A stretch of 64,000 bases of DNA, taken from positions 1-64,000 of the forward strand of contig CACBDV010000002.1 of NCBI GenBank assembly GCA_902538085.1. Reading direction: 5' to 3'. This document shows, piece after piece, positions 1-64,000 of the stretch. This stretch comes from an uncultured Alphaproteobacteria bacterium. Its GTDB lineage: Bacteria > Pseudomonadota > Alphaproteobacteria > HIMB59. The notes under the pieces were generated by a model. The model did no database searches. It was given only the letters and a program-made list of their open reading frames with translations, and was not told the DNA's origin. Position 1 is the stretch's first letter; each line of letters begins with the position of its first letter. A program made the position numbers and the translations under genes.

Positions 1-812
1 ATTTTAGTTAAGCCAGGATGAGTATTCATTTCTAAAAAATATACTTTCCCATTTTTATTACTCATTAAGAAGTCTAACCTAGCAATTCCTTTGCAATTAC
101 AAACACGAAATATTTTTTTTGATATTTTTGTAAGAAAATCATACTGGGATTTAGGGATTCGAGCTGGAAGAAAATGTAAACTTTTGTTTTTTGTGTATTT
201 CGCAACATAATCATAATGTTTGTTCTCAAATTCAATCTCTGTGACACCGAGTGCCTCAATTTTTTTGTTATTTTCTATAACTGTTACAGTTAGTTCTTTT
301 CCATTAATAATTTCTTCGATTAAATTCTCATGATTATTAATCTGCATTTTGATTTCATTTTTATTATTTAAAAATTTGATACCTTTAGAAGAACCGCCCC
401 AATTAGGCTTTAATATAACTGGGTATTTAATTTTTTTATTATTTACAATCTCTCTAGGAGATAAAATATTTAATTCTTTTTTAAGAAAGTTTTTTAATAA
501 GCGTTTATTAAAACATAATGCAGATGAAATTGAATCTGAATGTGTAATATGGATGTTATTTTTTTTTGCAAATGAGTTTAATCCACCATCCTCTCCAAAT
601 TCACCATGAAGAGAATTAAATATAATATCAGGCTTATATAATAAAATTTTATCGAAATTATTTTTTTTTAAGTCAAAAAGATTGACATTAAAATTATTCT
701 TTTTTAAACAATTAAACACATTCAAACCTGACCTAAGAGATATTTCTCTTTCATCCGACCATCCACCTGCTACAACAAGAATTTTATTAAATTTAATATT
801 TTTATCTAACAA
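1..812 (-). CDS. ddl: D-alanine--D-alanine ligase, partial (C-terminus runs off the left edge)
   Basis: Absent from the ORF track because no stop lies in the window. Minus-strand translation from a TTG at 812 is open to base 1: LDKNIKFNKILVVAGGWSDEREISLRSG...NSLHGEFGEDGG...PVILKPNWGGSSKGI...GIARLDFLMSNKNGKVYFLEMNTHPGLTK, typical Ddl ATP-grasp motifs; follows murB. Confidence 0.9.
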   Translation of the reverse strand, partial: MLDKNIKFNKILVVAGGWSDEREISLRSGLNVFNCLKKNNFNVNLFDLKKNNFDKILLYKPDIIFNSLHGEFGEDGGLNSFAKKNNIHITHSDSISSALCFNKRLLKNFLKKELNILSPREIVNNKKIKYPVILKPNWGGSSKGIKFLNNKNEIKMQINNHENLIEEIINGKELTVTVIENNKKIEALGVTEIEFENKHYDYVAKYTKNKSLHFLPARIPKSQYDFLTKISKKIFRVCNCKGIARLDFLMSNKNGKVYFLEMNTHPGLTK

Positions 813-1684
813 TCTATAATTCTTAACTCTTTTTCAAGAATAACTTTATGTTTATCCTTTACTCTTTTTTGAATTTTAGAAATAAATAAATCTATACTAT
901 TTGCACTAATATTAGGCTCATTTTCAAAAAAATTAGAGTGTATTTTAGATAGTTTTATTGGACCATTATAAAAGCTCTCATCTACAGAGGACTTTATTAA
1001 TTTCCAAGCACTTTGATTTTTTGGATTTTTAAAAATACTTCCACAACAATTTACTTTTTGAGGTTGTGTTTGGTTTCTGATAACTTCGTATTCTTGCATT
1101 AATCTCTTGATATCCTTCTGATCTGCATGAGAAACTTTAAATTTTCCATATAAAATTATTGTATTATGTTTTTGAAAACCTTTTCGATAATAAAATTGTA
1201 ATTCACTAATATTTTTTTCATAGACCTTATTATCATTTATATCAAAGTAAATTACGCTTATTAATTTATCTTTAATTTCTTGATTAAAACATCCAGCATT
1301 CATGAATATATTTCCTCCAATTGAACCAGGTATAGTGTATAAGAACTCATAACCAGAGATACTATTTTGATAGCAAAACTTTGATAAATAATTATCTAAA
1401 ACAGCTGCTCCAACGAGTAAGTGATCATGATTTATTTGAATATTAGTAAAATCTCCTAAAAGCTTTATAGCAATTCCTTTGTAGCCATCGTCTTTTATTA
1501 ATGTATTAGAGAGATTACCTATGACTAATAATGATTTTAATTTAACATCATTTATGCTGAATAAATTAATTAAATCGACTTCATTATGAATTTTATAAAG
1601 TTGGCTAATTTCTCCTCCAGATTTTAACCACGAATATTTTGCTGATGAATAGTTTGTAACTAAGTTTTTATTTTCTTGATTCAT
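806..1684 (-). CDS. murB: UDP-N-acetylenolpyruvoylglucosamine reductase MurB
   Basis: ORF 806..1759; likely start MNQENKNL at 1684. Motifs YEFLYTIPGSIGGNIFMNAGCFNQEI and CCGSIFKNP. Confidence 0.92.
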   Translation of the reverse strand: MNQENKNLVTNYSSAKYSWLKSGGEISQLYKIHNEVDLINLFSINDVKLKSLLVIGNLSNTLIKDDGYKGIAIKLLGDFTNIQINHDHLLVGAAVLDNYLSKFCYQNSISGYEFLYTIPGSIGGNIFMNAGCFNQEIKDKLISVIYFDINDNKVYEKNISELQFYYRKGFQKHNTIILYGKFKVSHADQKDIKRLMQEYEVIRNQTQPQKVNCCGSIFKNPKNQSAWKLIKSSVDESFYNGPIKLSKIHSNFFENEPNISANSIDLFISKIQKRVKDKHKVILEKELRIIDC

Positions 1685-3047
1685 AAAATAAACGAATTTG
1701 ATTTGAAATATCTCCTGCTCCAGCAGAAATAATAATACTCTCTCTTTGATATGATACAAATTGATCTAGTAACATAAACAAATCTTTATAATTGCCAATA
1801 TATTTAGTTTTTTGACTATTTAGTGCATTCAAATCATTAACTAAGTTTTTTGAATTCCTCATACCTTTTTTAAAACTTTCACCAGCTTCATATGTTTTTA
1901 ATATAATTAAGTTATTTATATTCTTTAGTACACTTAAATACTCATTATATAAATCATTTAACCTTGAGTATCTGTGAGGCTCAATAACTAAAAATATATT
2001 TTTTGTTTTATATAAATTTAGGATATTAATTAACTTTGCTATTTCAGTAGGATGATGTGCATAATCATCAATAAGTAAAGTTTTTTTTAATTTACCAAGA
2101 ATATTCAATCTTCTTTTGGTACCTTTGAACTTAAGTATATGTTTTTTTTTTATTTCATATCCTAAATCATCTATAACAGAGACAGCTGCTATAAGATTTT
2201 GAACATTGTGCTCACCCAATAAATTGGTTGATATACTTTTCGTCAATATTCTTTGTCCTTTGAAAATACTAAATAAAGATTTCTTATTAGTTAATTTTAT
2301 TAATTTATAGCTATAATTTGCTTTTCTATTTGAACCAAAAGTCTTTATATTTTTTGAATATTTTTTTAATGAAGATAAAAAGTGATCGTCATTGTTAACA
2401 AAAACTTTAATATTTTTTTGACTCTGTTTTAAAATATATTTTTTAATTATGTTTTTAAATCTAGAATATGATTTGTAAAAATCTATGTGTTCTCTATCAA
2501 CGTTTAAAAATAATAAGTATCTAGGGCTTAATTTAAATACTGTTCCATCACTTTCATCTGCCTCTACAACAACATAATTACTGTTAGTAAGATATATATT
2601 TTGACCAAAATTTTGCATAATACCTCCAGAAATAATAGTTGGATTTAAGCCAGCACAAACTAGCAAGTGTCCTAAAATTGAGGTAGTTGATGTTTTCCCA
2701 TGTGAGCCTGTTACAACAATTGTAAATTTATCCTCACAGATAAGCTCAAGAAGTTTTGATCTATTATAGCAAGGTATTTTATTTTTTTTTGCCTCTTTAA
2801 TTTCTGGATTATTTTTAATTGCTGAAGAATAAAATATGATATCTCTGTCTTTAATATTGGAAATTTTGTGTCCAATATAAACTGGGATATTATGTTTCTC
2901 TAAATTAACAGTATTAGAATTATGTGTTATATCACTACCTGATATATCTATATTATTTTTTTTCAAATAAATAGCTAAAGCACTCATACCAATACCGTTA
3001 ATACCTATGATATGTACTTTGCTTGATGATAATTTTGAGAATTTCAT
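1668..3047 (-). CDS. murC: UDP-N-acetylmuramate--L-alanine ligase MurC
   Basis: HIIGINGIGMSALA; VVTGSHGKTSTTSILGHLL; DDYAHHPTEI; EPHRYSR. Confidence 0.96.
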   Translation of the reverse strand: MKFSKLSSSKVHIIGINGIGMSALAIYLKKNNIDISGSDITHNSNTVNLEKHNIPVYIGHKISNIKDRDIIFYSSAIKNNPEIKEAKKNKIPCYNRSKLLELICEDKFTIVVTGSHGKTSTTSILGHLLVCAGLNPTIISGGIMQNFGQNIYLTNSNYVVVEADESDGTVFKLSPRYLLFLNVDREHIDFYKSYSRFKNIIKKYILKQSQKNIKVFVNNDDHFLSSLKKYSKNIKTFGSNRKANYSYKLIKLTNKKSLFSIFKGQRILTKSISTNLLGEHNVQNLIAAVSVIDDLGYEIKKKHILKFKGTKRRLNILGKLKKTLLIDDYAHHPTEIAKLINILNLYKTKNIFLVIEPHRYSRLNDLYNEYLSVLKNINNLIILKTYEAGESFKKGMRNSKNLVNDLNALNSQKTKYIGNYKDLFMLLDQFVSYQRESIIISAGAGDISNQIRLFYESRK

Positions 3048-4045
3048 TTAGTGGTATAACAAATAATCTTTTCAATGGAATAGGGGTTTATAAGTCGATT
3101 GAAATAAAATCGACTTGTTAAGTTTTTTTTATTTGGTATATAAAATTTATTTTGGCTCATATTATGGGAAAGAAAATAATTTAAGTTGTGTTTTTGATGT
3201 TGATCCCTCGATATTAAATGAGGAATAAAAAAAACGTTATTAGTATAATATAGAATTTCATTTAAGGAACCAGAACCAGATCTTGAAATAATAAAATCAT
3301 ATTCTCTGGGGTTAAAATTATTTTTAAAAGTGAAAAATTTGTATCTAATGTCTCCAGAGAGATCATTATAAATTTTTTTATAAATCTCAAAGTAGGTGTA
3401 GGGTATTTGTATAAAAAATTTAATCTTATCAAGATTATTTGTGTTGATGTTCTCAATTTCTTTTAACATTTTTTTATTTAAATCCAATGATCCTGCACTT
3501 CCACCAATTAATAAAATATTAATAAAATTATCATCCAGTTTTTCTCTGGGCATATTTTTATCAGTGAAAAAATTTCCTACAAATATTTCTTTGTTACGCA
3601 TATTGATTTTTGGAAAAGAAATAAAAATATTTTTAGCAATTAAATAATTTATTTTATTAGCTAAACCATAAATTATATTTTGCTCATGGATGTAGATCTT
3701 ATTGAAAGATAATAGGAAAATATTAAATAATTTAGCAATAAATAAAATGGGAGTTGTTATAAATCCACCAAATCCTATTAATATTATTTTTCGATTAAAT
3801 AAAAAAATCAAAAATGTTTTTAAAAAAATTTTTATGACAAAAGAAAACTTATTTTTAGAATTCAAAATTAGTTTATTAATTTTAACACTTTTGATTTTAT
3901 CTAAATAATTTTTTCCTATTTTGTTTGTAATAAAAAGAATTTTATTTGGATCTTTTATTTTGCTTAGATTATTTAAATACTTTATAGCAGGTAATATATG
4001 ACCTCCAGAAGATCCAGCTATCACAATATATTTAATTTTTTTCAA
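3044..4045 (-). CDS. murG: UDP-N-acetylglucosamine--N-acetylmuramyl-(pentapeptide) pyrophosphoryl-undecaprenol GlcNAc transferase MurG
   Basis: IVIAGSSGGHILPAIKYL, HEQN, GGSAGS, ISRSGSGSLNEIL; overlaps murC by 4 nt. Confidence 0.9.
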   Translation of the reverse strand: MKKIKYIVIAGSSGGHILPAIKYLNNLSKIKDPNKILFITNKIGKNYLDKIKSVKINKLILNSKNKFSFVIKIFLKTFLIFLFNRKIILIGFGGFITTPILFIAKLFNIFLLSFNKIYIHEQNIIYGLANKINYLIAKNIFISFPKINMRNKEIFVGNFFTDKNMPREKLDDNFINILLIGGSAGSLDLNKKMLKEIENINTNNLDKIKFFIQIPYTYFEIYKKIYNDLSGDIRYKFFTFKNNFNPREYDFIISRSGSGSLNEILYYTNNVFFIPHLISRDQHQKHNLNYFLSHNMSQNKFYIPNKKNLTSRFYFNRLINPYSIEKIICYTTK

Positions 4046-4307
4046 AAATTATTTCTTTCAAAATTTTATTCGACTCAATATCTATAATTTGAAAAATAAT
4101 TTTGTTGTCATCAACTAATTTTTGTTGATATAGATTTTCATTGATCAAATAAATATTACTCAAATCTATATTTTTATTTACACTTTTTGATGAATTATTA
4201 TGATTACTCATTTTATAGAAAACACCGAAAATAATTGTTATTATACCTATAACTATAAGTATACCTTGAATAATAACTAAGCTAATTAAGAGTTTTTTTT
4301 TTAACAT
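4032..4307 (-). CDS. Small membrane protein with one N-terminal TM helix (possibly DUF6476-like)
   Basis: 91 aa, hydrophobic helix LLISLVIIQGILIVIGIITIIFGVFY then polar tail; overlaps murG start. Family is a guess from context. Confidence 0.5.
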   Translation of the reverse strand: MLKKKLLISLVIIQGILIVIGIITIIFGVFYKMSNHNNSSKSVNKNIDLSNIYLINENLYQQKLVDDNKIIFQIIDIESNKILKEIIFEKN

Positions 4308-4314
4308 ATATCCA

Positions 4315-5064
4315 ATGAATAGATCATATAATTATAAAAATTTTAGAATTAAAATATTATACGAGGATGATGATATAGCAATATTAAATAAACCCTCTGG
4401 GCTTCTTACACATAAAAAAAATGAATTAGACAAAAGTCCTAGTTTACAGGAAAGTTTCAAAGATCAATTTACTATAAATGATGATGAATATTTAAAAGAA
4501 GGTATCGTTCATCGCCTAGACAAAGATACAAGTGGTATAATAATTATTACCAAAAACCTTGAGTCCAAAAATAAATTTAGAAAAATGTTTAAAAACAGAA
4601 ATATAAAAAAAAATTATCTTGCCTTTACTTATGGTGTATTAAATAAAAATAATTTTGAAATTAATAATAATATATCTAGAAATAAAGTACGAAGAACAAA
4701 ATTTAATGTATCCAATAATCTTGGTAAAAATGCAGTTACTATAGTCTCAAATGTAAAAACATTTCATGGTTCTATAAGCCTTTTAAATTGTGAAATAATA
4801 ACAGGTAGAACTCATCAAATCAGAGTACACCTTTTGAGTTTAGGTCTACCTATTATTGGTGATAAAGATTATAAATTAAACAAGGATCAACAATTTCGTT
4901 TGACTAATTTGACTGAAAGTCTGAGAAATTTTATTTCATCATTCCCTCGACAAGCCCTGCACTCCTATAAAATAGAATTTAATCACCCTATTTTAAAAAA
5001 ACATATTAAAATTACTTGTGATTTACCTGATGACATGAAAGATTTAAACACAAATTTGCAATGA
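4315..5064 (+). CDS. RluA/RluD-family 23S rRNA pseudouridine synthase
   Basis: IVHRLDKDTSGIIIITKN, GRTHQIRVHL, LPIIGDKDY, RQALHSYKIEFNHP. Confidence 0.92.
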   Translation: MNRSYNYKNFRIKILYEDDDIAILNKPSGLLTHKKNELDKSPSLQESFKDQFTINDDEYLKEGIVHRLDKDTSGIIIITKNLESKNKFRKMFKNRNIKKNYLAFTYGVLNKNNFEINNNISRNKVRRTKFNVSNNLGKNAVTIVSNVKTFHGSISLLNCEIITGRTHQIRVHLLSLGLPIIGDKDYKLNKDQQFRLTNLTESLRNFISSFPRQALHSYKIEFNHPILKKHIKITCDLPDDMKDLNTNLQ

Positions 5065-5954
5065 GTATAGATAATAAAAATTTACTGCCCGTAATTACCT
5101 CTGAAAATGATATTTATCCATATTTAAAAAAGATAAATCAGTTTCCTATCTTGTCAGATAAAGAAGAAAAAAAACTTGCTATTGATTGGCTTAAAAATGG
5201 TGACACCAAAGCTGCACAAAAACTTGTGACTAGCCATTTACGATTAGTCGCAAAAATAGCAATGGGGTACAAAGGATATGGCTTACCATTATTTGATCTA
5301 ATTTCTGAGGGTAACTTAGGTCTTATTCAAGCTATTAGAAAATTTGATCCTGAAAAAGGGTTTAGGTTAGCAACTTATGCTATATGGTGGATTAGAGCCT
5401 CTATTCAAGAATATGTCTTACATAGTTGGTCATTAGTTAAAATTGGAACAACTGCAGCTCAAAAAAAACTATTTTTTAATCTTCGAAGACTAAGAAACCA
5501 GCTTAAAAAATATGAGGAAGGTTACTTGACTAATGACCAAATTAAATCCATCTCTGACGATCTTGGAGTAACCGAAGAAGAGGTAAAACAAATGGAAGGA
5601 AGAGTTTTTAATCAGGATTTTTCATTAAACACACCTTTTAATGATGAAAATGAATCAGAATGGATAGACCAAGTAGAAGATGAAACAATTGATACTGTTT
5701 CAAAAGTTGAACAAAGTGATGAATTAAAAAAAAGAAAAGCGTTATATAAGCAAGCTGTAACAAAACTTGAACCAAGAGAAATAGAAATTTTAACTGCAAG
5801 AAGGTTAGATGAAGAGCCTAAAACGTTAGAGGACCTTAGCCAGAAATATTCAATAAGTAGAGAAAGGGTTAGGCAAATAGAGAATAAAGCAATTAAAAAA
5901 CTTCAAGAAGAAATCAAAATTATTACAGATCAGAAACTATTAACTAAATCTTAA
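5061..5954 (+). CDS. rpoH: RNA polymerase heat-shock sigma factor RpoH (sigma-32)
   Basis: QKLVTSHLRLVAKIAMGYKGYGLPLFDLISEGNLGLIQAIRKFDPEKGFRLATYAIWWIRASIQEYVLHSWSLVKIGTTAAQKKLFFNLRR; C-terminal YSISRERVRQIENKAIKKL. Confidence 0.95.
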   Translation: MSIDNKNLLPVITSENDIYPYLKKINQFPILSDKEEKKLAIDWLKNGDTKAAQKLVTSHLRLVAKIAMGYKGYGLPLFDLISEGNLGLIQAIRKFDPEKGFRLATYAIWWIRASIQEYVLHSWSLVKIGTTAAQKKLFFNLRRLRNQLKKYEEGYLTNDQIKSISDDLGVTEEEVKQMEGRVFNQDFSLNTPFNDENESEWIDQVEDETIDTVSKVEQSDELKKRKALYKQAVTKLEPREIEILTARRLDEEPKTLEDLSQKYSISRERVRQIENKAIKKLQEEIKIITDQKLLTKS

Positions 5955-5955
5955 A

Positions 5956-7209
5956 TTACCTAATAATTGTTTGATTTCTTTCAGGCCCTAATGAAATAAT
6001 TTTAATTGGAATACTTAAGTACCCTTCAATATATGAAATAAATTTTTTAAGATTTTCAGGTAAGTTCTCAAAATTACTCAAATCTTTAATTTCACCCCAA
6101 CTTGAAAATAACTCAAAGTCATTATCGTCTAAAGACAATGACTCCAAAATGTTACTATCACTAAAATTTACCTCCTCATATTTTTTTGAATTATAGCTTT
6201 TGCAAACTTTGATTTCTGAGAGATTATTTAATACATCAGCTTTAGTTATACAAAGTTCATTAACACGATTTACTTCACAGCTATACTTTAAAGAAACTAA
6301 ATCAAGCCAACCACATCTTCTTTTTCTTTTTGTAACTGTACCGATTTCAACACCTTTCTCAGCAATATAATCCCCAACTTCATCAAATAATTCAGACGGG
6401 AATGGCCCATTACCAACTCTAGTAGCATAGGCTTTAAATATACCAACAGTTTTATAATCAACCTGCATTGCTGAACCGATAACAATATTTGATGAAACAG
6501 TGTTTGATGAAGTTACAAAGGGGTAAGAGCCATGATCTAAATCAAGAAGTGCTCCTTGAGCACCTTCAAATAATATTTTTTTATTTTTAAATTCTTTTTT
6601 GATAAAAGAATTATCAACAATTAATTCTTTAACTGAATTATAAAACTTCAATAAGTCCTGAACTGTTTTATCAATATTAATTTTACTTTCATCAAAACTT
6701 TCAAGAATAGGGTCATAAAACTTCTTAATTGTAACTAATTTTTCTTCAATTATATTTTTAGATTTTAAATCGTAAAGTTTAATACTCTTTCTTCCAACTT
6801 TATCTTGGTATGCAGGTCCAATGCCTTTAGAGGTAGTTCCAATTTTTTTTTTATTTTTTAAAATTAATTCGTTAATTTTATCCAGTTGCTTATGGTATTC
6901 TAAAATAAGAGATATATTTGAAGATAAAAATATCTTAGGACTCTCAATCTTTTTAGTAATTTGATTATACTCATTATAAAAATGATTAGGATCAAGTACA
7001 ACGCCTTGACCTAAATAACAAACTTTTCCTCGAATTATGCCGGATGGAATAAGATTTAATTTATAAGTAGTATCTTCAACAATAACAGTATGACCAGCGT
7101 TATTTCCACCTTGGTATCTTACTACCAAGTCAAATTCTTCTGAGAGATAATCAACAATCTTACCCTTGCCTTCATCACCCCATTGAAGTCCTATAACAGC
7201 TGTGTTCAT
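5956..7209 (-). CDS. purA: Adenylosuccinate synthetase
   Basis: AVIGLQWGDEGKGKIVDYLSEEFDLVVRYQGGNNAGHTV; GTTSKGIGPAYQDK; EGAQGALLDLDHGSYPFVTSSNT. Confidence 0.97.
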   Translation of the reverse strand: MNTAVIGLQWGDEGKGKIVDYLSEEFDLVVRYQGGNNAGHTVIVEDTTYKLNLIPSGIIRGKVCYLGQGVVLDPNHFYNEYNQITKKIESPKIFLSSNISLILEYHKQLDKINELILKNKKKIGTTSKGIGPAYQDKVGRKSIKLYDLKSKNIIEEKLVTIKKFYDPILESFDESKINIDKTVQDLLKFYNSVKELIVDNSFIKKEFKNKKILFEGAQGALLDLDHGSYPFVTSSNTVSSNIVIGSAMQVDYKTVGIFKAYATRVGNGPFPSELFDEVGDYIAEKGVEIGTVTKRKRRCGWLDLVSLKYSCEVNRVNELCITKADVLNNLSEIKVCKSYNSKKYEEVNFSDSNILESLSLDDNDFELFSSWGEIKDLSNFENLPENLKKFISYIEGYLSIPIKIISLGPERNQTIIR

Positions 7210-7916
7210 TTAATTAATTCAGCGATGTAATCAACATTGCATGAGAAACCAAAACCCTCAATTTTTTTTGCATTTTTTTTATATTTGTAACCACCACCTT
7301 GGGCCAATATTTTTTTTGTGGAATTTGAATAAACATAAAAAAATATATCCTGATGATAGTCTTGAGAAAAAAAGTCTTTTTCTAAATTTAATTCAAAAGG
7401 TGCATCAATTTTTTTTTTAAAAATATTGACAAATTCAGAAATATTATTTTTGTGGCTAATACTATCGAAAAGGTAACCTTTATTTTTTGATATTTTTGGA
7501 TCTGTAAAAACATAAGTGTAATTTTTTTTAATAATTTTTTTAAGATACTTATCTAAGATCTGCAAAACTTCTTTAAAAGAATCATTTTTAGATAAATTAA
7601 TAATTTCAACACCATGTTGTCTAAATTGCTTAATATTATCTGTATTCATGTTATCTCTTTTAAATACATCTCCCATGTAATAAAGGAAGTGTTTAGATTT
7701 TGAGTCGTGAGTCAAAATTGTATTAATAACCTGACCTGTTATATCTGAACGAAGAGTTGCGTCAGATAATGATTTTAAAGATTTATCTTCAATCACAGAT
7801 GTAAAAATTCTTGAAAATTTCTTGCTCGCACTAACAGTTTTAGTGAATGAGTTATCCAAACTTTCATATTTTTTTGCTGTTAGTGAGTATTTTGTGTCAA
7901 AAGAATTAACAAGCAT
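7206..7916 (-). CDS. hisZ: Short HisZ-like ATP phosphoribosyltransferase regulatory subunit (class II aaRS-like)
   Basis: SDATLRSDITGQVINTIL...YYMGDVFKRDN...QFRQHGVEIIN...AQGGGYKYKKNAKKIEGFGFS resembles HisZ/HisRS-like motifs; only 236 aa. Confidence 0.7.
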   Translation of the reverse strand: MLVNSFDTKYSLTAKKYESLDNSFTKTVSASKKFSRIFTSVIEDKSLKSLSDATLRSDITGQVINTILTHDSKSKHFLYYMGDVFKRDNMNTDNIKQFRQHGVEIINLSKNDSFKEVLQILDKYLKKIIKKNYTYVFTDPKISKNKGYLFDSISHKNNISEFVNIFKKKIDAPFELNLEKDFFSQDYHQDIFFYVYSNSTKKILAQGGGYKYKKNAKKIEGFGFSCNVDYIAELIK

Positions 7917-9258
7917 CTGAAATTACTTTTATTATTTGTTTTTTCAATTTATTAAGAGTAATTACTTTTATATTTCTTTTATGATATTGCAAGTTCACTC
8001 TTAATAATGGCTCTGTTCCCGAAGGACGAATATTGTAATAAATATCTAATTTTTTTAATAGATTATTTAGTTTCTTATAAATACTCTCTTGATTTAAGTA
8101 AAATCTTTCGCGATCTATTCTTTGATTTATGTTCAATTCTTCAAGTAAATCGATACCATTTCTTAATACTGATAACCTTTTCTTTTCTTTAAGAATTATT
8201 GTGAGTAATCTAATAGCAGTTGCCATACCATCGCCAATTAAAATGTCATCTTTAAATATAAAATGTCCAGATGGCTCGCCTCCAAAAAAGTATTTATTAT
8301 CTAGAATTTCTTTTAAAATATTTTTATCACCGACTTTTACTCGTTTTAATTTAATACCTAATTTTTTTAAGGCTATATCAAGACCATGATTTGCAATTTC
8401 GTTAGTAACTAAGATAGAACCTTTTTTTATTATTTTTTTATGTAAATAATATTTGGCAAAAATAAAAATTATTTCCTCTCCATTTAATGCATTACCTTTT
8501 TCATCAATAATAATAACTCTATCGCCATCTCCATCTAAACAAATTCCGATATCACATCTTTTTTTTTTAACTAACATTGATGCTTTATTAGGAAATAAAG
8601 AACCACAATTTTGATTAATATTTGTACCAGAAGGATTATTACCAATGGTATGTAAGTCTAAACCTAATTCAAACAAAACTTCTGGTGCTACCTTATAAGA
8701 TGCTCCATTTGCACAATCTAAAGTTACTTTTAGTTGACTATAATTAAGATTTCTATCAGCACTATGTTTAAGTGCTTCGGAATATCTTCCTAATGCATTT
8801 TTAAGTCTTATAGCTTTACCATAATTTGACTGTTTTATTTTAAAGTTATCAAAGTCGTAATTAAAAAATAAATCCTCAATTTTATTTTCCTCTTCTGGAG
8901 AAATTTTTAAACCTTGACCAGAAAAAAATTTTAGTCCGTTATCTTTGTATGGATTATGAGAAGCCGTAATCATTACTGAAAAATCTGCTCTTAATGACTT
9001 ACCTAAAACTGTCAGAGCAGGTGTGGGCAAAGGCCCTACCAAAATTACCTCTATTCCCATAGATAAAAAACCTGATGTTAATGCCGGTTCAAATATATAT
9101 CCTGATAATCGTGTGTCTTTATTGATAACTACTCTTGAGATTGAATTTTTCTTTCTGAGAACAATTGAGGAGGCTTTGGCTAGTTTGAGAACATTTTCGG
9201 GTGTTAGTGGGTACTTACCTACTTCACCTCTGATCCCGTCAGTACCAAATAGCCTCAT
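7906..9258 (-). CDS. glmM: Phosphoglucosamine mutase
   Basis: MRLFGTDGIRGEVG; SVMITASHNPYKDNGLKFF; GICLDGDGDRVIIID; GGEPSGHFIF; IRPSGTEPLLRV. Confidence 0.97.
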   Translation of the reverse strand: MRLFGTDGIRGEVGKYPLTPENVLKLAKASSIVLRKKNSISRVVINKDTRLSGYIFEPALTSGFLSMGIEVILVGPLPTPALTVLGKSLRADFSVMITASHNPYKDNGLKFFSGQGLKISPEEENKIEDLFFNYDFDNFKIKQSNYGKAIRLKNALGRYSEALKHSADRNLNYSQLKVTLDCANGASYKVAPEVLFELGLDLHTIGNNPSGTNINQNCGSLFPNKASMLVKKKRCDIGICLDGDGDRVIIIDEKGNALNGEEIIFIFAKYYLHKKIIKKGSILVTNEIANHGLDIALKKLGIKLKRVKVGDKNILKEILDNKYFFGGEPSGHFIFKDDILIGDGMATAIRLLTIILKEKKRLSVLRNGIDLLEELNINQRIDRERFYLNQESIYKKLNNLLKKLDIYYNIRPSGTEPLLRVNLQYHKRNIKVITLNKLKKQIIKVISDAC

Positions 9259-9285
9259 AAGTGATATTTAATATTGGACTTATCG

Positions 9286-11217
9286 TTAATTTGGAAGAGG
9301 AAAATTTTGATCTTTTGTAAAAGATGGTAAAGGGCCTTTATTCGAAGTTTCTTTTTTGCTATTTGTGTTGTCATCTGAACTATCAGAAGATAAATCGTCA
9401 TCTCTTTTAGGTTTGACACCTTTGATTAGGTTTTTAATTTCCTCACCAGTAAGAGTTTCATACTCTAACAAACCTTTTGCTATTATGTGAAGGTCCTTAA
9501 TATTATCAGTAATTATCTTTCTAGCTTTTGATTCTGCATCCTCAACGAGGCGTATCACCTCTTGGTCTATAATTCTTGCAGTTTCCTCGGATATATTTTT
9601 TGATTGTGTTACAGAATGACCCAAAAACACCTCTTCCTGATTACCAGTATATCTAACTCTTCCAAGCTTATCACTGTAACCCATTTGAGTTACCATTGCT
9701 CTTGCTAAATTTGTTACCTGTTGAATATCACCAGCAGCTCCGGAACCTATTTTTTCTGGGCCAAATATCAACTCTTCAGCTATGCGAGCAGCTACGGTGA
9801 CTACTAATTTGTCTAAATATTCATCTTTACGATGAATTACTTTATCTTGCTCAGGTACACTCATAACAAAACCCAGAGCCCTTCCTGTTGGAATAATAGA
9901 GGATTTGTATATAGGATCAGCGTGCTTACAATGTAGATTTGCTAAAGCATGTCCGGCTTCATGATAAGCTATAACTTCTTTTTCACTATCAGATATTATT
10001 TTTGATTTATTCTGAGTTCCAAGCATTACCTTATCTTTTGCATCTTCAAAATCATCCATAGTAACGATTTTTTTATTCTTTCTTGCGGCTATGAGTGCAG
10101 CCTCATTAACAATATTTGCCAAATCTGCACCAGAAAAGCCAGGGGTTGACCTTGCAATTGCAATAGTCTTTACAGATTTGTCCATCTTAATCTTTCTTGT
10201 ATGTACCTTTAAAATCTTATCTCTCCCAATAATATCAGGCGCGGGAACAACAACTTGTCTGTCGAATCTGCCTGGTCTAAGTAAGGCAGGATCAAGTACA
10301 TCAGGTCTGTTAGTTGCTGCTACAATAATTACCCCCTCATTAGCTTCAAAACCATCCATTTCAACAAGAAGCTGATTGAGAGTTTGTTCTCTCTCATCAT
10401 TACCACCACCTAATCCAGCACCTCTGTGCCTTCCAACAGCATCTATCTCATCAATAAATATAATACAAGGTGCATTCTTCTTTCCTTGTTCGAACATATC
10501 TCTAACTCTACTAGCTCCAACACCTACAAACATTTCTACAAAATCTGATCCAGAAATTGAGAAGAATGGCACCCCAGCTTCCCCAGCTATTGCTCGAGCA
10601 AGAAGTGTCTTTCCGGTACCGGGTGGTCCAACCAAAAGAGCACCTTTTGGTATTTTAGCACCAAGTCTTTGAAACTTTTGTGGGTCTTTTAAAAAAGAGA
10701 CAACTTCCTCTAATTCTTGTTTAGCCTCATCGATGCCTGCAACATCGTTAAAAGTAACTCTTTGTTTATTTTCATTCAGTAACTTTGCTTTTGATCTTCC
10801 AAAACCAAGTGCTCCTCCACCCTTACCTGATTGCATTTGACGCATAAAAAATATCCAAACACCGATTAAAAGTAGCATTGGAAACCAAGATACAAATATA
10901 CTTAGTAAAGGGTGCATACCAGTTTGTTCAGGTTTTGCGTTAATTGTTACCTGATTATCGTTAAGAGTTTCTATTAAATTAGGGTCCCTAGGTGCGTATG
11001 TTGAAAAGTCAACTCCATCCATAGTTTGACCAAAAATATTGTTTCCCTGAATTTCTACGGATTTAATTTCACCGTTCTGAGCTTTATCTAATAATGTTGA
11101 ATATGTGTATGTAACTGAGGAGTAATCTCTTTGAGAGTTTTTAAATACATTGAACAAACCAAGCAAAATTAGGCTTATTATTATCCAAACAAAGATATTT
11201 TTTGAAAAATTTTTCAT
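9286..11217 (-). CDS. ftsH: ATP-dependent zinc metalloprotease FtsH
   Basis: [51 protein letters not shown]-like [17 protein letters not shown] zinc site. Confidence 0.98.
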
Positions 11218-11254
11218 ATTATTAATATAGTTAGTGTTACTTACGTTTAAAGTG

Positions 11255-12208
11255 CTAAGTAAGATTTATACATGTTTTTTTATTAAAGACACCAATTTTA
11301 CCTGAAAATACTGACATTTCTTTTTTACTAATATGATGAGTATTAAGTATTTTTATAAAATTCTTTATGTTTTCATCTCTAATTTGTTTTTTTAATGAAT
11401 GACGATATTCATAATAAAATGACTGCACTACAAAAAATTTAAGATTTTCACTCAGATAGTGAAACTTATTAGTGTCAATTTCAAAAATATTATTTCTTTT
11501 TCTATTGAAAAACTTTTTTTGAAGCTGATGTAAATGAAATATTTTAGAGTATTCTAATCTTTCTTTATTAATTTGATTATAGAGTTTTTTTGAATATAAA
11601 AAATTTCTTATTTTGTTTCTCGTATAATTCAATTCTAAGTTAGTTCTATCGTCAAACCATGTAAGTCTATTATGTATGGCATAATTTTTAATTTGTTTTT
11701 TTGTGTATTTCTTTAATGGTCGATGTAATTTGAGACTTTTGTATTTATCTAAAAAAATATTTGATAATCCAGTTGCACCAGATTGTTGGGTTTTTCTCAA
11801 GAAATAGGTTTCATTTAAGTCATCGAGATGGTGGCCTAAAAAAATGTGTTTTATATCTCTTTTTTTTGAAAATTTATATAAGAAATCAAATCTACTAGAC
11901 CTTGATTTTTCTTGAAAACCTTTTGATTTATCTTTTAAAAATAATTTCTTAATGAAAAGATTTTTATCTGCAAAATTATAAACTTTAATAAATTGTTTAA
12001 TTTCATATTTTCCTTCAGATCTTATTTGGTGATCAAAAATTAAATAATATATTTTTTTTTTATTAAAATATTTTGATCTAATTATTGCATCATATAGAAC
12101 AGTACTATCCAAACCACAAGAAATTGAAATCAATATTTTGTCAGTAGCTTTAATATTATTTTGAAGATAATTCTTTACACCATTTGAAAGTGATAATTCT
12201 TCAGTCAA
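11255..12208 (-). CDS. tilS: tRNA(Ile)-lysidine synthase TilS
   Basis: [16 protein letters not shown]-loop variant; [37 protein letters not shown]; between ftsH and ybgF. Confidence 0.88.
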
Positions 12209-13229
12209 TAATTAAACCACAATCTTTTTCGGATTGGAGAGATTTAGCAGACTCAATTACTTTTTTGCTTTCTAAATAATCATTTGAAAAAATTAGATCT
12301 TCCATAATTAAACATCCATTCTCTTGATCTCCAATACTAAAGAGAGACTTTCCAAGCCAAAAGTAATTTTCAGACCTAAATTTAGAGAATGATGAGAAAT
12401 CTCTGTGTCTTATTCCAAAATATTTTACAGCTTCTATTATTTTATTCTCCATAAAATAAGTCCTGCCAAGGAGATAATAAGTTTCAGCTAGATATTCATC
12501 TTGATCTGTATTTGAATTAATTATCAAAAGTAAACTTTCAATTGCAGACTTGTTATCAAAACTTGCAAAGCTTGTTTTTGCATTTTTTAACTCTAATTCA
12601 ACGTCAACTATTGGCTTATTAAGCTCTATTTCTCTCTCTTCTATCAGTATTTCTAAATCATTAAGCATTGAGGTGTTCACTTCTGAGATAGATTTTATCT
12701 CTATTTCATCTAATTCCTCTTTTTCAAGATCTAATGAAGAAATTGCATCATCAGACTCCTCATTTGGTATTTCTATATTTTTCATTTCATCTCCTTCAAG
12801 ATCAGACAGACTGATTTGTCCTAATAATTGCTCATCCTCTGAGTTCTCTACAATATTTGAGGTGCTTTCTTCTATGTTTAATTGATTAGATGAACTAATA
12901 ATTTTTTTTTTGTCAGAGTCAGATGAAGTGTATAAAGAGTAAAGATTTTTTACATCATCTTTGATATCTGAAATTTGTTTTTCTAATGAAATAATACTTT
13001 TTGAAATCTCATCAGCTAATATTTTTAATTCTTCTAAATCATTTTTTGCATCTGAGTTAGAATTATTAACTAGCGATGACTCATTTTTATAAACAAACTT
13101 TTGAAGATCAATTATGTCATTTTTAATTCTGTCTAATTCTACAGATACTTGGTTGTGATTTTCAGAATAAGATTGGTTACTAAAAAGAATTAGGAAAAAA
13201 ATAACCAAAATTTTGTTTATTTTTTTCAT
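12201..13229 (-). CDS. cpoB: Tol-Pal system protein YbgF/CpoB-like
   Basis: Signal peptide, coiled-coil, C-terminal TPR-like repeat (YLAETYYLLGRTYFMENKIIEAVKYF); adjacent to pal. Confidence 0.75.
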   Translation of the reverse strand: MKKINKILVIFFLILFSNQSYSENHNQVSVELDRIKNDIIDLQKFVYKNESSLVNNSNSDAKNDLEELKILADEISKSIISLEKQISDIKDDVKNLYSLYTSSDSDKKKIISSSNQLNIEESTSNIVENSEDEQLLGQISLSDLEGDEMKNIEIPNEESDDAISSLDLEKEELDEIEIKSISEVNTSMLNDLEILIEEREIELNKPIVDVELELKNAKTSFASFDNKSAIESLLLIINSNTDQDEYLAETYYLLGRTYFMENKIIEAVKYFGIRHRDFSSFSKFRSENYFWLGKSLFSIGDQENGCLIMEDLIFSNDYLESKKVIESAKSLQSEKDCGLIID

Positions 13230-13276
13230 GAAGTTTCAGGTGCTCTTTTAAAAAGAGCACCTTAATGAAATTTTGA

Positions 13277-13771
13277 TTAATTACTTACTAAGGTTACGCC
13301 GCGTCTATTTTGACTGTAAGCAGTTTCATCGGACCCAATAACCTCTGGTCTTTCTTTACCCCAACTTACATATTCCATTCTATTAGTATCAATGCCGGCC
13401 TGAGCTAGATAAGAATAGACAGAAAATGCTCTTTTATCGCCTAGAGCTAAGTTGTACTCACGAGTACCTCTTTCATCTGCATGACCTTCAACAGTTATGT
13501 TAGTGTCAGGGTATTGCATTAACCAAGCTGCCTGTGCGTCAAGTGTTGCTTGAGCATCAACAGTCAGTTCTGAACTATCAAATTCAAAGAACACTCTATC
13601 GCCTACGTTAACTATCAAATCTTCTTGAGTACCAGCTGTGATCTCACCACCAGATGATGAACTAGCACTAGCTGAAGCTGCATCAACATCTCCACCTTGA
13701 TCTGTCTTTGTAGCAGCACATGAAGCAAGGAAAAAGCCCGCAACCATAAGCATAAACAATTTTTTTAACAT
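13277..13771 (-). CDS. pal: Peptidoglycan-associated lipoprotein Pal
   Basis: ORF 13277..13825; probable start MLKKLFMLMVAGFFLASC (lipobox) at 13771. OmpA-like VFFEFDSSELTVDAQATLDAQAAWL...VEGHADERGTREYNLALGDKRA. Confidence 0.95.
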   Translation of the reverse strand: MLKKLFMLMVAGFFLASCAATKTDQGGDVDAASASASSSSGGEITAGTQEDLIVNVGDRVFFEFDSSELTVDAQATLDAQAAWLMQYPDTNITVEGHADERGTREYNLALGDKRAFSVYSYLAQAGIDTNRMEYVSWGKERPEVIGSDETAYSQNRRGVTLVSN

Positions 13772-13895
13772 TATAATAAATCTCCGAATAAATATATTCT
13801 TACTATAGTTTAGGTAAATAAACACTGAATTTTCTGGAAATCAAGACAATTCTTATTTATTTATTCACTGAATTTTGTTGATTTACAATAAATTG

Positions 13896-15215
13896 TTATA
13901 ATAAAGGCGACCAAGCCGGGTCACTTCCATCCCTTGGAGTCGGAATGATTCTTTCATTGTAACCAGTAATATCAATAAAATGTATTGTTACCTCCCCTCC
14001 AGTGCCATCAAGATTTGACCTTTTTTGTCTGTGAAATATTAAATATCTGCCATTTGGGGACCATGCTGGTGACTCTAGGGCAAAATCCCTTACTATAACT
14101 CTTTCATTATTTCCATTTAGGTCCATAACACCTATATGGAAGTTGCCCTGGGTCAACTTTGTAAATGCTATCAAATCGCCTCTTGGAGACCAAACTGGAT
14201 TTCCATACACACCTCTACCTTTTGAAATTCTTTTAATGTTATCTCCATTCTTATCCATAATGAATAATTGGGGACTTCCACCACGATCAGAATTAAAAAC
14301 AATTTTTTCACCATCAGGAGAAAAAGAGGGTGAAGTGTCAATTCCAGAATCGTTTGTTAATCTTGAGCGAGAACGAGTGTTTAAATCCATTAAATATATT
14401 TCTGAATTTGCCGCATTGTTGGGATCTGAAAAAGACATTACTACACTTTGGCTATCTGGTGAAAACCTCGGTGCAAAAGTCATTCCGGGAAAATCTCCAA
14501 CAATTTCTCTTTCACCTGTTTTAAGATTGTAAATATAAACTCTTGGAAGATTATTTTTGTATTCCATATATGTTATTAATTGTTTATTTGGTGCAAAGCG
14601 AGGAGTTAATACCATATTTTTTCCATCTGTTAAAAATTGATGACTATCTATATGTCCATCTTGATCCATGATTGCTAGTCTTTTTACTCTTTGATCAAGC
14701 GGGCCAATTTCGGAAACATAAACAATTCTTGTATCGAAGTAACCTGTCTCACCAGTAATCCTTTCATAAACAATATCGCTTACTGTATGACCCACTCTTC
14801 TTATTAAATTTTCATCAGGTATTGTTAGTTGTAATTTCTCTATCTCTTTTGCATTAAAAACATCATAAAGCCTCATTCTTAGTCTTATACCTTTATCGAT
14901 TTTACTGACATCTGCACTTAATAAAAACTGTGCCTTGATTAATTTCCAGTCTTCAAATCTTGGAACTTTTTCAACTAAATTGTCTGATTGGATGTAAAGG
15001 TCCTCATTCACAGTATAAAAAAGTCCAGAATTAGTAAGATTATTTGAAATAATTTGTCTAAGTGTGTTTCCGTATCTAGCTGTGTCTGAGTCAGCTCCAA
15101 AGATTTGAGTTATAGCTATAGGAGTGGGCTCAACTTTACCTTGTGCAATGGTTACCTCTAATGCAGCGTTTGCATTAAATGAAAAAAACAAAATTATTAG
15201 GATTTTTTTAATCAT
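13896..15215 (-). CDS. tolB: Tol-Pal system beta-propeller protein TolB
   Basis: Signal peptide; repeats PRFSPDSQSVVMSFSD, PSFSPDGEKIVFNSDRGGSPQLFIMD, PVWSPRGDLIAFTK, PAWSPNGRYLIFHR. Confidence 0.96.
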   Translation of the reverse strand: MIKKILIILFFSFNANAALEVTIAQGKVEPTPIAITQIFGADSDTARYGNTLRQIISNNLTNSGLFYTVNEDLYIQSDNLVEKVPRFEDWKLIKAQFLLSADVSKIDKGIRLRMRLYDVFNAKEIEKLQLTIPDENLIRRVGHTVSDIVYERITGETGYFDTRIVYVSEIGPLDQRVKRLAIMDQDGHIDSHQFLTDGKNMVLTPRFAPNKQLITYMEYKNNLPRVYIYNLKTGEREIVGDFPGMTFAPRFSPDSQSVVMSFSDPNNAANSEIYLMDLNTRSRSRLTNDSGIDTSPSFSPDGEKIVFNSDRGGSPQLFIMDKNGDNIKRISKGRGVYGNPVWSPRGDLIAFTKLTQGNFHIGVMDLNGNNERVIVRDFALESPAWSPNGRYLIFHRQKRSNLDGTGGEVTIHFIDITGYNERIIPTPRDGSDPAWSPLL

Positions 15216-15260
15216 AAGAATATTTCTAGCCGATTACTCAACTATTATCTTAAATTTTTA

Positions 15261-16266
15261 TTAATCAAACATCCAGCTGAAATCAAAAGTAAAGTTAATT
15301 TCTTTCCACTGTTCATATTTATCAGCAGGTAATAAAAGAGGGCTACAATCTGGATTATTTACTGCTCTCATTGCAGCTTCAGCAGCAGTTCTAAATGATG
15401 GATCATTTAATTTTTCTTTATTCACTACTTTAGAACTTTTTACAGTTCTGTCAGGGTTAACTTCAATGTATATGACAGGTTTTATTTCTTTTAAATTTGC
15501 GACACCAACATTAAGATTTAAACAGCCATGTAATTGTTGCCTTAACAAATCAATTTCTGAAATAGTCATCGTTGGTCCAACTTTTTCTGTGAAAACCTCC
15601 TCTTGTTTGACTTCAGATGCTTCTTGCTCTTTTTTAAATTCTTTATCTTGATTTTCTAAATCTTTTAGAACAGTACTAACATTAAAAGTTTTCTTTACAG
15701 GCTTTTTCTTGACAACAATCTCGATATCTTTTTTGGGTTCAGGTATTTCTTTAAGTTCAGGTTTTTGTTTTAGTTTGATCTCAAAATCATTTTCTATAGG
15801 TGGCGGTGTCTCCTCTTCTGGTTTTTTTAATTTCAGGTTTTACTTTCTCATCAATAATAAATTCGTTTGTTTTTTCTGAAGAATTATCAACTAATACTTC
15901 TTCATTAGTATCCTGAATTATTGGATCAATTGGCTCTTGAGATGTTATTTCTTTTAATTCTGGTTCAATAGCCTTAGTTTCATTTTGCTTTGTTGTCTCT
16001 TCTTGAAATGTTGGAACAATTTCATTTAACTCTTCAACAAATTCAGGTGCAGCTGTCTCTTCCTCAATAATGAACATTTCAACCGGTAAAATCATTGGAA
16101 TATCACTTATTTTTTTTTCAAAAGTAAAATTTATCATTGGTATCAAAATTAATAGGTGTAATAGAAAAGAAAATATTTGGAAATAAAAATCACTTTTTTT
16201 ATAACTGAAATTTTCAATGAATAAGATTAAATTTCTGAAAGGGTTAAATAGTGAAATAGTAGACAC
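15261..16266 (-). pseudogene. tolA: tolA interrupted by an apparent +1 frameshift at an A7 tract (15822-15828); two ORFs 15787..16266 and 15261..15569
   Basis: N-terminal TM segment + Pro/Glu/Lys-rich stalk in one frame; the rest of the stalk (KKPEEETPPIENDFEIKLKQKPELKEIPEPKKDIEIVVKKKPVKKTFNVSTVLKDLENQ...) and TolA C-domain (IDLLRQQLHGCLNLNVGVANLKEIKPVIYIEVNPDRTV...SFRTAAEAAMRAVNNPDCSPLLLP) in the other. Span is 1006 nt = 335 codons + 1. May still be functional. Confidence 0.85.
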
Positions 16267-16662
16267 TTAACTTGGTTTTTTCGTCACAAGAGCAATTTTT
16301 AAAAAACCAGATGTATTCAGAGCGCCAAGAACCTTCATTACTTCTCCATAATTTATTGTAGTATCAGCTCTTAAAAAAATTCTTATGTCAGTATTTGAGC
16401 CTGCAATAGTTTTAACTTTTAATATTAACTCATCAAAAGGTATTAATTCTTCACCTAAGTAAATTTCATTATTTTTATTAATTGAGATTTCAAGTGGTTC
16501 CTTTTGTGCATCTAAAGAATTAGCCTCAACTTTTGGCAAATTAACTGGAACACCCACAGTTAAGAGTGGAGCTGTGACCATAAACACAATAAGTAAAACC
16601 AACATAACATCAACCATCGGTGTGACATTTATATTAGAAACAGGTCGATGTTTTTTTCTCAT
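16267..16662 (-). CDS. tolR: TolR (ExbD/TolR family)
   Basis: PVSNINVTPMVDVMLVLLIVFMVTAPLLTVGVPVNLPK. Confidence 0.96.
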   Translation of the reverse strand: MRKKHRPVSNINVTPMVDVMLVLLIVFMVTAPLLTVGVPVNLPKVEANSLDAQKEPLEISINKNNEIYLGEELIPFDELILKVKTIAGSNTDIRIFLRADTTINYGEVMKVLGALNTSGFLKIALVTKKPS

Positions 16663-16666
16663 ATAA

Positions 16667-17365
16667 TTATTTAACTTGGCGTGAAATTATATTAACTAAG
16701 TCCTTCCCAAAACTCTCAGCCTCTGACAAATAGTTATCAATTTTAGAAGTTATGAGGTTGTAGTAGGCGGTTGAGGGGATAGCAACGAAAAGACCCAAAG
16801 CTGTTACAAATAAAGCCTCTGCTATACCAGGTGCAACTACAGCGAGATTAGTATTTTGAGCAATAGCTATCGCTTGAAAACTATTCATGATTCCCCAAAC
16901 TGTTCCAAATAATCCTATAAAAGGTGCTACAGATCCAGACGAAGCCAAAAAAGAGAGTCCTTTGTTTAAATTTGTGTCTTCAACAGCAATACTTAAATCA
17001 AGAGAGGTATAAAGTCTTTGAATGAAAGCTGAGTCTATCTTATTTTTTTGAATTCGAGATTTTTCATATTCATTCATTATATTTCTGAATATATTTGAGA
17101 AACTTTCTTGATCAAATTCATCAATTTGTTGGTAAAGCTCATCTAAAGACACACCAGACCAAAAGTGGTTTTCAAATTTTTTTGATATTTTCTTAAGTTT
17201 ATTTATTAACAATATTTTTTGAATGATTGTCTTCCAAGATTGAATTGAAAAAATCACCAACAATATAATTACAAATTTTACAACCCAGTCAGATTTTAGA
17301 AACATTCCCATCATTGAGAAATCTACCGAACCTTCAAGAGATGCTAAGTTAACTACTTCTTCCAT
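16667..17365 (-). CDS. tolQ: TolQ (MotA/TolQ/ExbB proton channel)
   Basis: GLSFLASSGSVAPFIGLFGTVWGIMNSFQAIAIAQNTNLAVVAPGIAEALFVTALGLFVAIPSTAYYN. Confidence 0.97.
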   Translation of the reverse strand: MEEVVNLASLEGSVDFSMMGMFLKSDWVVKFVIILLVIFSIQSWKTIIQKILLINKLKKISKKFENHFWSGVSLDELYQQIDEFDQESFSNIFRNIMNEYEKSRIQKNKIDSAFIQRLYTSLDLSIAVEDTNLNKGLSFLASSGSVAPFIGLFGTVWGIMNSFQAIAIAQNTNLAVVAPGIAEALFVTALGLFVAIPSTAYYNLITSKIDNYLSEAESFGKDLVNIISRQVK

Positions 17366-17368
17366 AAA

Positions 17369-17695
17369 TTACTCTTCATCAATTATCTTTTTATTTTTAA
17401 GCTCTTTGGAAACATTCTCAAAATCATCTGAATGTACCATTATCCAAAAACCAGGTCTATTTTTTTCACATAATGCAATGACTGGGGTCTTTTTTTCCTT
17501 TTCTGCTAAAGATTTTGTGTCATCCCATAATTTAATAGCAGTGTGTTTAGCTCTTAATTTACACTCAATGAATAATTTATCGTGTATTACATCAGAATGA
17601 GTAACTTTTGAATTGATCCCACTAAGGGCATTTCTCATACCTCCAAAAAACTTTGCTACAAGTCTTTCCCTATTTTTCCAAGCTTTATCAGGCAT
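17369..17695 (-). CDS. Small PD-(D/E)XK-like nuclease / candidate Holliday-junction-resolvase-like protein
   Basis: 108 aa; KAWKNRERLVAKFFGGMRNALSG...HSDVIHDKLFIECKLRAKH...KKTPVIALCEKNRPGFWIMVHSDDF matches the D-x(n)-(I/F)E-x-K layout of small phage-type PDDEXK endonucleases. Confidence 0.6.
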   Translation of the reverse strand: MPDKAWKNRERLVAKFFGGMRNALSGINSKVTHSDVIHDKLFIECKLRAKHTAIKLWDDTKSLAEKEKKTPVIALCEKNRPGFWIMVHSDDFENVSKELKNKKIIDEE

Positions 17696-18428
17696 TATGA
17701 GCCTCTAGTAGTTCACTATCAAAATCAAGATTTGAAAAACAATTTTGAACATCATCATTATCTTCTAACTCTTCATTTAATCTAATTAGCTTGTCAAGCT
17801 CTTCCTTTTTTTCAATCTTAACGATTAAATTCGGCTTCCAAATAATATTTGCACTTTCAATTTCAAATTTTTTATCAACTAGTATTTTCTCAAAAGATGG
17901 TAATGCTTCAAAAGAAGAGTAAAGGTATGTTACGTGATCCTCTGTATTATAATCCTCTAAACCATGATCTAGTAAATCCTCCAGTACACTATCATCTATT
18001 TCTTTTTTTATTTGTATCTCTCCTACTTTATTAAAATTAAAGCTTACACTCCCTGTCTCTCCCAAATTCCCCCCATTTTTTGAAAAAATAGATCTAATTT
18101 CTGAAGCTGTTCTATTTTTATTATCTGTTAAGGCCTCAACAATAAAAGCTGTTCCAAATGGGCCATAGCCCTCATAACGAACTTCTACATAATCAGAAGC
18201 GTCAGTATTATTTTTATTGATAGCTCTGTCTACATTATCCTTAGGCATATTTACACTTCGAGCATTTGTTATAGCAAGTCTCAATCTTGGATTGGACTCT
18301 GGGTCAGTTCCTCCAATCTTCACAGCAATTTGAATTTCTCTTCCTATTTTTGCAAATTGTTTTGCTCTTTTTTTATCCTGAGCGCCTTTACGATATTGAA
18401 TATTTTTAAATTTTGAATGTCCTGCCAT
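17688..18428 (-). CDS. yebC: YebC/PmpR family transcriptional/translational regulator
   Basis: MAGHSKFKNIQYRKGAQDKKRAKQFAKIGREIQIAVKIGGTDPESNPRLRLAITNARSVNMPKDNVDRAI. Confidence 0.97.
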   Translation of the reverse strand: MAGHSKFKNIQYRKGAQDKKRAKQFAKIGREIQIAVKIGGTDPESNPRLRLAITNARSVNMPKDNVDRAINKNNTDASDYVEVRYEGYGPFGTAFIVEALTDNKNRTASEIRSIFSKNGGNLGETGSVSFNFNKVGEIQIKKEIDDSVLEDLLDHGLEDYNTEDHVTYLYSSFEALPSFEKILVDKKFEIESANIIWKPNLIVKIEKKEELDKLIRLNEELEDNDDVQNCFSNLDFDSELLEAHNA

Positions 18429-18431
18429 GAG

Positions 18432-19247
18432 CTAAGATAATAAATTACTATCCAAAACGCCACCTATTTGAATAGATTGAATTGAATTCGTGTCTCCCTC
18501 TTTTGTAGTTATGACTGCTCCAGAAATAGTGGCCAATCCATCAGAGGGTTCTAATCTATGTGAGTTCGATCCGGTTCTCATTCTTTTGATAGCGCTTTCT
18601 TTTTTCATACCAATAACAGAATTATAATCTCCTGTCATGCCAATATCAGTTTGAAAACAAGTGCCTTTTTCTAATACCCTAGCGTCTGAGGTTGGAATAT
18701 GAACATGAGTCCCATATATAGCTGTAAATTTTCCATCATAATTTTGAGCTATACCATTTTTTTCAGATGTTACCTCAGCATGTACCTCTAAAAATGAATA
18801 ATCTATTTCATGGTCATTAATTATAGATAAAAGTTGTGTATCAATAGAATTAAAAGGATTACTTAAGGGAAGGTCAATGAATGTTTGACCATGAACTTGG
18901 CTTACCAATATTCTTTTTCCATTTTTATGAGTAAAAATTTTAAACCCCCTACCAGGGGATCCAACTTCGAAATTTAATGGTCTAATGATATTATGATCTG
19001 GGTTTTTATCCATGTATTCTATGATCTCTTTTTGTTTCCAAGCATGATTTCCTAAAGTGATAGCATCAGCACCCCAACTTATGAGCTCTTCGTAAATTTT
19101 TCCTGTAAGTCCATAACCACCAGCTGAATTTTCAGCATTAATTATTGTAAAGCTAATTTTAAATTGATCTTGAATCTTTTTTAAATTTTCTTTTAGAGCT
19201 GTTCTACCTGATCTACCAACAACATCTCCTATCACTAAGAAATTCAT
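18432..19247 (-). CDS. YmdB/TIGR00282-family metallophosphoesterase
   Basis: MNFLVIGDVVGRSGRTAL...INAENSAGGYGLT...DAITLGNHAWKQKEI...LEVHAEVTSEK...AIYGTHVHIPTSDARVL...DIGMTGDYNSVIG. ORF extends to 19274. Confidence 0.93.
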   Translation of the reverse strand: MNFLVIGDVVGRSGRTALKENLKKIQDQFKISFTIINAENSAGGYGLTGKIYEELISWGADAITLGNHAWKQKEIIEYMDKNPDHNIIRPLNFEVGSPGRGFKIFTHKNGKRILVSQVHGQTFIDLPLSNPFNSIDTQLLSIINDHEIDYSFLEVHAEVTSEKNGIAQNYDGKFTAIYGTHVHIPTSDARVLEKGTCFQTDIGMTGDYNSVIGMKKESAIKRMRTGSNSHRLEPSDGLATISGAVITTKEGDTNSIQSIQIGGVLDSNLLS

Positions 19248-19807
19248 AAAGAATAGATTTTTTGTTCTGAACAAATGTAATCTACTTTTTGGTCAAAACT
19301 CTCCTGAAAATTGTAGTTAGTTTTTTGAATTTCAAAAGCAGCTAAAATAGTTTTTAAATTTCTTTTTTTTCTCAATTCATCAATAGTTCTATCAAAAAAA
19401 CCACCTCCATAGCCTACTCTAAAACCTTGTTCATTAAATGCAGAGCATGATGATATAATTATATCAGGATCTAATGTCTTTTCACCCTTGGGTTCCATTA
19501 TACCGCCAAAACCTTTTTCTAAATTAGGACTATGAGGGTTGTATTCAAAGTACTTTAAAGAGGATCCTTTTGAAGTTACTTTGGGAAGTAAACATTTGAT
19601 ATTTTTATTTATTAAATCATTAGAAATTCTCAATACATCAACCTCATTTTTATATGGATAAAATAAGCCAACAGAACTTTTTGGATTAATTTTTTCAATT
19701 AAATCTAATATTTTTGAATTTATTTTATTAGAAAAAATATTTAAATCCGAAGTGCTTAGTTGCATTCTTAGTTCCAAGTGATGTTTTCGAATTTGTTTTT
19801 TATTCAA
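19244..19807 (-). CDS. 5-formyltetrahydrofolate cyclo-ligase
   Basis: Start MNKKQIRKHHLELR; FRVGYGGGFFDRTIDEL motif. Confidence 0.9.
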   Translation of the reverse strand: MNKKQIRKHHLELRMQLSTSDLNIFSNKINSKILDLIEKINPKSSVGLFYPYKNEVDVLRISNDLINKNIKCLLPKVTSKGSSLKYFEYNPHSPNLEKGFGGIMEPKGEKTLDPDIIISSCSAFNEQGFRVGYGGGFFDRTIDELRKKRNLKTILAAFEIQKTNYNFQESFDQKVDYICSEQKIYSL

Positions 19808-20132
19808 TGATTATATTATCATTTAGTTTTTTGAAAATTTGCTCAATGTCAGATTTTAGATGATTATTTTCATTCTGTAATTCTTGAATACGACTCTCAT
19901 AAAATAATTTCTTATTTAAGGAATCTTGTAATATTTTTTCTTTTTTCAAAACATCTTCCATTGATTTAAGATAGGCAATAAGTGTAGATGTTAAAAAAGG
20001 CACATTCTCTTTCTTCTCATCATCTATGAGCTTACTAATTGAGGAAGCGATCTCTTTTACTGTTTCAACATTATCATTGGAGCATTGTATTTTTAGTGGT
20101 CTTCCACCGATTGTTAGAGTTAAATTAACCAT
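19800..20132 (-). CDS. zapA: Cell division protein ZapA
   Basis: LTIGGRPLKIQCSNDNVETVKEIASSISKLIDD then coiled-coil. Confidence 0.85.
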   Translation of the reverse strand: MVNLTLTIGGRPLKIQCSNDNVETVKEIASSISKLIDDEKKENVPFLTSTLIAYLKSMEDVLKKEKILQDSLNKKLFYESRIQELQNENNHLKSDIEQIFKKLNDNIIIE

Positions 20133-20385
20133 CTATATCTATTGAACCCAATAATTCTTCAATTTTATTCGTTGCTTGATCAATAAGTTGAGATTTTTCA
20201 GATAACTCAAGTTTGTTATTTTCTAATTCGCTTACTAATTCTGACTCTCTTCTTTCTAAATATTCTATCTTGGCTTTTAATTCTTGTTTCTCATTTATTA
20301 ATTCTTGATTATTAGTTTTATAACTCTGAAGTTTTGATGCAATTTGCTCGATTTTTTGAAGTATTTGTTGTTGAAATTCGTTCAT
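20125..20385 (-). CDS. Coiled-coil protein encoded upstream of zapA (ZauP-like candidate)
   Basis: 86 aa heptad-rich protein overlapping zapA by 8 nt; positional analogy to Caulobacter ZauP. Confidence 0.55.
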   Translation of the reverse strand: MNEFQQQILQKIEQIASKLQSYKTNNQELINEKQELKAKIEYLERRESELVSELENNKLELSEKSQLIDQATNKIEELLGSIDIDG

Positions 20386-20420
20386 ACATTAATTATTAGT
20401 TATTAAGAAAAGTTATTCCA

Positions 20421-22352
20421 TTGAAAAATTATACTAAATTAGCAAACTGTATCAGATTTTTATCAATTGATGCGGTAGAAAAAGCAAAATCTGGTCATCC
20501 TGGTATGCCGATGGGAATGGCTGACATTGCCACAGTGCTCTTTCACGATTTTCTTATTCATAATCCAAAAGATCCAAACTGGTTACTCAGAGATCGATTC
20601 GTTTTATCTAATGGGCATGGTTCAATGTTGCTCTACTCACTTTTATACCTCACCGGTTATAAAAAAATGACAATTTCTCAAATTAAAAATTTCAGACAAT
20701 TGGGCTACATTACAGCGGGACATCCTGAATATGAACCAAATGCAGGTATAGAAATAACGACTGGCCCTCTTGGACAAGGAATTTCGAATGCAGTAGGAAT
20801 GGCCATAGCACTTAAAAAGCTTTCAAAAGAGAAAAAATTGTCTAAAGCACCAAAGGTATATGTTTTTTGCGGTGATGGCTGTTTAATGGAGGGGATAAGC
20901 CAAGAGGCAATAAGTCTAGCTGGGCACTTAAAACTTAATAATTTGATACTAATATACGATAACAACAACATCAGTATCGATGGATCTACAGACCTAGCTT
21001 TTAGTGATAACACAAACCTAAGATTTAAATCAGTAAATTGGGAGGTACATAGCGGAAAAGGTCATGATCATAAAAATATTTATAAACTTTTAAAAAAAGC
21101 ACAAGTATCAAAAGTCCCTTGTTTGCTAAATTTTAAAACAACAATTGGATTTGGTTCTCCAAATAAATCTGCTAAAGCATCTTCACATGGCTCACCCTTA
21201 GGTTCAGAGGAAGTGAAATTAACGAGAAGTAAATTATCTTGGAATGAAAAACCTTTTCAAATTTCAGATAACCTTTTAAAAATTTGGAGAAATTCATACT
21301 CAAAAAATTTACATATATACGAAAAAACTAAATCAATATCTCACACAACTTTATCAAATAAAGACATAGATAAGTTATTTAATAAAATAGAAATAGATTT
21401 AAAAGATTTTAAGCCTGATCAGGCTACTAGAAAATCCTCTGAGGCAATATTACACTATTTCAAAAAAGATCATCCGATACTCGGAGGCTCTGCAGACTTA
21501 ACAGGCTCCAATAATACTAAAGGTAAAGAAATGTCTGTAATGAATAGCATGAACATAACGGGACAATATATCCATTATGGTGTAAGAGAGCATGGTATGG
21601 CTGCCATAATGAATGGTATTGCTGCTACCAAAATTTACAAAACATATTCAGGAACTTTTTTGAGCTTTGCTGATTATATGAAGCCAAGTCTTCGTTTAGC
21701 TGCACTAATGAAAATTAATCCTATACAAGTTTTCACACACGACTCTATTGGGTTAGGTGAAGATGGCCCTACTCATCAACCTATTGAACAAATTAATATG
21801 TTAAGACTCATACCGAATAGTTATGTTTTTAGACCCTGCGATCTTAAAGAAACAATTATATGTTGGAGAGAGGCTTTAAAAATTAAAGATGCCCCTTCAT
21901 TTATCTGTCTTTCAAGGCAAAATCTGCCACAAATTTCAACTAAAAAATTAAACTCAAAAAAATTTAAAGGTGCTTACGTTATTTATGGTCCAAAAATTAA
22001 TAATGATATTACTATTATAGCTACTGGCTCAGAAGTGTCTTTAGCTGTCAACGTTGCTTTAAGAATAAGAGGTGATGGTATTATTGCAAAAGTTATTTCA
22101 ATGCCATCAACTTCTGTTTTTGAAAAACAATCAAAAACTTTTAAAAATAATTTATTAAAATCAAAATCTAGTGAAACTTTTGTGATTGAGGCTGGATCAA
22201 CAATGTATTGGAATAAGTACACAAAATATGAAAATATATTTGGATTAGATAATTTTGGTGCTAGTGCACCCGGGAATGAAGTTTTTAAAAAATTTGGTTT
22301 AACAACAAAAACTATATCTAGTAAAATAATAAGGAAAATTAAAACAAAATGA
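20421..22352 (+). CDS. tkt: Transketolase (TTG start)
   Basis: AVEKAKSGHPGMPMGMADIATVLF; DRFVLSNGHGSMLLYSLLYLTGY; GPLGQGISNAVGMA; GDGCLMEGIS; HDSIGLGEDGPTHQPIEQ. Confidence 0.97.
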   Translation: MKNYTKLANCIRFLSIDAVEKAKSGHPGMPMGMADIATVLFHDFLIHNPKDPNWLLRDRFVLSNGHGSMLLYSLLYLTGYKKMTISQIKNFRQLGYITAGHPEYEPNAGIEITTGPLGQGISNAVGMAIALKKLSKEKKLSKAPKVYVFCGDGCLMEGISQEAISLAGHLKLNNLILIYDNNNISIDGSTDLAFSDNTNLRFKSVNWEVHSGKGHDHKNIYKLLKKAQVSKVPCLLNFKTTIGFGSPNKSAKASSHGSPLGSEEVKLTRSKLSWNEKPFQISDNLLKIWRNSYSKNLHIYEKTKSISHTTLSNKDIDKLFNKIEIDLKDFKPDQATRKSSEAILHYFKKDHPILGGSADLTGSNNTKGKEMSVMNSMNITGQYIHYGVREHGMAAIMNGIAATKIYKTYSGTFLSFADYMKPSLRLAALMKINPIQVFTHDSIGLGEDGPTHQPIEQINMLRLIPNSYVFRPCDLKETIICWREALKIKDAPSFICLSRQNLPQISTKKLNSKKFKGAYVIYGPKINNDITIIATGSEVSLAVNVALRIRGDGIIAKVISMPSTSVFEKQSKTFKNNLLKSKSSETFVIEAGSTMYWNKYTKYENIFGLDNFGASAPGNEVFKKFGLTTKTISSKIIRKIKTK

Positions 22353-23365
22353 AAAAAAAAGTAGCGATTAATGGTTTTGGTAGAATAGGTAGGCTTGTTT
22401 ATCGAGCATTTTTGGAAAGATTAAATGAATTTAGTAATCAATATGAGATAAGTTATATAAACGACTTGGCTGATATTGACTCAAATATTCACTTACTTAA
22501 ATATGATAGTATTCATGGTCCTCTAAAAAAAGAAATTAATAAAATCTCCAATGAACAATTTTCAATAGGGGAAAATACTGTAACTGTTACATCTGAGAAA
22601 AACCCTATTGATTTGAAATGGAAAGATAAGAAAGTCGACATTATTTTAGAGTGCACAGGTGTTTTTGCATCTAAAGAAAAGGCAATGTCACATATCGAAA
22701 GCGGAGCAAGTAAAGTTATAGTTTCTGCTCCATGTTCTGGTGCTGATATAACGGTTGTGCAAGGAGTTAACAACGAAAATATTAATATTGATCATCAAAT
22801 AATCTCTAATGCCTCGTGTACAACTAATTGTCTGGCTCCTGTAGCTTTTGTAATTGATAAAGAGTTCGGAATTGAAAATGGATATATGACAACTATTCAC
22901 TCTTTTACAGGAGATCAAAATACAGTAGACACGTTTCATAAAGATCTTAGAAGAGCAAGAGCAGCGTCAACTAACATTATACCAACAAGCACAGGAGCAG
23001 CAAAAGCTGTCGGTCTCGTCCTTCCTCATTTAAATGGAAAATTAGATGGCACAGCTATAAGAGTTCCAACGCCAAATGTATCTCTAGTAGATTTTAAATT
23101 TAACACGAAAAAAAATATAACAATTGAAAATTTAAATAATAAATTCCAAGAATATGCAAATGGCTCTCTTAAAGGTATTTTAGGTGTGGATACAGACCCT
23201 AAAGTATCAAGTGATTATAATCATGACGCAAGGAGTTCTATTTTAGATTTAAGTGAAACAACAACGGTATCAGATAATTTTGGTAGAGTATTGACTTGGT
23301 ATGATAACGAGTGGGGATTTTCAAATAGAATGCTTGAGACAACGGCTCAAGTGTGTAATTTATAG
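22349..23365 (+). CDS. gap: Glyceraldehyde-3-phosphate dehydrogenase
   Basis: VAINGFGRIGRLVYRAF; IISNASCTTNCLAPVAFVID; IPTSTGAAKAVGLVLPHLNGKLDGTAIRVPTPNVS; WYDNEWGFSNRM. Confidence 0.98.
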   Translation: MKKKVAINGFGRIGRLVYRAFLERLNEFSNQYEISYINDLADIDSNIHLLKYDSIHGPLKKEINKISNEQFSIGENTVTVTSEKNPIDLKWKDKKVDIILECTGVFASKEKAMSHIESGASKVIVSAPCSGADITVVQGVNNENINIDHQIISNASCTTNCLAPVAFVIDKEFGIENGYMTTIHSFTGDQNTVDTFHKDLRRARAASTNIIPTSTGAAKAVGLVLPHLNGKLDGTAIRVPTPNVSLVDFKFNTKKNITIENLNNKFQEYANGSLKGILGVDTDPKVSSDYNHDARSSILDLSETTTVSDNFGRVLTWYDNEWGFSNRMLETTAQVCNL

Positions 23366-23373
23366 GAGCTATT

Positions 23374-24291
23374 ATGAAAGTAACAAATACTACAAGAAAA
23401 ATTATATCAAACTACACTCACGAAAATATTGGAGTGAGATCAAATCTCATGAAAATTTTGGGACATGGAAAGTTAGGCGGAACTGGAAGAATGATAATTT
23501 TACCTGTCGATCAGGGTTTTGAACACGGGCCCGATAGAAGTTTTGCTGTAAATTCCCCAGCTTACGATCCAAACTATCATCACCAACTTGCAATAGATGC
23601 TGGTTTATCAGCTTATGCTGCTCCTCTTGGTTTACTGCAAATGAGTTCTGGAAATTTTAATGGTCAAATTCCAACTATATTGAAAATTAATAGCTCTAAT
23701 ACTCTTGCAACATCTCTTGATCAAGCTGTTACTGGGAGTGTAAATGATGCTTTAAAATTAGGATGTACTGCGATAGGTTTTACAATTTATCCTGGGTCTG
23801 ATCATAATTTTGAATTAATGGAAGAATTTAAAAGACTTAGTTTTGAGGCTAAAGAAAAAGGTCTTGCTGTGGTTTTATGGGCTTATGCGAGAGGTTCAAA
23901 AATTAGCAAAAAAGGTGAAACAGCAATGAACATAATTTCATATGCAGCACACATGTCTGCTCTATTGGGGGCAAATATTATTAAAGTAAAACTTCCTAGT
24001 GATTTTTTAGAAGAAGACCCAACTAAAAAAGCATTTGAAGATAATAATATACCTATAAGCACTTTAAAAGATCGTGTAGCTCATATAAAAAAAGTTGCAT
24101 TTGATGGAAAACGCTTAGTAGTGTTTTCGGGTGGGGATGCAAAAGATGATCAAGCTTTAATGGATGAGGTGCTTGCAATTCATCAGGGAGATGGAAACGG
24201 CTCAATCATTGGAAGAAATTGTTTTCAAAGATCCAGAGTAGATGCCTTGGCTTTATTAGAGCGAATGATTCAAACTTATAAATCTAAATGA
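23374..24291 (+). CDS. fba: Class I fructose-bisphosphate aldolase (DhnA/FbaB type)
   Basis: MIILPVDQGFEHGPDRSFAVNSPAYDPNYHHQLAIDAGLSAYAAPLG; ANIIKVKLP; GNGSIIGRNCFQR. Confidence 0.92.
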   Translation: MKVTNTTRKIISNYTHENIGVRSNLMKILGHGKLGGTGRMIILPVDQGFEHGPDRSFAVNSPAYDPNYHHQLAIDAGLSAYAAPLGLLQMSSGNFNGQIPTILKINSSNTLATSLDQAVTGSVNDALKLGCTAIGFTIYPGSDHNFELMEEFKRLSFEAKEKGLAVVLWAYARGSKISKKGETAMNIISYAAHMSALLGANIIKVKLPSDFLEEDPTKKAFEDNNIPISTLKDRVAHIKKVAFDGKRLVVFSGGDAKDDQALMDEVLAIHQGDGNGSIIGRNCFQRSRVDALALLERMIQTYKSK

Positions 24292-24854
24292 AAATTAATG
24301 CTAACGACTTAAAGATAGGAAATATCATTCAACATAATAATTCGCTCTGGAAAGTCGCTAAATTATCCCATACACAACCTGGAAAAGGTGGGGCATATAT
24401 TCAAGCTGAGTTGAAAAATATTTCAAACCAGTCAAAATTAAATGAGAGATTTAGAAGTTCAGAGTCTCTTGAAAAAATTCGTGCTGAAGAGATAGATCAT
24501 CAATTTTTATTTCGTAGTGGAGAGGATTTTACTTTTATGAATAACCAAACCTATGAGCAAATAGTTATGAATATTAGTCAAGTGAATGAAAATACAGCAA
24601 AATTTCTTGAAGATGGAATGGAAGTTTCTATTGAGTTTTATGATGAAAAACCAATGAATGTTAATCCTCCTGAAAGTCTTACTGTACAAATAGCCGAAAC
24701 AGAGGCAGTTGTTAAAGGACAAACAGCATCTTCATCTTATAAACCAGCATTGTTAACTAACGGTGTAAGAGTTACTGTTCCACCTCATATTGAAACCGGT
24801 GACAAAATTAGAATAAACACGTCTGAATTAACTTACATAGAAAAAGCAAAATAA
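24288..24854 (+). CDS. efp: Elongation factor P
   Basis: HTQPGKGGAYIQAELKN; C-terminal ALLTNGVRVTVPPHIETGDKIRINTSELTYIEKAK. Confidence 0.95.
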   Translation: MKINANDLKIGNIIQHNNSLWKVAKLSHTQPGKGGAYIQAELKNISNQSKLNERFRSSESLEKIRAEEIDHQFLFRSGEDFTFMNNQTYEQIVMNISQVNENTAKFLEDGMEVSIEFYDEKPMNVNPPESLTVQIAETEAVVKGQTASSSYKPALLTNGVRVTVPPHIETGDKIRINTSELTYIEKAK

Positions 24855-24862
24855 TTTTTTCT

Positions 24863-25657
24863 ATGGCTATTGTCCCACCAGTAATTGTTGTTATGGAAAA
24901 GGCATGTAGGAATGCTGCTAAATCTTTAATAAGAGATTTTGGAGAGCTTGAAAAACTTCAAATTTCTAAAAAAGATAAAAATGATTTTGTATCCTCTGCA
25001 GATATTAGAGCATCTGAAACTATCAGTTATACTTTGGGAAAAGATAGACCTGATTTTCTTCAAATTGACGAGGAGACTTTTAGTGCTGAAGATTTAGATA
25101 AGCTTAAAGGTGATACTCCTGTGTTTATCTCAGACCCACTTGACGGAACAAAAAATTTCATACATGGAAATGGTTACTTTGCAGTAACCATTGGATTGAT
25201 GCAAAAAGGAGAAATTATTGCTGGTGTTACATATAACCCAATTTTGAATGAATTATTTTGGGCTCATAAGGGTTCTGGATCTTGGATTAACAACCAAAGG
25301 CTCAGGGTTTCCCAAAGAGATAAGTTAGATGGATGTATGTTTACATCTGGTGTGCAAATCAAGCATGAAGATATTCTTGAAAAAGGAATTGCTCAAATAG
25401 GATCGCTTCAAAGAAAAACAAGTGTCAGAATACTTGGTTCTTCAGCTCTTGATTTAGCGAATGTGGCATCAGGAAAATTTGATGGATTTTGGTCATTAAG
25501 GTTAAATCTTTGGGATATCGTAGCAGGTATTATTTTAGTAAATGAGGCTGGTGGGATATGCCTAAATGAAAAAGGAAATGTTTTTGATCCCTTAAATGAT
25601 GAAAGTTTAATAGCCTCTAGTGCAGCCATTAGCGGCGAATTACTGAAAAGCCTATAA
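24863..25657 (+). CDS. suhB: Inositol monophosphatase family protein (SuhB-like)
   Basis: IDEE(T)...[43 protein letters not shown]. Confidence 0.93.
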
Positions 25658-25703
25658 ATATTTACTTGATTTTTTAACCTTTGATCTCTATTTTCTCATA
25701 ACC

Positions 25704-25925
25704 ATGAAACAAAAAATACATCCTGATTACCATGAAATTACTGTAGAACGTACTGACGGATCAACATATAAGACGAGATCTACTTGGGGTAAAGATGGCG
25801 ATACTATGAAGCTTGAAATTGACCCACTATCTCATCCAGCTTGGAATCAAGGATCTGGAAAAATGGTTGACTCAGGTGGAAGAGTTGCACGTTTTAAAAA
25901 TAAATATAAGTCATTTAATATTTAA
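25704..25925 (+). CDS. rpmE: 50S ribosomal protein L31 (lacks zinc-binding cysteines)
   Basis: [30 protein letters not shown]...[35 protein letters not shown]. Confidence 0.93.
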
Positions 25926-25940
25926 TATTTTAACTAGACC

Positions 25941-26525
25941 ATGTCTGACAATAAACCTTTAATGCCCTTAGCTACGGCCGTATGGTTGGTAGACAATACT
26001 GCTTTAAGTTTTTCCCAAATATCTCAATTCTGTCAATTACACGAGCTAGAAGTTCAAAGTATTGCAGATGGTGAGGACGCTTATCGTATGCAAGGATTAA
26101 ACCCTATAGCTAGTGGTCAATTAACTATGGATGAGATTAAACGTTGTGAGGAAGATCATTCACTTGAACTTCAATTGCAAAATAAAAAATCTGAGTCCAT
26201 TCAATCGAGCGTTAAAACAAAAAAATACTTACCATTATCAGTAAGACAAGAAAGACCTAAGGCTATAGCTTGGCTAATTCGTGAGTATGGACAAATACTA
26301 ACAGATACACAAATAGCTAAACTTACAAGTTCTACTAAGCCTACTGTTGCTAATATAAGAGCTGGTAATCAATCTCAGCCAATTACAGAATTTAGAAACC
26401 CCACTGATCTTGGTTTATGTACTTATGAAGAGCTCGAAGCACTAGTTGAAAAAGGTCAGCGAAAAGCAGAACGAGATAGAAAAGCAAAAGAAAAGGCAGA
26501 AAAATTACAGTCTACTACTGCTTAG
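25941..26525 (+). CDS. trcR: DUF1013 cell-cycle transcriptional regulator (TrcR family)
   Basis: PLMPLATAVWLVDNTALSFSQISQFCQLHELEVQSIADGE...RPKAIAWLIREYGQILTDTQIAKLTSSTKPTVANIR. Confidence 0.88.
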   Translation: MSDNKPLMPLATAVWLVDNTALSFSQISQFCQLHELEVQSIADGEDAYRMQGLNPIASGQLTMDEIKRCEEDHSLELQLQNKKSESIQSSVKTKKYLPLSVRQERPKAIAWLIREYGQILTDTQIAKLTSSTKPTVANIRAGNQSQPITEFRNPTDLGLCTYEELEALVEKGQRKAERDRKAKEKAEKLQSTTA

Positions 26526-27039
26526 TGAAGAATAAATAAACATCTCCTAATCTTATACCAAATTTTTTCATAGATGCTTTGTTGAATACATTTTTTTCAT
26601 CTTGCATGATCATCCAATCATCAAATTTAACATTCATTATTCCATCACCATACTTGAGTTTTAATGTGTAATGCCAATTTAAAGCATTACCTGAACTTTC
26701 ACCTAAAGCTACACCTATAATATCATCAGAAATTCCTTCGTAAGTATTTTCGCCAGTTTTTTTTATTTCCCATCTTCTGAATTCTTCCTCTCCATCATCA
26801 TAGAGGAAGGTCTCATTGAGAATAAAATTATCTTCCTGTTGGATACCTTCCATCTCAACAGTAAATTGTCGTCTTACCTTTCCAAGTCTATCAATAAAAA
26901 GACCACTGGCTGTTGTTTTTCCTAAAAAATACTCTTCTATTTTAAATATTGGTTTTTTGTTGGCAAAGTCTTCAAGTTTCATGTTATTGCACCCACTGAC
27001 AAATATTAATAAAATACTCGCTATTAATACATTTCTCAT
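26515..27039 (-). CDS. DUF3833-family lipoprotein
   Basis: Lipobox LIFVSGC; FFLGKTTASGLFIDRLGKVRRQFTVEM; GNALNWHYTLKL; neighbour of cfa/DUF1365. Confidence 0.8.
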   Translation of the reverse strand: MRNVLIASILLIFVSGCNNMKLEDFANKKPIFKIEEYFLGKTTASGLFIDRLGKVRRQFTVEMEGIQQEDNFILNETFLYDDGEEEFRRWEIKKTGENTYEGISDDIIGVALGESSGNALNWHYTLKLKYGDGIMNVKFDDWMIMQDEKNVFNKASMKKFGIRLGDVYLFFTKQ

Positions 27040-27090
27040 TTACACAATCAGTACGCTCATTAATGAAAGTAGATCTTTTACAGATTTAAT

Positions 27091-28260
27091 TTACTTATTG
27101 ATAAAATCTATTTGATATACATCAATAGTTTTTGCCTTAAAACCTCCTGAACAATATGATAAGTAAAAATTCCACATTCTTTTGAAGTCTTCAGAGTAAC
27201 CTAAATTTTTTATTATATCCCATTTATTGTTAAAATTTTTTCTCCACATCTCAAGTGTTTGATAATAACTATCCGCCATTTGATTTTTAATTTGGAAGTC
27301 GAATTTTTTCTGATTAGCTATTTTTTCTAAAGCTTTTACTGATGGTAACATTCCACCAGGAAAAATATATTTTTGAATAAAATCAATTTTTCGAGTATAC
27401 CTATCAAAGAAATCTTCAAAGATTACAATAGTTTGCATTGAAAAGACTCCTGATGGTTTTAACAAGTCTTTAATTTTTTCAAAATAAGTTTGCCAGTATT
27501 GTATTCCAACAGCCTCAAACATTTCAATGGAGTAGATTCTAGAATATTCTCCTTGATGTTCTCTATAATCTTTATATATGACATTTAGCTTATTTTCTAA
27601 ATGATGTTCTCTAATTTTTGTTTTTACAAATTCGTATTGCTCTTTTGAGATAGTTAAAGTATCGATTTTGATATCAGGAAATTTTGAAATTAAATAAAAA
27701 GCAAAACTTCCCCATCCAGACCCAATTTCTAAAACATGATCACCTGGTTTAGGCTCATTACCCTCAATAAGACTTTCAAATTTATTTTTTTGTGCCTCAG
27801 ATAACGTTTCCAAGCCTGTTTTAAAAAAACCTGAGGAATAAGTTAAAGTATCATCCAGCCACTCCAAATAGAAGTCATTACCGAGATCATAGTGAGCATG
27901 AATATTTTTTTTACTCTGAAATAATGAGTTTTTAGTTTTATTAATATATTTTTTTGATAAAAATCTGTAAAACTTAGATCCACTCATTTCGTTACCAAAA
28001 GCTCTTTCATTTAGTGCACCAAATTCTAAAAATTTACTTAAATCGTCTGCTTCAAATTTCTTTTTTATATAAGCTTCACCAAGCCCAACTGAACCACGAA
28101 AATACAAATCCCATATCATAGAGATACGACTAATTGTTAAATGCACTGAGGGACCCTCTAATTCACCGTAAAACTCATAAGATTTACCCTTAACATTTAA
28201 AGTCAAAGATCCATATCTGATTTTAGAACAAACTTTTTTTATATATCTATCAATAAACAA
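27091..28260 (-). CDS. cfa: Cyclopropane-fatty-acyl-phospholipid synthase family methyltransferase
   Basis: NIHAHYDLGNDFYLEWLDDTLTYSSGFF; HVLEIGSGWGSFAFYL; YSIEMFEAVGIQYWQTYF; KYIFPGGMLPS. Confidence 0.95.
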   Translation of the reverse strand: MFIDRYIKKVCSKIRYGSLTLNVKGKSYEFYGELEGPSVHLTISRISMIWDLYFRGSVGLGEAYIKKKFEADDLSKFLEFGALNERAFGNEMSGSKFYRFLSKKYINKTKNSLFQSKKNIHAHYDLGNDFYLEWLDDTLTYSSGFFKTGLETLSEAQKNKFESLIEGNEPKPGDHVLEIGSGWGSFAFYLISKFPDIKIDTLTISKEQYEFVKTKIREHHLENKLNVIYKDYREHQGEYSRIYSIEMFEAVGIQYWQTYFEKIKDLLKPSGVFSMQTIVIFEDFFDRYTRKIDFIQKYIFPGGMLPSVKALEKIANQKKFDFQIKNQMADSYYQTLEMWRKNFNNKWDIIKNLGYSEDFKRMWNFYLSYCSGGFKAKTIDVYQIDFINK

Positions 28261-28278
28261 GATTTTACCTAATTTTTA

Positions 28279-29031
28279 CTAATCTAAGTATAGATTATCT
28301 TTTATTCTATTGGAATATTTAAAGAATTTACTTTTTTTTAAAAAAAGCTTGATTGCCTGATAGTGAATAAGAGTGATTGTTTTTACACTCCCAAAAATAT
28401 TTAAAATTAAAAACAAAATAAAATTATAAAAAGTTATTTCTTTTAAATTTAAATCTATAGAGGCATAAAATATTTGCTCCTTTTTAAGGTTAAATTGATT
28501 AATATTACAAAAAAAATGGTTTTTTCTTTTATTTTTTGAAGAAATCTTATAAATGCAGTCCATTTCAATAAATGGTGACACATACATATTTTTTTTAAAC
28601 TCTTTATCTTTAAATTTGTTCAAAGTTAAATAATGAACTTGGTCTCCAAATGTATTTTTCACTTCATATATGATCGACTTAACTTTATTTTTACTATCAA
28701 GATATAAATAAAAGCTAATAGGGTTAAAAGAATAACCAACAATTGATGGGATACATATAAATTGAATACTATTAAAAACAATATTGTGTTTTTCAGCAAC
28801 ATTTTTTGCAAAATCATATAAACTCTTTTTTTTATTTCTAAATCCGTGCTGTCTATAAAAAATTGAAAAAAAGTTAAATCTATTTAGAGATATAAATGGA
28901 TGGATGTTTATTGTGTTACTTAGATTTATACTTAAGTAAGGTGCATTATATTGAAAAAAATTATCAGTATCCCTAGTTCTTTTATGAATTATTTTACCTA
29001 TTCCAAAACAATGAGAAGAAATTAATTCCAT
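28279..29031 (-). CDS. DUF1365 family protein
   Basis: IQFICIPSIVGYSFNPISFYLYLD...YEVKNTFGDQVHYL...VSPFIEMDCIYKI. Confidence 0.87.
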   Translation of the reverse strand: MELISSHCFGIGKIIHKRTRDTDNFFQYNAPYLSINLSNTINIHPFISLNRFNFFSIFYRQHGFRNKKKSLYDFAKNVAEKHNIVFNSIQFICIPSIVGYSFNPISFYLYLDSKNKVKSIIYEVKNTFGDQVHYLTLNKFKDKEFKKNMYVSPFIEMDCIYKISSKNKRKNHFFCNINQFNLKKEQIFYASIDLNLKEITFYNFILFLILNIFGSVKTITLIHYQAIKLFLKKSKFFKYSNRIKDNLYLD

Positions 29032-30317
29032 TGCACTCTTGATGTATCCGCATTTTTAAACTCCTTTAAATCTATATTTAACCTTTTACAAACTTTTATA
29101 GCAGATTGAATACCGTCTTCATGAAAACCATAGCCAAGATAACTACCAACATAATAAGAATTCTCATAGCCTTGAATTTGTGAAATATTTTTTTGAGCAC
29201 TTAGAGTTTTAGGTGAGAATATTGGATGTTCGTAAATTGTTTGATAGTGATTCTGATTTTGATCCTGATTTAGAGAGACAAAGAAATTGTCATTAGTTTC
29301 TAGTGGTTGCAATTTATTCATCCAATAACTTAGAGTACATTTATTATTTAAATTCGTATGAAAATTCCAACTTGACCAAGCTTTTAAATGAGTTGGCATA
29401 AGAGAGTTATTTTGATGCAATTGTGCTAAATTTTTTTGAAAATCAAATTCATTTAAAACCTCATGCTCTTTCTGATGTATTTTATCTAAAAGAGGAAAAA
29501 AATGGTTTGGAGGACATGCAAATATTATAATATCAAAAACAGATTTTTTTCCTTCAAAGAAAATTTCAATCTTATCATTTCTTGAAATTTTTTGAATTCT
29601 ACATGACTTTTTGATTTTAAATTTTGCAGATTTAATTAATAAATTGATATATTGTTTAGAACCATTTCTTATTGTTTTCCATTGTGGTCTATCAGTGAAA
29701 TTAAACAATTTGTGATTTTGAAAAAAATTAATAATACTTTTTAATGGCTGATTAAGAGAGTCTTGATCGGGAGTTGACCAAATACTTGAAATTAAAGGAA
29801 CAAGATGGAAATTAATAAATTCATCAGAGTAATTTTTTGTTTTAAGAAAATCTCTAATTGAAATATCTGATGTAATATTTTTTTTTTGATAAACTTTATA
29901 AAAAATAATGATGTCTTTTAACATTTTGTAGAATTTTAAATTAAAAAAATTTTTATGATCTGCAAATAATGCACTTAAACTTCCTCCCCCGTACTCGAAT
30001 TTATTTTCCTCATTAAGAAAACTAAAGGACATATTGCTATTAACAGTTTCGACTTTGAGAAGATCAAAAAATTTTGTTAAATTTGGGTATGTCAGTTCAT
30101 TGTAGACAATAAAACCTGTATCTATTGGTATAGTATTTCCGTTACTATCTTTGACTTCTCTTGTATTTGCATGCCCACCTAAATAATCATTTTTCTCAAA
30201 TAGTGTTACATCAAAATATTCTTGTGAAAAATATGCTGTAGATAATCCCGCTATACCAGATCCAATTATAGCTACGCTTTTTTTCAAATTATGATTTCGT
30301 TTGTTGATAAGCATCAA
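29022..30317 (-). CDS. NAD(P)/FAD-dependent amine-oxidase-like oxidoreductase
   Basis: VAIIGSGIAGLSTAYFSQEYFDVTLFEKNDYLGGHANTREV; IDTGFIVYNELTYPNLTKFFD; C-terminal YYVGSYLGYGFHEDGIQSA. Confidence 0.92.
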   Translation of the reverse strand: MMLINKRNHNLKKSVAIIGSGIAGLSTAYFSQEYFDVTLFEKNDYLGGHANTREVKDSNGNTIPIDTGFIVYNELTYPNLTKFFDLLKVETVNSNMSFSFLNEENKFEYGGGSLSALFADHKNFFNLKFYKMLKDIIIFYKVYQKKNITSDISIRDFLKTKNYSDEFINFHLVPLISSIWSTPDQDSLNQPLKSIINFFQNHKLFNFTDRPQWKTIRNGSKQYINLLIKSAKFKIKKSCRIQKISRNDKIEIFFEGKKSVFDIIIFACPPNHFFPLLDKIHQKEHEVLNEFDFQKNLAQLHQNNSLMPTHLKAWSSWNFHTNLNNKCTLSYWMNKLQPLETNDNFFVSLNQDQNQNHYQTIYEHPIFSPKTLSAQKNISQIQGYENSYYVGSYLGYGFHEDGIQSAIKVCKRLNIDLKEFKNADTSRVQWN

Positions 30318-31698
30318 GTGCTCTGTTACGAGACTCTTTCAAATCAACGATTGGATTAATATATTTTTTTTCTTTAACCAAACTATCTAATAATTTTTTA
30401 TCTAAATATGGCTCAAATACTGTTTTTGATGAATTAAATATTTTTAATTGTGGAATATACTTTAAGATAAATTTAGCCTGTGGATCGAACTTTTCTGACT
30501 GAAGCACAGGATTAAATACACGAAAATACGGGGAGGCATCTGCGCCACAGCCTGCTATCCACTGCCATCCAGCTGCATTACTAGCTTCATCATAATCTAG
30601 TAAACTTTTTTGAAAATACCGCTCACCTAATGTCCAGTTTAATAATAAATTTTTCACAAGAAAACTTCCAACAACCATTCTAAGCCTATTATGCATCCAT
30701 CCCTCTTCATAAATTTGACTCATTGCAGCGTCTACAAGAGGTATGCCTGTTTTACCCTCAGTCCATAGAGCAAAATCTTTTTTACTACTTCTCCATGGGA
30801 ATTTTTTAAATTTAGGGTTAATCGGTTTAGTTGATAAATCTTCAGAATAATACAACAATGAATAAGAAAATTCTCGCCAGCCAATTTCTGATAAATAAGT
30901 ATTTACAGCATTATTAGATTTTTTTGAATTTTGGATTTTTTCAATTATTACCCGTGGGGATATCTCTCCAAATCTTAAGTGAGGAGATATTCTTGATGTT
31001 TGATCAAAATCAGGCCTATTTCTATTTACATCATATTTATCTATATGAGAAGAAATGTAAGTTTCAATTTTTTTCAAAGCTGCATCCTCTCCTGGACTCC
31101 AATAATTATTAAACTTCTCATACCAACTTCTATTAGATAAAAAATTGATTTTAGTTTTTTCATTGTGTTTAAATGATTTGATTGATGTATTTTTTTGATA
31201 AGAAAATTTCTTGTTCAAATAAACTTTAAAAGCAGTTTTCCAATAAGGAGTAAAAACTTTAAAGAACTGACCAGAGTTATTTTGTACTTCCCAAGGCTCA
31301 TTAAGTAAGTGTGAATTAAAAGTTTCAACATGAATTTTTTTATTTTTAAAAAAACTTTTTATCTCAGTGTCTCTTTTAATAGATTGGTCTGAGTAGAGCC
31401 TATTCCAAATTAATGATGAAATTTTGTATTTTTCAATTAGGTGTGAGAGATTTTTTTTCGCTTCACCATCAGTTATAATAAGCTTTACATTAAATTTTTG
31501 TTCTAAATTCTTGGAATGCAAATGAAGAGTTTTGTTTAACCACCATTGACCAGCATCTCCAGTGGCTTTCTTTTCAATGTCATCATAAATATAAACAAGT
31601 AATGCTGGGGATTTTTGTTTCGATATAAATTCCAGACAAGGATTATCAATAATCCTAAAGTCTCTTCTCAGCCAATATAAAGTTCTATTTTCGATGAT
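30289..31698 (-). CDS. phrB: Deoxyribodipyrimidine photolyase with non-canonical start (in-frame N-terminus extends beyond ORF-track start 31521 to ATC at ~31698)
   Basis: Upstream in-frame translation IIENRTLYWLRRDFRIIDNPCLEFISKQKSPALLVYIYDDI...GDAGQWWLNKTLH joins track ORF; C-term WSPGEDAALKKI, GIPLVDAAMSQIYEEGWMHNRLRMVVGSFLVK, WQWIAGCGADASPYFRVFNP. Confidence 0.92.
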   Translation of the reverse strand: MIENRTLYWLRRDFRIIDNPCLEFISKQKSPALLVYIYDDIEKKATGDAGQWWLNKTLHLHSKNLEQKFNVKLIITDGEAKKNLSHLIEKYKISSLIWNRLYSDQSIKRDTEIKSFFKNKKIHVETFNSHLLNEPWEVQNNSGQFFKVFTPYWKTAFKVYLNKKFSYQKNTSIKSFKHNEKTKINFLSNRSWYEKFNNYWSPGEDAALKKIETYISSHIDKYDVNRNRPDFDQTSRISPHLRFGEISPRVIIEKIQNSKKSNNAVNTYLSEIGWREFSYSLLYYSEDLSTKPINPKFKKFPWRSSKKDFALWTEGKTGIPLVDAAMSQIYEEGWMHNRLRMVVGSFLVKNLLLNWTLGERYFQKSLLDYDEASNAAGWQWIAGCGADASPYFRVFNPVLQSEKFDPQAKFILKYIPQLKIFNSSKTVFEPYLDKKLLDSLVKEKKYINPIVDLKESRNRALDAYQQTKS

Positions 31699-31713
31699 AA
31701 AATAATAACAAAA

Positions 31714-31908
31714 TTATTTACTATGAGGAGGCATTTTCTTTTCTACGAACCAAACATGCTGTTTCAAAACAGGGTCATACTTTCTCTGGCGAAGTTTGTC
31801 AGAAACTTTCAATCCTTTAGTGGGTTTACGTACAATATATTTTGTGCCAGTTTCAGGTTTTTCTTCAGGTATTAACTGTTTAAGTTGGTATGTAGACTTT
31901 TTAGCCAT
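31714..31908 (-). CDS. rpmG: 50S ribosomal protein L33-like protein
   Basis: 64-aa small basic protein, TGTKYIVRKPTKGLKVSDKLRQRKYDPVLKQHVWFVEKKMP; YDP..K.HV L33-like. Confidence 0.75.
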   Translation of the reverse strand: MAKKSTYQLKQLIPEEKPETGTKYIVRKPTKGLKVSDKLRQRKYDPVLKQHVWFVEKKMPPHSK

Positions 31909-31960
31909 TGGCGTAAACTAAACTAATTTTGAATTTGGTCAACATTGATATTTAATGAAA

Positions 31961-32824
31961 TTAAAGAATTTTTTTCCAATGTTCTCGCTTATCTTTCAGA
32001 GAACGTCTCTTTTTTTCTGTCATATTATCAAAACAGATGGAACATGAATATCCTTCTTCATATTTAGGAGATTTTCTCTCTCTTGGAGTTAAAGGCATGT
32101 TACACCCGTAACAAAGCTTACTCGTACCCTGAGAAAGTTGCTTGTTCAAAGATACTCTGTAGTCAAAAACAAAGCATTCACCCTTCCATGAGTCAGCAGA
32201 TGTGGTTTCAAAATATTTTAATATTCCTCCTTTAAGTTGATATGTCTCAATACCATATTTTTCCATTAAAGGTCCTGCTTTTTCACATCTAATACCCCCT
32301 GTACAATAAATACCAACTTTTTTATTCTGAAATTTTTCTTTGTTATTCTTTATATAATTTTTGAAATCTTTAAATGTTTCAATTTTAGGGTTGATAGCAT
32401 TTTTATAATGACCAATTTTAAATTCATAATCATTTCTTGTATCAAGGATTTCTACATTTTTATCATTGGCAAATTTATCCCAATCACTTGGTTCAATAAA
32501 CTTAGATTTTTTAATGTCTGAAATTTTTAATCCAAAATCAGATGTAACTATTTCCTTTTTAAGTTTAATTTTAAACTCGTTAAAAATTCTTTGGCCATTA
32601 AAGTCTGATATTTTTATATTTTCTTTAGTGACTCCTAAAGACATTAAATAGTCTATAATTTTTTTTTCTAATTTTGATGAGACTGCTATTGTACCATTTA
32701 AACCTTCCTCACTAACAATAATCGAACCTTTAATTTGTTTTAAAAGAAAGTGTAAATTTAACCTCTCTTTTAATAATCTGGGATTGGATACGTTAAAGAA
32801 ACTATAAAACGCAATGACTCTCAT
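31961..32824 (-). CDS. trhO: Rhodanese-domain tRNA hydroxylation protein TrhO (UPF0176)
   Basis: FYSFFNVSNPRLLKERL; VSEEGLNGTIAV; LDTRNDYEFKIGHYKNAINP; GIYCTGGIRCEKAG; two CxxC motifs. Confidence 0.93.
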   Translation of the reverse strand: MRVIAFYSFFNVSNPRLLKERLNLHFLLKQIKGSIIVSEEGLNGTIAVSSKLEKKIIDYLMSLGVTKENIKISDFNGQRIFNEFKIKLKKEIVTSDFGLKISDIKKSKFIEPSDWDKFANDKNVEILDTRNDYEFKIGHYKNAINPKIETFKDFKNYIKNNKEKFQNKKVGIYCTGGIRCEKAGPLMEKYGIETYQLKGGILKYFETTSADSWKGECFVFDYRVSLNKQLSQGTSKLCYGCNMPLTPRERKSPKYEEGYSCSICFDNMTEKKRRSLKDKREHWKKIL

Positions 32825-32868
32825 TAGTATGTTTTATAACAAATGTATAGATTGATCAAATAAAGCGT

Positions 32869-34137
32869 TTAAATTACTTTGATTTTATTAGTAAATTGAT
32901 TTTCAAATTTAACTAACTGAGGCATAAATTTAAACCAAGCATCTTTCAAAGCTTCTACAAATTTTTCAGTAGACTCTGGATCATGACATGGAGTAGGAGT
33001 TATTCTTATTCTCTCGGTTCCTTTTGGGACTGTTGGATAATTAATAGGCTGAACATAAACCTGGTGCTCATTTAAAAGAAAATCACTAATCTCTTTACAT
33101 AATTTGCTATCTCCAATTAATACTGGGATTATATGTGAACCTGAGTCTAAAAAAGGAATACCTGCGGTTCGTAGTTCTTTTTTAACAAAATCAACATTCT
33201 CAAAGAATGAAGATCGAATTTCATCGTTTTTCTTTACTTGTCTAATGCTCTCTAGACTTCCGGCAGCTACTGCTGGGCACATGGATGTTGTGAAAATAAA
33301 TCCTTTTGAAAAACTTCTAACAAAATCAATTATTGTCTCAGTCGAGGCTATGTAACCTCCAGCTAGACCAAATGCTTTTGCCAATGTTCCATTGATAATA
33401 TCAATATGCTCAGATAATCCTTTTTGATCTGCTACACCTGCTGCATTAGGACCGTATAAACCTACAGCATGAACTTCATCTAAGTATATTAATGCTCCAT
33501 TATCCTGAGCAACCTGAATAATGTCTTCTAGTGGTGCAAAATCAGCTTCCATTGAATAGACAGACTCCAAGACGATAATTTTTGGTCGAGAAAAATCTAC
33601 TCCCTTTAGAATGTCCTTTAGGTGTTTTACATCGTTATGACGATAAATAGCTTTTTCTTTTTTACTTGTACGAATTCCTTCTATAAGTGATGCGTGATTT
33701 AGTTCATCACTTAAAACTAAACAATTATCAAAAGCAGATATAATAGACTTTAGTGCAGACTCATTAGCACTATATCCAGAATTAAATGCTAGAGCTCTTT
33801 CTTTTTTATGTAAGAGTGCGATTTCTTTTTCGAGTTGAATATGGAAATTAGTAGTGCCTGATATATTCCTTGTTCCTCCGCTTCCCGCTCCTAACTTTTC
33901 AGCAGCAGATTGCATTGCAGAAATAACTTCTTTGTTCTGGCTCATGCCTAAGTAATCATTTGAACACCAGACATCAATCTCTTCGGTTTGACCATTACTA
34001 TGTCTTGTAGCTTTGGGATACTGTCCGGCTTTTCTTTCTATGTTGTTAAATACTCTGTAGTGGCCTTCATCCTTAATTTTATCAATTTCAGATTGAAGAG
34101 TGCTTAGATAATTAGATTTCCAATTGTGATTTTTCAC
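32869..34137 (-). CDS. hemA: 5-aminolevulinate synthase
   Basis: VWCSNDYLGMSQNKEVISAM; GAGSGGTRNISGTTNFHIQLE; LDEVHAVGLYGPNAAGVADQ; NGTLAKAFGLAGGYIAS. Confidence 0.97.
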   Translation of the reverse strand: MKNHNWKSNYLSTLQSEIDKIKDEGHYRVFNNIERKAGQYPKATRHSNGQTEEIDVWCSNDYLGMSQNKEVISAMQSAAEKLGAGSGGTRNISGTTNFHIQLEKEIALLHKKERALAFNSGYSANESALKSIISAFDNCLVLSDELNHASLIEGIRTSKKEKAIYRHNDVKHLKDILKGVDFSRPKIIVLESVYSMEADFAPLEDIIQVAQDNGALIYLDEVHAVGLYGPNAAGVADQKGLSEHIDIINGTLAKAFGLAGGYIASTETIIDFVRSFSKGFIFTTSMCPAVAAGSLESIRQVKKNDEIRSSFFENVDFVKKELRTAGIPFLDSGSHIIPVLIGDSKLCKEISDFLLNEHQVYVQPINYPTVPKGTERIRITPTPCHDPESTEKFVEALKDAWFKFMPQLVKFENQFTNKIKVI

Positions 34138-34200
34138 AAATATTAATTTATTTTTTACTTATCTAAAAGATACTGCAATAAAGACGCATAAAGCCTCTAA

Positions 34201-35220
34201 TTAGGGGCTTTTTGTCCTATTTATCCTAGGAATTACTTCTTTGCCAATCAGTTCAATAGATTTGATTAAATTTTCATGGGTAATATCAGCTATATCCATT
34301 TGAAATTGGAATCTATCAATACCTCCAAGGGCTTGACTATGTCTGATAATCTTTTCAGCGACCTGATCGGGATCACCTAAAACTATAGCTCCTAATGGAC
34401 CAATTTGATTGTCAAATTGGTCTCTCGTCACAGGACCCCAACCTCTTTCTTTTCCAATTTTTGTGAACATTTTATGATAACCCTCATAATACAAATCTAT
34501 TGCTTCATCCATACTATTTGCGACATATCCCAGTGAGTGAAGTCCTACGTAAAGTTTTTCTGGGGGGTGTCCTGCTTCTTTACCCGCCTGTCGATAAATA
34601 TCTACCAAAGGCCTAAAGCGATGAGTATTGCCTCCAATTATGGCAATCATTAGAGGTAAGCCCATTGAACCTGCTCTTGCAAAAGATTGAGGTGTGCCAC
34701 CAACACCTAACCAAATTGGGACAGGGTTTTGAATAGGCCTTGGATAAATAGGTAAATTATTTATCGAAGGTCTAAATTTACCAGACCAACTAACAAATTC
34801 ATTTTCTCTAATTTTTAAAAGCAAACCGAGCTTTTCAATAAACAATTCATCATAATCTTTGAAATCCAAACCAAACAATGGAAAGGCCTCAGAAAATGAT
34901 CCTCTTCCAGCTACCATTTCTGCTCTACCTCCGGATATCAGATCAAGAGTAGACAAGTTTTGAAATACACGAACAGGATCTGCTGCGCTTAAAACAGTTA
35001 CAGCACTTATTAGCTTAATATTTTTTGTTTGTGCTGCAGCTGCAGCTAATATCATAAATGGTGCTGAGTCTAAAAATTCTTTTCTATGATGCTCTCCTAT
35101 CCCAAATGAATTTAATCCAACTTCATCTGCAAAAATAATTCTATCAATAACATTATTGATGGCTTTAACACTATCTGAGCCCTCTCTTTTATCTGCAAAA
35201 CTGTCTATACCGATTTCCAA
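34201..35220 (-). CDS. LLM-class flavin-dependent oxidoreductase (luciferase-like)
   Basis: FADEVGLNSFGIGEHHRKEFLDSAPFMILAAAAAQTKNIKLISAVTVLSAADPVRVFQNLSTLDLISGGRAEMVAGRGSF. Confidence 0.93.
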   Translation of the reverse strand: MEIGIDSFADKREGSDSVKAINNVIDRIIFADEVGLNSFGIGEHHRKEFLDSAPFMILAAAAAQTKNIKLISAVTVLSAADPVRVFQNLSTLDLISGGRAEMVAGRGSFSEAFPLFGLDFKDYDELFIEKLGLLLKIRENEFVSWSGKFRPSINNLPIYPRPIQNPVPIWLGVGGTPQSFARAGSMGLPLMIAIIGGNTHRFRPLVDIYRQAGKEAGHPPEKLYVGLHSLGYVANSMDEAIDLYYEGYHKMFTKIGKERGWGPVTRDQFDNQIGPLGAIVLGDPDQVAEKIIRHSQALGGIDRFQFQMDIADITHENLIKSIELIGKEVIPRINRTKSP

Positions 35221-35229
35221 GGTGTTCTT

Positions 35230-35907
35230 CTAAAATTTTTCAGTGTTTGTTCTAATTTCAATTTCCCATGACCAAGCTTTTTTATCCTGTAAATAAAAAT
35301 TTAGGTATTGTTTTGCAATTTCATCAGGGTGTATCATTTGATAATTTCCAACTGGTTCTTTACCTATTCCTCCATCTATAACGAAATGACCTATATGAAT
35401 ATTTTGTGGGTGCAGCTCTCTTGCCAAAGATTGTGCTAAGCCTCTCAAACCAAACTTTCCCATAGCAAAAGACGCAGATTTGGCAAAACCCTTTACACTT
35501 GCAGAGGATCCAGTGAAAAAAATATTACCTTTTCCTATTTTTAACATTCTTTTTACTGATTCATGCGCTACTAGAAAAGCCCCATAACTATTTACTTTTA
35601 TTGATTGAAGCATTTCATCAGGATCGTATTCAATAAAAGGTTTTACAATTCTAAGAGATGGATTATAGATAACAATTTCTGGAGTGCCTATAATTGAGTC
35701 AGTCTGCAAAAATAAATCTTGAACACTTTTATTTTCCGTTGAGTCACACTTGAAAACTAAAGCGTCGATCTCTTTTTTTAAACTGTCAAGTTTGTCAATG
35801 TTTCTGGAAGCAAGTACAATTTTCATCCCCTTTGAATTAAATGCTCTAGCCAAAGAAGCACTTAAACCTGATCCTGCTCCGACAATTAAAACTGCTTTTT
35901 GTGTCAT
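35230..35907 (-). CDS. SDR-family oxidoreductase with F in place of the catalytic Tyr
   Basis: LIVGAGSGLSASLARAF; GNIFFTGSSASVKGFAKSASFAMGKFGLRGLAQSLAREL. Confidence 0.88.
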   Translation of the reverse strand: MTQKAVLIVGAGSGLSASLARAFNSKGMKIVLASRNIDKLDSLKKEIDALVFKCDSTENKSVQDLFLQTDSIIGTPEIVIYNPSLRIVKPFIEYDPDEMLQSIKVNSYGAFLVAHESVKRMLKIGKGNIFFTGSSASVKGFAKSASFAMGKFGLRGLAQSLARELHPQNIHIGHFVIDGGIGKEPVGNYQMIHPDEIAKQYLNFYLQDKKAWSWEIEIRTNTEKF

Positions 35908-35954
35908 AATTTCAAACGTTATTTAGTTATAACATATTTTGAAATAAGTACATA

Positions 35955-35984
35955 TTGACCAATAAGTCTCGCTTAAATTGTATT
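35955..35984 (+). promoter_or_regulatory. Candidate sigma-70 promoter for the hem operon (TTGACC-N18-TGTATT)
   Basis: Divergent intergenic region; hexamers at 35955-35960 and 35979-35984, ~40 nt upstream of HemC start MKKIVLL (36025). Confidence 0.4.
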
Positions 35985-36024
35985 AGCGTTGATTATTTGT
36001 TATTTGTTAATGTCATCAATGGTT

Positions 36025-37503
36025 ATGAAAAAGATTGTTTTATTATCAAGAAAAAGTTTTCTCGCTAAAATTCAGACTCACATTGCGGAAATAGAAATTA
36101 ATAAAATACAAAAAAATATAATTGATACACATTACTCATCAAGCGTTGGTGACACAGACATGTCAGCTAAAGCTTGGGAACAACATGGATTTGGAATATT
36201 TACAAATTCACTCTCAAAAAAATTAATCTTAAAAGATGTAGATGTGGTAGTTCATTCATTCAAAGATCTTCCTGTTAAAAATCTTAATAAGACTTCTTTT
36301 ATTTGTCTCAAAAGAGATGATCCAAGAGATGTTATTCTTATTAAAAAGACTTCATTAAATAAAAAAAAATTAGTTATAGGGACATCCTCTCCTAGAAGAA
36401 AATATTATTTAAAAAAATTAAGAAAGTTTTTACCCTTTGAAGAATTGAAGCCATTCGACATCAGGGGAAACGTACCATCTAGGCTGGAAAAAATATTAAA
36501 TTCCTCAAAAGAGGACGGGGTGTTTATGGCTAAAGCTGCTATAGATAGAATTTTTAAATATGGAGAAAAAATTAATAAAAAAGATTATAGAAATTTTAAA
36601 TTGAAATTTAAAAAGTTTGAGAAGATAATTTTACCAATTTCTGAATTTCCTAGTGCGGCAGCACAAGGATGCATTGCTTTGGAATATAGGAGAGATGATC
36701 GAAAAACAGAAAAAATATTGAAAAAAATTAATCATTTACCTTCGTTAGATGATTGTCAAAGAGAGAGAAAATATTTATACAAATGGGGAGGTGGTTGCAA
36801 TTTAGATGTAGGTGTGACTATTGAAAATATCCTAAATGAAAAAATCTTATTTGCACAAGGGAAAGATAATCAAACAAAAAAATATTTTAAAGAAAAAAAA
36901 TATCTAAATAATAAAAAAGTTAAAAAAGTTAAAAATATATTTCCTTCAAGCTTATCAAAATATCAAATGTTTCAGAGAAATTTGCATGAATTTAATAAAA
37001 CAGTAAAAAATAAAAATGTTTTGGCCACAAGATCAGAATTTAAAGAGTTTAAATCTTTGAAAAGTGTATCAAATCTTATAACTTCCGGCGTAAGTTCTTG
37101 GAAAAAAATAAGTAAAATGGGCATTCTTGTAAATTCTTCTCTCGATAGTTTTGGTGAAAATTATCGAGAAACTGAAAATTTTTATAAAGATAATCAAAAA
37201 CCTACTTATAAACTTACATATGAAGGAAATATGCTAAATAAAAAATTCCCTGTTATATCACACTATAGTTTAGTCCCTTTGATTAATGACAATACGATTA
37301 ATAATTTGTTTGTAGCGGAGAGTTTTTATTGGATGAGCTTCTCTGCATTTAAATTAGCTATACAACTAAGACCAGAAATACTAAATAAGCGTAATTCGTG
37401 TGGACCTGGTCAAACGTATCTTCAAATTTCTAAATTTATTCCTAAAAATCAATTAAATGTATATCTTACTTATGATGATTTTAAAAATTTTGAACTTAAA
37501 TGA
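36025..37503 (+). CDS. hemC: Hydroxymethylbilane synthase with ~170-200 aa C-terminal extension (candidate HemC-HemD fusion)
   Basis: ORF 35989..37503. LLSRKSFLAKIQTH; VDVVVHSFKDLPV; GTSSPRRKYYL; DIRGNVPSRLEKI; EFPSAAAQGCIALEYR; KWGGGCNLDVGV (cofactor Cys). Extension begins near KNKNVLATRSEF. Confidence 0.9.
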   Translation: MKKIVLLSRKSFLAKIQTHIAEIEINKIQKNIIDTHYSSSVGDTDMSAKAWEQHGFGIFTNSLSKKLILKDVDVVVHSFKDLPVKNLNKTSFICLKRDDPRDVILIKKTSLNKKKLVIGTSSPRRKYYLKKLRKFLPFEELKPFDIRGNVPSRLEKILNSSKEDGVFMAKAAIDRIFKYGEKINKKDYRNFKLKFKKFEKIILPISEFPSAAAQGCIALEYRRDDRKTEKILKKINHLPSLDDCQRERKYLYKWGGGCNLDVGVTIENILNEKILFAQGKDNQTKKYFKEKKYLNNKKVKKVKNIFPSSLSKYQMFQRNLHEFNKTVKNKNVLATRSEFKEFKSLKSVSNLITSGVSSWKKISKMGILVNSSLDSFGENYRETENFYKDNQKPTYKLTYEGNMLNKKFPVISHYSLVPLINDNTINNLFVAESFYWMSFSAFKLAIQLRPEILNKRNSCGPGQTYLQISKFIPKNQLNVYLTYDDFKNFELK

Positions 37504-38423
37504 TTAAAAATTATTTCCCTATTGATCAGTCTAAATCTCTTAAAAAGAAAATTTTAATTCAACCTTTATTTGTGGATCAAAAGGTAAAAAATTCAAAGGA
37601 AATTAAAGGATTAGGTGATAATAAGAGTTGGTCATCTTCATCTATAATTAAGGCAATTGAAAAGGATTTAAAAAAAGGTATCAATAATTTTCTACTTTTT
37701 ATCGTTCCAAATAAAAAACAAAAAAATCCGGAGGATTTTAGCTTTCACTATGAAGTTATAAGAAAAATTAAAAATTATTTTGGAAAAGATATAGTTTTAC
37801 TTATAGATACTTGCTTATGCTCAATAACTGTTGATGGGCATTGTGGAGTTACTCATAAAAAATCAATTGATCTTAATAAGACACATTACTCTTTAGGATT
37901 AGCGGCAAATACATATCTTGAGGCGGGAGCTGATATAATTGCACCAAGTGACATGATGAAAAATACGACTAAATATTTGAGAAAAATATTTGTTCAAAAT
38001 GGTTTTTCAAATTCTCAAATAATGAGTTACTCAACAAAATTTAAAAGTCACTTCTACGGCCCTTTTAGAGATGTTGCAAAATCATCACCACAGGGATTTG
38101 ATCGGTCATCATATCAATTACCTGTTGAAGACAAAGCAAAGGCAATTAAAAGCTCAATTAGTAATGCAGCTCAAGGTGCAAATTATTTAATGGTTAAGCC
38201 TGGAATGACTTCAATAGATTTAATAAGAGATATAAAAAAGGAGACACTGCTTCCCACGGGTGCGTACCAAGTAAGTGGTGAGTATGCTAGTCTACAAATG
38301 CTCAGCAAAGCTAAATTTGGCAATTATGTTGATTTGCTCCTAGAGTCTTTAACGGTACTCAAAAGAGCTCAAGCAGATTTTATTATTACTTATGGAGCTA
38401 GAGATATTGCAAAATACCTATAA
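37500..38423 (+). CDS. hemB: Delta-aminolevulinic acid dehydratase (porphobilinogen synthase), cysteine-rich metal site
   Basis: LLIDTCLCSITVDGHCGV; SYSTKFKSHFYGPFRD; ANYLMVKPGM; AYQVSGEYASL. Confidence 0.95.
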   Translation: MIKNYFPIDQSKSLKKKILIQPLFVDQKVKNSKEIKGLGDNKSWSSSSIIKAIEKDLKKGINNFLLFIVPNKKQKNPEDFSFHYEVIRKIKNYFGKDIVLLIDTCLCSITVDGHCGVTHKKSIDLNKTHYSLGLAANTYLEAGADIIAPSDMMKNTTKYLRKIFVQNGFSNSQIMSYSTKFKSHFYGPFRDVAKSSPQGFDRSSYQLPVEDKAKAIKSSISNAAQGANYLMVKPGMTSIDLIRDIKKETLLPTGAYQVSGEYASLQMLSKAKFGNYVDLLLESLTVLKRAQADFIITYGARDIAKYL

Positions 38424-39408
38424 CAAAAATTTTTTTAATGCCTTAAATAAAGTTGAACAAAAAATTCCTCCAATTTGGTTTATGAGACAGGCTGGTCGAT
38501 ATCATCAGCATTACAGAAAATTAAAAGAAAAATATTCTTTTGAACAATTATGTAAAGAGCCTGAGCTTGCTTGTGAGGTAACTCTTGGACCTATTGTTGA
38601 ATTCGATTTTGATGCTGCAATATTGTTTAGTGATATTCTTTTTCCTTTAGATTATTTAGGTATGAGTTTGAAGTTTAATCCTGGACCAATATTTGAAAAA
38701 AATTTAAGTTCAAAAATGATATCCGAATTTAATATTGATGAATTTGAAAGTTTTATAGATTTTCAGAATATATCTCTAAAACATATTAGAAATGAACTAT
38801 CAAATCATAAATCTTTAATTGGATTTACTGGTGGACCTGTAACCTTATACCATTTTGCAACGAGGAATAATCCTGTATCACAAACACTATTTCAACAAAC
38901 CCTGCCCGTTTTAGAAATGTTAATACAAAAAAATATACAAATTCAGTTACGAAATGACATTGATTTGTTAATGATATTTGATACTGAAGCTAATAAACTA
39001 AATGATAAAGATTTTGATGAATTTGTTATTCCCTTTTTAGTTAAAATTTCAAATAGTTATCCAAATAAAATTGGATATTTCACTAAAGAAATTTCTCAAA
39101 CTAAATTTAATAAATTACAAAATTTAAAAAATTTAAAACTCACAGTTTTAGGAACTAATTTGGAGGTTTTCACTGAATTACCAAAGACACATTTATCTTT
39201 ACAGGGGAATTTTTCAAATGATTTATTAGCTATTGAGGACACTAAATCCTTTTCTGATTATATTGATAAATATATTGAGAAATGCTTACAGAGTGAGCCA
39301 TCTCATAGATCTGGGTGGATTGCTAGCCTCGATCACGGTGTAAAAAAAACTACTCCTGAGGCTAATGTTCATTTATTCATAGAAAAGATAAGAACTAAGT
39401 TATCATAA
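38392..39408 (+). CDS. hemE: Uroporphyrinogen decarboxylase
   Basis: PIWFMRQAGRYHQHYRKLKEKYSFEQLC; AAILFSDILFPLDYLGM; IGFTGGPVTLYHF; QGNFSND. Confidence 0.92.
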   Translation: MELEILQNTYNKNFFNALNKVEQKIPPIWFMRQAGRYHQHYRKLKEKYSFEQLCKEPELACEVTLGPIVEFDFDAAILFSDILFPLDYLGMSLKFNPGPIFEKNLSSKMISEFNIDEFESFIDFQNISLKHIRNELSNHKSLIGFTGGPVTLYHFATRNNPVSQTLFQQTLPVLEMLIQKNIQIQLRNDIDLLMIFDTEANKLNDKDFDEFVIPFLVKISNSYPNKIGYFTKEISQTKFNKLQNLKNLKLTVLGTNLEVFTELPKTHLSLQGNFSNDLLAIEDTKSFSDYIDKYIEKCLQSEPSHRSGWIASLDHGVKKTTPEANVHLFIEKIRTKLS

Positions 39409-39426
39409 AAATCGTAATGTTTTTCA

Positions 39427-40449
39427 ATGGCTTCATTTAAAGGTAATAAACTCTACGTTCATGGCTCTGGTCTTAAGACGGGTATTTTGATCACAAATTT
39501 AGGAACTCCAGATGAACCAACTAAGTCATCTTTAAAGACTTATCTAAAACAATTTCTATCAGATGAACGTGTCATAGAAACACCAAAAGCTATTTGGTGG
39601 CCTATTCTCAATGGAATAGTTTTAAATACTCGACCAGCGAAGTCAGCTAAAAATTACAAATCTGTTTGGACAGAGGAAGGTTCACCTCTTCTATTCCACA
39701 CAAAAAACCAATTATCGAAAATAAAAGAATTTATTAATAAGAAATATCAAAATATCGTATTTGATATTGGAATGCGTTATGGGAATCCTAGCATCTCTAA
39801 GGGTTTAAATAATCTTAGAAATCAAAATTGTGATCGTATTATTATTTTACCTTTATACCCTCAATATTGTGCGGCTACAACGGGCTCAACGTTTGATGCT
39901 GTTGCAGAAGAATTAAAAAGTTGGCGTTGGGTACCATCTCTTCGTTTTATTGGAGGATATTACGAAAATGAACTTTATATTAAAGCTCTAAAAAATAGCA
40001 TTGAAGAATTTTGGACTAAAAATTCAAAACCAAAAAAAATCATATTTAGCTATCATGGTGTTCCAAAAAAATATTTAGATAAAGGGGATCCGTATCATTG
40101 TTTTTGCAGAAAAACTACTAGGCTGGTGGCAGAGACTATGGGCTTACCAGAGGAAAGTTATATGACCACATTTCAATCTAGATTTGGACCAGCAGAATGG
40201 CTTCAACCTTACACAGATAAAACTATAGAGAGCTTAGCAAAAAATGGTACAGACCACATTCATGTTATAAGTCCTGCTTTTTCCTCAGATTGTCTCGAGA
40301 CAATAGAAGAACTTAACGAGGAAAATAGAGAAATATTCATGGAAAATGGTGGAAAGGAATTTGGATATATTCCTTGTCTAAATGATCGAGAAGATCATAT
40401 ACTCCTACTCACTTCGTTGATAGAAAACGAACTACATGGGTGGGCATGA
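39427..40449 (+). CDS. hemH: Ferrochelatase
   Basis: GILITNLGTPDEPTKSSLKTYLKQFLSDERVIE; IIILPLYPQYCAATTGSTFD; FSYHGVPKKYLDKGDPYHCFCRKT; FQSRFGPAEWLQPYTD. Confidence 0.96.
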   Translation: MASFKGNKLYVHGSGLKTGILITNLGTPDEPTKSSLKTYLKQFLSDERVIETPKAIWWPILNGIVLNTRPAKSAKNYKSVWTEEGSPLLFHTKNQLSKIKEFINKKYQNIVFDIGMRYGNPSISKGLNNLRNQNCDRIIILPLYPQYCAATTGSTFDAVAEELKSWRWVPSLRFIGGYYENELYIKALKNSIEEFWTKNSKPKKIIFSYHGVPKKYLDKGDPYHCFCRKTTRLVAETMGLPEESYMTTFQSRFGPAEWLQPYTDKTIESLAKNGTDHIHVISPAFSSDCLETIEELNEENREIFMENGGKEFGYIPCLNDREDHILLLTSLIENELHGWA

Positions 40450-41261
40450 GTGATCAAATAAAAAATCAACAAACTAAAGCAGAAAAGTGGTTTCGAGAAC
40501 TTCGAAATCAAATGGTTGGATCAATACAAAAGCTTGATGGATCTGAATTTATAGAAAAAGAGTGGCAAAGACCTGGTGGTGGTGGAGGTTTGATGTCCCT
40601 ACTAAAAGGAGAAATATTTGAAAAAGTAGGAGTAAATATTTCAACAGTGCATGGTAATTTTAGTGAAGAATTTAAAAAATCAATGCCGGGAACCGAAGAG
40701 GATCCAAGCTTTTGGGCCAGTGGTATCTCAGTCGTAGCTCACATGAAAAACCCGAAAATTGCTGCAGCTCATTTTAACACTAGGTACATAACTACAAAAG
40801 GAAAACAGTGGTTTGGTGGTGGTTGTGATTTAACCCCTGCAATACCTGAAAAATTAGAAACAGATAATTTTCATCAAGGTCTCCAACGAACATGTGATCA
40901 ACATAATTCAACTTATTATGAAAAATTTAAAAAACAATGTGATGAATACTTTTATTTAGAGCATCGAAAAGAGAGTAGAGGTATAGGAGGGATTTTTTTT
41001 GATTATGTCAATACAGACTTTGATAAGGATTTATCATTTATAAAAGATGTTGGGCAATTCTTTGTTAATTTTGTAATTGAAAACTCAAAAAGAAAAAAAG
41101 ATTTTAACTTTAGTCAAGATGACTTAGATGCTCTTTCAAAAAAAAGATCTCGTTACGTAGAATTTAATTTGCTTTATGATAGAGGGACATTATTTGGATT
41201 AAAAACTGGTGGTAATATTGATGCTATATTAATGTCAATGCCCCCTGAGGCTAAATGGTAA
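40440..41261 (+). CDS. hemF: Oxygen-dependent coproporphyrinogen III oxidase
   Basis: EWQRPGGGGGLMSLLKGEIFEKVGVNISTVHGNF; WFGGGCDLTP; KESRGIGGIFFDYVN; RYVEFNLLYDRGTLFGLKTGGNIDAILMSMPPEAKW. Confidence 0.97.
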   Translation: MGMSDQIKNQQTKAEKWFRELRNQMVGSIQKLDGSEFIEKEWQRPGGGGGLMSLLKGEIFEKVGVNISTVHGNFSEEFKKSMPGTEEDPSFWASGISVVAHMKNPKIAAAHFNTRYITTKGKQWFGGGCDLTPAIPEKLETDNFHQGLQRTCDQHNSTYYEKFKKQCDEYFYLEHRKESRGIGGIFFDYVNTDFDKDLSFIKDVGQFFVNFVIENSKRKKDFNFSQDDLDALSKKRSRYVEFNLLYDRGTLFGLKTGGNIDAILMSMPPEAKW

Positions 41262-41265
41262 CAAA

Positions 41266-41682
41266 ATGTATGAGTTATTAAAAATTTTACATATCATATC
41301 TTTTGTATCATGGTTTGCTGGGTTATTTTATTTACCAAGACTTTTTGTTTATCATGTAGAAAACATAACCAATCCTGAAATGAATAGTGTATTTCAAAAA
41401 ATGGAATATAAATTGCTAAAAATTATAATGAACCCAGCAATGATATTGACTTGGGTATTTGGTATAGCCCTTATCCATTATGTAGGTTTTGAATTATGGC
41501 TTTTTTTGAAAATTATATTAGTTCTTATTCTCTCTGCATTTCATATGTATTTAGGTAAGATTAGAAAAAGTTTGGAGAGTAATTTTAGAGACTATACCTC
41601 AAAATATCTAAGAATTATCAATGAAGTGCCTACAGTTCTTCTCATTTTAATTATAATACTTGTAGTTGTAAGACCTTTTTAA
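41266..41682 (+). CDS. hemJ: HemJ-type protoporphyrinogen IX oxidase
   Basis: LKILHIISFVSWFAGLFYLPRLFVYHVE...MEYKLLKIIMNPAMILTWVFG; four predicted TM helices; last gene of heme operon. Confidence 0.88.
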   Translation: MYELLKILHIISFVSWFAGLFYLPRLFVYHVENITNPEMNSVFQKMEYKLLKIIMNPAMILTWVFGIALIHYVGFELWLFLKIILVLILSAFHMYLGKIRKSLESNFRDYTSKYLRIINEVPTVLLILIIILVVVRPF

Positions 41683-41686
41683 TTTT

Positions 41687-43033
41687 ATGGATCTTACCCA
41701 AGGGGATATAAAAAAACAATTAATCGGTATGGCTGTTCCAGCAGGAACAGGTCTTTTATTTTATACTTTGTACAATGTAGTAGATACTTTTTATGCAGGT
41801 CTCATAAGCACAGAGGCTATTGCAGGCTTATCAATATCTTACCCCTTATATTTTATTTTATTGGCCTTCGCTGTAGGTTTTGGACAAGGCACCACAGCTC
41901 TTGTCTCAATAGCTATTGGCAAAAAAAAATTTAATGAGGCAATTAAGATTCATACTCAAGCTTTAGTTATCACTTTATTGATTTCTATAGCCATTGGATT
42001 TACAACCTTTCTATTATCTAGACCTGTATTTTTATATTTTGGGGCAGAAGGTATTTTTCTTAACAATGGTCTAAGATACATAAAAGTACTCTCAATTGGT
42101 GCTCCAATTTTTATTGTTTCTTTTGTCGTTAATTCTCTTTTATATGCACAAGGAGATACGAAAAAAAATAGAAATGCGTTAATCATAAGCTTTTTTATTA
42201 ATTTAATATTTAGTCCTTTCTTATCTTTAGGTTATGGTCCTTTTCCTGCATTGGGAACTCTCGGGATAGCTCTTGCAACAGTCATATCTCAACTATTTCA
42301 TTTTTTCTTTTTAAGCTATTATGCTATTCGCAGTCCTTTGTTTAAGTATTTCAATTACAATTATATTTGGCTAGAAACTAAATTCGTATTAAGAATTCTA
42401 AGACAATCTATACCCTCTAGTATGAATATGTTTATGATTGCAGTTGGTTTTTTCATAATGCAAAAGTTTGTTACAAGTTATGGTGCCTCAGCTAGTGCAG
42501 CTTATGGTATAGCTTTAAGAATTGAGCAAATTATTTTATTACCTGCCATAGGATTTAGTAGTGCTTTATTAAGTATGGTAGGACAAAATTTTGGTTCGAA
42601 GAATTTTGATAGAATTTATGAAGCTTTTTTAATTTCATTAAGGTTATCTATGACAATGATGATTTTTGGAGCAGTAGTGCTTATATTTGCGGGTGAAAGG
42701 ATTGCTAGTTTTTTTTCAAGAGACAGTGAAGTGATAATTATTGCTGGTAGCTACTTGTTTATGGTAGCTTTTTTGGCTTTTGTATATCAAGTTATTGATA
42801 GGTGTGATTCTGTACTTTCCGGTTTAAGAAAACCTTCTGTAAATGTGTTCTACACTTTTATTAGATTGGTATTTCTTCCTCCATTTGTAATTTATTTATT
42901 TTCTGAGACACTAGAAAAAGGCCTAATTGGTATTTGGTGGGCTATATTTTTTACAAATTTACTAGGCTCAGTATTTGTTTTTTTTCATATGAAATATTTA
43001 TTTAAAAAGGAGTCTGGTATCTTAATAAATTAA
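41687..43033 (+). CDS. MATE-family efflux transporter
   Basis: ~12 TM; MAVPAGTGLLFYTLYNVVDTFYAGLISTEAIAGLSISYPLYF; GFGQGTTALVSIAIG. Confidence 0.92.
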   Translation: MDLTQGDIKKQLIGMAVPAGTGLLFYTLYNVVDTFYAGLISTEAIAGLSISYPLYFILLAFAVGFGQGTTALVSIAIGKKKFNEAIKIHTQALVITLLISIAIGFTTFLLSRPVFLYFGAEGIFLNNGLRYIKVLSIGAPIFIVSFVVNSLLYAQGDTKKNRNALIISFFINLIFSPFLSLGYGPFPALGTLGIALATVISQLFHFFFLSYYAIRSPLFKYFNYNYIWLETKFVLRILRQSIPSSMNMFMIAVGFFIMQKFVTSYGASASAAYGIALRIEQIILLPAIGFSSALLSMVGQNFGSKNFDRIYEAFLISLRLSMTMMIFGAVVLIFAGERIASFFSRDSEVIIIAGSYLFMVAFLAFVYQVIDRCDSVLSGLRKPSVNVFYTFIRLVFLPPFVIYLFSETLEKGLIGIWWAIFFTNLLGSVFVFFHMKYLFKKESGILIN

Positions 43034-43443
43034 CTAAAATCTTTCAGGTCTTCCAAATGCTTGCTAAGAGCTTTAGTGGATAATTGTATCTCATAGATAA
43101 ATAACATTATAGCTATTGAAAATATCAATATCCCTAAACCAAAAAAATTTAAGGCTAAGTCATAAATTTTGATATAGCTAAAAAAAATAGATATTAAATT
43201 CAGCAAAAAGCTGATCCCAGAGAGGGTTTGAACTGACCTAACTAATGTTAAACGAGTTGTGAGTACTTTTATTTGATCTAAGTGATGTTGAACCACATTG
43301 CTAGTTGGTCTATTTGTAATTATTGTGTCATGGATCTTTCTGATTAATGAAGCAAGAGAAGTATATCTATTACCAAACGATATCATCATTAATGGTATAG
43401 CTGGAAACAAAAGTGCTGGATAAAGTGTTGTGAAGCTTGGCAT
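43030..43443 (-). CDS. DUF2721 family membrane protein
   Basis: ALLFPAIPLMMISFGNRYTSLASLIRKIHD; hydrophobic C-terminal helices. Confidence 0.75.
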   Translation of the reverse strand: MPSFTTLYPALLFPAIPLMMISFGNRYTSLASLIRKIHDTIITNRPTSNVVQHHLDQIKVLTTRLTLVRSVQTLSGISFLLNLISIFFSYIKIYDLALNFFGLGILIFSIAIMLFIYEIQLSTKALSKHLEDLKDFS

Positions 43444-43642
43444 ACTATTTATGGAGCAGTTTGTTATAACTAGGAGGGAATAACTAAGTATCTATGTCAA
43501 CACGGAGTTAATCGAAACTTTTAAAAACTGCTCCTAATAAATTTATACATAATATTCAAAAAAAAACTCTTGTTATGATTGCATAACAACTATGCAACTT
43601 ACAGACAGCTGATGAAATAATTTATAAATAAAAAATTAATAA

Positions 43643-44254
43643 TCAAATTATTTCCAAGAAAATAATAGATAAGGTAAGTATAAGCAAATAAAGAATTATT
43701 ATTATATTAACTAATTTCCAAACTTGTTTATTTAAAAAATATAATCTTAGTGATTGTGCACCATAGCCTAAAAAATAAAAAAAAACAAATGACGCTAGAC
43801 TTGCACCTAATCCAAATAAAATCTTATCAGAAATAGTAAGAAAATTTTTTGATAAATTTCCTAAAATAAAAACAGTGTCTGAGTAAACGTGTGGGTTTAA
43901 AAAAGTAAAAGCAAGTGTCTGAAGTGCTATTTTTAACTTTGATGTTTGTGTATGTGTTTGTGAAAATACAATATCATGTTTAAATGTTTTTATTTTTGAC
44001 CATATAAAATTTATAAGAAAGAGGACAAGCCCGATAGATAATAATAAATTGATAAGATCATTGATGAAATTTTTAATAAAGTGAAATATGAAAATTCCGA
44101 AAAAAATCAATAAGAAATCACCAATTATGCATATTGAAGTTACTAAAAAAATATTATTTTTTTTTATACCTTGCTCTATAACAAATAAATTTTGTGCACC
44201 TATAGCAAGTATTAAACTTAAACCTGTTGAAAAACCAAAAATAAACTCGTTCAT
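43643..44254 (-). CDS. LysE/ArgO-family amino-acid exporter
   Basis: FGFSTGLSLILAIGAQNLFVIEQGIKKNN; LQTLAFTFLNPHVYSDTVFILGNLS. Confidence 0.88.
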   Translation of the reverse strand: MNEFIFGFSTGLSLILAIGAQNLFVIEQGIKKNNIFLVTSICIIGDFLLIFFGIFIFHFIKNFINDLINLLLSIGLVLFLINFIWSKIKTFKHDIVFSQTHTQTSKLKIALQTLAFTFLNPHVYSDTVFILGNLSKNFLTISDKILFGLGASLASFVFFYFLGYGAQSLRLYFLNKQVWKLVNIIIILYLLILTLSIIFLEII

Positions 44255-44385
44255 GACAATTTTGCACAGTTTATATACTTTACACCTAAAATCTATTTAG
44301 TAAGTTTGTGTGATGAAAGTTTTTGTTGGTGGATTATTTTTTGCTTTAATATTTATTTTTGTTGTAACTGATGGTTTTGTAAAAA

Positions 44386-44967
44386 TTAGTCTACCTCTGT
44401 AAACCTTCTTCTTTTACCATTACTCCACTCATCACTAAATTTTAAAGTCCCTAAGTGTAATGGTATTTTTTCTTTAACAATTAGATTATTTTCTGAAAAT
44501 TTAAAAAAAGATTTATGAAGATACCGAAACTCAAGCAAATGATTCATAATTCCAAAATTTATATCCTTAATCACACTAGGATCTACATTCTGGTTTGAAA
44601 TAAAAACATAATCACTATCTGCAGGAAAATTTAAAATTGAACGAAGCGATAAATTTAAGGGACGATCGAGTAAATCTGATTTTTTAATAATTGCATATTG
44701 AAATTGATTTTGTTCAATTTTTTTAATTATTTCATCAACGCTATCATCTAGACGTGAATTGCATTCTAATGTGTTAGAGCCACCATAACTATGAGATATT
44801 TTAAGTTCCCTGTCCAATACTTTGCATATACTTTTTGCAAGAATATATTCTGTTCCCAATGTAGAACGAACCATGATTGTTAAAGAAATATCTTGAGAAA
44901 GGGAATACAATAAATTTGTTTTAAGGAATAATATTACAATAAAAGAAGATATTACTTTTAAATACAT
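44386..44967 (-). CDS. Secreted protein resembling the N-lobe of a TAXI-type TRAP solute receptor
   Basis: 193 aa; signal peptide; STLGTEYILAKSICKVLDRE...SYGGSNTLECNSRLDD...FQYAIIKKSDLLDRPL. Confidence 0.45.
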   Translation of the reverse strand: MYLKVISSFIVILFLKTNLLYSLSQDISLTIMVRSTLGTEYILAKSICKVLDRELKISHSYGGSNTLECNSRLDDSVDEIIKKIEQNQFQYAIIKKSDLLDRPLNLSLRSILNFPADSDYVFISNQNVDPSVIKDINFGIMNHLLEFRYLHKSFFKFSENNLIVKEKIPLHLGTLKFSDEWSNGKRRRFTEVD

Positions 44968-45012
44968 AGATTACTTTTAACATAAAACACTCTAAATTGT
45001 TAAAAAGAATAA

Positions 45013-45726
45013 ATGCCAAATTTTTCAACTATTGCATTAATTGCTTGTTTTGCGTACGCCATTGAAAGTATTTTTGGTTTTGGTGGTACGATAATCTTTC
45101 TTGGAATTAGTGGATTTTTCTTTGACTTTAATTCTTTGTTAAAGCTTGCAATGATTGTTGGGCTATCCTCCGGTTTAGCTGTTTTAATTCAGTCCTACAA
45201 ATATGTCTCTTTAAAACATCTGATCAAAATTTTAATTTATACAATTCCTGGTGCATTAATTGGAACATATTTTATCAGTTATTTTGCATCAAATATTTTA
45301 ATAAAAATATTTGCAATAATTTTAATAATTTATGGATGTTTCAACTTATTCTTTCCTGATATCAGGTTTCCTCAATTCTTGAAAAATTTTTTTGTAATTC
45401 TAGGTGGATTTATTCAGGGAATTTATACTATTGGAGGACCATTTGTATTAATGGGGTATAAAGATTATTTCTCCTCAAAACAAGAGTTGCGATCAACTAT
45501 GGCTGGATATTTTTTTATTATAAACTCTTTGAGAGCAATATTTTTTATGTTTTTAGGAGGAAGCTATTTAGAGATAGTGAAAATATACTATCCAATAGCT
45601 CTTTTAGTTATGTTAAGTGTTTGGCTGGGTTATTTTATACATAAACAAATACCGGAAATCCTATTTAAAAAACTTATTATTATTGCTATCACTTTGATAG
45701 GAGTATTGATTTTATTTACAAAATGA
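45013..45726 (+). CDS. TauE/SafE-family sulfite/organosulfur anion exporter
   Basis: Multi-TM; AIESIFGFGGTIIFLGISGFFFDFNSLLKLAMIVGLSSGLAVLIQSYKYV; GGFIQGIYTIGGPFVLMGY. Confidence 0.87.
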   Translation: MPNFSTIALIACFAYAIESIFGFGGTIIFLGISGFFFDFNSLLKLAMIVGLSSGLAVLIQSYKYVSLKHLIKILIYTIPGALIGTYFISYFASNILIKIFAIILIIYGCFNLFFPDIRFPQFLKNFFVILGGFIQGIYTIGGPFVLMGYKDYFSSKQELRSTMAGYFFIINSLRAIFFMFLGGSYLEIVKIYYPIALLVMLSVWLGYFIHKQIPEILFKKLIIIAITLIGVLILFTK

Positions 45727-46436
45727 TCGACTGGGAACAATATGGACCTATTTACTCTGTAGCTCCTGGAATAAAAAAAATAAAAAACCTTCCAATTATT
45801 GAATATGATGAGCATGAAGAAAGATATTTAAGTTTGAAACAAAAATGCAAAGAAAATATTTTTATTGATGATTATTTTACAAAAGAAATTGATATAGCTG
45901 TATGCAAGAAGTTAAATTCTATATTAAAAAAAGAATACCCATCTAAAAACTCTAACTTTAATAACTTTGTAGAACTTGGTTATAATCTTCAAGAGGATAT
46001 AGCCATTTTTCACAGATGTAACAAACTTATAGCTTTACATGTTTCATTTCCCTCTGTTTGGGTGCCTAAAGAAAAAATTGGTCTTAGTTTTGCTCAAATC
46101 CATCAACCTGTACCAGGTATGGAAAATTTTTTAAAAAATGAGGATAAATATGTTCAGATGATGGTTGAAGCAACAAATCCTATTATAAGATATGTTTGGG
46201 GAGAGCATTATGGTTATTATTTATGTGAGCATGAACCTTTGCAAGAAAGTGTAAAAGTGATGCACACAGAAAGACAGACTTTTATTGGAATTCCAGAGAG
46301 TGATATTGGTATTTTCTTAATTAGAAAGAAAGTGATGTTTTATGATGACACATCAAATGATTTTAAGGAATGGTATAGAAGGCAAGTCAGATCTATGACA
46401 GAGGATCAAAAAATTTATAAGATAAAAAGAATCTGA
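45723..46436 (+). CDS. DUF3445-like protein (heme-dependent oxidative N-demethylase alpha-subunit-like)
   Basis: 237 aa; LQEDIAIFHRCNKLIALHVSFPSVWVPKEKIGLSFAQIHQPVPGMENF...MHTERQTFIGIPESDIGIFLIRKKV; overlaps TauE gene by 4 nt. Confidence 0.65.
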   Translation: MIDWEQYGPIYSVAPGIKKIKNLPIIEYDEHEERYLSLKQKCKENIFIDDYFTKEIDIAVCKKLNSILKKEYPSKNSNFNNFVELGYNLQEDIAIFHRCNKLIALHVSFPSVWVPKEKIGLSFAQIHQPVPGMENFLKNEDKYVQMMVEATNPIIRYVWGEHYGYYLCEHEPLQESVKVMHTERQTFIGIPESDIGIFLIRKKVMFYDDTSNDFKEWYRRQVRSMTEDQKIYKIKRI

Positions 46437-46483
46437 GTCGATACTAGCGATCGAAAAAATTAATATATTTGAAGGTAATCAGA

Positions 46484-46669
46484 TTACTGTTCCTGATTTC
46501 CCTCAGCTGGAGCATTTGGATCTGTAAGGCGCTCTAATTCTGCTAACTCTTCTGCTTCTCTTTTTGCTTCTCTTTTAGCCTTTTTAGCGGCAAGTTTTTC
46601 TTGGCGCTTACGCTCTTTCTCCATAGCTCTTTCACCAGCTTTTGATTTATAGTCAAAGTGAAGTCCCAT
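46484..46669 (-). CDS. Small highly charged Lys/Glu/Ala-rich protein
   Basis: 61 aa MGLHFDYKSKAGERAMEKERKRQEKLAAKKAKREAKREAEELAELERLTDPNAPAEGNQEQ in its own intergenic slot, no competing ORF. Confidence 0.55.
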   Translation of the reverse strand: MGLHFDYKSKAGERAMEKERKRQEKLAAKKAKREAKREAEELAELERLTDPNAPAEGNQEQ

Positions 46670-46725
46670 AAAAAGATTATATCAGAATTTTTTTGATACT
46701 AAAGTTTCACTTCATTGAATATTTA

Positions 46726-47802
46726 TTAATTTAGAACTCTTTTTAAAAGATTAATCCAATTTAAATGTGAAATTTTAATCATTAATTTTTCATTAAAACC
46801 CTGTGAAATTAATAGATCGATTAATTTGTGCATACCTAGAACACTATTTAGATCTTTAGGCATCATTGCACCGTCAAAATCTGAGCCAAATCCAACTTTA
46901 TCATCTCCCAAATAGTCAATAAGGTACTTAAAATGATCAACAATTATTTGTAAATCTGTATCAGAAACCATTTTTCCATCTTTCCTTAAAAAAGCTGGGG
47001 CAAAGTTAACTCCAACCATCCCTTGAGTTTCTTTGATTGCATCTAATTGCTTATTTGTAAGGTTTCTAGAGTGTGGGCAAATCTGATGAGCATTGCTATG
47101 CGTGGCTACTAGAGGCGAATTTGAATATTTTGCTATATCCCAAAAGCCTTTTTCATTTAAATGAGAGGTGTCAATTAACATATTTAGTGAATTACAATTT
47201 TTTATAAGTTCTATTCCTATTTCGGTTAAACCATCTCCAATATCTGGTGAAGTTGGAAAAGCAAAGGGAACGCCCTCTGCAAAAATAGTAGGTCTTGACC
47301 AAACTGGCCCAATTGATCTAAGACCAGCTCGAAATAAAGTTTCGAGATTATAAAAATTTTTATCTATACATTCTGCGCCCTCTATATGCATTACTACAGA
47401 TAATTGATCATCATGTTTAAACGAGGTTTCCAAATCCTTGCCAGATAAACAAATCTTAACTTTATTTTTTGAGTTTCTTTCAATTTTTGAAAGGATAGAC
47501 AATTGGTTTAAAACAACTGGTAATGCATCGTTTACGTCTACGGGTCTTGGAAGTGGTAATAAATACTCATCTTTCTCCATATCTTTATAGTTGACCAACT
47601 TATCAGAATCAGAGATATCTTGTTCTGGGGTAGGAACATATATGGCGCATAAGCCTCCTTTAAAATTAGCTTGGTTCATTCGAGGAAGATCTAAATGTCC
47701 CTCATTATCTCCATCGATAAAATCAAGATAGGAGTCAGATTTGTTCTTTAAAAATAGTCTAAATAATACATCATTATGGCCATCAAAAATTTTATAATCC
47801 AT
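46726..47802 (-). CDS. Membrane dipeptidase (renal dipeptidase family)
   Basis: FDGHNDVLFRLFL; HIEGAECID; LIDTSHLNEKGFWDIAK; ATHSNAHQICPHSRNLTNKQLDAIKE; GFGSDFDG. Confidence 0.95.
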   Translation of the reverse strand: MDYKIFDGHNDVLFRLFLKNKSDSYLDFIDGDNEGHLDLPRMNQANFKGGLCAIYVPTPEQDISDSDKLVNYKDMEKDEYLLPLPRPVDVNDALPVVLNQLSILSKIERNSKNKVKICLSGKDLETSFKHDDQLSVVMHIEGAECIDKNFYNLETLFRAGLRSIGPVWSRPTIFAEGVPFAFPTSPDIGDGLTEIGIELIKNCNSLNMLIDTSHLNEKGFWDIAKYSNSPLVATHSNAHQICPHSRNLTNKQLDAIKETQGMVGVNFAPAFLRKDGKMVSDTDLQIIVDHFKYLIDYLGDDKVGFGSDFDGAMMPKDLNSVLGMHKLIDLLISQGFNEKLMIKISHLNWINLLKRVLN

Positions 47803-47962
47803 GTCATAAATTTATCATTTTTTTTGTTACTTAGACTACATGCAAATTAAAAATATTTATTGAATTTCTTTGAAGTCTCCTAAATAGACATCTGCTGTCT
47901 ATATTTAGCAAAAGTAAAACTTCTTTTTAAAACTATATTTATGTAAGAAAGGAAATAAAATT

Positions 47963-48142
47963 ATGAATAAAATTTTTGGATTTACAGAAAGATCTTTAAA
48001 GTTCTGGTTATCTCTTTTTAGTAAAAAAGAAGACAGCATTATAAATTTTTGTAAGGTTGAGTATGGCACAGATTGGCAATGGGCTTACTCCGAGTATCAA
48101 AGAAATCAGTCATTTCCAAATAGCTTAAAAGAGGCTGCCTAA
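47963..48142 (+). CDS. Unannotated 59-aa small protein
   Basis: Below track cutoff. MNKIFGFTERSLKFWLSLFSKKEDSIINFCKVEYGTDWQWAYSEYQRNQSFPNSLKEAA*; upstream AAGAAAGGAAAT RBS-like; coupled to next ORF (TAATG). Confidence 0.65.
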   Translation: MNKIFGFTERSLKFWLSLFSKKEDSIINFCKVEYGTDWQWAYSEYQRNQSFPNSLKEAA

Positions 48143-48306
48143 TGAGCAATCTATTTAAATCTATTAGAAAAATAATTATTAATGGAAAAAATGACCTAAA
48201 ATCAAAGTCTTACAAAGAAGAGGTATATTTATCTCAAGCTATCGACATGATTGATCTTGAAAGAAGACAAAAAGAGATAGATAGAAGATTTATTAGAAAA
48301 TTTTAA
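48142..48306 (+). CDS. Unannotated 54-aa protein, DUF3563-like
   Basis: MSNLFKSIRKIIINGKNDLKSKSYKEEVYLSQAIDMIDLERRQKEIDRRFIRKF*; YLSQAIDMIDLERRQKEIDR resembles the DUF3563 core; followed by a terminator. Confidence 0.7.
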   Translation: MSNLFKSIRKIIINGKNDLKSKSYKEEVYLSQAIDMIDLERRQKEIDRRFIRKF

Positions 48307-48327
48307 AAAGCCCATCTGGGGCTTTTT
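48305..48327 (+). terminator. Rho-independent (possibly bidirectional) terminator
   Basis: AAAAAGCCC-ATCTG-GGGCTTTTT, between the small ORF pair and the convergent LysE gene. Confidence 0.85.
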
Positions 48328-48329
48328 GC

Positions 48330-48956
48330 CTAGCCTAACACCCAAATTTCAATAGCTACAAATATAAAAAGTCCAGCAAATATTAAATTGACAATATTTT
48401 TAGGTCTATTGAAGTAATTTGAAAACTTTTTTATACCAAAAAAGTGGCCGATAATTGAATAATTCATTGCTGAAATAAAAAAACTACCTGATGCAAAAAT
48501 TAGAGCGATACTAAAATTTAGGTTTTCACTGAATTGTAAAGTTGCTAGAGCAGACCAAAATGCGAAAGCTTTGGGATTGGTATAAGCAACAATTATTGCT
48601 TTCTTCATACTGTTTAAAAAATTTCTTTCATTGGATAGTTTTATGAGTTGATTTTCAGAGCTAAAGTATTGGCTGCCAATTTGATATGCTAAATAAATCA
48701 TATAAAGACTAGCTAAGATCTTTAAAACAATAAAACCCCAACCCATTAAATTTGAAATTAGAAAAGAAATACCTGTTGTAGCAAGTAAGCACCAAGTAAA
48801 AGAACCAATAGCAGTACCAACTGCAGCACCCCAAATTTGTTTTTTCTGTCCACTAATTCCAACGGATGCCACAAAAAAAGTATTAGGTCCTGGCAAAAAC
48901 ACAGCAAAATAAAATATTATCCATCCGGATAATAAAGCCATTACAACTTCATTCAT
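48330..48956 (-). CDS. LysE/RhtB-family translocator
   Basis: FLPGPNTFFVASVGISGQKKQIWGAAVGTAIGSFTW; YTNPKAFAFWSAL. Confidence 0.9.
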   Translation of the reverse strand: MNEVVMALLSGWIIFYFAVFLPGPNTFFVASVGISGQKKQIWGAAVGTAIGSFTWCLLATTGISFLISNLMGWGFIVLKILASLYMIYLAYQIGSQYFSSENQLIKLSNERNFLNSMKKAIIVAYTNPKAFAFWSALATLQFSENLNFSIALIFASGSFFISAMNYSIIGHFFGIKKFSNYFNRPKNIVNLIFAGLFIFVAIEIWVLG

Positions 48957-48967
48957 CTTATACTTTT

Positions 48968-49708
48968 TTAATGATTAAGAATTTGACTTAAGAAAAGTTT
49001 AGTTCGATCACTTTTTGGGTTATTAAAGAATTCATCTGGCGATGCTTGTTCAACAATTCTTCCCTCATCCATAAAAATCATTTGATCAGCAACAGTTTTT
49101 GCAAATCCCATCTCATGAGTAACAACTAACATAGTCATACCCTCTTCAGCTAATTGTATCATCACATCCAAAACCTCTTTAATCATTTCAGGATCAAGAG
49201 CCGAGGTAGGCTCATCAAATAACATGATATCTGGGTTCATCGCGAGAGATCTCGCAATAGCCACACGCTGTTGCTGACCACCTGATAATTGCCCAGGAAA
49301 CTTTTCAGCTTGTTCAGGAATTTTTACCTTTTCCAAGTATGACATGGCGATTTCTTCAGCTTCTTTTTTAGGCATTTTTTTAACCCAAATTGGAGCCAAA
49401 GAAATATTATCCAAAACTGATAAGTGAGGAAAAAGATTAAACTGCTGAAAAACCATTCCAACGTTCTTTCTAATTAAATCAATATTTTTGAGGTCATTAG
49501 TAAGCTCAGTTCCATGAACTACAATTTTACCTTCTTGATGTGCTTCAAGACGATTAATACAACGGATCATAGTTGATTTACCGGAGCCACTGGGACCACA
49601 AATCACAATTTTTTGACCTTTATCAACAGATAAATCAATATCTTTGAGAACGTGAAAGTCATCATACCACTTATTGACTTTTTCTAGCTGGATTACTTGC
49701 TCTGTCAT
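48968..49708 (-). CDS. aapP: Polar/general L-amino-acid ABC transporter ATP-binding protein
   Basis: [70 protein letters not shown]. Confidence 0.97.
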
Positions 49709-49709
49709 T

Positions 49710-50816
49710 TTAACTATTATCCGTCTTCAATTTCTTTTCTAAATATAAACTATACCTCGACATGCCAAAACAGAATATAAAGAAAACTAGAGAAATAAAA
49801 ACATAAACCTCGTAATGTAATTTTGCCCAATCAATGTCTGCAACTGCCGCTCTTCCCACACCAAGTAAATCAAATAAACCAATAATTAAAACAAGTGAAG
49901 TATCTTTAAAAAGACCTATGCATGTATTAACTATAGGTGGAATTGAAATTTTTAAAGCTTGAGGAAGAATAATTTTTCTAGTGCTTTGCCAATATGTCAA
50001 TCCTAGAGATTGAGCAGCTTCTAATTGTCCTTTGGGTATGGCTTGTAATCCTCCTCTTATTGCCTCTGCCATGTATGCGGATTGAAATAAGGTAACAGCA
50101 ACCAAAGCCCTCAATAAATTATCAGGACGGACTCCTTCTGGTAAAAAGAGAGGTAACATTACATTAGCTGTAAATAGCAATGTAATTAAAGGAACACCCC
50201 TAATAAATTCAATAAAAATTATACAAATAGTTTTTATTACTGGCATTTTAGATCTTCGACCTAAAGCCAAAATAATGCTTAAGGGAAATGCTAATAGAAT
50301 GCCCGTTACTCCTAAAAATAAAGTAACAAGAAGTCCTCCCCATTTACTAGTTCCAACAACATCTAAACCAGCCCCACCATATAAAAGGAAATACCCAATG
50401 AATGGAAATAAAAAAGTAAAATAAATAAAATACTTTCTGAAAGGTAAATTATCAAAAAATATTCCAACTAAGGCAAAAGGTAATAAGCCATAAACTAAAT
50501 TAACTCTCCAGGCTTCCTCAACAGGGTAAAATCCATAAATAAACTGATGAAATCTTACTATGATAATTGCCCAGCAAGCCCCATGTTGGCCAGGTTCAAT
50601 ATTTTTTGAACAGAAAGTCCTGTCTGTTATTTTTTCACCTCTAAAATTATTAACAAAATCAGCCTCGAATATTGTCCAATTTAAAAAGAAAGAAGACACT
50701 TCATAAATGAAATAAATAGAAAGTATTGTAATTATTCCGTTAATCCATGATGAGAAAAGATTATTTCTACACCATGAGTAGTATTTATTATGTGTAAATG
50801 AAATAGAACTACTCAT
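49710..50816 (-). CDS. aapM: Amino-acid ABC transporter permease AapM
   Basis: [31 protein letters not shown]...[47 protein letters not shown]. Confidence 0.93.
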
Positions 50817-51982
50817 GCGTTACCTTTAAATTGAACAGCTTTATTATAAATATTCATAAATAACGAAATTGTTAAGCTTATAGTTAAATATGTGACCATC
50901 ACCATTGACATAATTTCAATCGCTTTACCAGTTTGATTTAGAGATATACCACCAAAACCATGAACTAAATCTGCATAACCAATTGCAATTCCTAAAGATG
51001 AGTTCTTAGTAAGATTTAAATATTGTGAGGTCAAAGGTGGAATAATCACTCGTAAAGCCTGAGGTATGACAATCAATCTTAAAACTAAGTTGTTTTTTAA
51101 ACCTAAAGCTTGTGATGCTTCTCTTTGCCCTTTAGAAACAGACATTATACCAGATCTAACTGTTTCAGAAATGAATGCTGCAGTATAAATTGAAAGACCT
51201 AATAGCATTCCCATGAATTCAGGTCTAACAACCATGCCTCCTTTGAAGTTAAAACCTTTTAAAATAGGATGATCAAAATCTAATGGCATACCCATGATAT
51301 AGAAAAAAATTATTGGTGTAAAAATTATTAATGCAGAGTTAACATAAAATATTGGATATTGCTTTCCTGTCTGCTCTTGTTTTTTCTTAAAATATTTTTT
51401 TAGAAAAATTGTGAATATTATTGCAATAACAAAACTCCATGCAACTATTGAAAATCCATCTTTAAAAATTGGAGATGGGGAGTATATGCCTCTATTAGTA
51501 ATATAAAAAGTATCAAAAAGCACAAAAGCCTGTTTAATCTTGGGAAGGTAAAGTAGAATTGTGTAATATAATATAATTTGTAAAAGCACCGGTACATTTC
51601 TTGTAAACTCTACATATACGTAAGCAATATTTCTAAATAACCAGTTGCTTGAAAGTCTGATTATGCCAACAAGAAAACCAAGTATAGTGGCAAGAAAACA
51701 TCCACATATTGAGATCATAAGAGTATTTATTAAACCAACTAAATAGGCCCTAAAGTGTGTACTTTCACTTGTATAAGGAATAAGCCTAATACTAATATCG
51801 TATCCAGCAGACATATTTAAAAAACCAAAACCGGTTCCGATGCCTCTTTTTTCTAAATTATAAGCAGTTTGTTGCGTAATAAGATAAATAATTAAAGCGA
51901 ATATGCCGATTATGAGAGTTTGAACAACTAATGATCTAATTTTTTCATCAAAAATTAGTTTTCTTAAAAAACTATTAGACAT
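50813..51982 (-). CDS. aapQ: Amino-acid ABC transporter permease AapQ
   Basis: GLINTLMISICGCFLATILGFLVGIIRLSSNW; AAFISETVRSGIMSVSKGQREASQALGLKNNLVLRLIVIPQALRVIIPP. Confidence 0.93.
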   Translation of the reverse strand: MSNSFLRKLIFDEKIRSLVVQTLIIGIFALIIYLITQQTAYNLEKRGIGTGFGFLNMSAGYDISIRLIPYTSESTHFRAYLVGLINTLMISICGCFLATILGFLVGIIRLSSNWLFRNIAYVYVEFTRNVPVLLQIILYYTILLYLPKIKQAFVLFDTFYITNRGIYSPSPIFKDGFSIVAWSFVIAIIFTIFLKKYFKKKQEQTGKQYPIFYVNSALIIFTPIIFFYIMGMPLDFDHPILKGFNFKGGMVVRPEFMGMLLGLSIYTAAFISETVRSGIMSVSKGQREASQALGLKNNLVLRLIVIPQALRVIIPPLTSQYLNLTKNSSLGIAIGYADLVHGFGGISLNQTGKAIEIMSMVMVTYLTISLTISLFMNIYNKAVQFKGNA

Positions 51983-52005
51983 ATTTAATTTATTATTCTT
52001 TGAAA

Positions 52006-52037
52006 TTTTCGGGCTATTATTTTAAATAGCCCGAAAA
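52006..52037 (-). promoter_or_regulatory. Intercistronic hairpin between aapJ and aapQ
   Basis: TTTTCGGGCTATT...AATAGCCCGAAAA, perfect 13-bp stem; no U-tract on the minus transcript. Confidence 0.75.
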
Positions 52038-52046
52038 AAATAGATT

Positions 52047-53090
52047 TTATCTAAATGGAGGTGCGTAAAGAATACCACCATCTTTATAGAGAGCGTTTAA
52101 ACCTCTGGCTATATTAATAGGTGTGTTTACACCAATATGCTTTTCAAAACTCTCTGAGTAGTTACCAACTTGTTTGATGATATTGTAAGCCCAATCATCA
52201 TCTAAGCCTAACCAAGCTCCATAACCAGCACCAGTATCTCCTACTTTTGAAACACCAAGTAATCTTAAAGTTTCTGGATCTTTTGAGTTTTTCATTTCAT
52301 CAACATTATCTGAAGTAATGCCTTTTTCTTCTGCGATAATCATAGCATTCAATGACCATCTTACGATGTCAGCCCATTCACTATCACCGTGTCTTACTGA
52401 AGGGCCAAGAGGCTCTTTAGAAATAATTTCTGGTAATACCATATGAGCAGAAGGGTCTGGATATCCAGCTCTACTTGCATACAAACCAGATGCATCAGTA
52501 GTATAGATATCACATCTACCAGCTAAGTAAGCCGCATCAGCTTCAGAGTTTGTTTCAACAGGAATTGGTTCATAAGACATGCCATTAGCTTTGAAATAGT
52601 CAGCTAAGTTCATTTCAGTTGTTGTACCAACTTGAATACAAACAGATGCACCGTCTAATTCAGATGCACTTGAAACGCCAAGGTCTTTTCTAACCATGAA
52701 GCCTTGTCCATCGTAATAGTTAACACCAACAAATTCTAAACCAAGCTCAACATCTCTTTGTAGAGTCCAAGTTGTGTTTCTTGAAAGCATATCAATTTCA
52801 CCAGACTGAAGAACAGTGAAACGTACTTTTGAAGTGGTTGGTACGAATTCTACTGCATTAGCATCACCAAAAACAGCAGCTGCAACAGCACGACATACGT
52901 CAACGTCAATACCTTCCCAAACACCAGCATCGTTAGGAGCACCAAAGCCCGCAAGACCTGTGTTGGAACCACACATTAGTTTTCCTCTTTCTTTTACTAG
53001 ATCTAGAGTGCTTCCGTGACTACCAGCGATAGCTGTTGAAACACCTAGTGTTAAAAGAAGAGAAATAAACAACGATTTAATTTTTGTCAT
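52047..53090 (-). CDS. aapJ: General L-amino-acid ABC transporter substrate-binding protein AapJ
   Basis: Signal peptide; LDLVKERGKLMCGSNTGLAGFGAPNDAGVWEGIDVDVCRAVAAAVFGD; TTWTLQRDVELGLEFVGVNYYDGQGFMV; strong SD AAGGAGG upstream. Confidence 0.97.
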   Translation of the reverse strand: MTKIKSLFISLLLTLGVSTAIAGSHGSTLDLVKERGKLMCGSNTGLAGFGAPNDAGVWEGIDVDVCRAVAAAVFGDANAVEFVPTTSKVRFTVLQSGEIDMLSRNTTWTLQRDVELGLEFVGVNYYDGQGFMVRKDLGVSSASELDGASVCIQVGTTTEMNLADYFKANGMSYEPIPVETNSEADAAYLAGRCDIYTTDASGLYASRAGYPDPSAHMVLPEIISKEPLGPSVRHGDSEWADIVRWSLNAMIIAEEKGITSDNVDEMKNSKDPETLRLLGVSKVGDTGAGYGAWLGLDDDWAYNIIKQVGNYSESFEKHIGVNTPINIARGLNALYKDGGILYAPPFR

Positions 53091-53214
53091 CGTTTCCTCC
53101 TTATATATATAAGCCTCGGCAGTATAGACCTATCTGGAGTGAAACTAAAATATAAAAATACTATGAATTTCCTGTGTTTTTCGAATAGATTTATTCAAAA
53201 TTACAGTCTTTTAC

Positions 53215-54381
53215 TTAATCTTGGTTAAACAAGTCTCTAGTAAATATCTTGTCTTGTACATCATTTAGTTCTGAATGCTTTCTATTACAAAGAATTAAAT
53301 CGGCATCTTTTTTAAATAATTCTATGTCCTGGTAAACTTCTGAATTAAAAAATTGTTTTTCTTTGATTAAGGGTTCGTAAACTATCACCTTTATGCCTTT
53401 GGCTTTAATTCTTTTCATTATACCTTGCATGCTTGATTCTCTAATGTTGTCAGAACCTACTTTCATAACTAATTTATAGACTCCAACTATTTTTGGTTTT
53501 AATTTTGCGATCTCTGATCCCAAAAAGTCTTTTCTCATTACATTAGATTCAATGATTGCTTCCATTATTTTTTGAGGAACTTTATCGAAGTTTGCAAGTA
53601 ATTGTTTTGTATCTTTAGGCAAACAATATCCTCCATATCCAAAAGAAGGGTTATTATAAAAGTCACCTATCCTGGGGTCTAAGCTAACAGATTTAATAAT
53701 TTCTTCAGAGTTTAAGTTTCTTGACATTGCAAATGAGTCTAATTCATTAAAAAATGTCACTCTCATTGCTAAGTAAGCATTAGAAAATAATTTTGATGCT
53801 TCTGCTTCTGTAGAATTTGTAAAAATAGTTTTGACATTTTTATTTAAAGATGAGTCAACTAAAAGTTTTGCAAACTCTTTTCCCTTTTTAGAATGAGAGC
53901 CAATTATAATTCTAGAAGGATATAGGCTATCTTTTAAAGCTCTCCCCTCACGTAAGAACTCTGGAACAAAAATAATTTCAAGATTTGGATATTTATTTTC
54001 TATTTTTTTTACATATCCTACTGGAACAGTTGATCTAATTATGACTGTTGGCTTAGAATTAGAGTTATGAATATTCTCTAAAGTTTTTTCGATAGAGTTA
54101 GTATCAAACTGATTAGTGTCAATATCATAATTTGTTGGAGTAGCAATAATTGCAAAATCAAAATCATCTTTATCACTTGGATAGATCTTAGAAGCAGTTA
54201 AATTTAATTTCTTAGATGATAGATATTCGGTAACCTCTTTATCCTCAATTGGCGATTTACCTTTTAAAAGACTCTCAGTTTTAGAAAAGTCTAAATCAAA
54301 ACAAGTTACAATATTATTTTGTGCAAGAAGAACTGCATTTGCAGTACCCACATAACCAAGCCCTACTACTAATATTTTCAA
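53215..54381 (-). CDS. UDP-glucose 6-dehydrogenase-like nucleotide-sugar dehydrogenase
   Basis: ILVVGLGYVGTANAVLLAQ; IIRSTVPVGYV; FVPEFLREGRALKD; PSFGYGGYCLPKDTKQLLA. Confidence 0.93.
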   Translation of the reverse strand: MKILVVGLGYVGTANAVLLAQNNIVTCFDLDFSKTESLLKGKSPIEDKEVTEYLSSKKLNLTASKIYPSDKDDFDFAIIATPTNYDIDTNQFDTNSIEKTLENIHNSNSKPTVIIRSTVPVGYVKKIENKYPNLEIIFVPEFLREGRALKDSLYPSRIIIGSHSKKGKEFAKLLVDSSLNKNVKTIFTNSTEAEASKLFSNAYLAMRVTFFNELDSFAMSRNLNSEEIIKSVSLDPRIGDFYNNPSFGYGGYCLPKDTKQLLANFDKVPQKIMEAIIESNVMRKDFLGSEIAKLKPKIVGVYKLVMKVGSDNIRESSMQGIMKRIKAKGIKVIVYEPLIKEKQFFNSEVYQDIELFKKDADLILCNRKHSELNDVQDKIFTRDLFNQD

Positions 54382-54520
54382 TGTTTTTAAACTATTATAA
54401 ATTTATTATTGAACAATGACTTTTTTATTAAATAAAATTTCTGATGCGACACATAGGCTTAAAAATAATTGGGAAATTCTAATTTTTTTATCTTAAATAG
54501 CTTAAAATTTAAAAAGATAT

Positions 54521-54537
54521 TGGTATATTGTATACCA
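54521..54537. promoter_or_regulatory. Perfect dyad TGGTATA-TTG-TATACCA upstream of fhs (candidate operator)
   Basis: 7-bp inverted repeat, 3-nt spacer, 29 nt upstream of the fhs ATG (54566). Confidence 0.5.
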
Positions 54538-54565
54538 GATTTTTTGGGAAAGGATCCAAATTTAG

Positions 54566-56236
54566 ATGTCAGATATAGAGATAGCAAGAGCTGCTAAAAA
54601 AATTCACATAAGAGATGTTGCTGCTAAAGTAAATATTCCTGAGGAAAACCTTATACCATATGGACATGATGCAGCAAAAATAAATTTTGATTTTATTGAA
54701 AAAAGTAAATCTAACCCCGATGGAAAATTAATATTAGTTACTGCAATTAATCCAACACCAGCCGGTGAGGGCAAAACAACCACTTCTGTTGGCTTAAATG
54801 ATGGCCTGAATAAAATTGGAAAAAAATCTATTGTTTGCCTCAGAGAACCTAGCCTTGGTCCTTGTTTTGGTATGAAGGGTGGTGCTGCTGGAGGTGGATA
54901 TGCTCAAGTTGTGCCTATGGAAGAAATTAATCTTCATTTTACAGGTGACTTTCACGCAATCACTGCAGCTCACAATTTATTATCATCATTAATTGATAAT
55001 CATATTTATTGGGGCAATGAACTACAAATAGATCAAAGAAGAATTACCTGGGGTAGAGTTGTTGATTTAGGTGATAGGTCTCTAAGAAAAGTAAACGTCA
55101 ATCTTGGAGGTATTTCAAATGGATTTCCTAGAGAAGATAAATTTGACATAACAGTTGCTAGTGAAATTATGGCAATTTTTTGTTTAGCGAATGATATTAA
55201 CGATCTTCAAAAAAGAATTGGTGATATTATAATCGCATATAAAAGAGACAAATCTCCAATATACGCACGTGATGTAAAAGCTGATGGCCCAATGACAGTT
55301 TTATTAAAAAATGCTTTAATGCCGAATTTAGTTCAAACACTTGAAAATAATCCAGCTATTATTCACGGTGGTCCATTTGCAAACATTGCTCATGGTTGCA
55401 ATACGGTAATTGCGACTAAAACAGGCTTAAAACTTGCTGATTATGTAGTAACTGAAGCTGGGTTTGGTGCAGACTTAGGTGCTGAAAAATTCTTAGACAT
55501 TAAATGTCGTAAGGCAGGATTGACACCTAGTGTGGTCGTCATTGTTGCTACTGTGAGAGCATTGAAATCTCATGGAGGCGTTGAAAAAGCAGACCTTAAT
55601 AATGAAAATGTATCCGCCGTTGAAAAAGGTTTCGAGAATTTACAACGCCATATCGAAAATATCCAATCTTTCGGTCTTCAACCAATTGTGGCTATTAATA
55701 GTTTCACTCTTGATACTGAGGCTGAAGGTAAAGTTATTTCAGATAGTTGTGAAAAATTGGGAGTAAAGGCAATTCTTTGCTCGCACTGGGCAAATGGTGG
55801 TGATGGCACTTTAGAATTGGCTGAAGAGGTAGTAAAAATTAGTGAGTCAAGTGATCCGTCTAAATTCAAGTATATGTATGAGGATAATGTGTCTTTAGAG
55901 GAAAAAATTCGCTCTGTTGCACAAAAAATCTATAGAGCTGATGATATTGTGATTGATAAATCAGTTAGCGATCAGCTTAAAGGATTTGAAGAAAACGGTT
56001 ATGGAAATCTTCCTATTTGTATCGCTAAAACACAGTACAGTTTTTCTACAAACCCCTCTTTAAGAGGTGCTCCAAATGGTTTTACTGTTCCAGTGAGAGA
56101 GGTAAGGCTTTCAGCCGGAGCGGGATTTATAGTTGTTGTAACAGGTCAAATTATGACAATGCCAGGTCTACCTAAAGTGCCTAGCGCTAATTCAATAATG
56201 CTAGATGAAAAAGGATTAATTCAAGGTCTTTTTTAA
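54566..56236 (+). CDS. fhs: Formate--tetrahydrofolate ligase
   Basis: [81 protein letters not shown]. Confidence 0.98.
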
Positions 56237-56284
56237 TTTATCAATTTAATTCTCTATACCCCATTTATGGGGTATATTAACTTT

Positions 56285-56677
56285 ATGTACTCTAAAACAA
56301 CTAATGGGGTCACAGTCACTGTAACACCCTATTTTTTAGACGATCAATCATCCCCTCAGGAAAGCCATTTCGTTTGGGCATACCAAGTTAATATCAAAAA
56401 TTCTGGGAACTCTTCTATCAAATTAAATCATAGAAATTGGTTAATCATTGATGCTAATGGTAAGGTTATAAATGTTCAAGGTGAAGGAGTTGTGGGAGAA
56501 TTTCCAACAATTGAACCTGGAGAGTCATTTGAGTACACAAGCGGTACTCCATTAAAAACGAACAATGGTATTATGCAGGGCTTCTATTTAGTCTCTCAAG
56601 ATAATGGTGAAAAGCTAAAAATAGATATACCAGCATTTTCTCTTGATAGCCCATATAATAAAAAAAACGTTCATTAA
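56285..56677 (+). CDS. apaG: ApaG domain protein (Co2+/Mg2+ efflux protein ApaG)
   Basis: ORF 56267..56677; likely start MYSKTTNGVTVTV. HFVWAYQVNIKNSGNSSIKLNHRNWLIIDANGKVINVQGEGVVGEFPTIEPGESFEYTSGTPL. Confidence 0.95.
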   Translation: MYSKTTNGVTVTVTPYFLDDQSSPQESHFVWAYQVNIKNSGNSSIKLNHRNWLIIDANGKVINVQGEGVVGEFPTIEPGESFEYTSGTPLKTNNGIMQGFYLVSQDNGEKLKIDIPAFSLDSPYNKKNVH

Positions 56678-56689
56678 AAAAACGTCAAA

Positions 56690-58138
56690 ATGTTTAATCT
56701 TAAACCTATAGCACTGGTAAGCGGAACAGTTACATGTGCTGTTGGTTTTTTTTTATTTATACCTCTAATTGCTGAAATTATTTATGATAGTGAGTCATGG
56801 CAATCATATGCTGTTCCAATATTACTATATTTAATCGTTGGAGGTTCACTAGTAATTACAAATAAAAATGTAGATTTAAAAATATCTCTAAAAGAAGCAT
56901 TTATAATTACTGTATTGTCTTGGTTATTAATGACTTTTTTATGTGCAGTACCTTTTCTATACACTGAGGTAAATTTAGGTATTGTAGATGCCTTATTTGA
57001 GTCTATGAGTGGCGTGACTACAACAGGGGCAACTACCCTTAGCAACTTAGAGTCACTACCCAAAGGAATTTTAATATGGAGGGCATTTTTACAATGGCTT
57101 GGTGGCATTGGTATCGTTGTGATAGCTTTGTTTATACTTCCATTTCTAAGAATTGGTGGGATGCAATTATTTCACTTAGAAGGAGATGATCCTTATGATA
57201 AATCTCTTCCAAAGATATCATCTGTTATAAAGAAGATATTTGTTATTTATACAACACTCACTGTAGTCCTAATATTTCTTTACTACATATGTGGTATGAC
57301 GGCATTTGATGCTATTTCTCACAGTTTTACAACAATTTCTACAGGTGGTTTTTCTACTTATGATAGTTCTTTTGCTTTTTTTAATAATGATAAAATTCTT
57401 TTCGTAGCAATAATCTTTATGGTATTAGGGAGCTTTCCTTTTCTTGTGCTTGTACAAACTTCGAAAAAAAATTTATTTGCTATTTTTAAAGACCATCAAA
57501 TAAGAGTTTTTATATTAATTTTATTCATAGCCATTCTACTTATTTTCTATTTTGCAAATAATTATATTGATGGAAATTATCTGAATAAAGTAATAGCAGT
57601 ATCATTTAATACTATTTCTATAATTTCAGGAACGGGTTATGTAAGTGATAATTTTGAAAATTGGGGCAATTATGCATCTGTTTTATTTCTAATACTAATG
57701 TTTATTGGCGGTTGTGCAGGATCAACTACTGGAGGTTTAAAAATTTTCAGATTCCAAATATTATTCAAGTATATAAATTTACACCTCAAAAAGATGCTTA
57801 AACCACATTCAATAATTGCAAGTCGATTTAATGGAAGAACAATTAATGAAACTACATACGAATCTGTAATGAGTTTTTTCTTTCTATACGTATTAACTTT
57901 TTTTACCTCTGCATTGTTACTATCTTTTAGCGGACTTGATTTTTTAACTTGCATATCAGCAGCTGCATCAACTATATCTAATGTTGGTCCAGGACTTGGG
58001 CCAATCATTGGGCCAGATGGAAATTATGGAATTTTAGACAGTTATTCGAAAATGATATTAATAGCAACTATGTTCTTAGGCAGACTAGAGCTACTCACAA
58101 TCTTAATTCTACTTCTGCCATCATTCTGGAAGGACTAA
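56690..58138 (+). CDS. trkH: TrkH-family potassium uptake protein
   Basis: ESMSGVTTTGATTLSNLESLPKGILIWRAFLQWLGGIGIVVIALFILP; FTTISTGGFSTYDSS; FIGGCAGSTTGGLKIFR. Confidence 0.95.
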   Translation: MFNLKPIALVSGTVTCAVGFFLFIPLIAEIIYDSESWQSYAVPILLYLIVGGSLVITNKNVDLKISLKEAFIITVLSWLLMTFLCAVPFLYTEVNLGIVDALFESMSGVTTTGATTLSNLESLPKGILIWRAFLQWLGGIGIVVIALFILPFLRIGGMQLFHLEGDDPYDKSLPKISSVIKKIFVIYTTLTVVLIFLYYICGMTAFDAISHSFTTISTGGFSTYDSSFAFFNNDKILFVAIIFMVLGSFPFLVLVQTSKKNLFAIFKDHQIRVFILILFIAILLIFYFANNYIDGNYLNKVIAVSFNTISIISGTGYVSDNFENWGNYASVLFLILMFIGGCAGSTTGGLKIFRFQILFKYINLHLKKMLKPHSIIASRFNGRTINETTYESVMSFFFLYVLTFFTSALLLSFSGLDFLTCISAAASTISNVGPGLGPIIGPDGNYGILDSYSKMILIATMFLGRLELLTILILLLPSFWKD

Positions 58139-58621
58139 TTACATTGCTGATACTTTTTGATTAATACTTTTTAGGCTATTAGAAATAATATTTTTATTTA
58201 AGTTTTCGGTATCTTTTATTGAAAAACTTCCCTCAATATCTCCATATTCTATTGAATTAACCTTATAAACTTTTCTTTTATTTAATAACTTATTAGTCTC
58301 CAAAAATTCAATACTTAAATTTATTTCAAATCTGTAATATTCATCTTTCTTGGTTTTATTCACTTCAATAGAGGTCACATTTATACTTAGATTTCCATCA
58401 AAGCCATCAATCTTAACATTATTATCAAACCAATCCTTTACTAATTTTTTTGTGGTTTCTACATCTGGACCCTCTTCAATATTTGTGAACTTTAAATCCT
58501 TTGATACAGCATTAAATTTAATATTTTCAAAATATATGTTCTCAGATTTAATTAATTGCTCGCTATTCATTTCGCATCCAATTAATAAAATAGATAAAAA
58601 TAAAATTAAATGCTTAACCAT
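58139..58621 (-). CDS. Putative lipoprotein of unknown function
   Basis: 160 aa; signal peptide with lipobox LLIGC; stop abuts the trkH stop. Confidence 0.6.
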   Translation of the reverse strand: MVKHLILFLSILLIGCEMNSEQLIKSENIYFENIKFNAVSKDLKFTNIEEGPDVETTKKLVKDWFDNNVKIDGFDGNLSINVTSIEVNKTKKDEYYRFEINLSIEFLETNKLLNKRKVYKVNSIEYGDIEGSFSIKDTENLNKNIISNSLKSINQKVSAM

Positions 58622-59484
58622 TTAAGAATACCTTTTTGAGATACAAGCCTATTTTTTGCTTGAGTAAGTACAATAGACTTTTTCCCTTTAATAACATCCT
58701 CAGTAACTTCAGATCCGATTTTCGCTGGAAGACAATGCATAAATACAGATTTTTCATCTGTCAAAGACATAATTTTGTCATTGACTTGAAATTTACTTAG
58801 CATTTTTTCTTTATCCTCTTTATCATTCATTGAGTTAAATACATCAGTCATTATGCAATTAGCTTTTGAAATAATATTTTCATTAATCTCAAAATGAAAA
58901 TTAATATTATTACTTACATTAAAATTATCTTTATTTTGTGAATATATTTTTCTATCTGTAAATACATCAATTTTGGTGTTCTTTGTGAAACCTATGACCT
59001 CTAATAGACTAAACAAAACATTATTCATATCGCCCATCCAAACAATATTCAAATTATCAATACTTCCAAATTTTTCTTTTAATGTATAAATATCTGAAAT
59101 TGCTTGGCACGGGTGTGATAAATCTGATAGTGCATTAATTATTGGCTTTTTAAAATATTTGTAAGCTAACTCTAATTTTTTATGGTCAGTAGTTCTGAAA
59201 ACTAAGTAATCTAGATAACATGACATAATTTCAAATGTGTCCTCATAAGACTCAAATCTATTTAAGTTTAATTCCTCAAATCTCACATCTATAAAATTAC
59301 CATTAAGTTGATTGATACCGACTTGAAATGAAAGTCTAGTTCTTGTGGAGTTTTTTTCAAAAATTAATCCTATATTTTTATTAGTTAGGGTATGTTCAGT
59401 TTTATTATCTAAATCTTCAGCAAACTGTAATATCTTTTCAAAGTCTTTTTGATTTAAGTCTGATATGTTCAATAAATTTTTCAT
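58606..59484 (-). CDS. argF: Ornithine carbamoyltransferase
   Basis: FEKNSTRTRLSFQVGINQLNG; DLSHPCQAISDIYTLKEKFG; FMHCLPAKIGSEVTEDVI. Confidence 0.93.
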   Translation of the reverse strand: MKNLLNISDLNQKDFEKILQFAEDLDNKTEHTLTNKNIGLIFEKNSTRTRLSFQVGINQLNGNFIDVRFEELNLNRFESYEDTFEIMSCYLDYLVFRTTDHKKLELAYKYFKKPIINALSDLSHPCQAISDIYTLKEKFGSIDNLNIVWMGDMNNVLFSLLEVIGFTKNTKIDVFTDRKIYSQNKDNFNVSNNINFHFEINENIISKANCIMTDVFNSMNDKEDKEKMLSKFQVNDKIMSLTDEKSVFMHCLPAKIGSEVTEDVIKGKKSIVLTQAKNRLVSQKGILKWLSI

Positions 59485-59540
59485 GTCAAAGTTGAACCTT
59501 ATACCTCAATAATGCTTACTAATAAATTTAAATTCAGGAT

Positions 59541-60641
59541 TTAGTTATTTTCATTCTTTTCTATGTATAGTGACTGACTTGGGAAAGCAAAATTTAAGCC
59601 AATTTTTTCGACACTATCCTTTATCTTCATTGCTAAATGCTCTTTGATTTCAAGATATTTATCCCAGTCTTTTGTGGATGTAAAACAAATCACTAAAATA
59701 TCTATCGAACTGTCATTGAATTTCTCGATCCTAACAAACGATTTATAGTTATCATTAACAATAAAATTTTCACTCTCCTTTAGATAAGTAGATATAGTTT
59801 CTGTAAGTCTTTTAATTTGATCTAATGTTGAATTATATTCCAGACCTATTGTCCAATTTACTCTTCTATAATTTCTATTAGTATAATTTAATATTGGCGC
59901 CTCAGCAAAAATATAATTTGGTATGGTTATTGGGGTTGTGTCAAATTTTCGAATTAATGTTGACCTAAAACCAATATGTTCAACAGTGCCCTCCGTGTGA
60001 CCAGGAACTTTAATAACATCGCCTATTTGAAATCTTTTTTCTAATAATATCATAATACCTGAAATTAAATTTTTAAATAAATCTTGAGCACCTAAAGCTA
60101 CTGCTACGCCAAATAAGCCTAAACCAGCAATAACTGGTCCAATTTTTATACCCCAAACTTCAAGAACTGCAACAATACCTAAAAAAATTATTAAATACTT
60201 TAAAGATTTTACAATCCACAGAACTAACCCTTTAGATAAAATACTTTCCAATCTATTAAATAAATTTGAAAAAGGTATTAAAGCTTGATGGATTAACCAA
60301 AAAACAAAAATAGTTGATAATGTGTTATTTATTTTTTGCAAATACAGACCAAGAGTAGACTCGATATCGAAGTATAAAGTTATAGCAAGGAAAACAATTA
60401 CAATTGGTAAAAGTTTAAAAGGAGGAACCAGAGCCTCAAACAATTTGTCATCAACTTTGTTACCAGTTTTTGAGACAATCTTTTTTACTTTATTTACAAG
60501 AACTCTAGCAACAAGACTTCTTATTAATAATGAAATAATAAGAAATACTATAATAATTGCTAAGTTACCTAGGCTGATGCCAAATACACCGTCACTAAAA
60601 ACTCTTGATATTTGTATGTAAAAATTTTCGATGAAATTCAT
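59541..60641 (-). CDS. MscS-family mechanosensitive ion channel
   Basis: IIAGLGLFGVAVALGAQDLFKNLISGIMILLEKRFQIGDVIKVPGHTEGTVEHIGFRSTLIRKFDTTPITIPN. Confidence 0.93.
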   Translation of the reverse strand: MNFIENFYIQISRVFSDGVFGISLGNLAIIIVFLIISLLIRSLVARVLVNKVKKIVSKTGNKVDDKLFEALVPPFKLLPIVIVFLAITLYFDIESTLGLYLQKINNTLSTIFVFWLIHQALIPFSNLFNRLESILSKGLVLWIVKSLKYLIIFLGIVAVLEVWGIKIGPVIAGLGLFGVAVALGAQDLFKNLISGIMILLEKRFQIGDVIKVPGHTEGTVEHIGFRSTLIRKFDTTPITIPNYIFAEAPILNYTNRNYRRVNWTIGLEYNSTLDQIKRLTETISTYLKESENFIVNDNYKSFVRIEKFNDSSIDILVICFTSTKDWDKYLEIKEHLAMKIKDSVEKIGLNFAFPSQSLYIEKNENN

Positions 60642-60662
60642 AAAATAATATTATACTAGTTT

Positions 60663-60693
60663 AAAAAAAAAGCCGCATAAAGCGGCTTTTTTT
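60663..60693 (-). terminator. Rho-independent terminator downstream of groEL
   Basis: AAAAAAAAAAGCCGC-ATAAA-GCGGCTTTTTTT; GC-rich stem with T-run on both strands. Confidence 0.85.
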
Positions 60694-60713
60694 CATATTA
60701 TTTAAATAAGTGA

Positions 60714-62372
<1,659 letters not shown>

Positions 62373-62390
62373 TTATAAAATACCTTTCAA

Positions 62391-62681
62391 TTACTTCTCA
62401 ATAATTCCCATGATGTCTGACTCCTTCATAATTAAGAGTTCTTTACCATCAATTTTTACTTCTGTACCAGACCATTTACCAAACAAAATTCGGTCACCTT
62501 TTTTTACATCTAAAGCAACTACTTGTCCGTTTTCATTTCTAGCACCACCACCTACGGATACAACTTTTCCTTCCATTGGCTTTTCTTGAGCAGTATCAGG
62601 AATAATGATACCGCCTTTTGTACGATCTTCTTGTTCAACTCTCTCAACCAAGACTCTATCGTGTAAGGGTTTTAAATTCAT
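62391..62681 (-). CDS. groS: 10 kDa co-chaperonin GroES
   Basis: [42 protein letters not shown]...[32 protein letters not shown]. Confidence 0.98.
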
Positions 62682-62711
62682 TTTTGTACCTCTATATCTA
62701 AAATTTAATTT

Positions 62712-62738
62712 TTAGCACTCACTTTTATAGAGTGCTAA
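62712..62738 (-). promoter_or_regulatory. CIRCE element (HrcA operator) upstream of groES
   Basis: TTAGCACTC-N9-GAGTGCTAA, exact match to the consensus. Confidence 0.97.
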
Positions 62739-62749
62739 GCTATATATGT

Positions 62750-62777
62750 AAATGGTAAATAAATTTCTGGTTTCAAG
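62750..62777 (-). promoter_or_regulatory. Candidate sigma-32 promoter of groESL
   Basis: Minus strand: CTTGAAA (62777-62771) - N13 - TACCATTT (62757-62750), immediately upstream of CIRCE. Confidence 0.65.
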
Positions 62778-62920
62778 TTGAAATAGCAAAAAATCATTAA
62801 AAATATTGAAATTTCTCTTTAATTGAATGATTATCCAAGTATGCAAAATAGCACAAATTTAAGCACTATTGTGATCATGTTCATGTTTCCAAATTTTTTT
62901 GATAGATCGGCTGATTAATT

Positions 62921-64000
62921 TTGTTTGAAAATAATCTTATTAAACAACTGGTGCTTATAGGAGGTGGGCATGCAAATGTACAAATTTTAAAGAAATTATG
63001 CATGAACAGAATAAATGGATTGCATACAATTTTAATTAGTGAGCATTTTGAAGCTACTTACTCAGGTATGACACCTGGATATATCCATAAAGATTTTAGC
63101 AAAGAAGAAATAAGCATTGATCTTCAAAGACTCTGCTTTAATGCAGGTGCAACTTTTATAAAAGATAAAGTAATTAAATTAGAAACTAAACATAAAAAAG
63201 TAGTATTAAAAAATTTTCCATCAATTAACTATAATTTATTATCAATTAATACTGGTTCGGTCTCAAATACAAAAGGAATAAAAATAGAAAAATTATCTAA
63301 ATGTTTTTTTGCAAAACCCATTAGCTCACTAGTAAATAACTTGAGTCAGATTGATCAAATTATAAGTAACAAAAAAAATAGAATTTCAATTATTGGTGGA
63401 GGTGTAGCATCTTATGAATTGGCTTTCAGCTTATTAAGAAGATATGAAAATAATTTAGAAATAACTATTTTTGGAAAAAATATTTTAAAGGAAAAAAATC
63501 TAAATCAGAAAACAAAAAAAAACCTAAAAAAAATTTCATCCGATTTAGGTATTAAAGAATATTTAGGAGAAGTTGTTTCGATAACTGAAACTCATTTAGT
63601 CCTAAATAGTGGTGAAAAATTTGATAGTGATTTAAATTTACTTTCTTCTGGTGCTAATATTGAAACATGGCTCTCAGAGAGTAATCTAGATAAAGATAAA
63701 AATGGATTTATAGTTGTAGATAATAATCTTCTGTCTACAAGTGATAAAAATATATTTGTTACAGGTGATGCCTGTACAGTTGAGGATAATTTTAGACCTA
63801 AATCAGGTGTGATGGCAGTTCGTCAAGGACAAGTTTTAAAAGAAAATGTGTTCTCAAAATTAACTGGTAAGCCCCTAATAACATTTAAAGCACAAAAAAA
63901 CTGGTTATATTTAATTGGCACTCATAAAAATAAAGCATTATTGAATTATTTTTTCTTATCTTTTCATGGTCTATGGTGCTGGAAACTAAAAGAGTGGATT
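62921..64000 (+). CDS. FAD-dependent pyridine nucleotide-disulfide oxidoreductase, partial (NDH-2-like; possible N-terminal domain of a SelD fusion)
   Basis: Not in track (no stop before window end). TTG start at 62921: FENNLIKQLVLIGGGHANVQILKKL...FEATYSGMTPGYIHKDFSKEEISIDLQRLCFNAGATFI...ISIIGGGVASYELAFSLLRRY...NIFVTGDACTVEDNFRPKSGVMAVRQGQVLKEN...; open for exactly 360 codons. Confidence 0.85.
   Translation, partial: MFENNLIKQLVLIGGGHANVQILKKLCMNRINGLHTILISEHFEATYSGMTPGYIHKDFSKEEISIDLQRLCFNAGATFIKDKVIKLETKHKKVVLKNFPSINYNLLSINTGSVSNTKGIKIEKLSKCFFAKPISSLVNNLSQIDQIISNKKNRISIIGGGVASYELAFSLLRRYENNLEITIFGKNILKEKNLNQKTKKNLKKISSDLGIKEYLGEVVSITETHLVLNSGEKFDSDLNLLSSGANIETWLSESNLDKDKNGFIVVDNNLLSTSDKNIFVTGDACTVEDNFRPKSGVMAVRQGQVLKENVFSKLTGKPLITFKAQKNWLYLIGTHKNKALLNYFFLSFHGLWCWKLKEWI

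Follow-up and report, generated by a model that had tools for sequence, protein, structure and literature searches.

A predicted Hjc-like, phage-type Holliday junction resolvase in the ruvCAB slot of HIMB59-order marine bacteria

In bacteria of the HIMB59 order, an Hjc-like phage-type enzyme of 108 residues, whose activity is predicted, stands in the ruvCAB slot of the chromosome and, together with RecG, probably does the job of RuvABC. We describe its gene in the window, i.e., the whole stretch of 64,000 nucleotides that was analysed (contig CACBDV010000002.1), where it lies on the minus strand between yebC and tolQ, exactly as an earlier note on this DNA had placed it: an ORF of 108 aa at 17369-17695 that shares 8 nt with yebC and leaves a gap of 3 nt to tolQ. 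The downstream gene order given in that note, tolQ-tolR-tolA-tolB-pal-ybgF-tilS-ftsH-glmM, is likewise correct save for a frameshift in tolA. The locus comprises the following features:

17369..17695, minus strand: predicted Hjc-like PD-(D/E)XK Holliday junction resolvase, phage-type, 108 aa; E10, D35, E44 and K46 predicted to be catalytic, R21 invariant
17688..18428, minus strand: yebC, with an 8-nt overlap with the resolvase ORF; in many bacteria paired with ruvC, on its upstream side (PMC3403352)
16667..17365, minus strand: tolQ, beginning 3 nt past the resolvase stop and bounding the former ruvCAB slot downstream
16267..16662, minus strand: tolR, conserved downstream context
15261..16266, minus strand: tolA, two ORFs through a 1-base frameshift in the assembly
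13896..15215, minus strand: tolB, conserved downstream context
18432..19274, minus strand: ymdB-like phosphodiesterase gene, conserved upstream context

A core gene between yebC and tolQ

The 108-aa gene belongs to the single-copy core of the HIMB59 order. Scanning 84,980 species genomes (GTDB) recovered 57 loci, all from marine alphaproteobacteria (records of HIMB59, MarineAlpha5 and MarineAlpha6 type as well as marine single-cell genomes), and the position between yebC and tolQ is kept in all 57. Within the HIMB59/AEGEAN-169 order, the gene is present in 126 of 150 genomes and in 20 of the 20 with a completeness of at least 90%, and nearly all of the 126 carriers hold one copy each. A second match occurs in one genome of the order (G134:C14:22923-23216, minus strand), within a 305-aa open frame, and is possibly a fusion, a prophage or an assembly duplicate. 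At the f2-like loci, which form a more distant group, the resolvase is 68-76% identical to the window protein, the corresponding values being about 50% for YebC and about 47% for TolQ. Within the genus-level group of the window, pairwise dN is about 0.01-0.10 against a dS of 0.3-2.5, indicating strong purifying selection on the gene; these low dN values, together with 57 genomes that encode the gene between yebC and tolQ, exclude a chance ORF.

As for the flanking genes, the ymdB-like phosphodiesterase gene is also found upstream of yebC-ruvC in ruvC-bearing relatives. In the window, tolA is broken in the region 15570-15800 (minus strand) by the 1-base frameshift into ORFs 15787-16266 and 15261-15569. 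It forms a single 334-aa frame in the close relatives L001 and L002, and the frameshift probably arose as an error in assembling or amplifying this genome. In a MAG of a more distant relative (L033:6400-7520), tolA is likewise in two frames, and this low-complexity gene may often carry frameshifts.

Fold, active site and family of the 108-aa protein

The AlphaFold model of the protein (pLDDT 88.5, pTM 0.82) contains a helix at residues 2-17, a strand at 41-47, a helix at 53-66, two strands and a C-terminal helix. E10 lies within helix 2-17 and strand 41-47 bears E44-x-K46, and the model therefore presents the alpha-beta core with E in helix 1, D and E-x-K by which PD-(D/E)XK enzymes are recognised; the motifs to which the earlier note had drawn attention, KAWKNRERLVAKFFGG and SDVIHDKLFIECK, are found in the protein. 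In a Foldseek search of this model against the PDB, the fold comparison that the note had called for, archaeal Hjc structures came first and filled ranks 1-11, with probabilities up to 0.97 and TM up to 0.53 at E-values of only 0.02-0.06. An AlphaFold model based on 30 close sequences had matched Hjc less strongly, and a more diverse alignment strengthened these matches. Hjc of Pyrococcus furiosus, identical in sequence to 1gef, carries E9 R10 in helix 1, R25, D33 and E46-x-K48, and in our reading these map to E10 R11, R21, D35 and E44-x-K46. Alignment of 32 diverse homologues, reaching down to 32% identity, shows that W6, E10, R21, G26, D35, H38, L41 and K46 are invariant and that E44 is conserved in at least 90% of sequences; the catalytic D/E/K residues are conserved among orthologues and divergent phage homologues, as the nuclease reading of the earlier note demanded.

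At the sequence level, hhalign of the family profile against the single Hjc sequence 1gef gives an insignificant probability of 2%. PDB sequence searches, whether by the protein or by its profile, returned noise only, with no match to a solved structure and no Hjc among the profile matches, and Pfam and NCBIfam profile searches gave no match, including to RuvC (PF02075) and RusA (PF05866). Membership of the Hjc sequence family proper is not supported, given the hhalign value and the missing PDB-profile Hjc and Pfam matches; RuvC identity is ruled out by the missing Pfam match and a fold other than RNase H, and RusA identity by its own missing Pfam match. On the basis of fold and active-site layout, we regard the protein as Hjc-like in its working, which does not imply membership of the Hjc sequence family. 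It resembles archaeal Hjc (PDB 1gef, 2wcw/2wcz/2wj0) in size, in the helix-first PD-(D/E)XK core, in the order E...D...ExK and in giving its best fold matches, yet the sequence relationship is undetectable beyond the motifs, and the setting here is a bacterial chromosome and phages.

The family that the protein does match is PHROG_2002, "Holliday junction resolvase" (2e-9; residues 3-102 on positions 16-120 of the 130-position profile), which is also matched by an f2 member (1e-10), an f25 member (1e-8) and phage members, PHROG annotations being themselves inferred. With this phage family the protein shares a full-length profile match and marine phage relatives of up to 77% identity, whereas here the gene is a core chromosomal gene of a whole bacterial order. 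The 108-aa protein is most likely a phage-type, Hjc-like PD-(D/E)XK endonuclease. In Bacteroides phage BS162P1 (L144 7323-8315), the homologue lies within an ORF of 330 aa, in its C-terminal third; the ORF is annotated as HNH homing endonuclease I-HmuI and is possibly a homing nuclease fused with a resolvase domain.

Absence of RuvABC and probable recurrent replacement in one slot

None of the 150 genomes searched from the order, one of them a 99%-complete single-contig genome, has RuvC (PF02075); nor were RuvA_N (80 genomes), RuvB_C, the C-terminal domain of RuvB (40 genomes), or RusA (60 genomes) detected. RecG (RecG_wedge) was detected in 32 of 40 genomes and undetected in eight, two of which belong to the 20 with at least 90% completeness. 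Control genomes gave matches in every one of these searches. RuvB_N matches were obtained in 149 of 150 genomes (E of about 1e-6 to 1e-8), in ORFs mostly of about 420 or 540-600 aa; given these ORF sizes, we infer that they are RarA-/DnaX-like AAA+ cross-hits and, with RuvB_C absent from all 40 genomes searched, do not accept them as RuvB. The genome searches suggested in the earlier note thus came out in favour of its interpretation, with RuvC, RuvA, RuvB and RusA not found and RecG found. Its statement that ruvC, ruvA, ruvB and ybgC are missing holds for the three ruv genes, and extends to the genome and the whole order; ybgC is seen to be absent from the slot only.

Class-wide, RuvC is present in 353 of 385 sampled alphaproteobacterial genomes; the 32 that lack it include all nine carriers of the new gene in this sample (five of the HIMB59 order, four of family f25). 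In ruvC-bearing alphaproteobacteria, yebC lies near ruvC in 19 of 20 sampled ruvC loci, and the arrangement yebC-ruvC-(ruvAB space)-tolQ is seen in 13 of the 20, tolQ having been sought within the fetched stretch; according to a published survey, about half of the organisms with RuvC have yebC in the ruvC operon (PMC3403352). It is thus the ruvCAB slot that the new gene occupies. With RuvABC absent across the clade and the substitute present in every genome of at least 90% completeness, the displacement pattern is found, and the 108-aa gene appears to have displaced all three genes, ruvC-ruvA-ruvB, in their chromosomal slot.

Other phage-type resolvases stand in the same place. In the complete 1.2-Mb genome G246 (f99), the order is yebC - 165-aa gene - ybgC - tolQ, and the 165-aa product matches phrog_1770 (Holliday junction resolvase; 5e-36) and shares 43% identity with the resolvase of Salmonella phage epsilon15. 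G266 (f119) has yebC, a 166-aa phrog_1770 gene (8e-22), a ybgC-like gene and tolQ. In G197 and G321 (f50; L147/L200 and L201), yebC is followed by a 168-aa gene, tilS and ftsH; its product matches PDDEXK_15, "Phage putative PDDEXK endonuclease", at 2e-21 as well as the phrog_244 RusA-like resolvase, and shares 44% identity with proteins of PA5oct-like Pseudomonas phages. The tol genes are absent between resolvase and tilS-ftsH at these f50 loci, unlike in the window. RuvB_C was found in none of the eight RuvC-less genomes of f99, f119, f50 and f25 examined. At least three unrelated phage-type resolvase families occupy this slot in genomes without RuvC and RuvB, and this recurrence is the strongest argument that the gene in the window does the work of RuvABC. 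The pattern is not universal among RuvC-less alphaproteobacteria, since in G345 (L202 3575-5000) and G282 (L204 312-1919) yebC is followed by no recognisable resolvase; in two further RuvC-less genomes a contig edge lies close to yebC. The slot was examined in a part of the 23 RuvC-less genomes of the class sample that do not carry the new gene.

Accordingly, in the yebC-tolQ survey proposed in the earlier note, relatives that have ruvC carry it in the slot, and those without ruvABC carry this gene or another phage resolvase there. Its idea that RuvC, or RuvABC, was displaced in one lineage stands as to displacement, and for the whole RuvABC set, but not as to the single lineage, the event being order-wide and recurrent. 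On balance, we favour the view that the yebC-tolQ slot is a recurrent site where phrog_2002, phrog_1770 and PDDEXK_15/phrog_244 enzymes displaced the whole of RuvABC in situ, phrog_2002 perhaps entering more than once (HIMB59 order and f25), and that a single autonomous phage enzyme plus RecG resolves junctions there without the RuvAB motor.

Phage relatives, function and precedents

Many close homologues, with 57-77% identity to the window protein, are present in IMG/VR, and this abundance of relatives is in line with the proposed phage derivation of the gene. A large terminase gene follows the homologue immediately or lies within about 1 kb in 87 of 112 viral loci, and at L091 the homologue sits between the small and large terminase subunits; in the more distant phages L217 and L232 it lies between a helicase and an exonuclease/DNA polymerase. 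Such terminase and replication-module settings fit an enzyme that debranches DNA or resolves junctions and so clears concatemers for packaging, as phage resolvases are held to do (PMC3864405). In the tree, the cellular copies fall into three groups (f1, f2 and f25) amid phage sequences. On an alignment of 100 columns in which some phage rows are long branches, the AU test rejected a single cellular clade that includes f25 (p 0.0185) and did not reject a single clade of f1 and f2 (p 0.21), which is only suggestive as to how many times cells acquired the gene. Phage-to-cell transfer is the simplest reading; in part, transfer may also have run from cells to phages.

The promiscuity typical of phage resolvases (PMC3864405), and debranching as the job in the packaging and replication modules that house the phage homologues, would also suit a broad-substrate debranching or flap/fork structure-specific endonuclease that acts mainly at stalled forks rather than serving as a dedicated Holliday junction resolvase. 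We consider this unlikely: it is the ruvCAB slot that is occupied, all three ruv genes are lost order-wide, other lineages have replaced ruvCAB at the same slot by other resolvase families, and junction resolution is compatible with broad specificity. Less probable still is a Vsr-like, restriction-like or anti-phage repair/defence nuclease of phage origin, with the loss of RuvABC an unrelated result of genome streamlining. The genomes are indeed streamlined (1.2-1.6 Mb), and some of the 32 class genomes that lack RuvC, out of 385, have no replacement in the slot; however, a PADLOC search of the 108-aa gene found no match to a defence system, the gene is universal, slow-evolving, single-copy and within a housekeeping operon, unlike defence genes, and the coincidence with the ruvCAB slot is repeated by unrelated resolvase families. 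A catalytically dead or regulatory DNA-binding relic, for which it can be said that the activity is predicted only, is hardly credible with the catalytic E/D/E-x-K kept in cells and phages and a low dN/dS.

Resolution of Holliday junctions and other branched DNA is the most likely function of the 108-aa protein. RecA-made joint molecules and reversed forks would be branch-migrated by RecG as its putative partner; the small enzyme, presumably a homodimer by analogy with Hjc, would bind the four-way junction without RuvAB and cleave it by nicking two strands through metal-dependent hydrolysis at E10/D35/E44/K46, and ligase would seal the nicks. Because the order has RecG, lacks RuvABC and RusA and keeps a phage-type resolvase, and in view of the E. 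coli RusA-RecG and bIL67 RuvC precedents, a fixed "RecG plus autonomous resolvase" pathway is suggested.

RuvAB together with a RuvC or RecU resolvase is counted as part of the bacterial recombination core, which is nearly universal and rarely transferred (PMC1193525). Non-orthologous resolvase displacement is already known: RecU, a resolvase of another family, displaced RuvC in Firmicutes/Mollicutes, with RuvAB retained and RecU seldom at the ruv locus (PMC1193525). RecU works with RuvAB, whereas the HIMB59 order is without RuvA and RuvB and has the newcomer in the ruv slot. In E. coli, RusA substitutes for RuvABC, with RecG required (PMC5055574), and we propose that the HIMB59 arrangement may be the natural counterpart of this bypass in ruv mutants, an autonomous resolvase with RecG replacing RuvABC in both. 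RusA belongs to another family and is normally unexpressed in E. coli, whereas the HIMB59 arrangement is fixed and order-wide. RuvC of phage bIL67 is by itself enough to make an E. coli ruvABC deletion mutant UV-resistant again (PMC3864405), and is likewise a RuvAB-independent phage resolvase that can replace RuvABC in vivo; as a RuvC-family enzyme, it resembles the f99/f119 slot genes more closely than it does the HIMB59 gene. In the literature covered, which included few subscription journals, we found no description of a complete RuvABC loss in which a phage resolvase holds the very same position throughout an order and which recurs with different families, and no paper treating both HIMB59 and ruvC; the HIMB59 genome papers examined mention no ruv genes, Holliday junctions or resolvases.

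Collectively, an abundant marine order and several other alphaproteobacterial families are without RuvABC and carry phage-type resolvases at the old locus. They amount to a natural experiment that bears on three questions: do cells need a RuvAB-coupled resolvasome at all, how does housekeeping DNA repair pass to phage genes, and what makes a single chromosomal slot accept such genes time after time?
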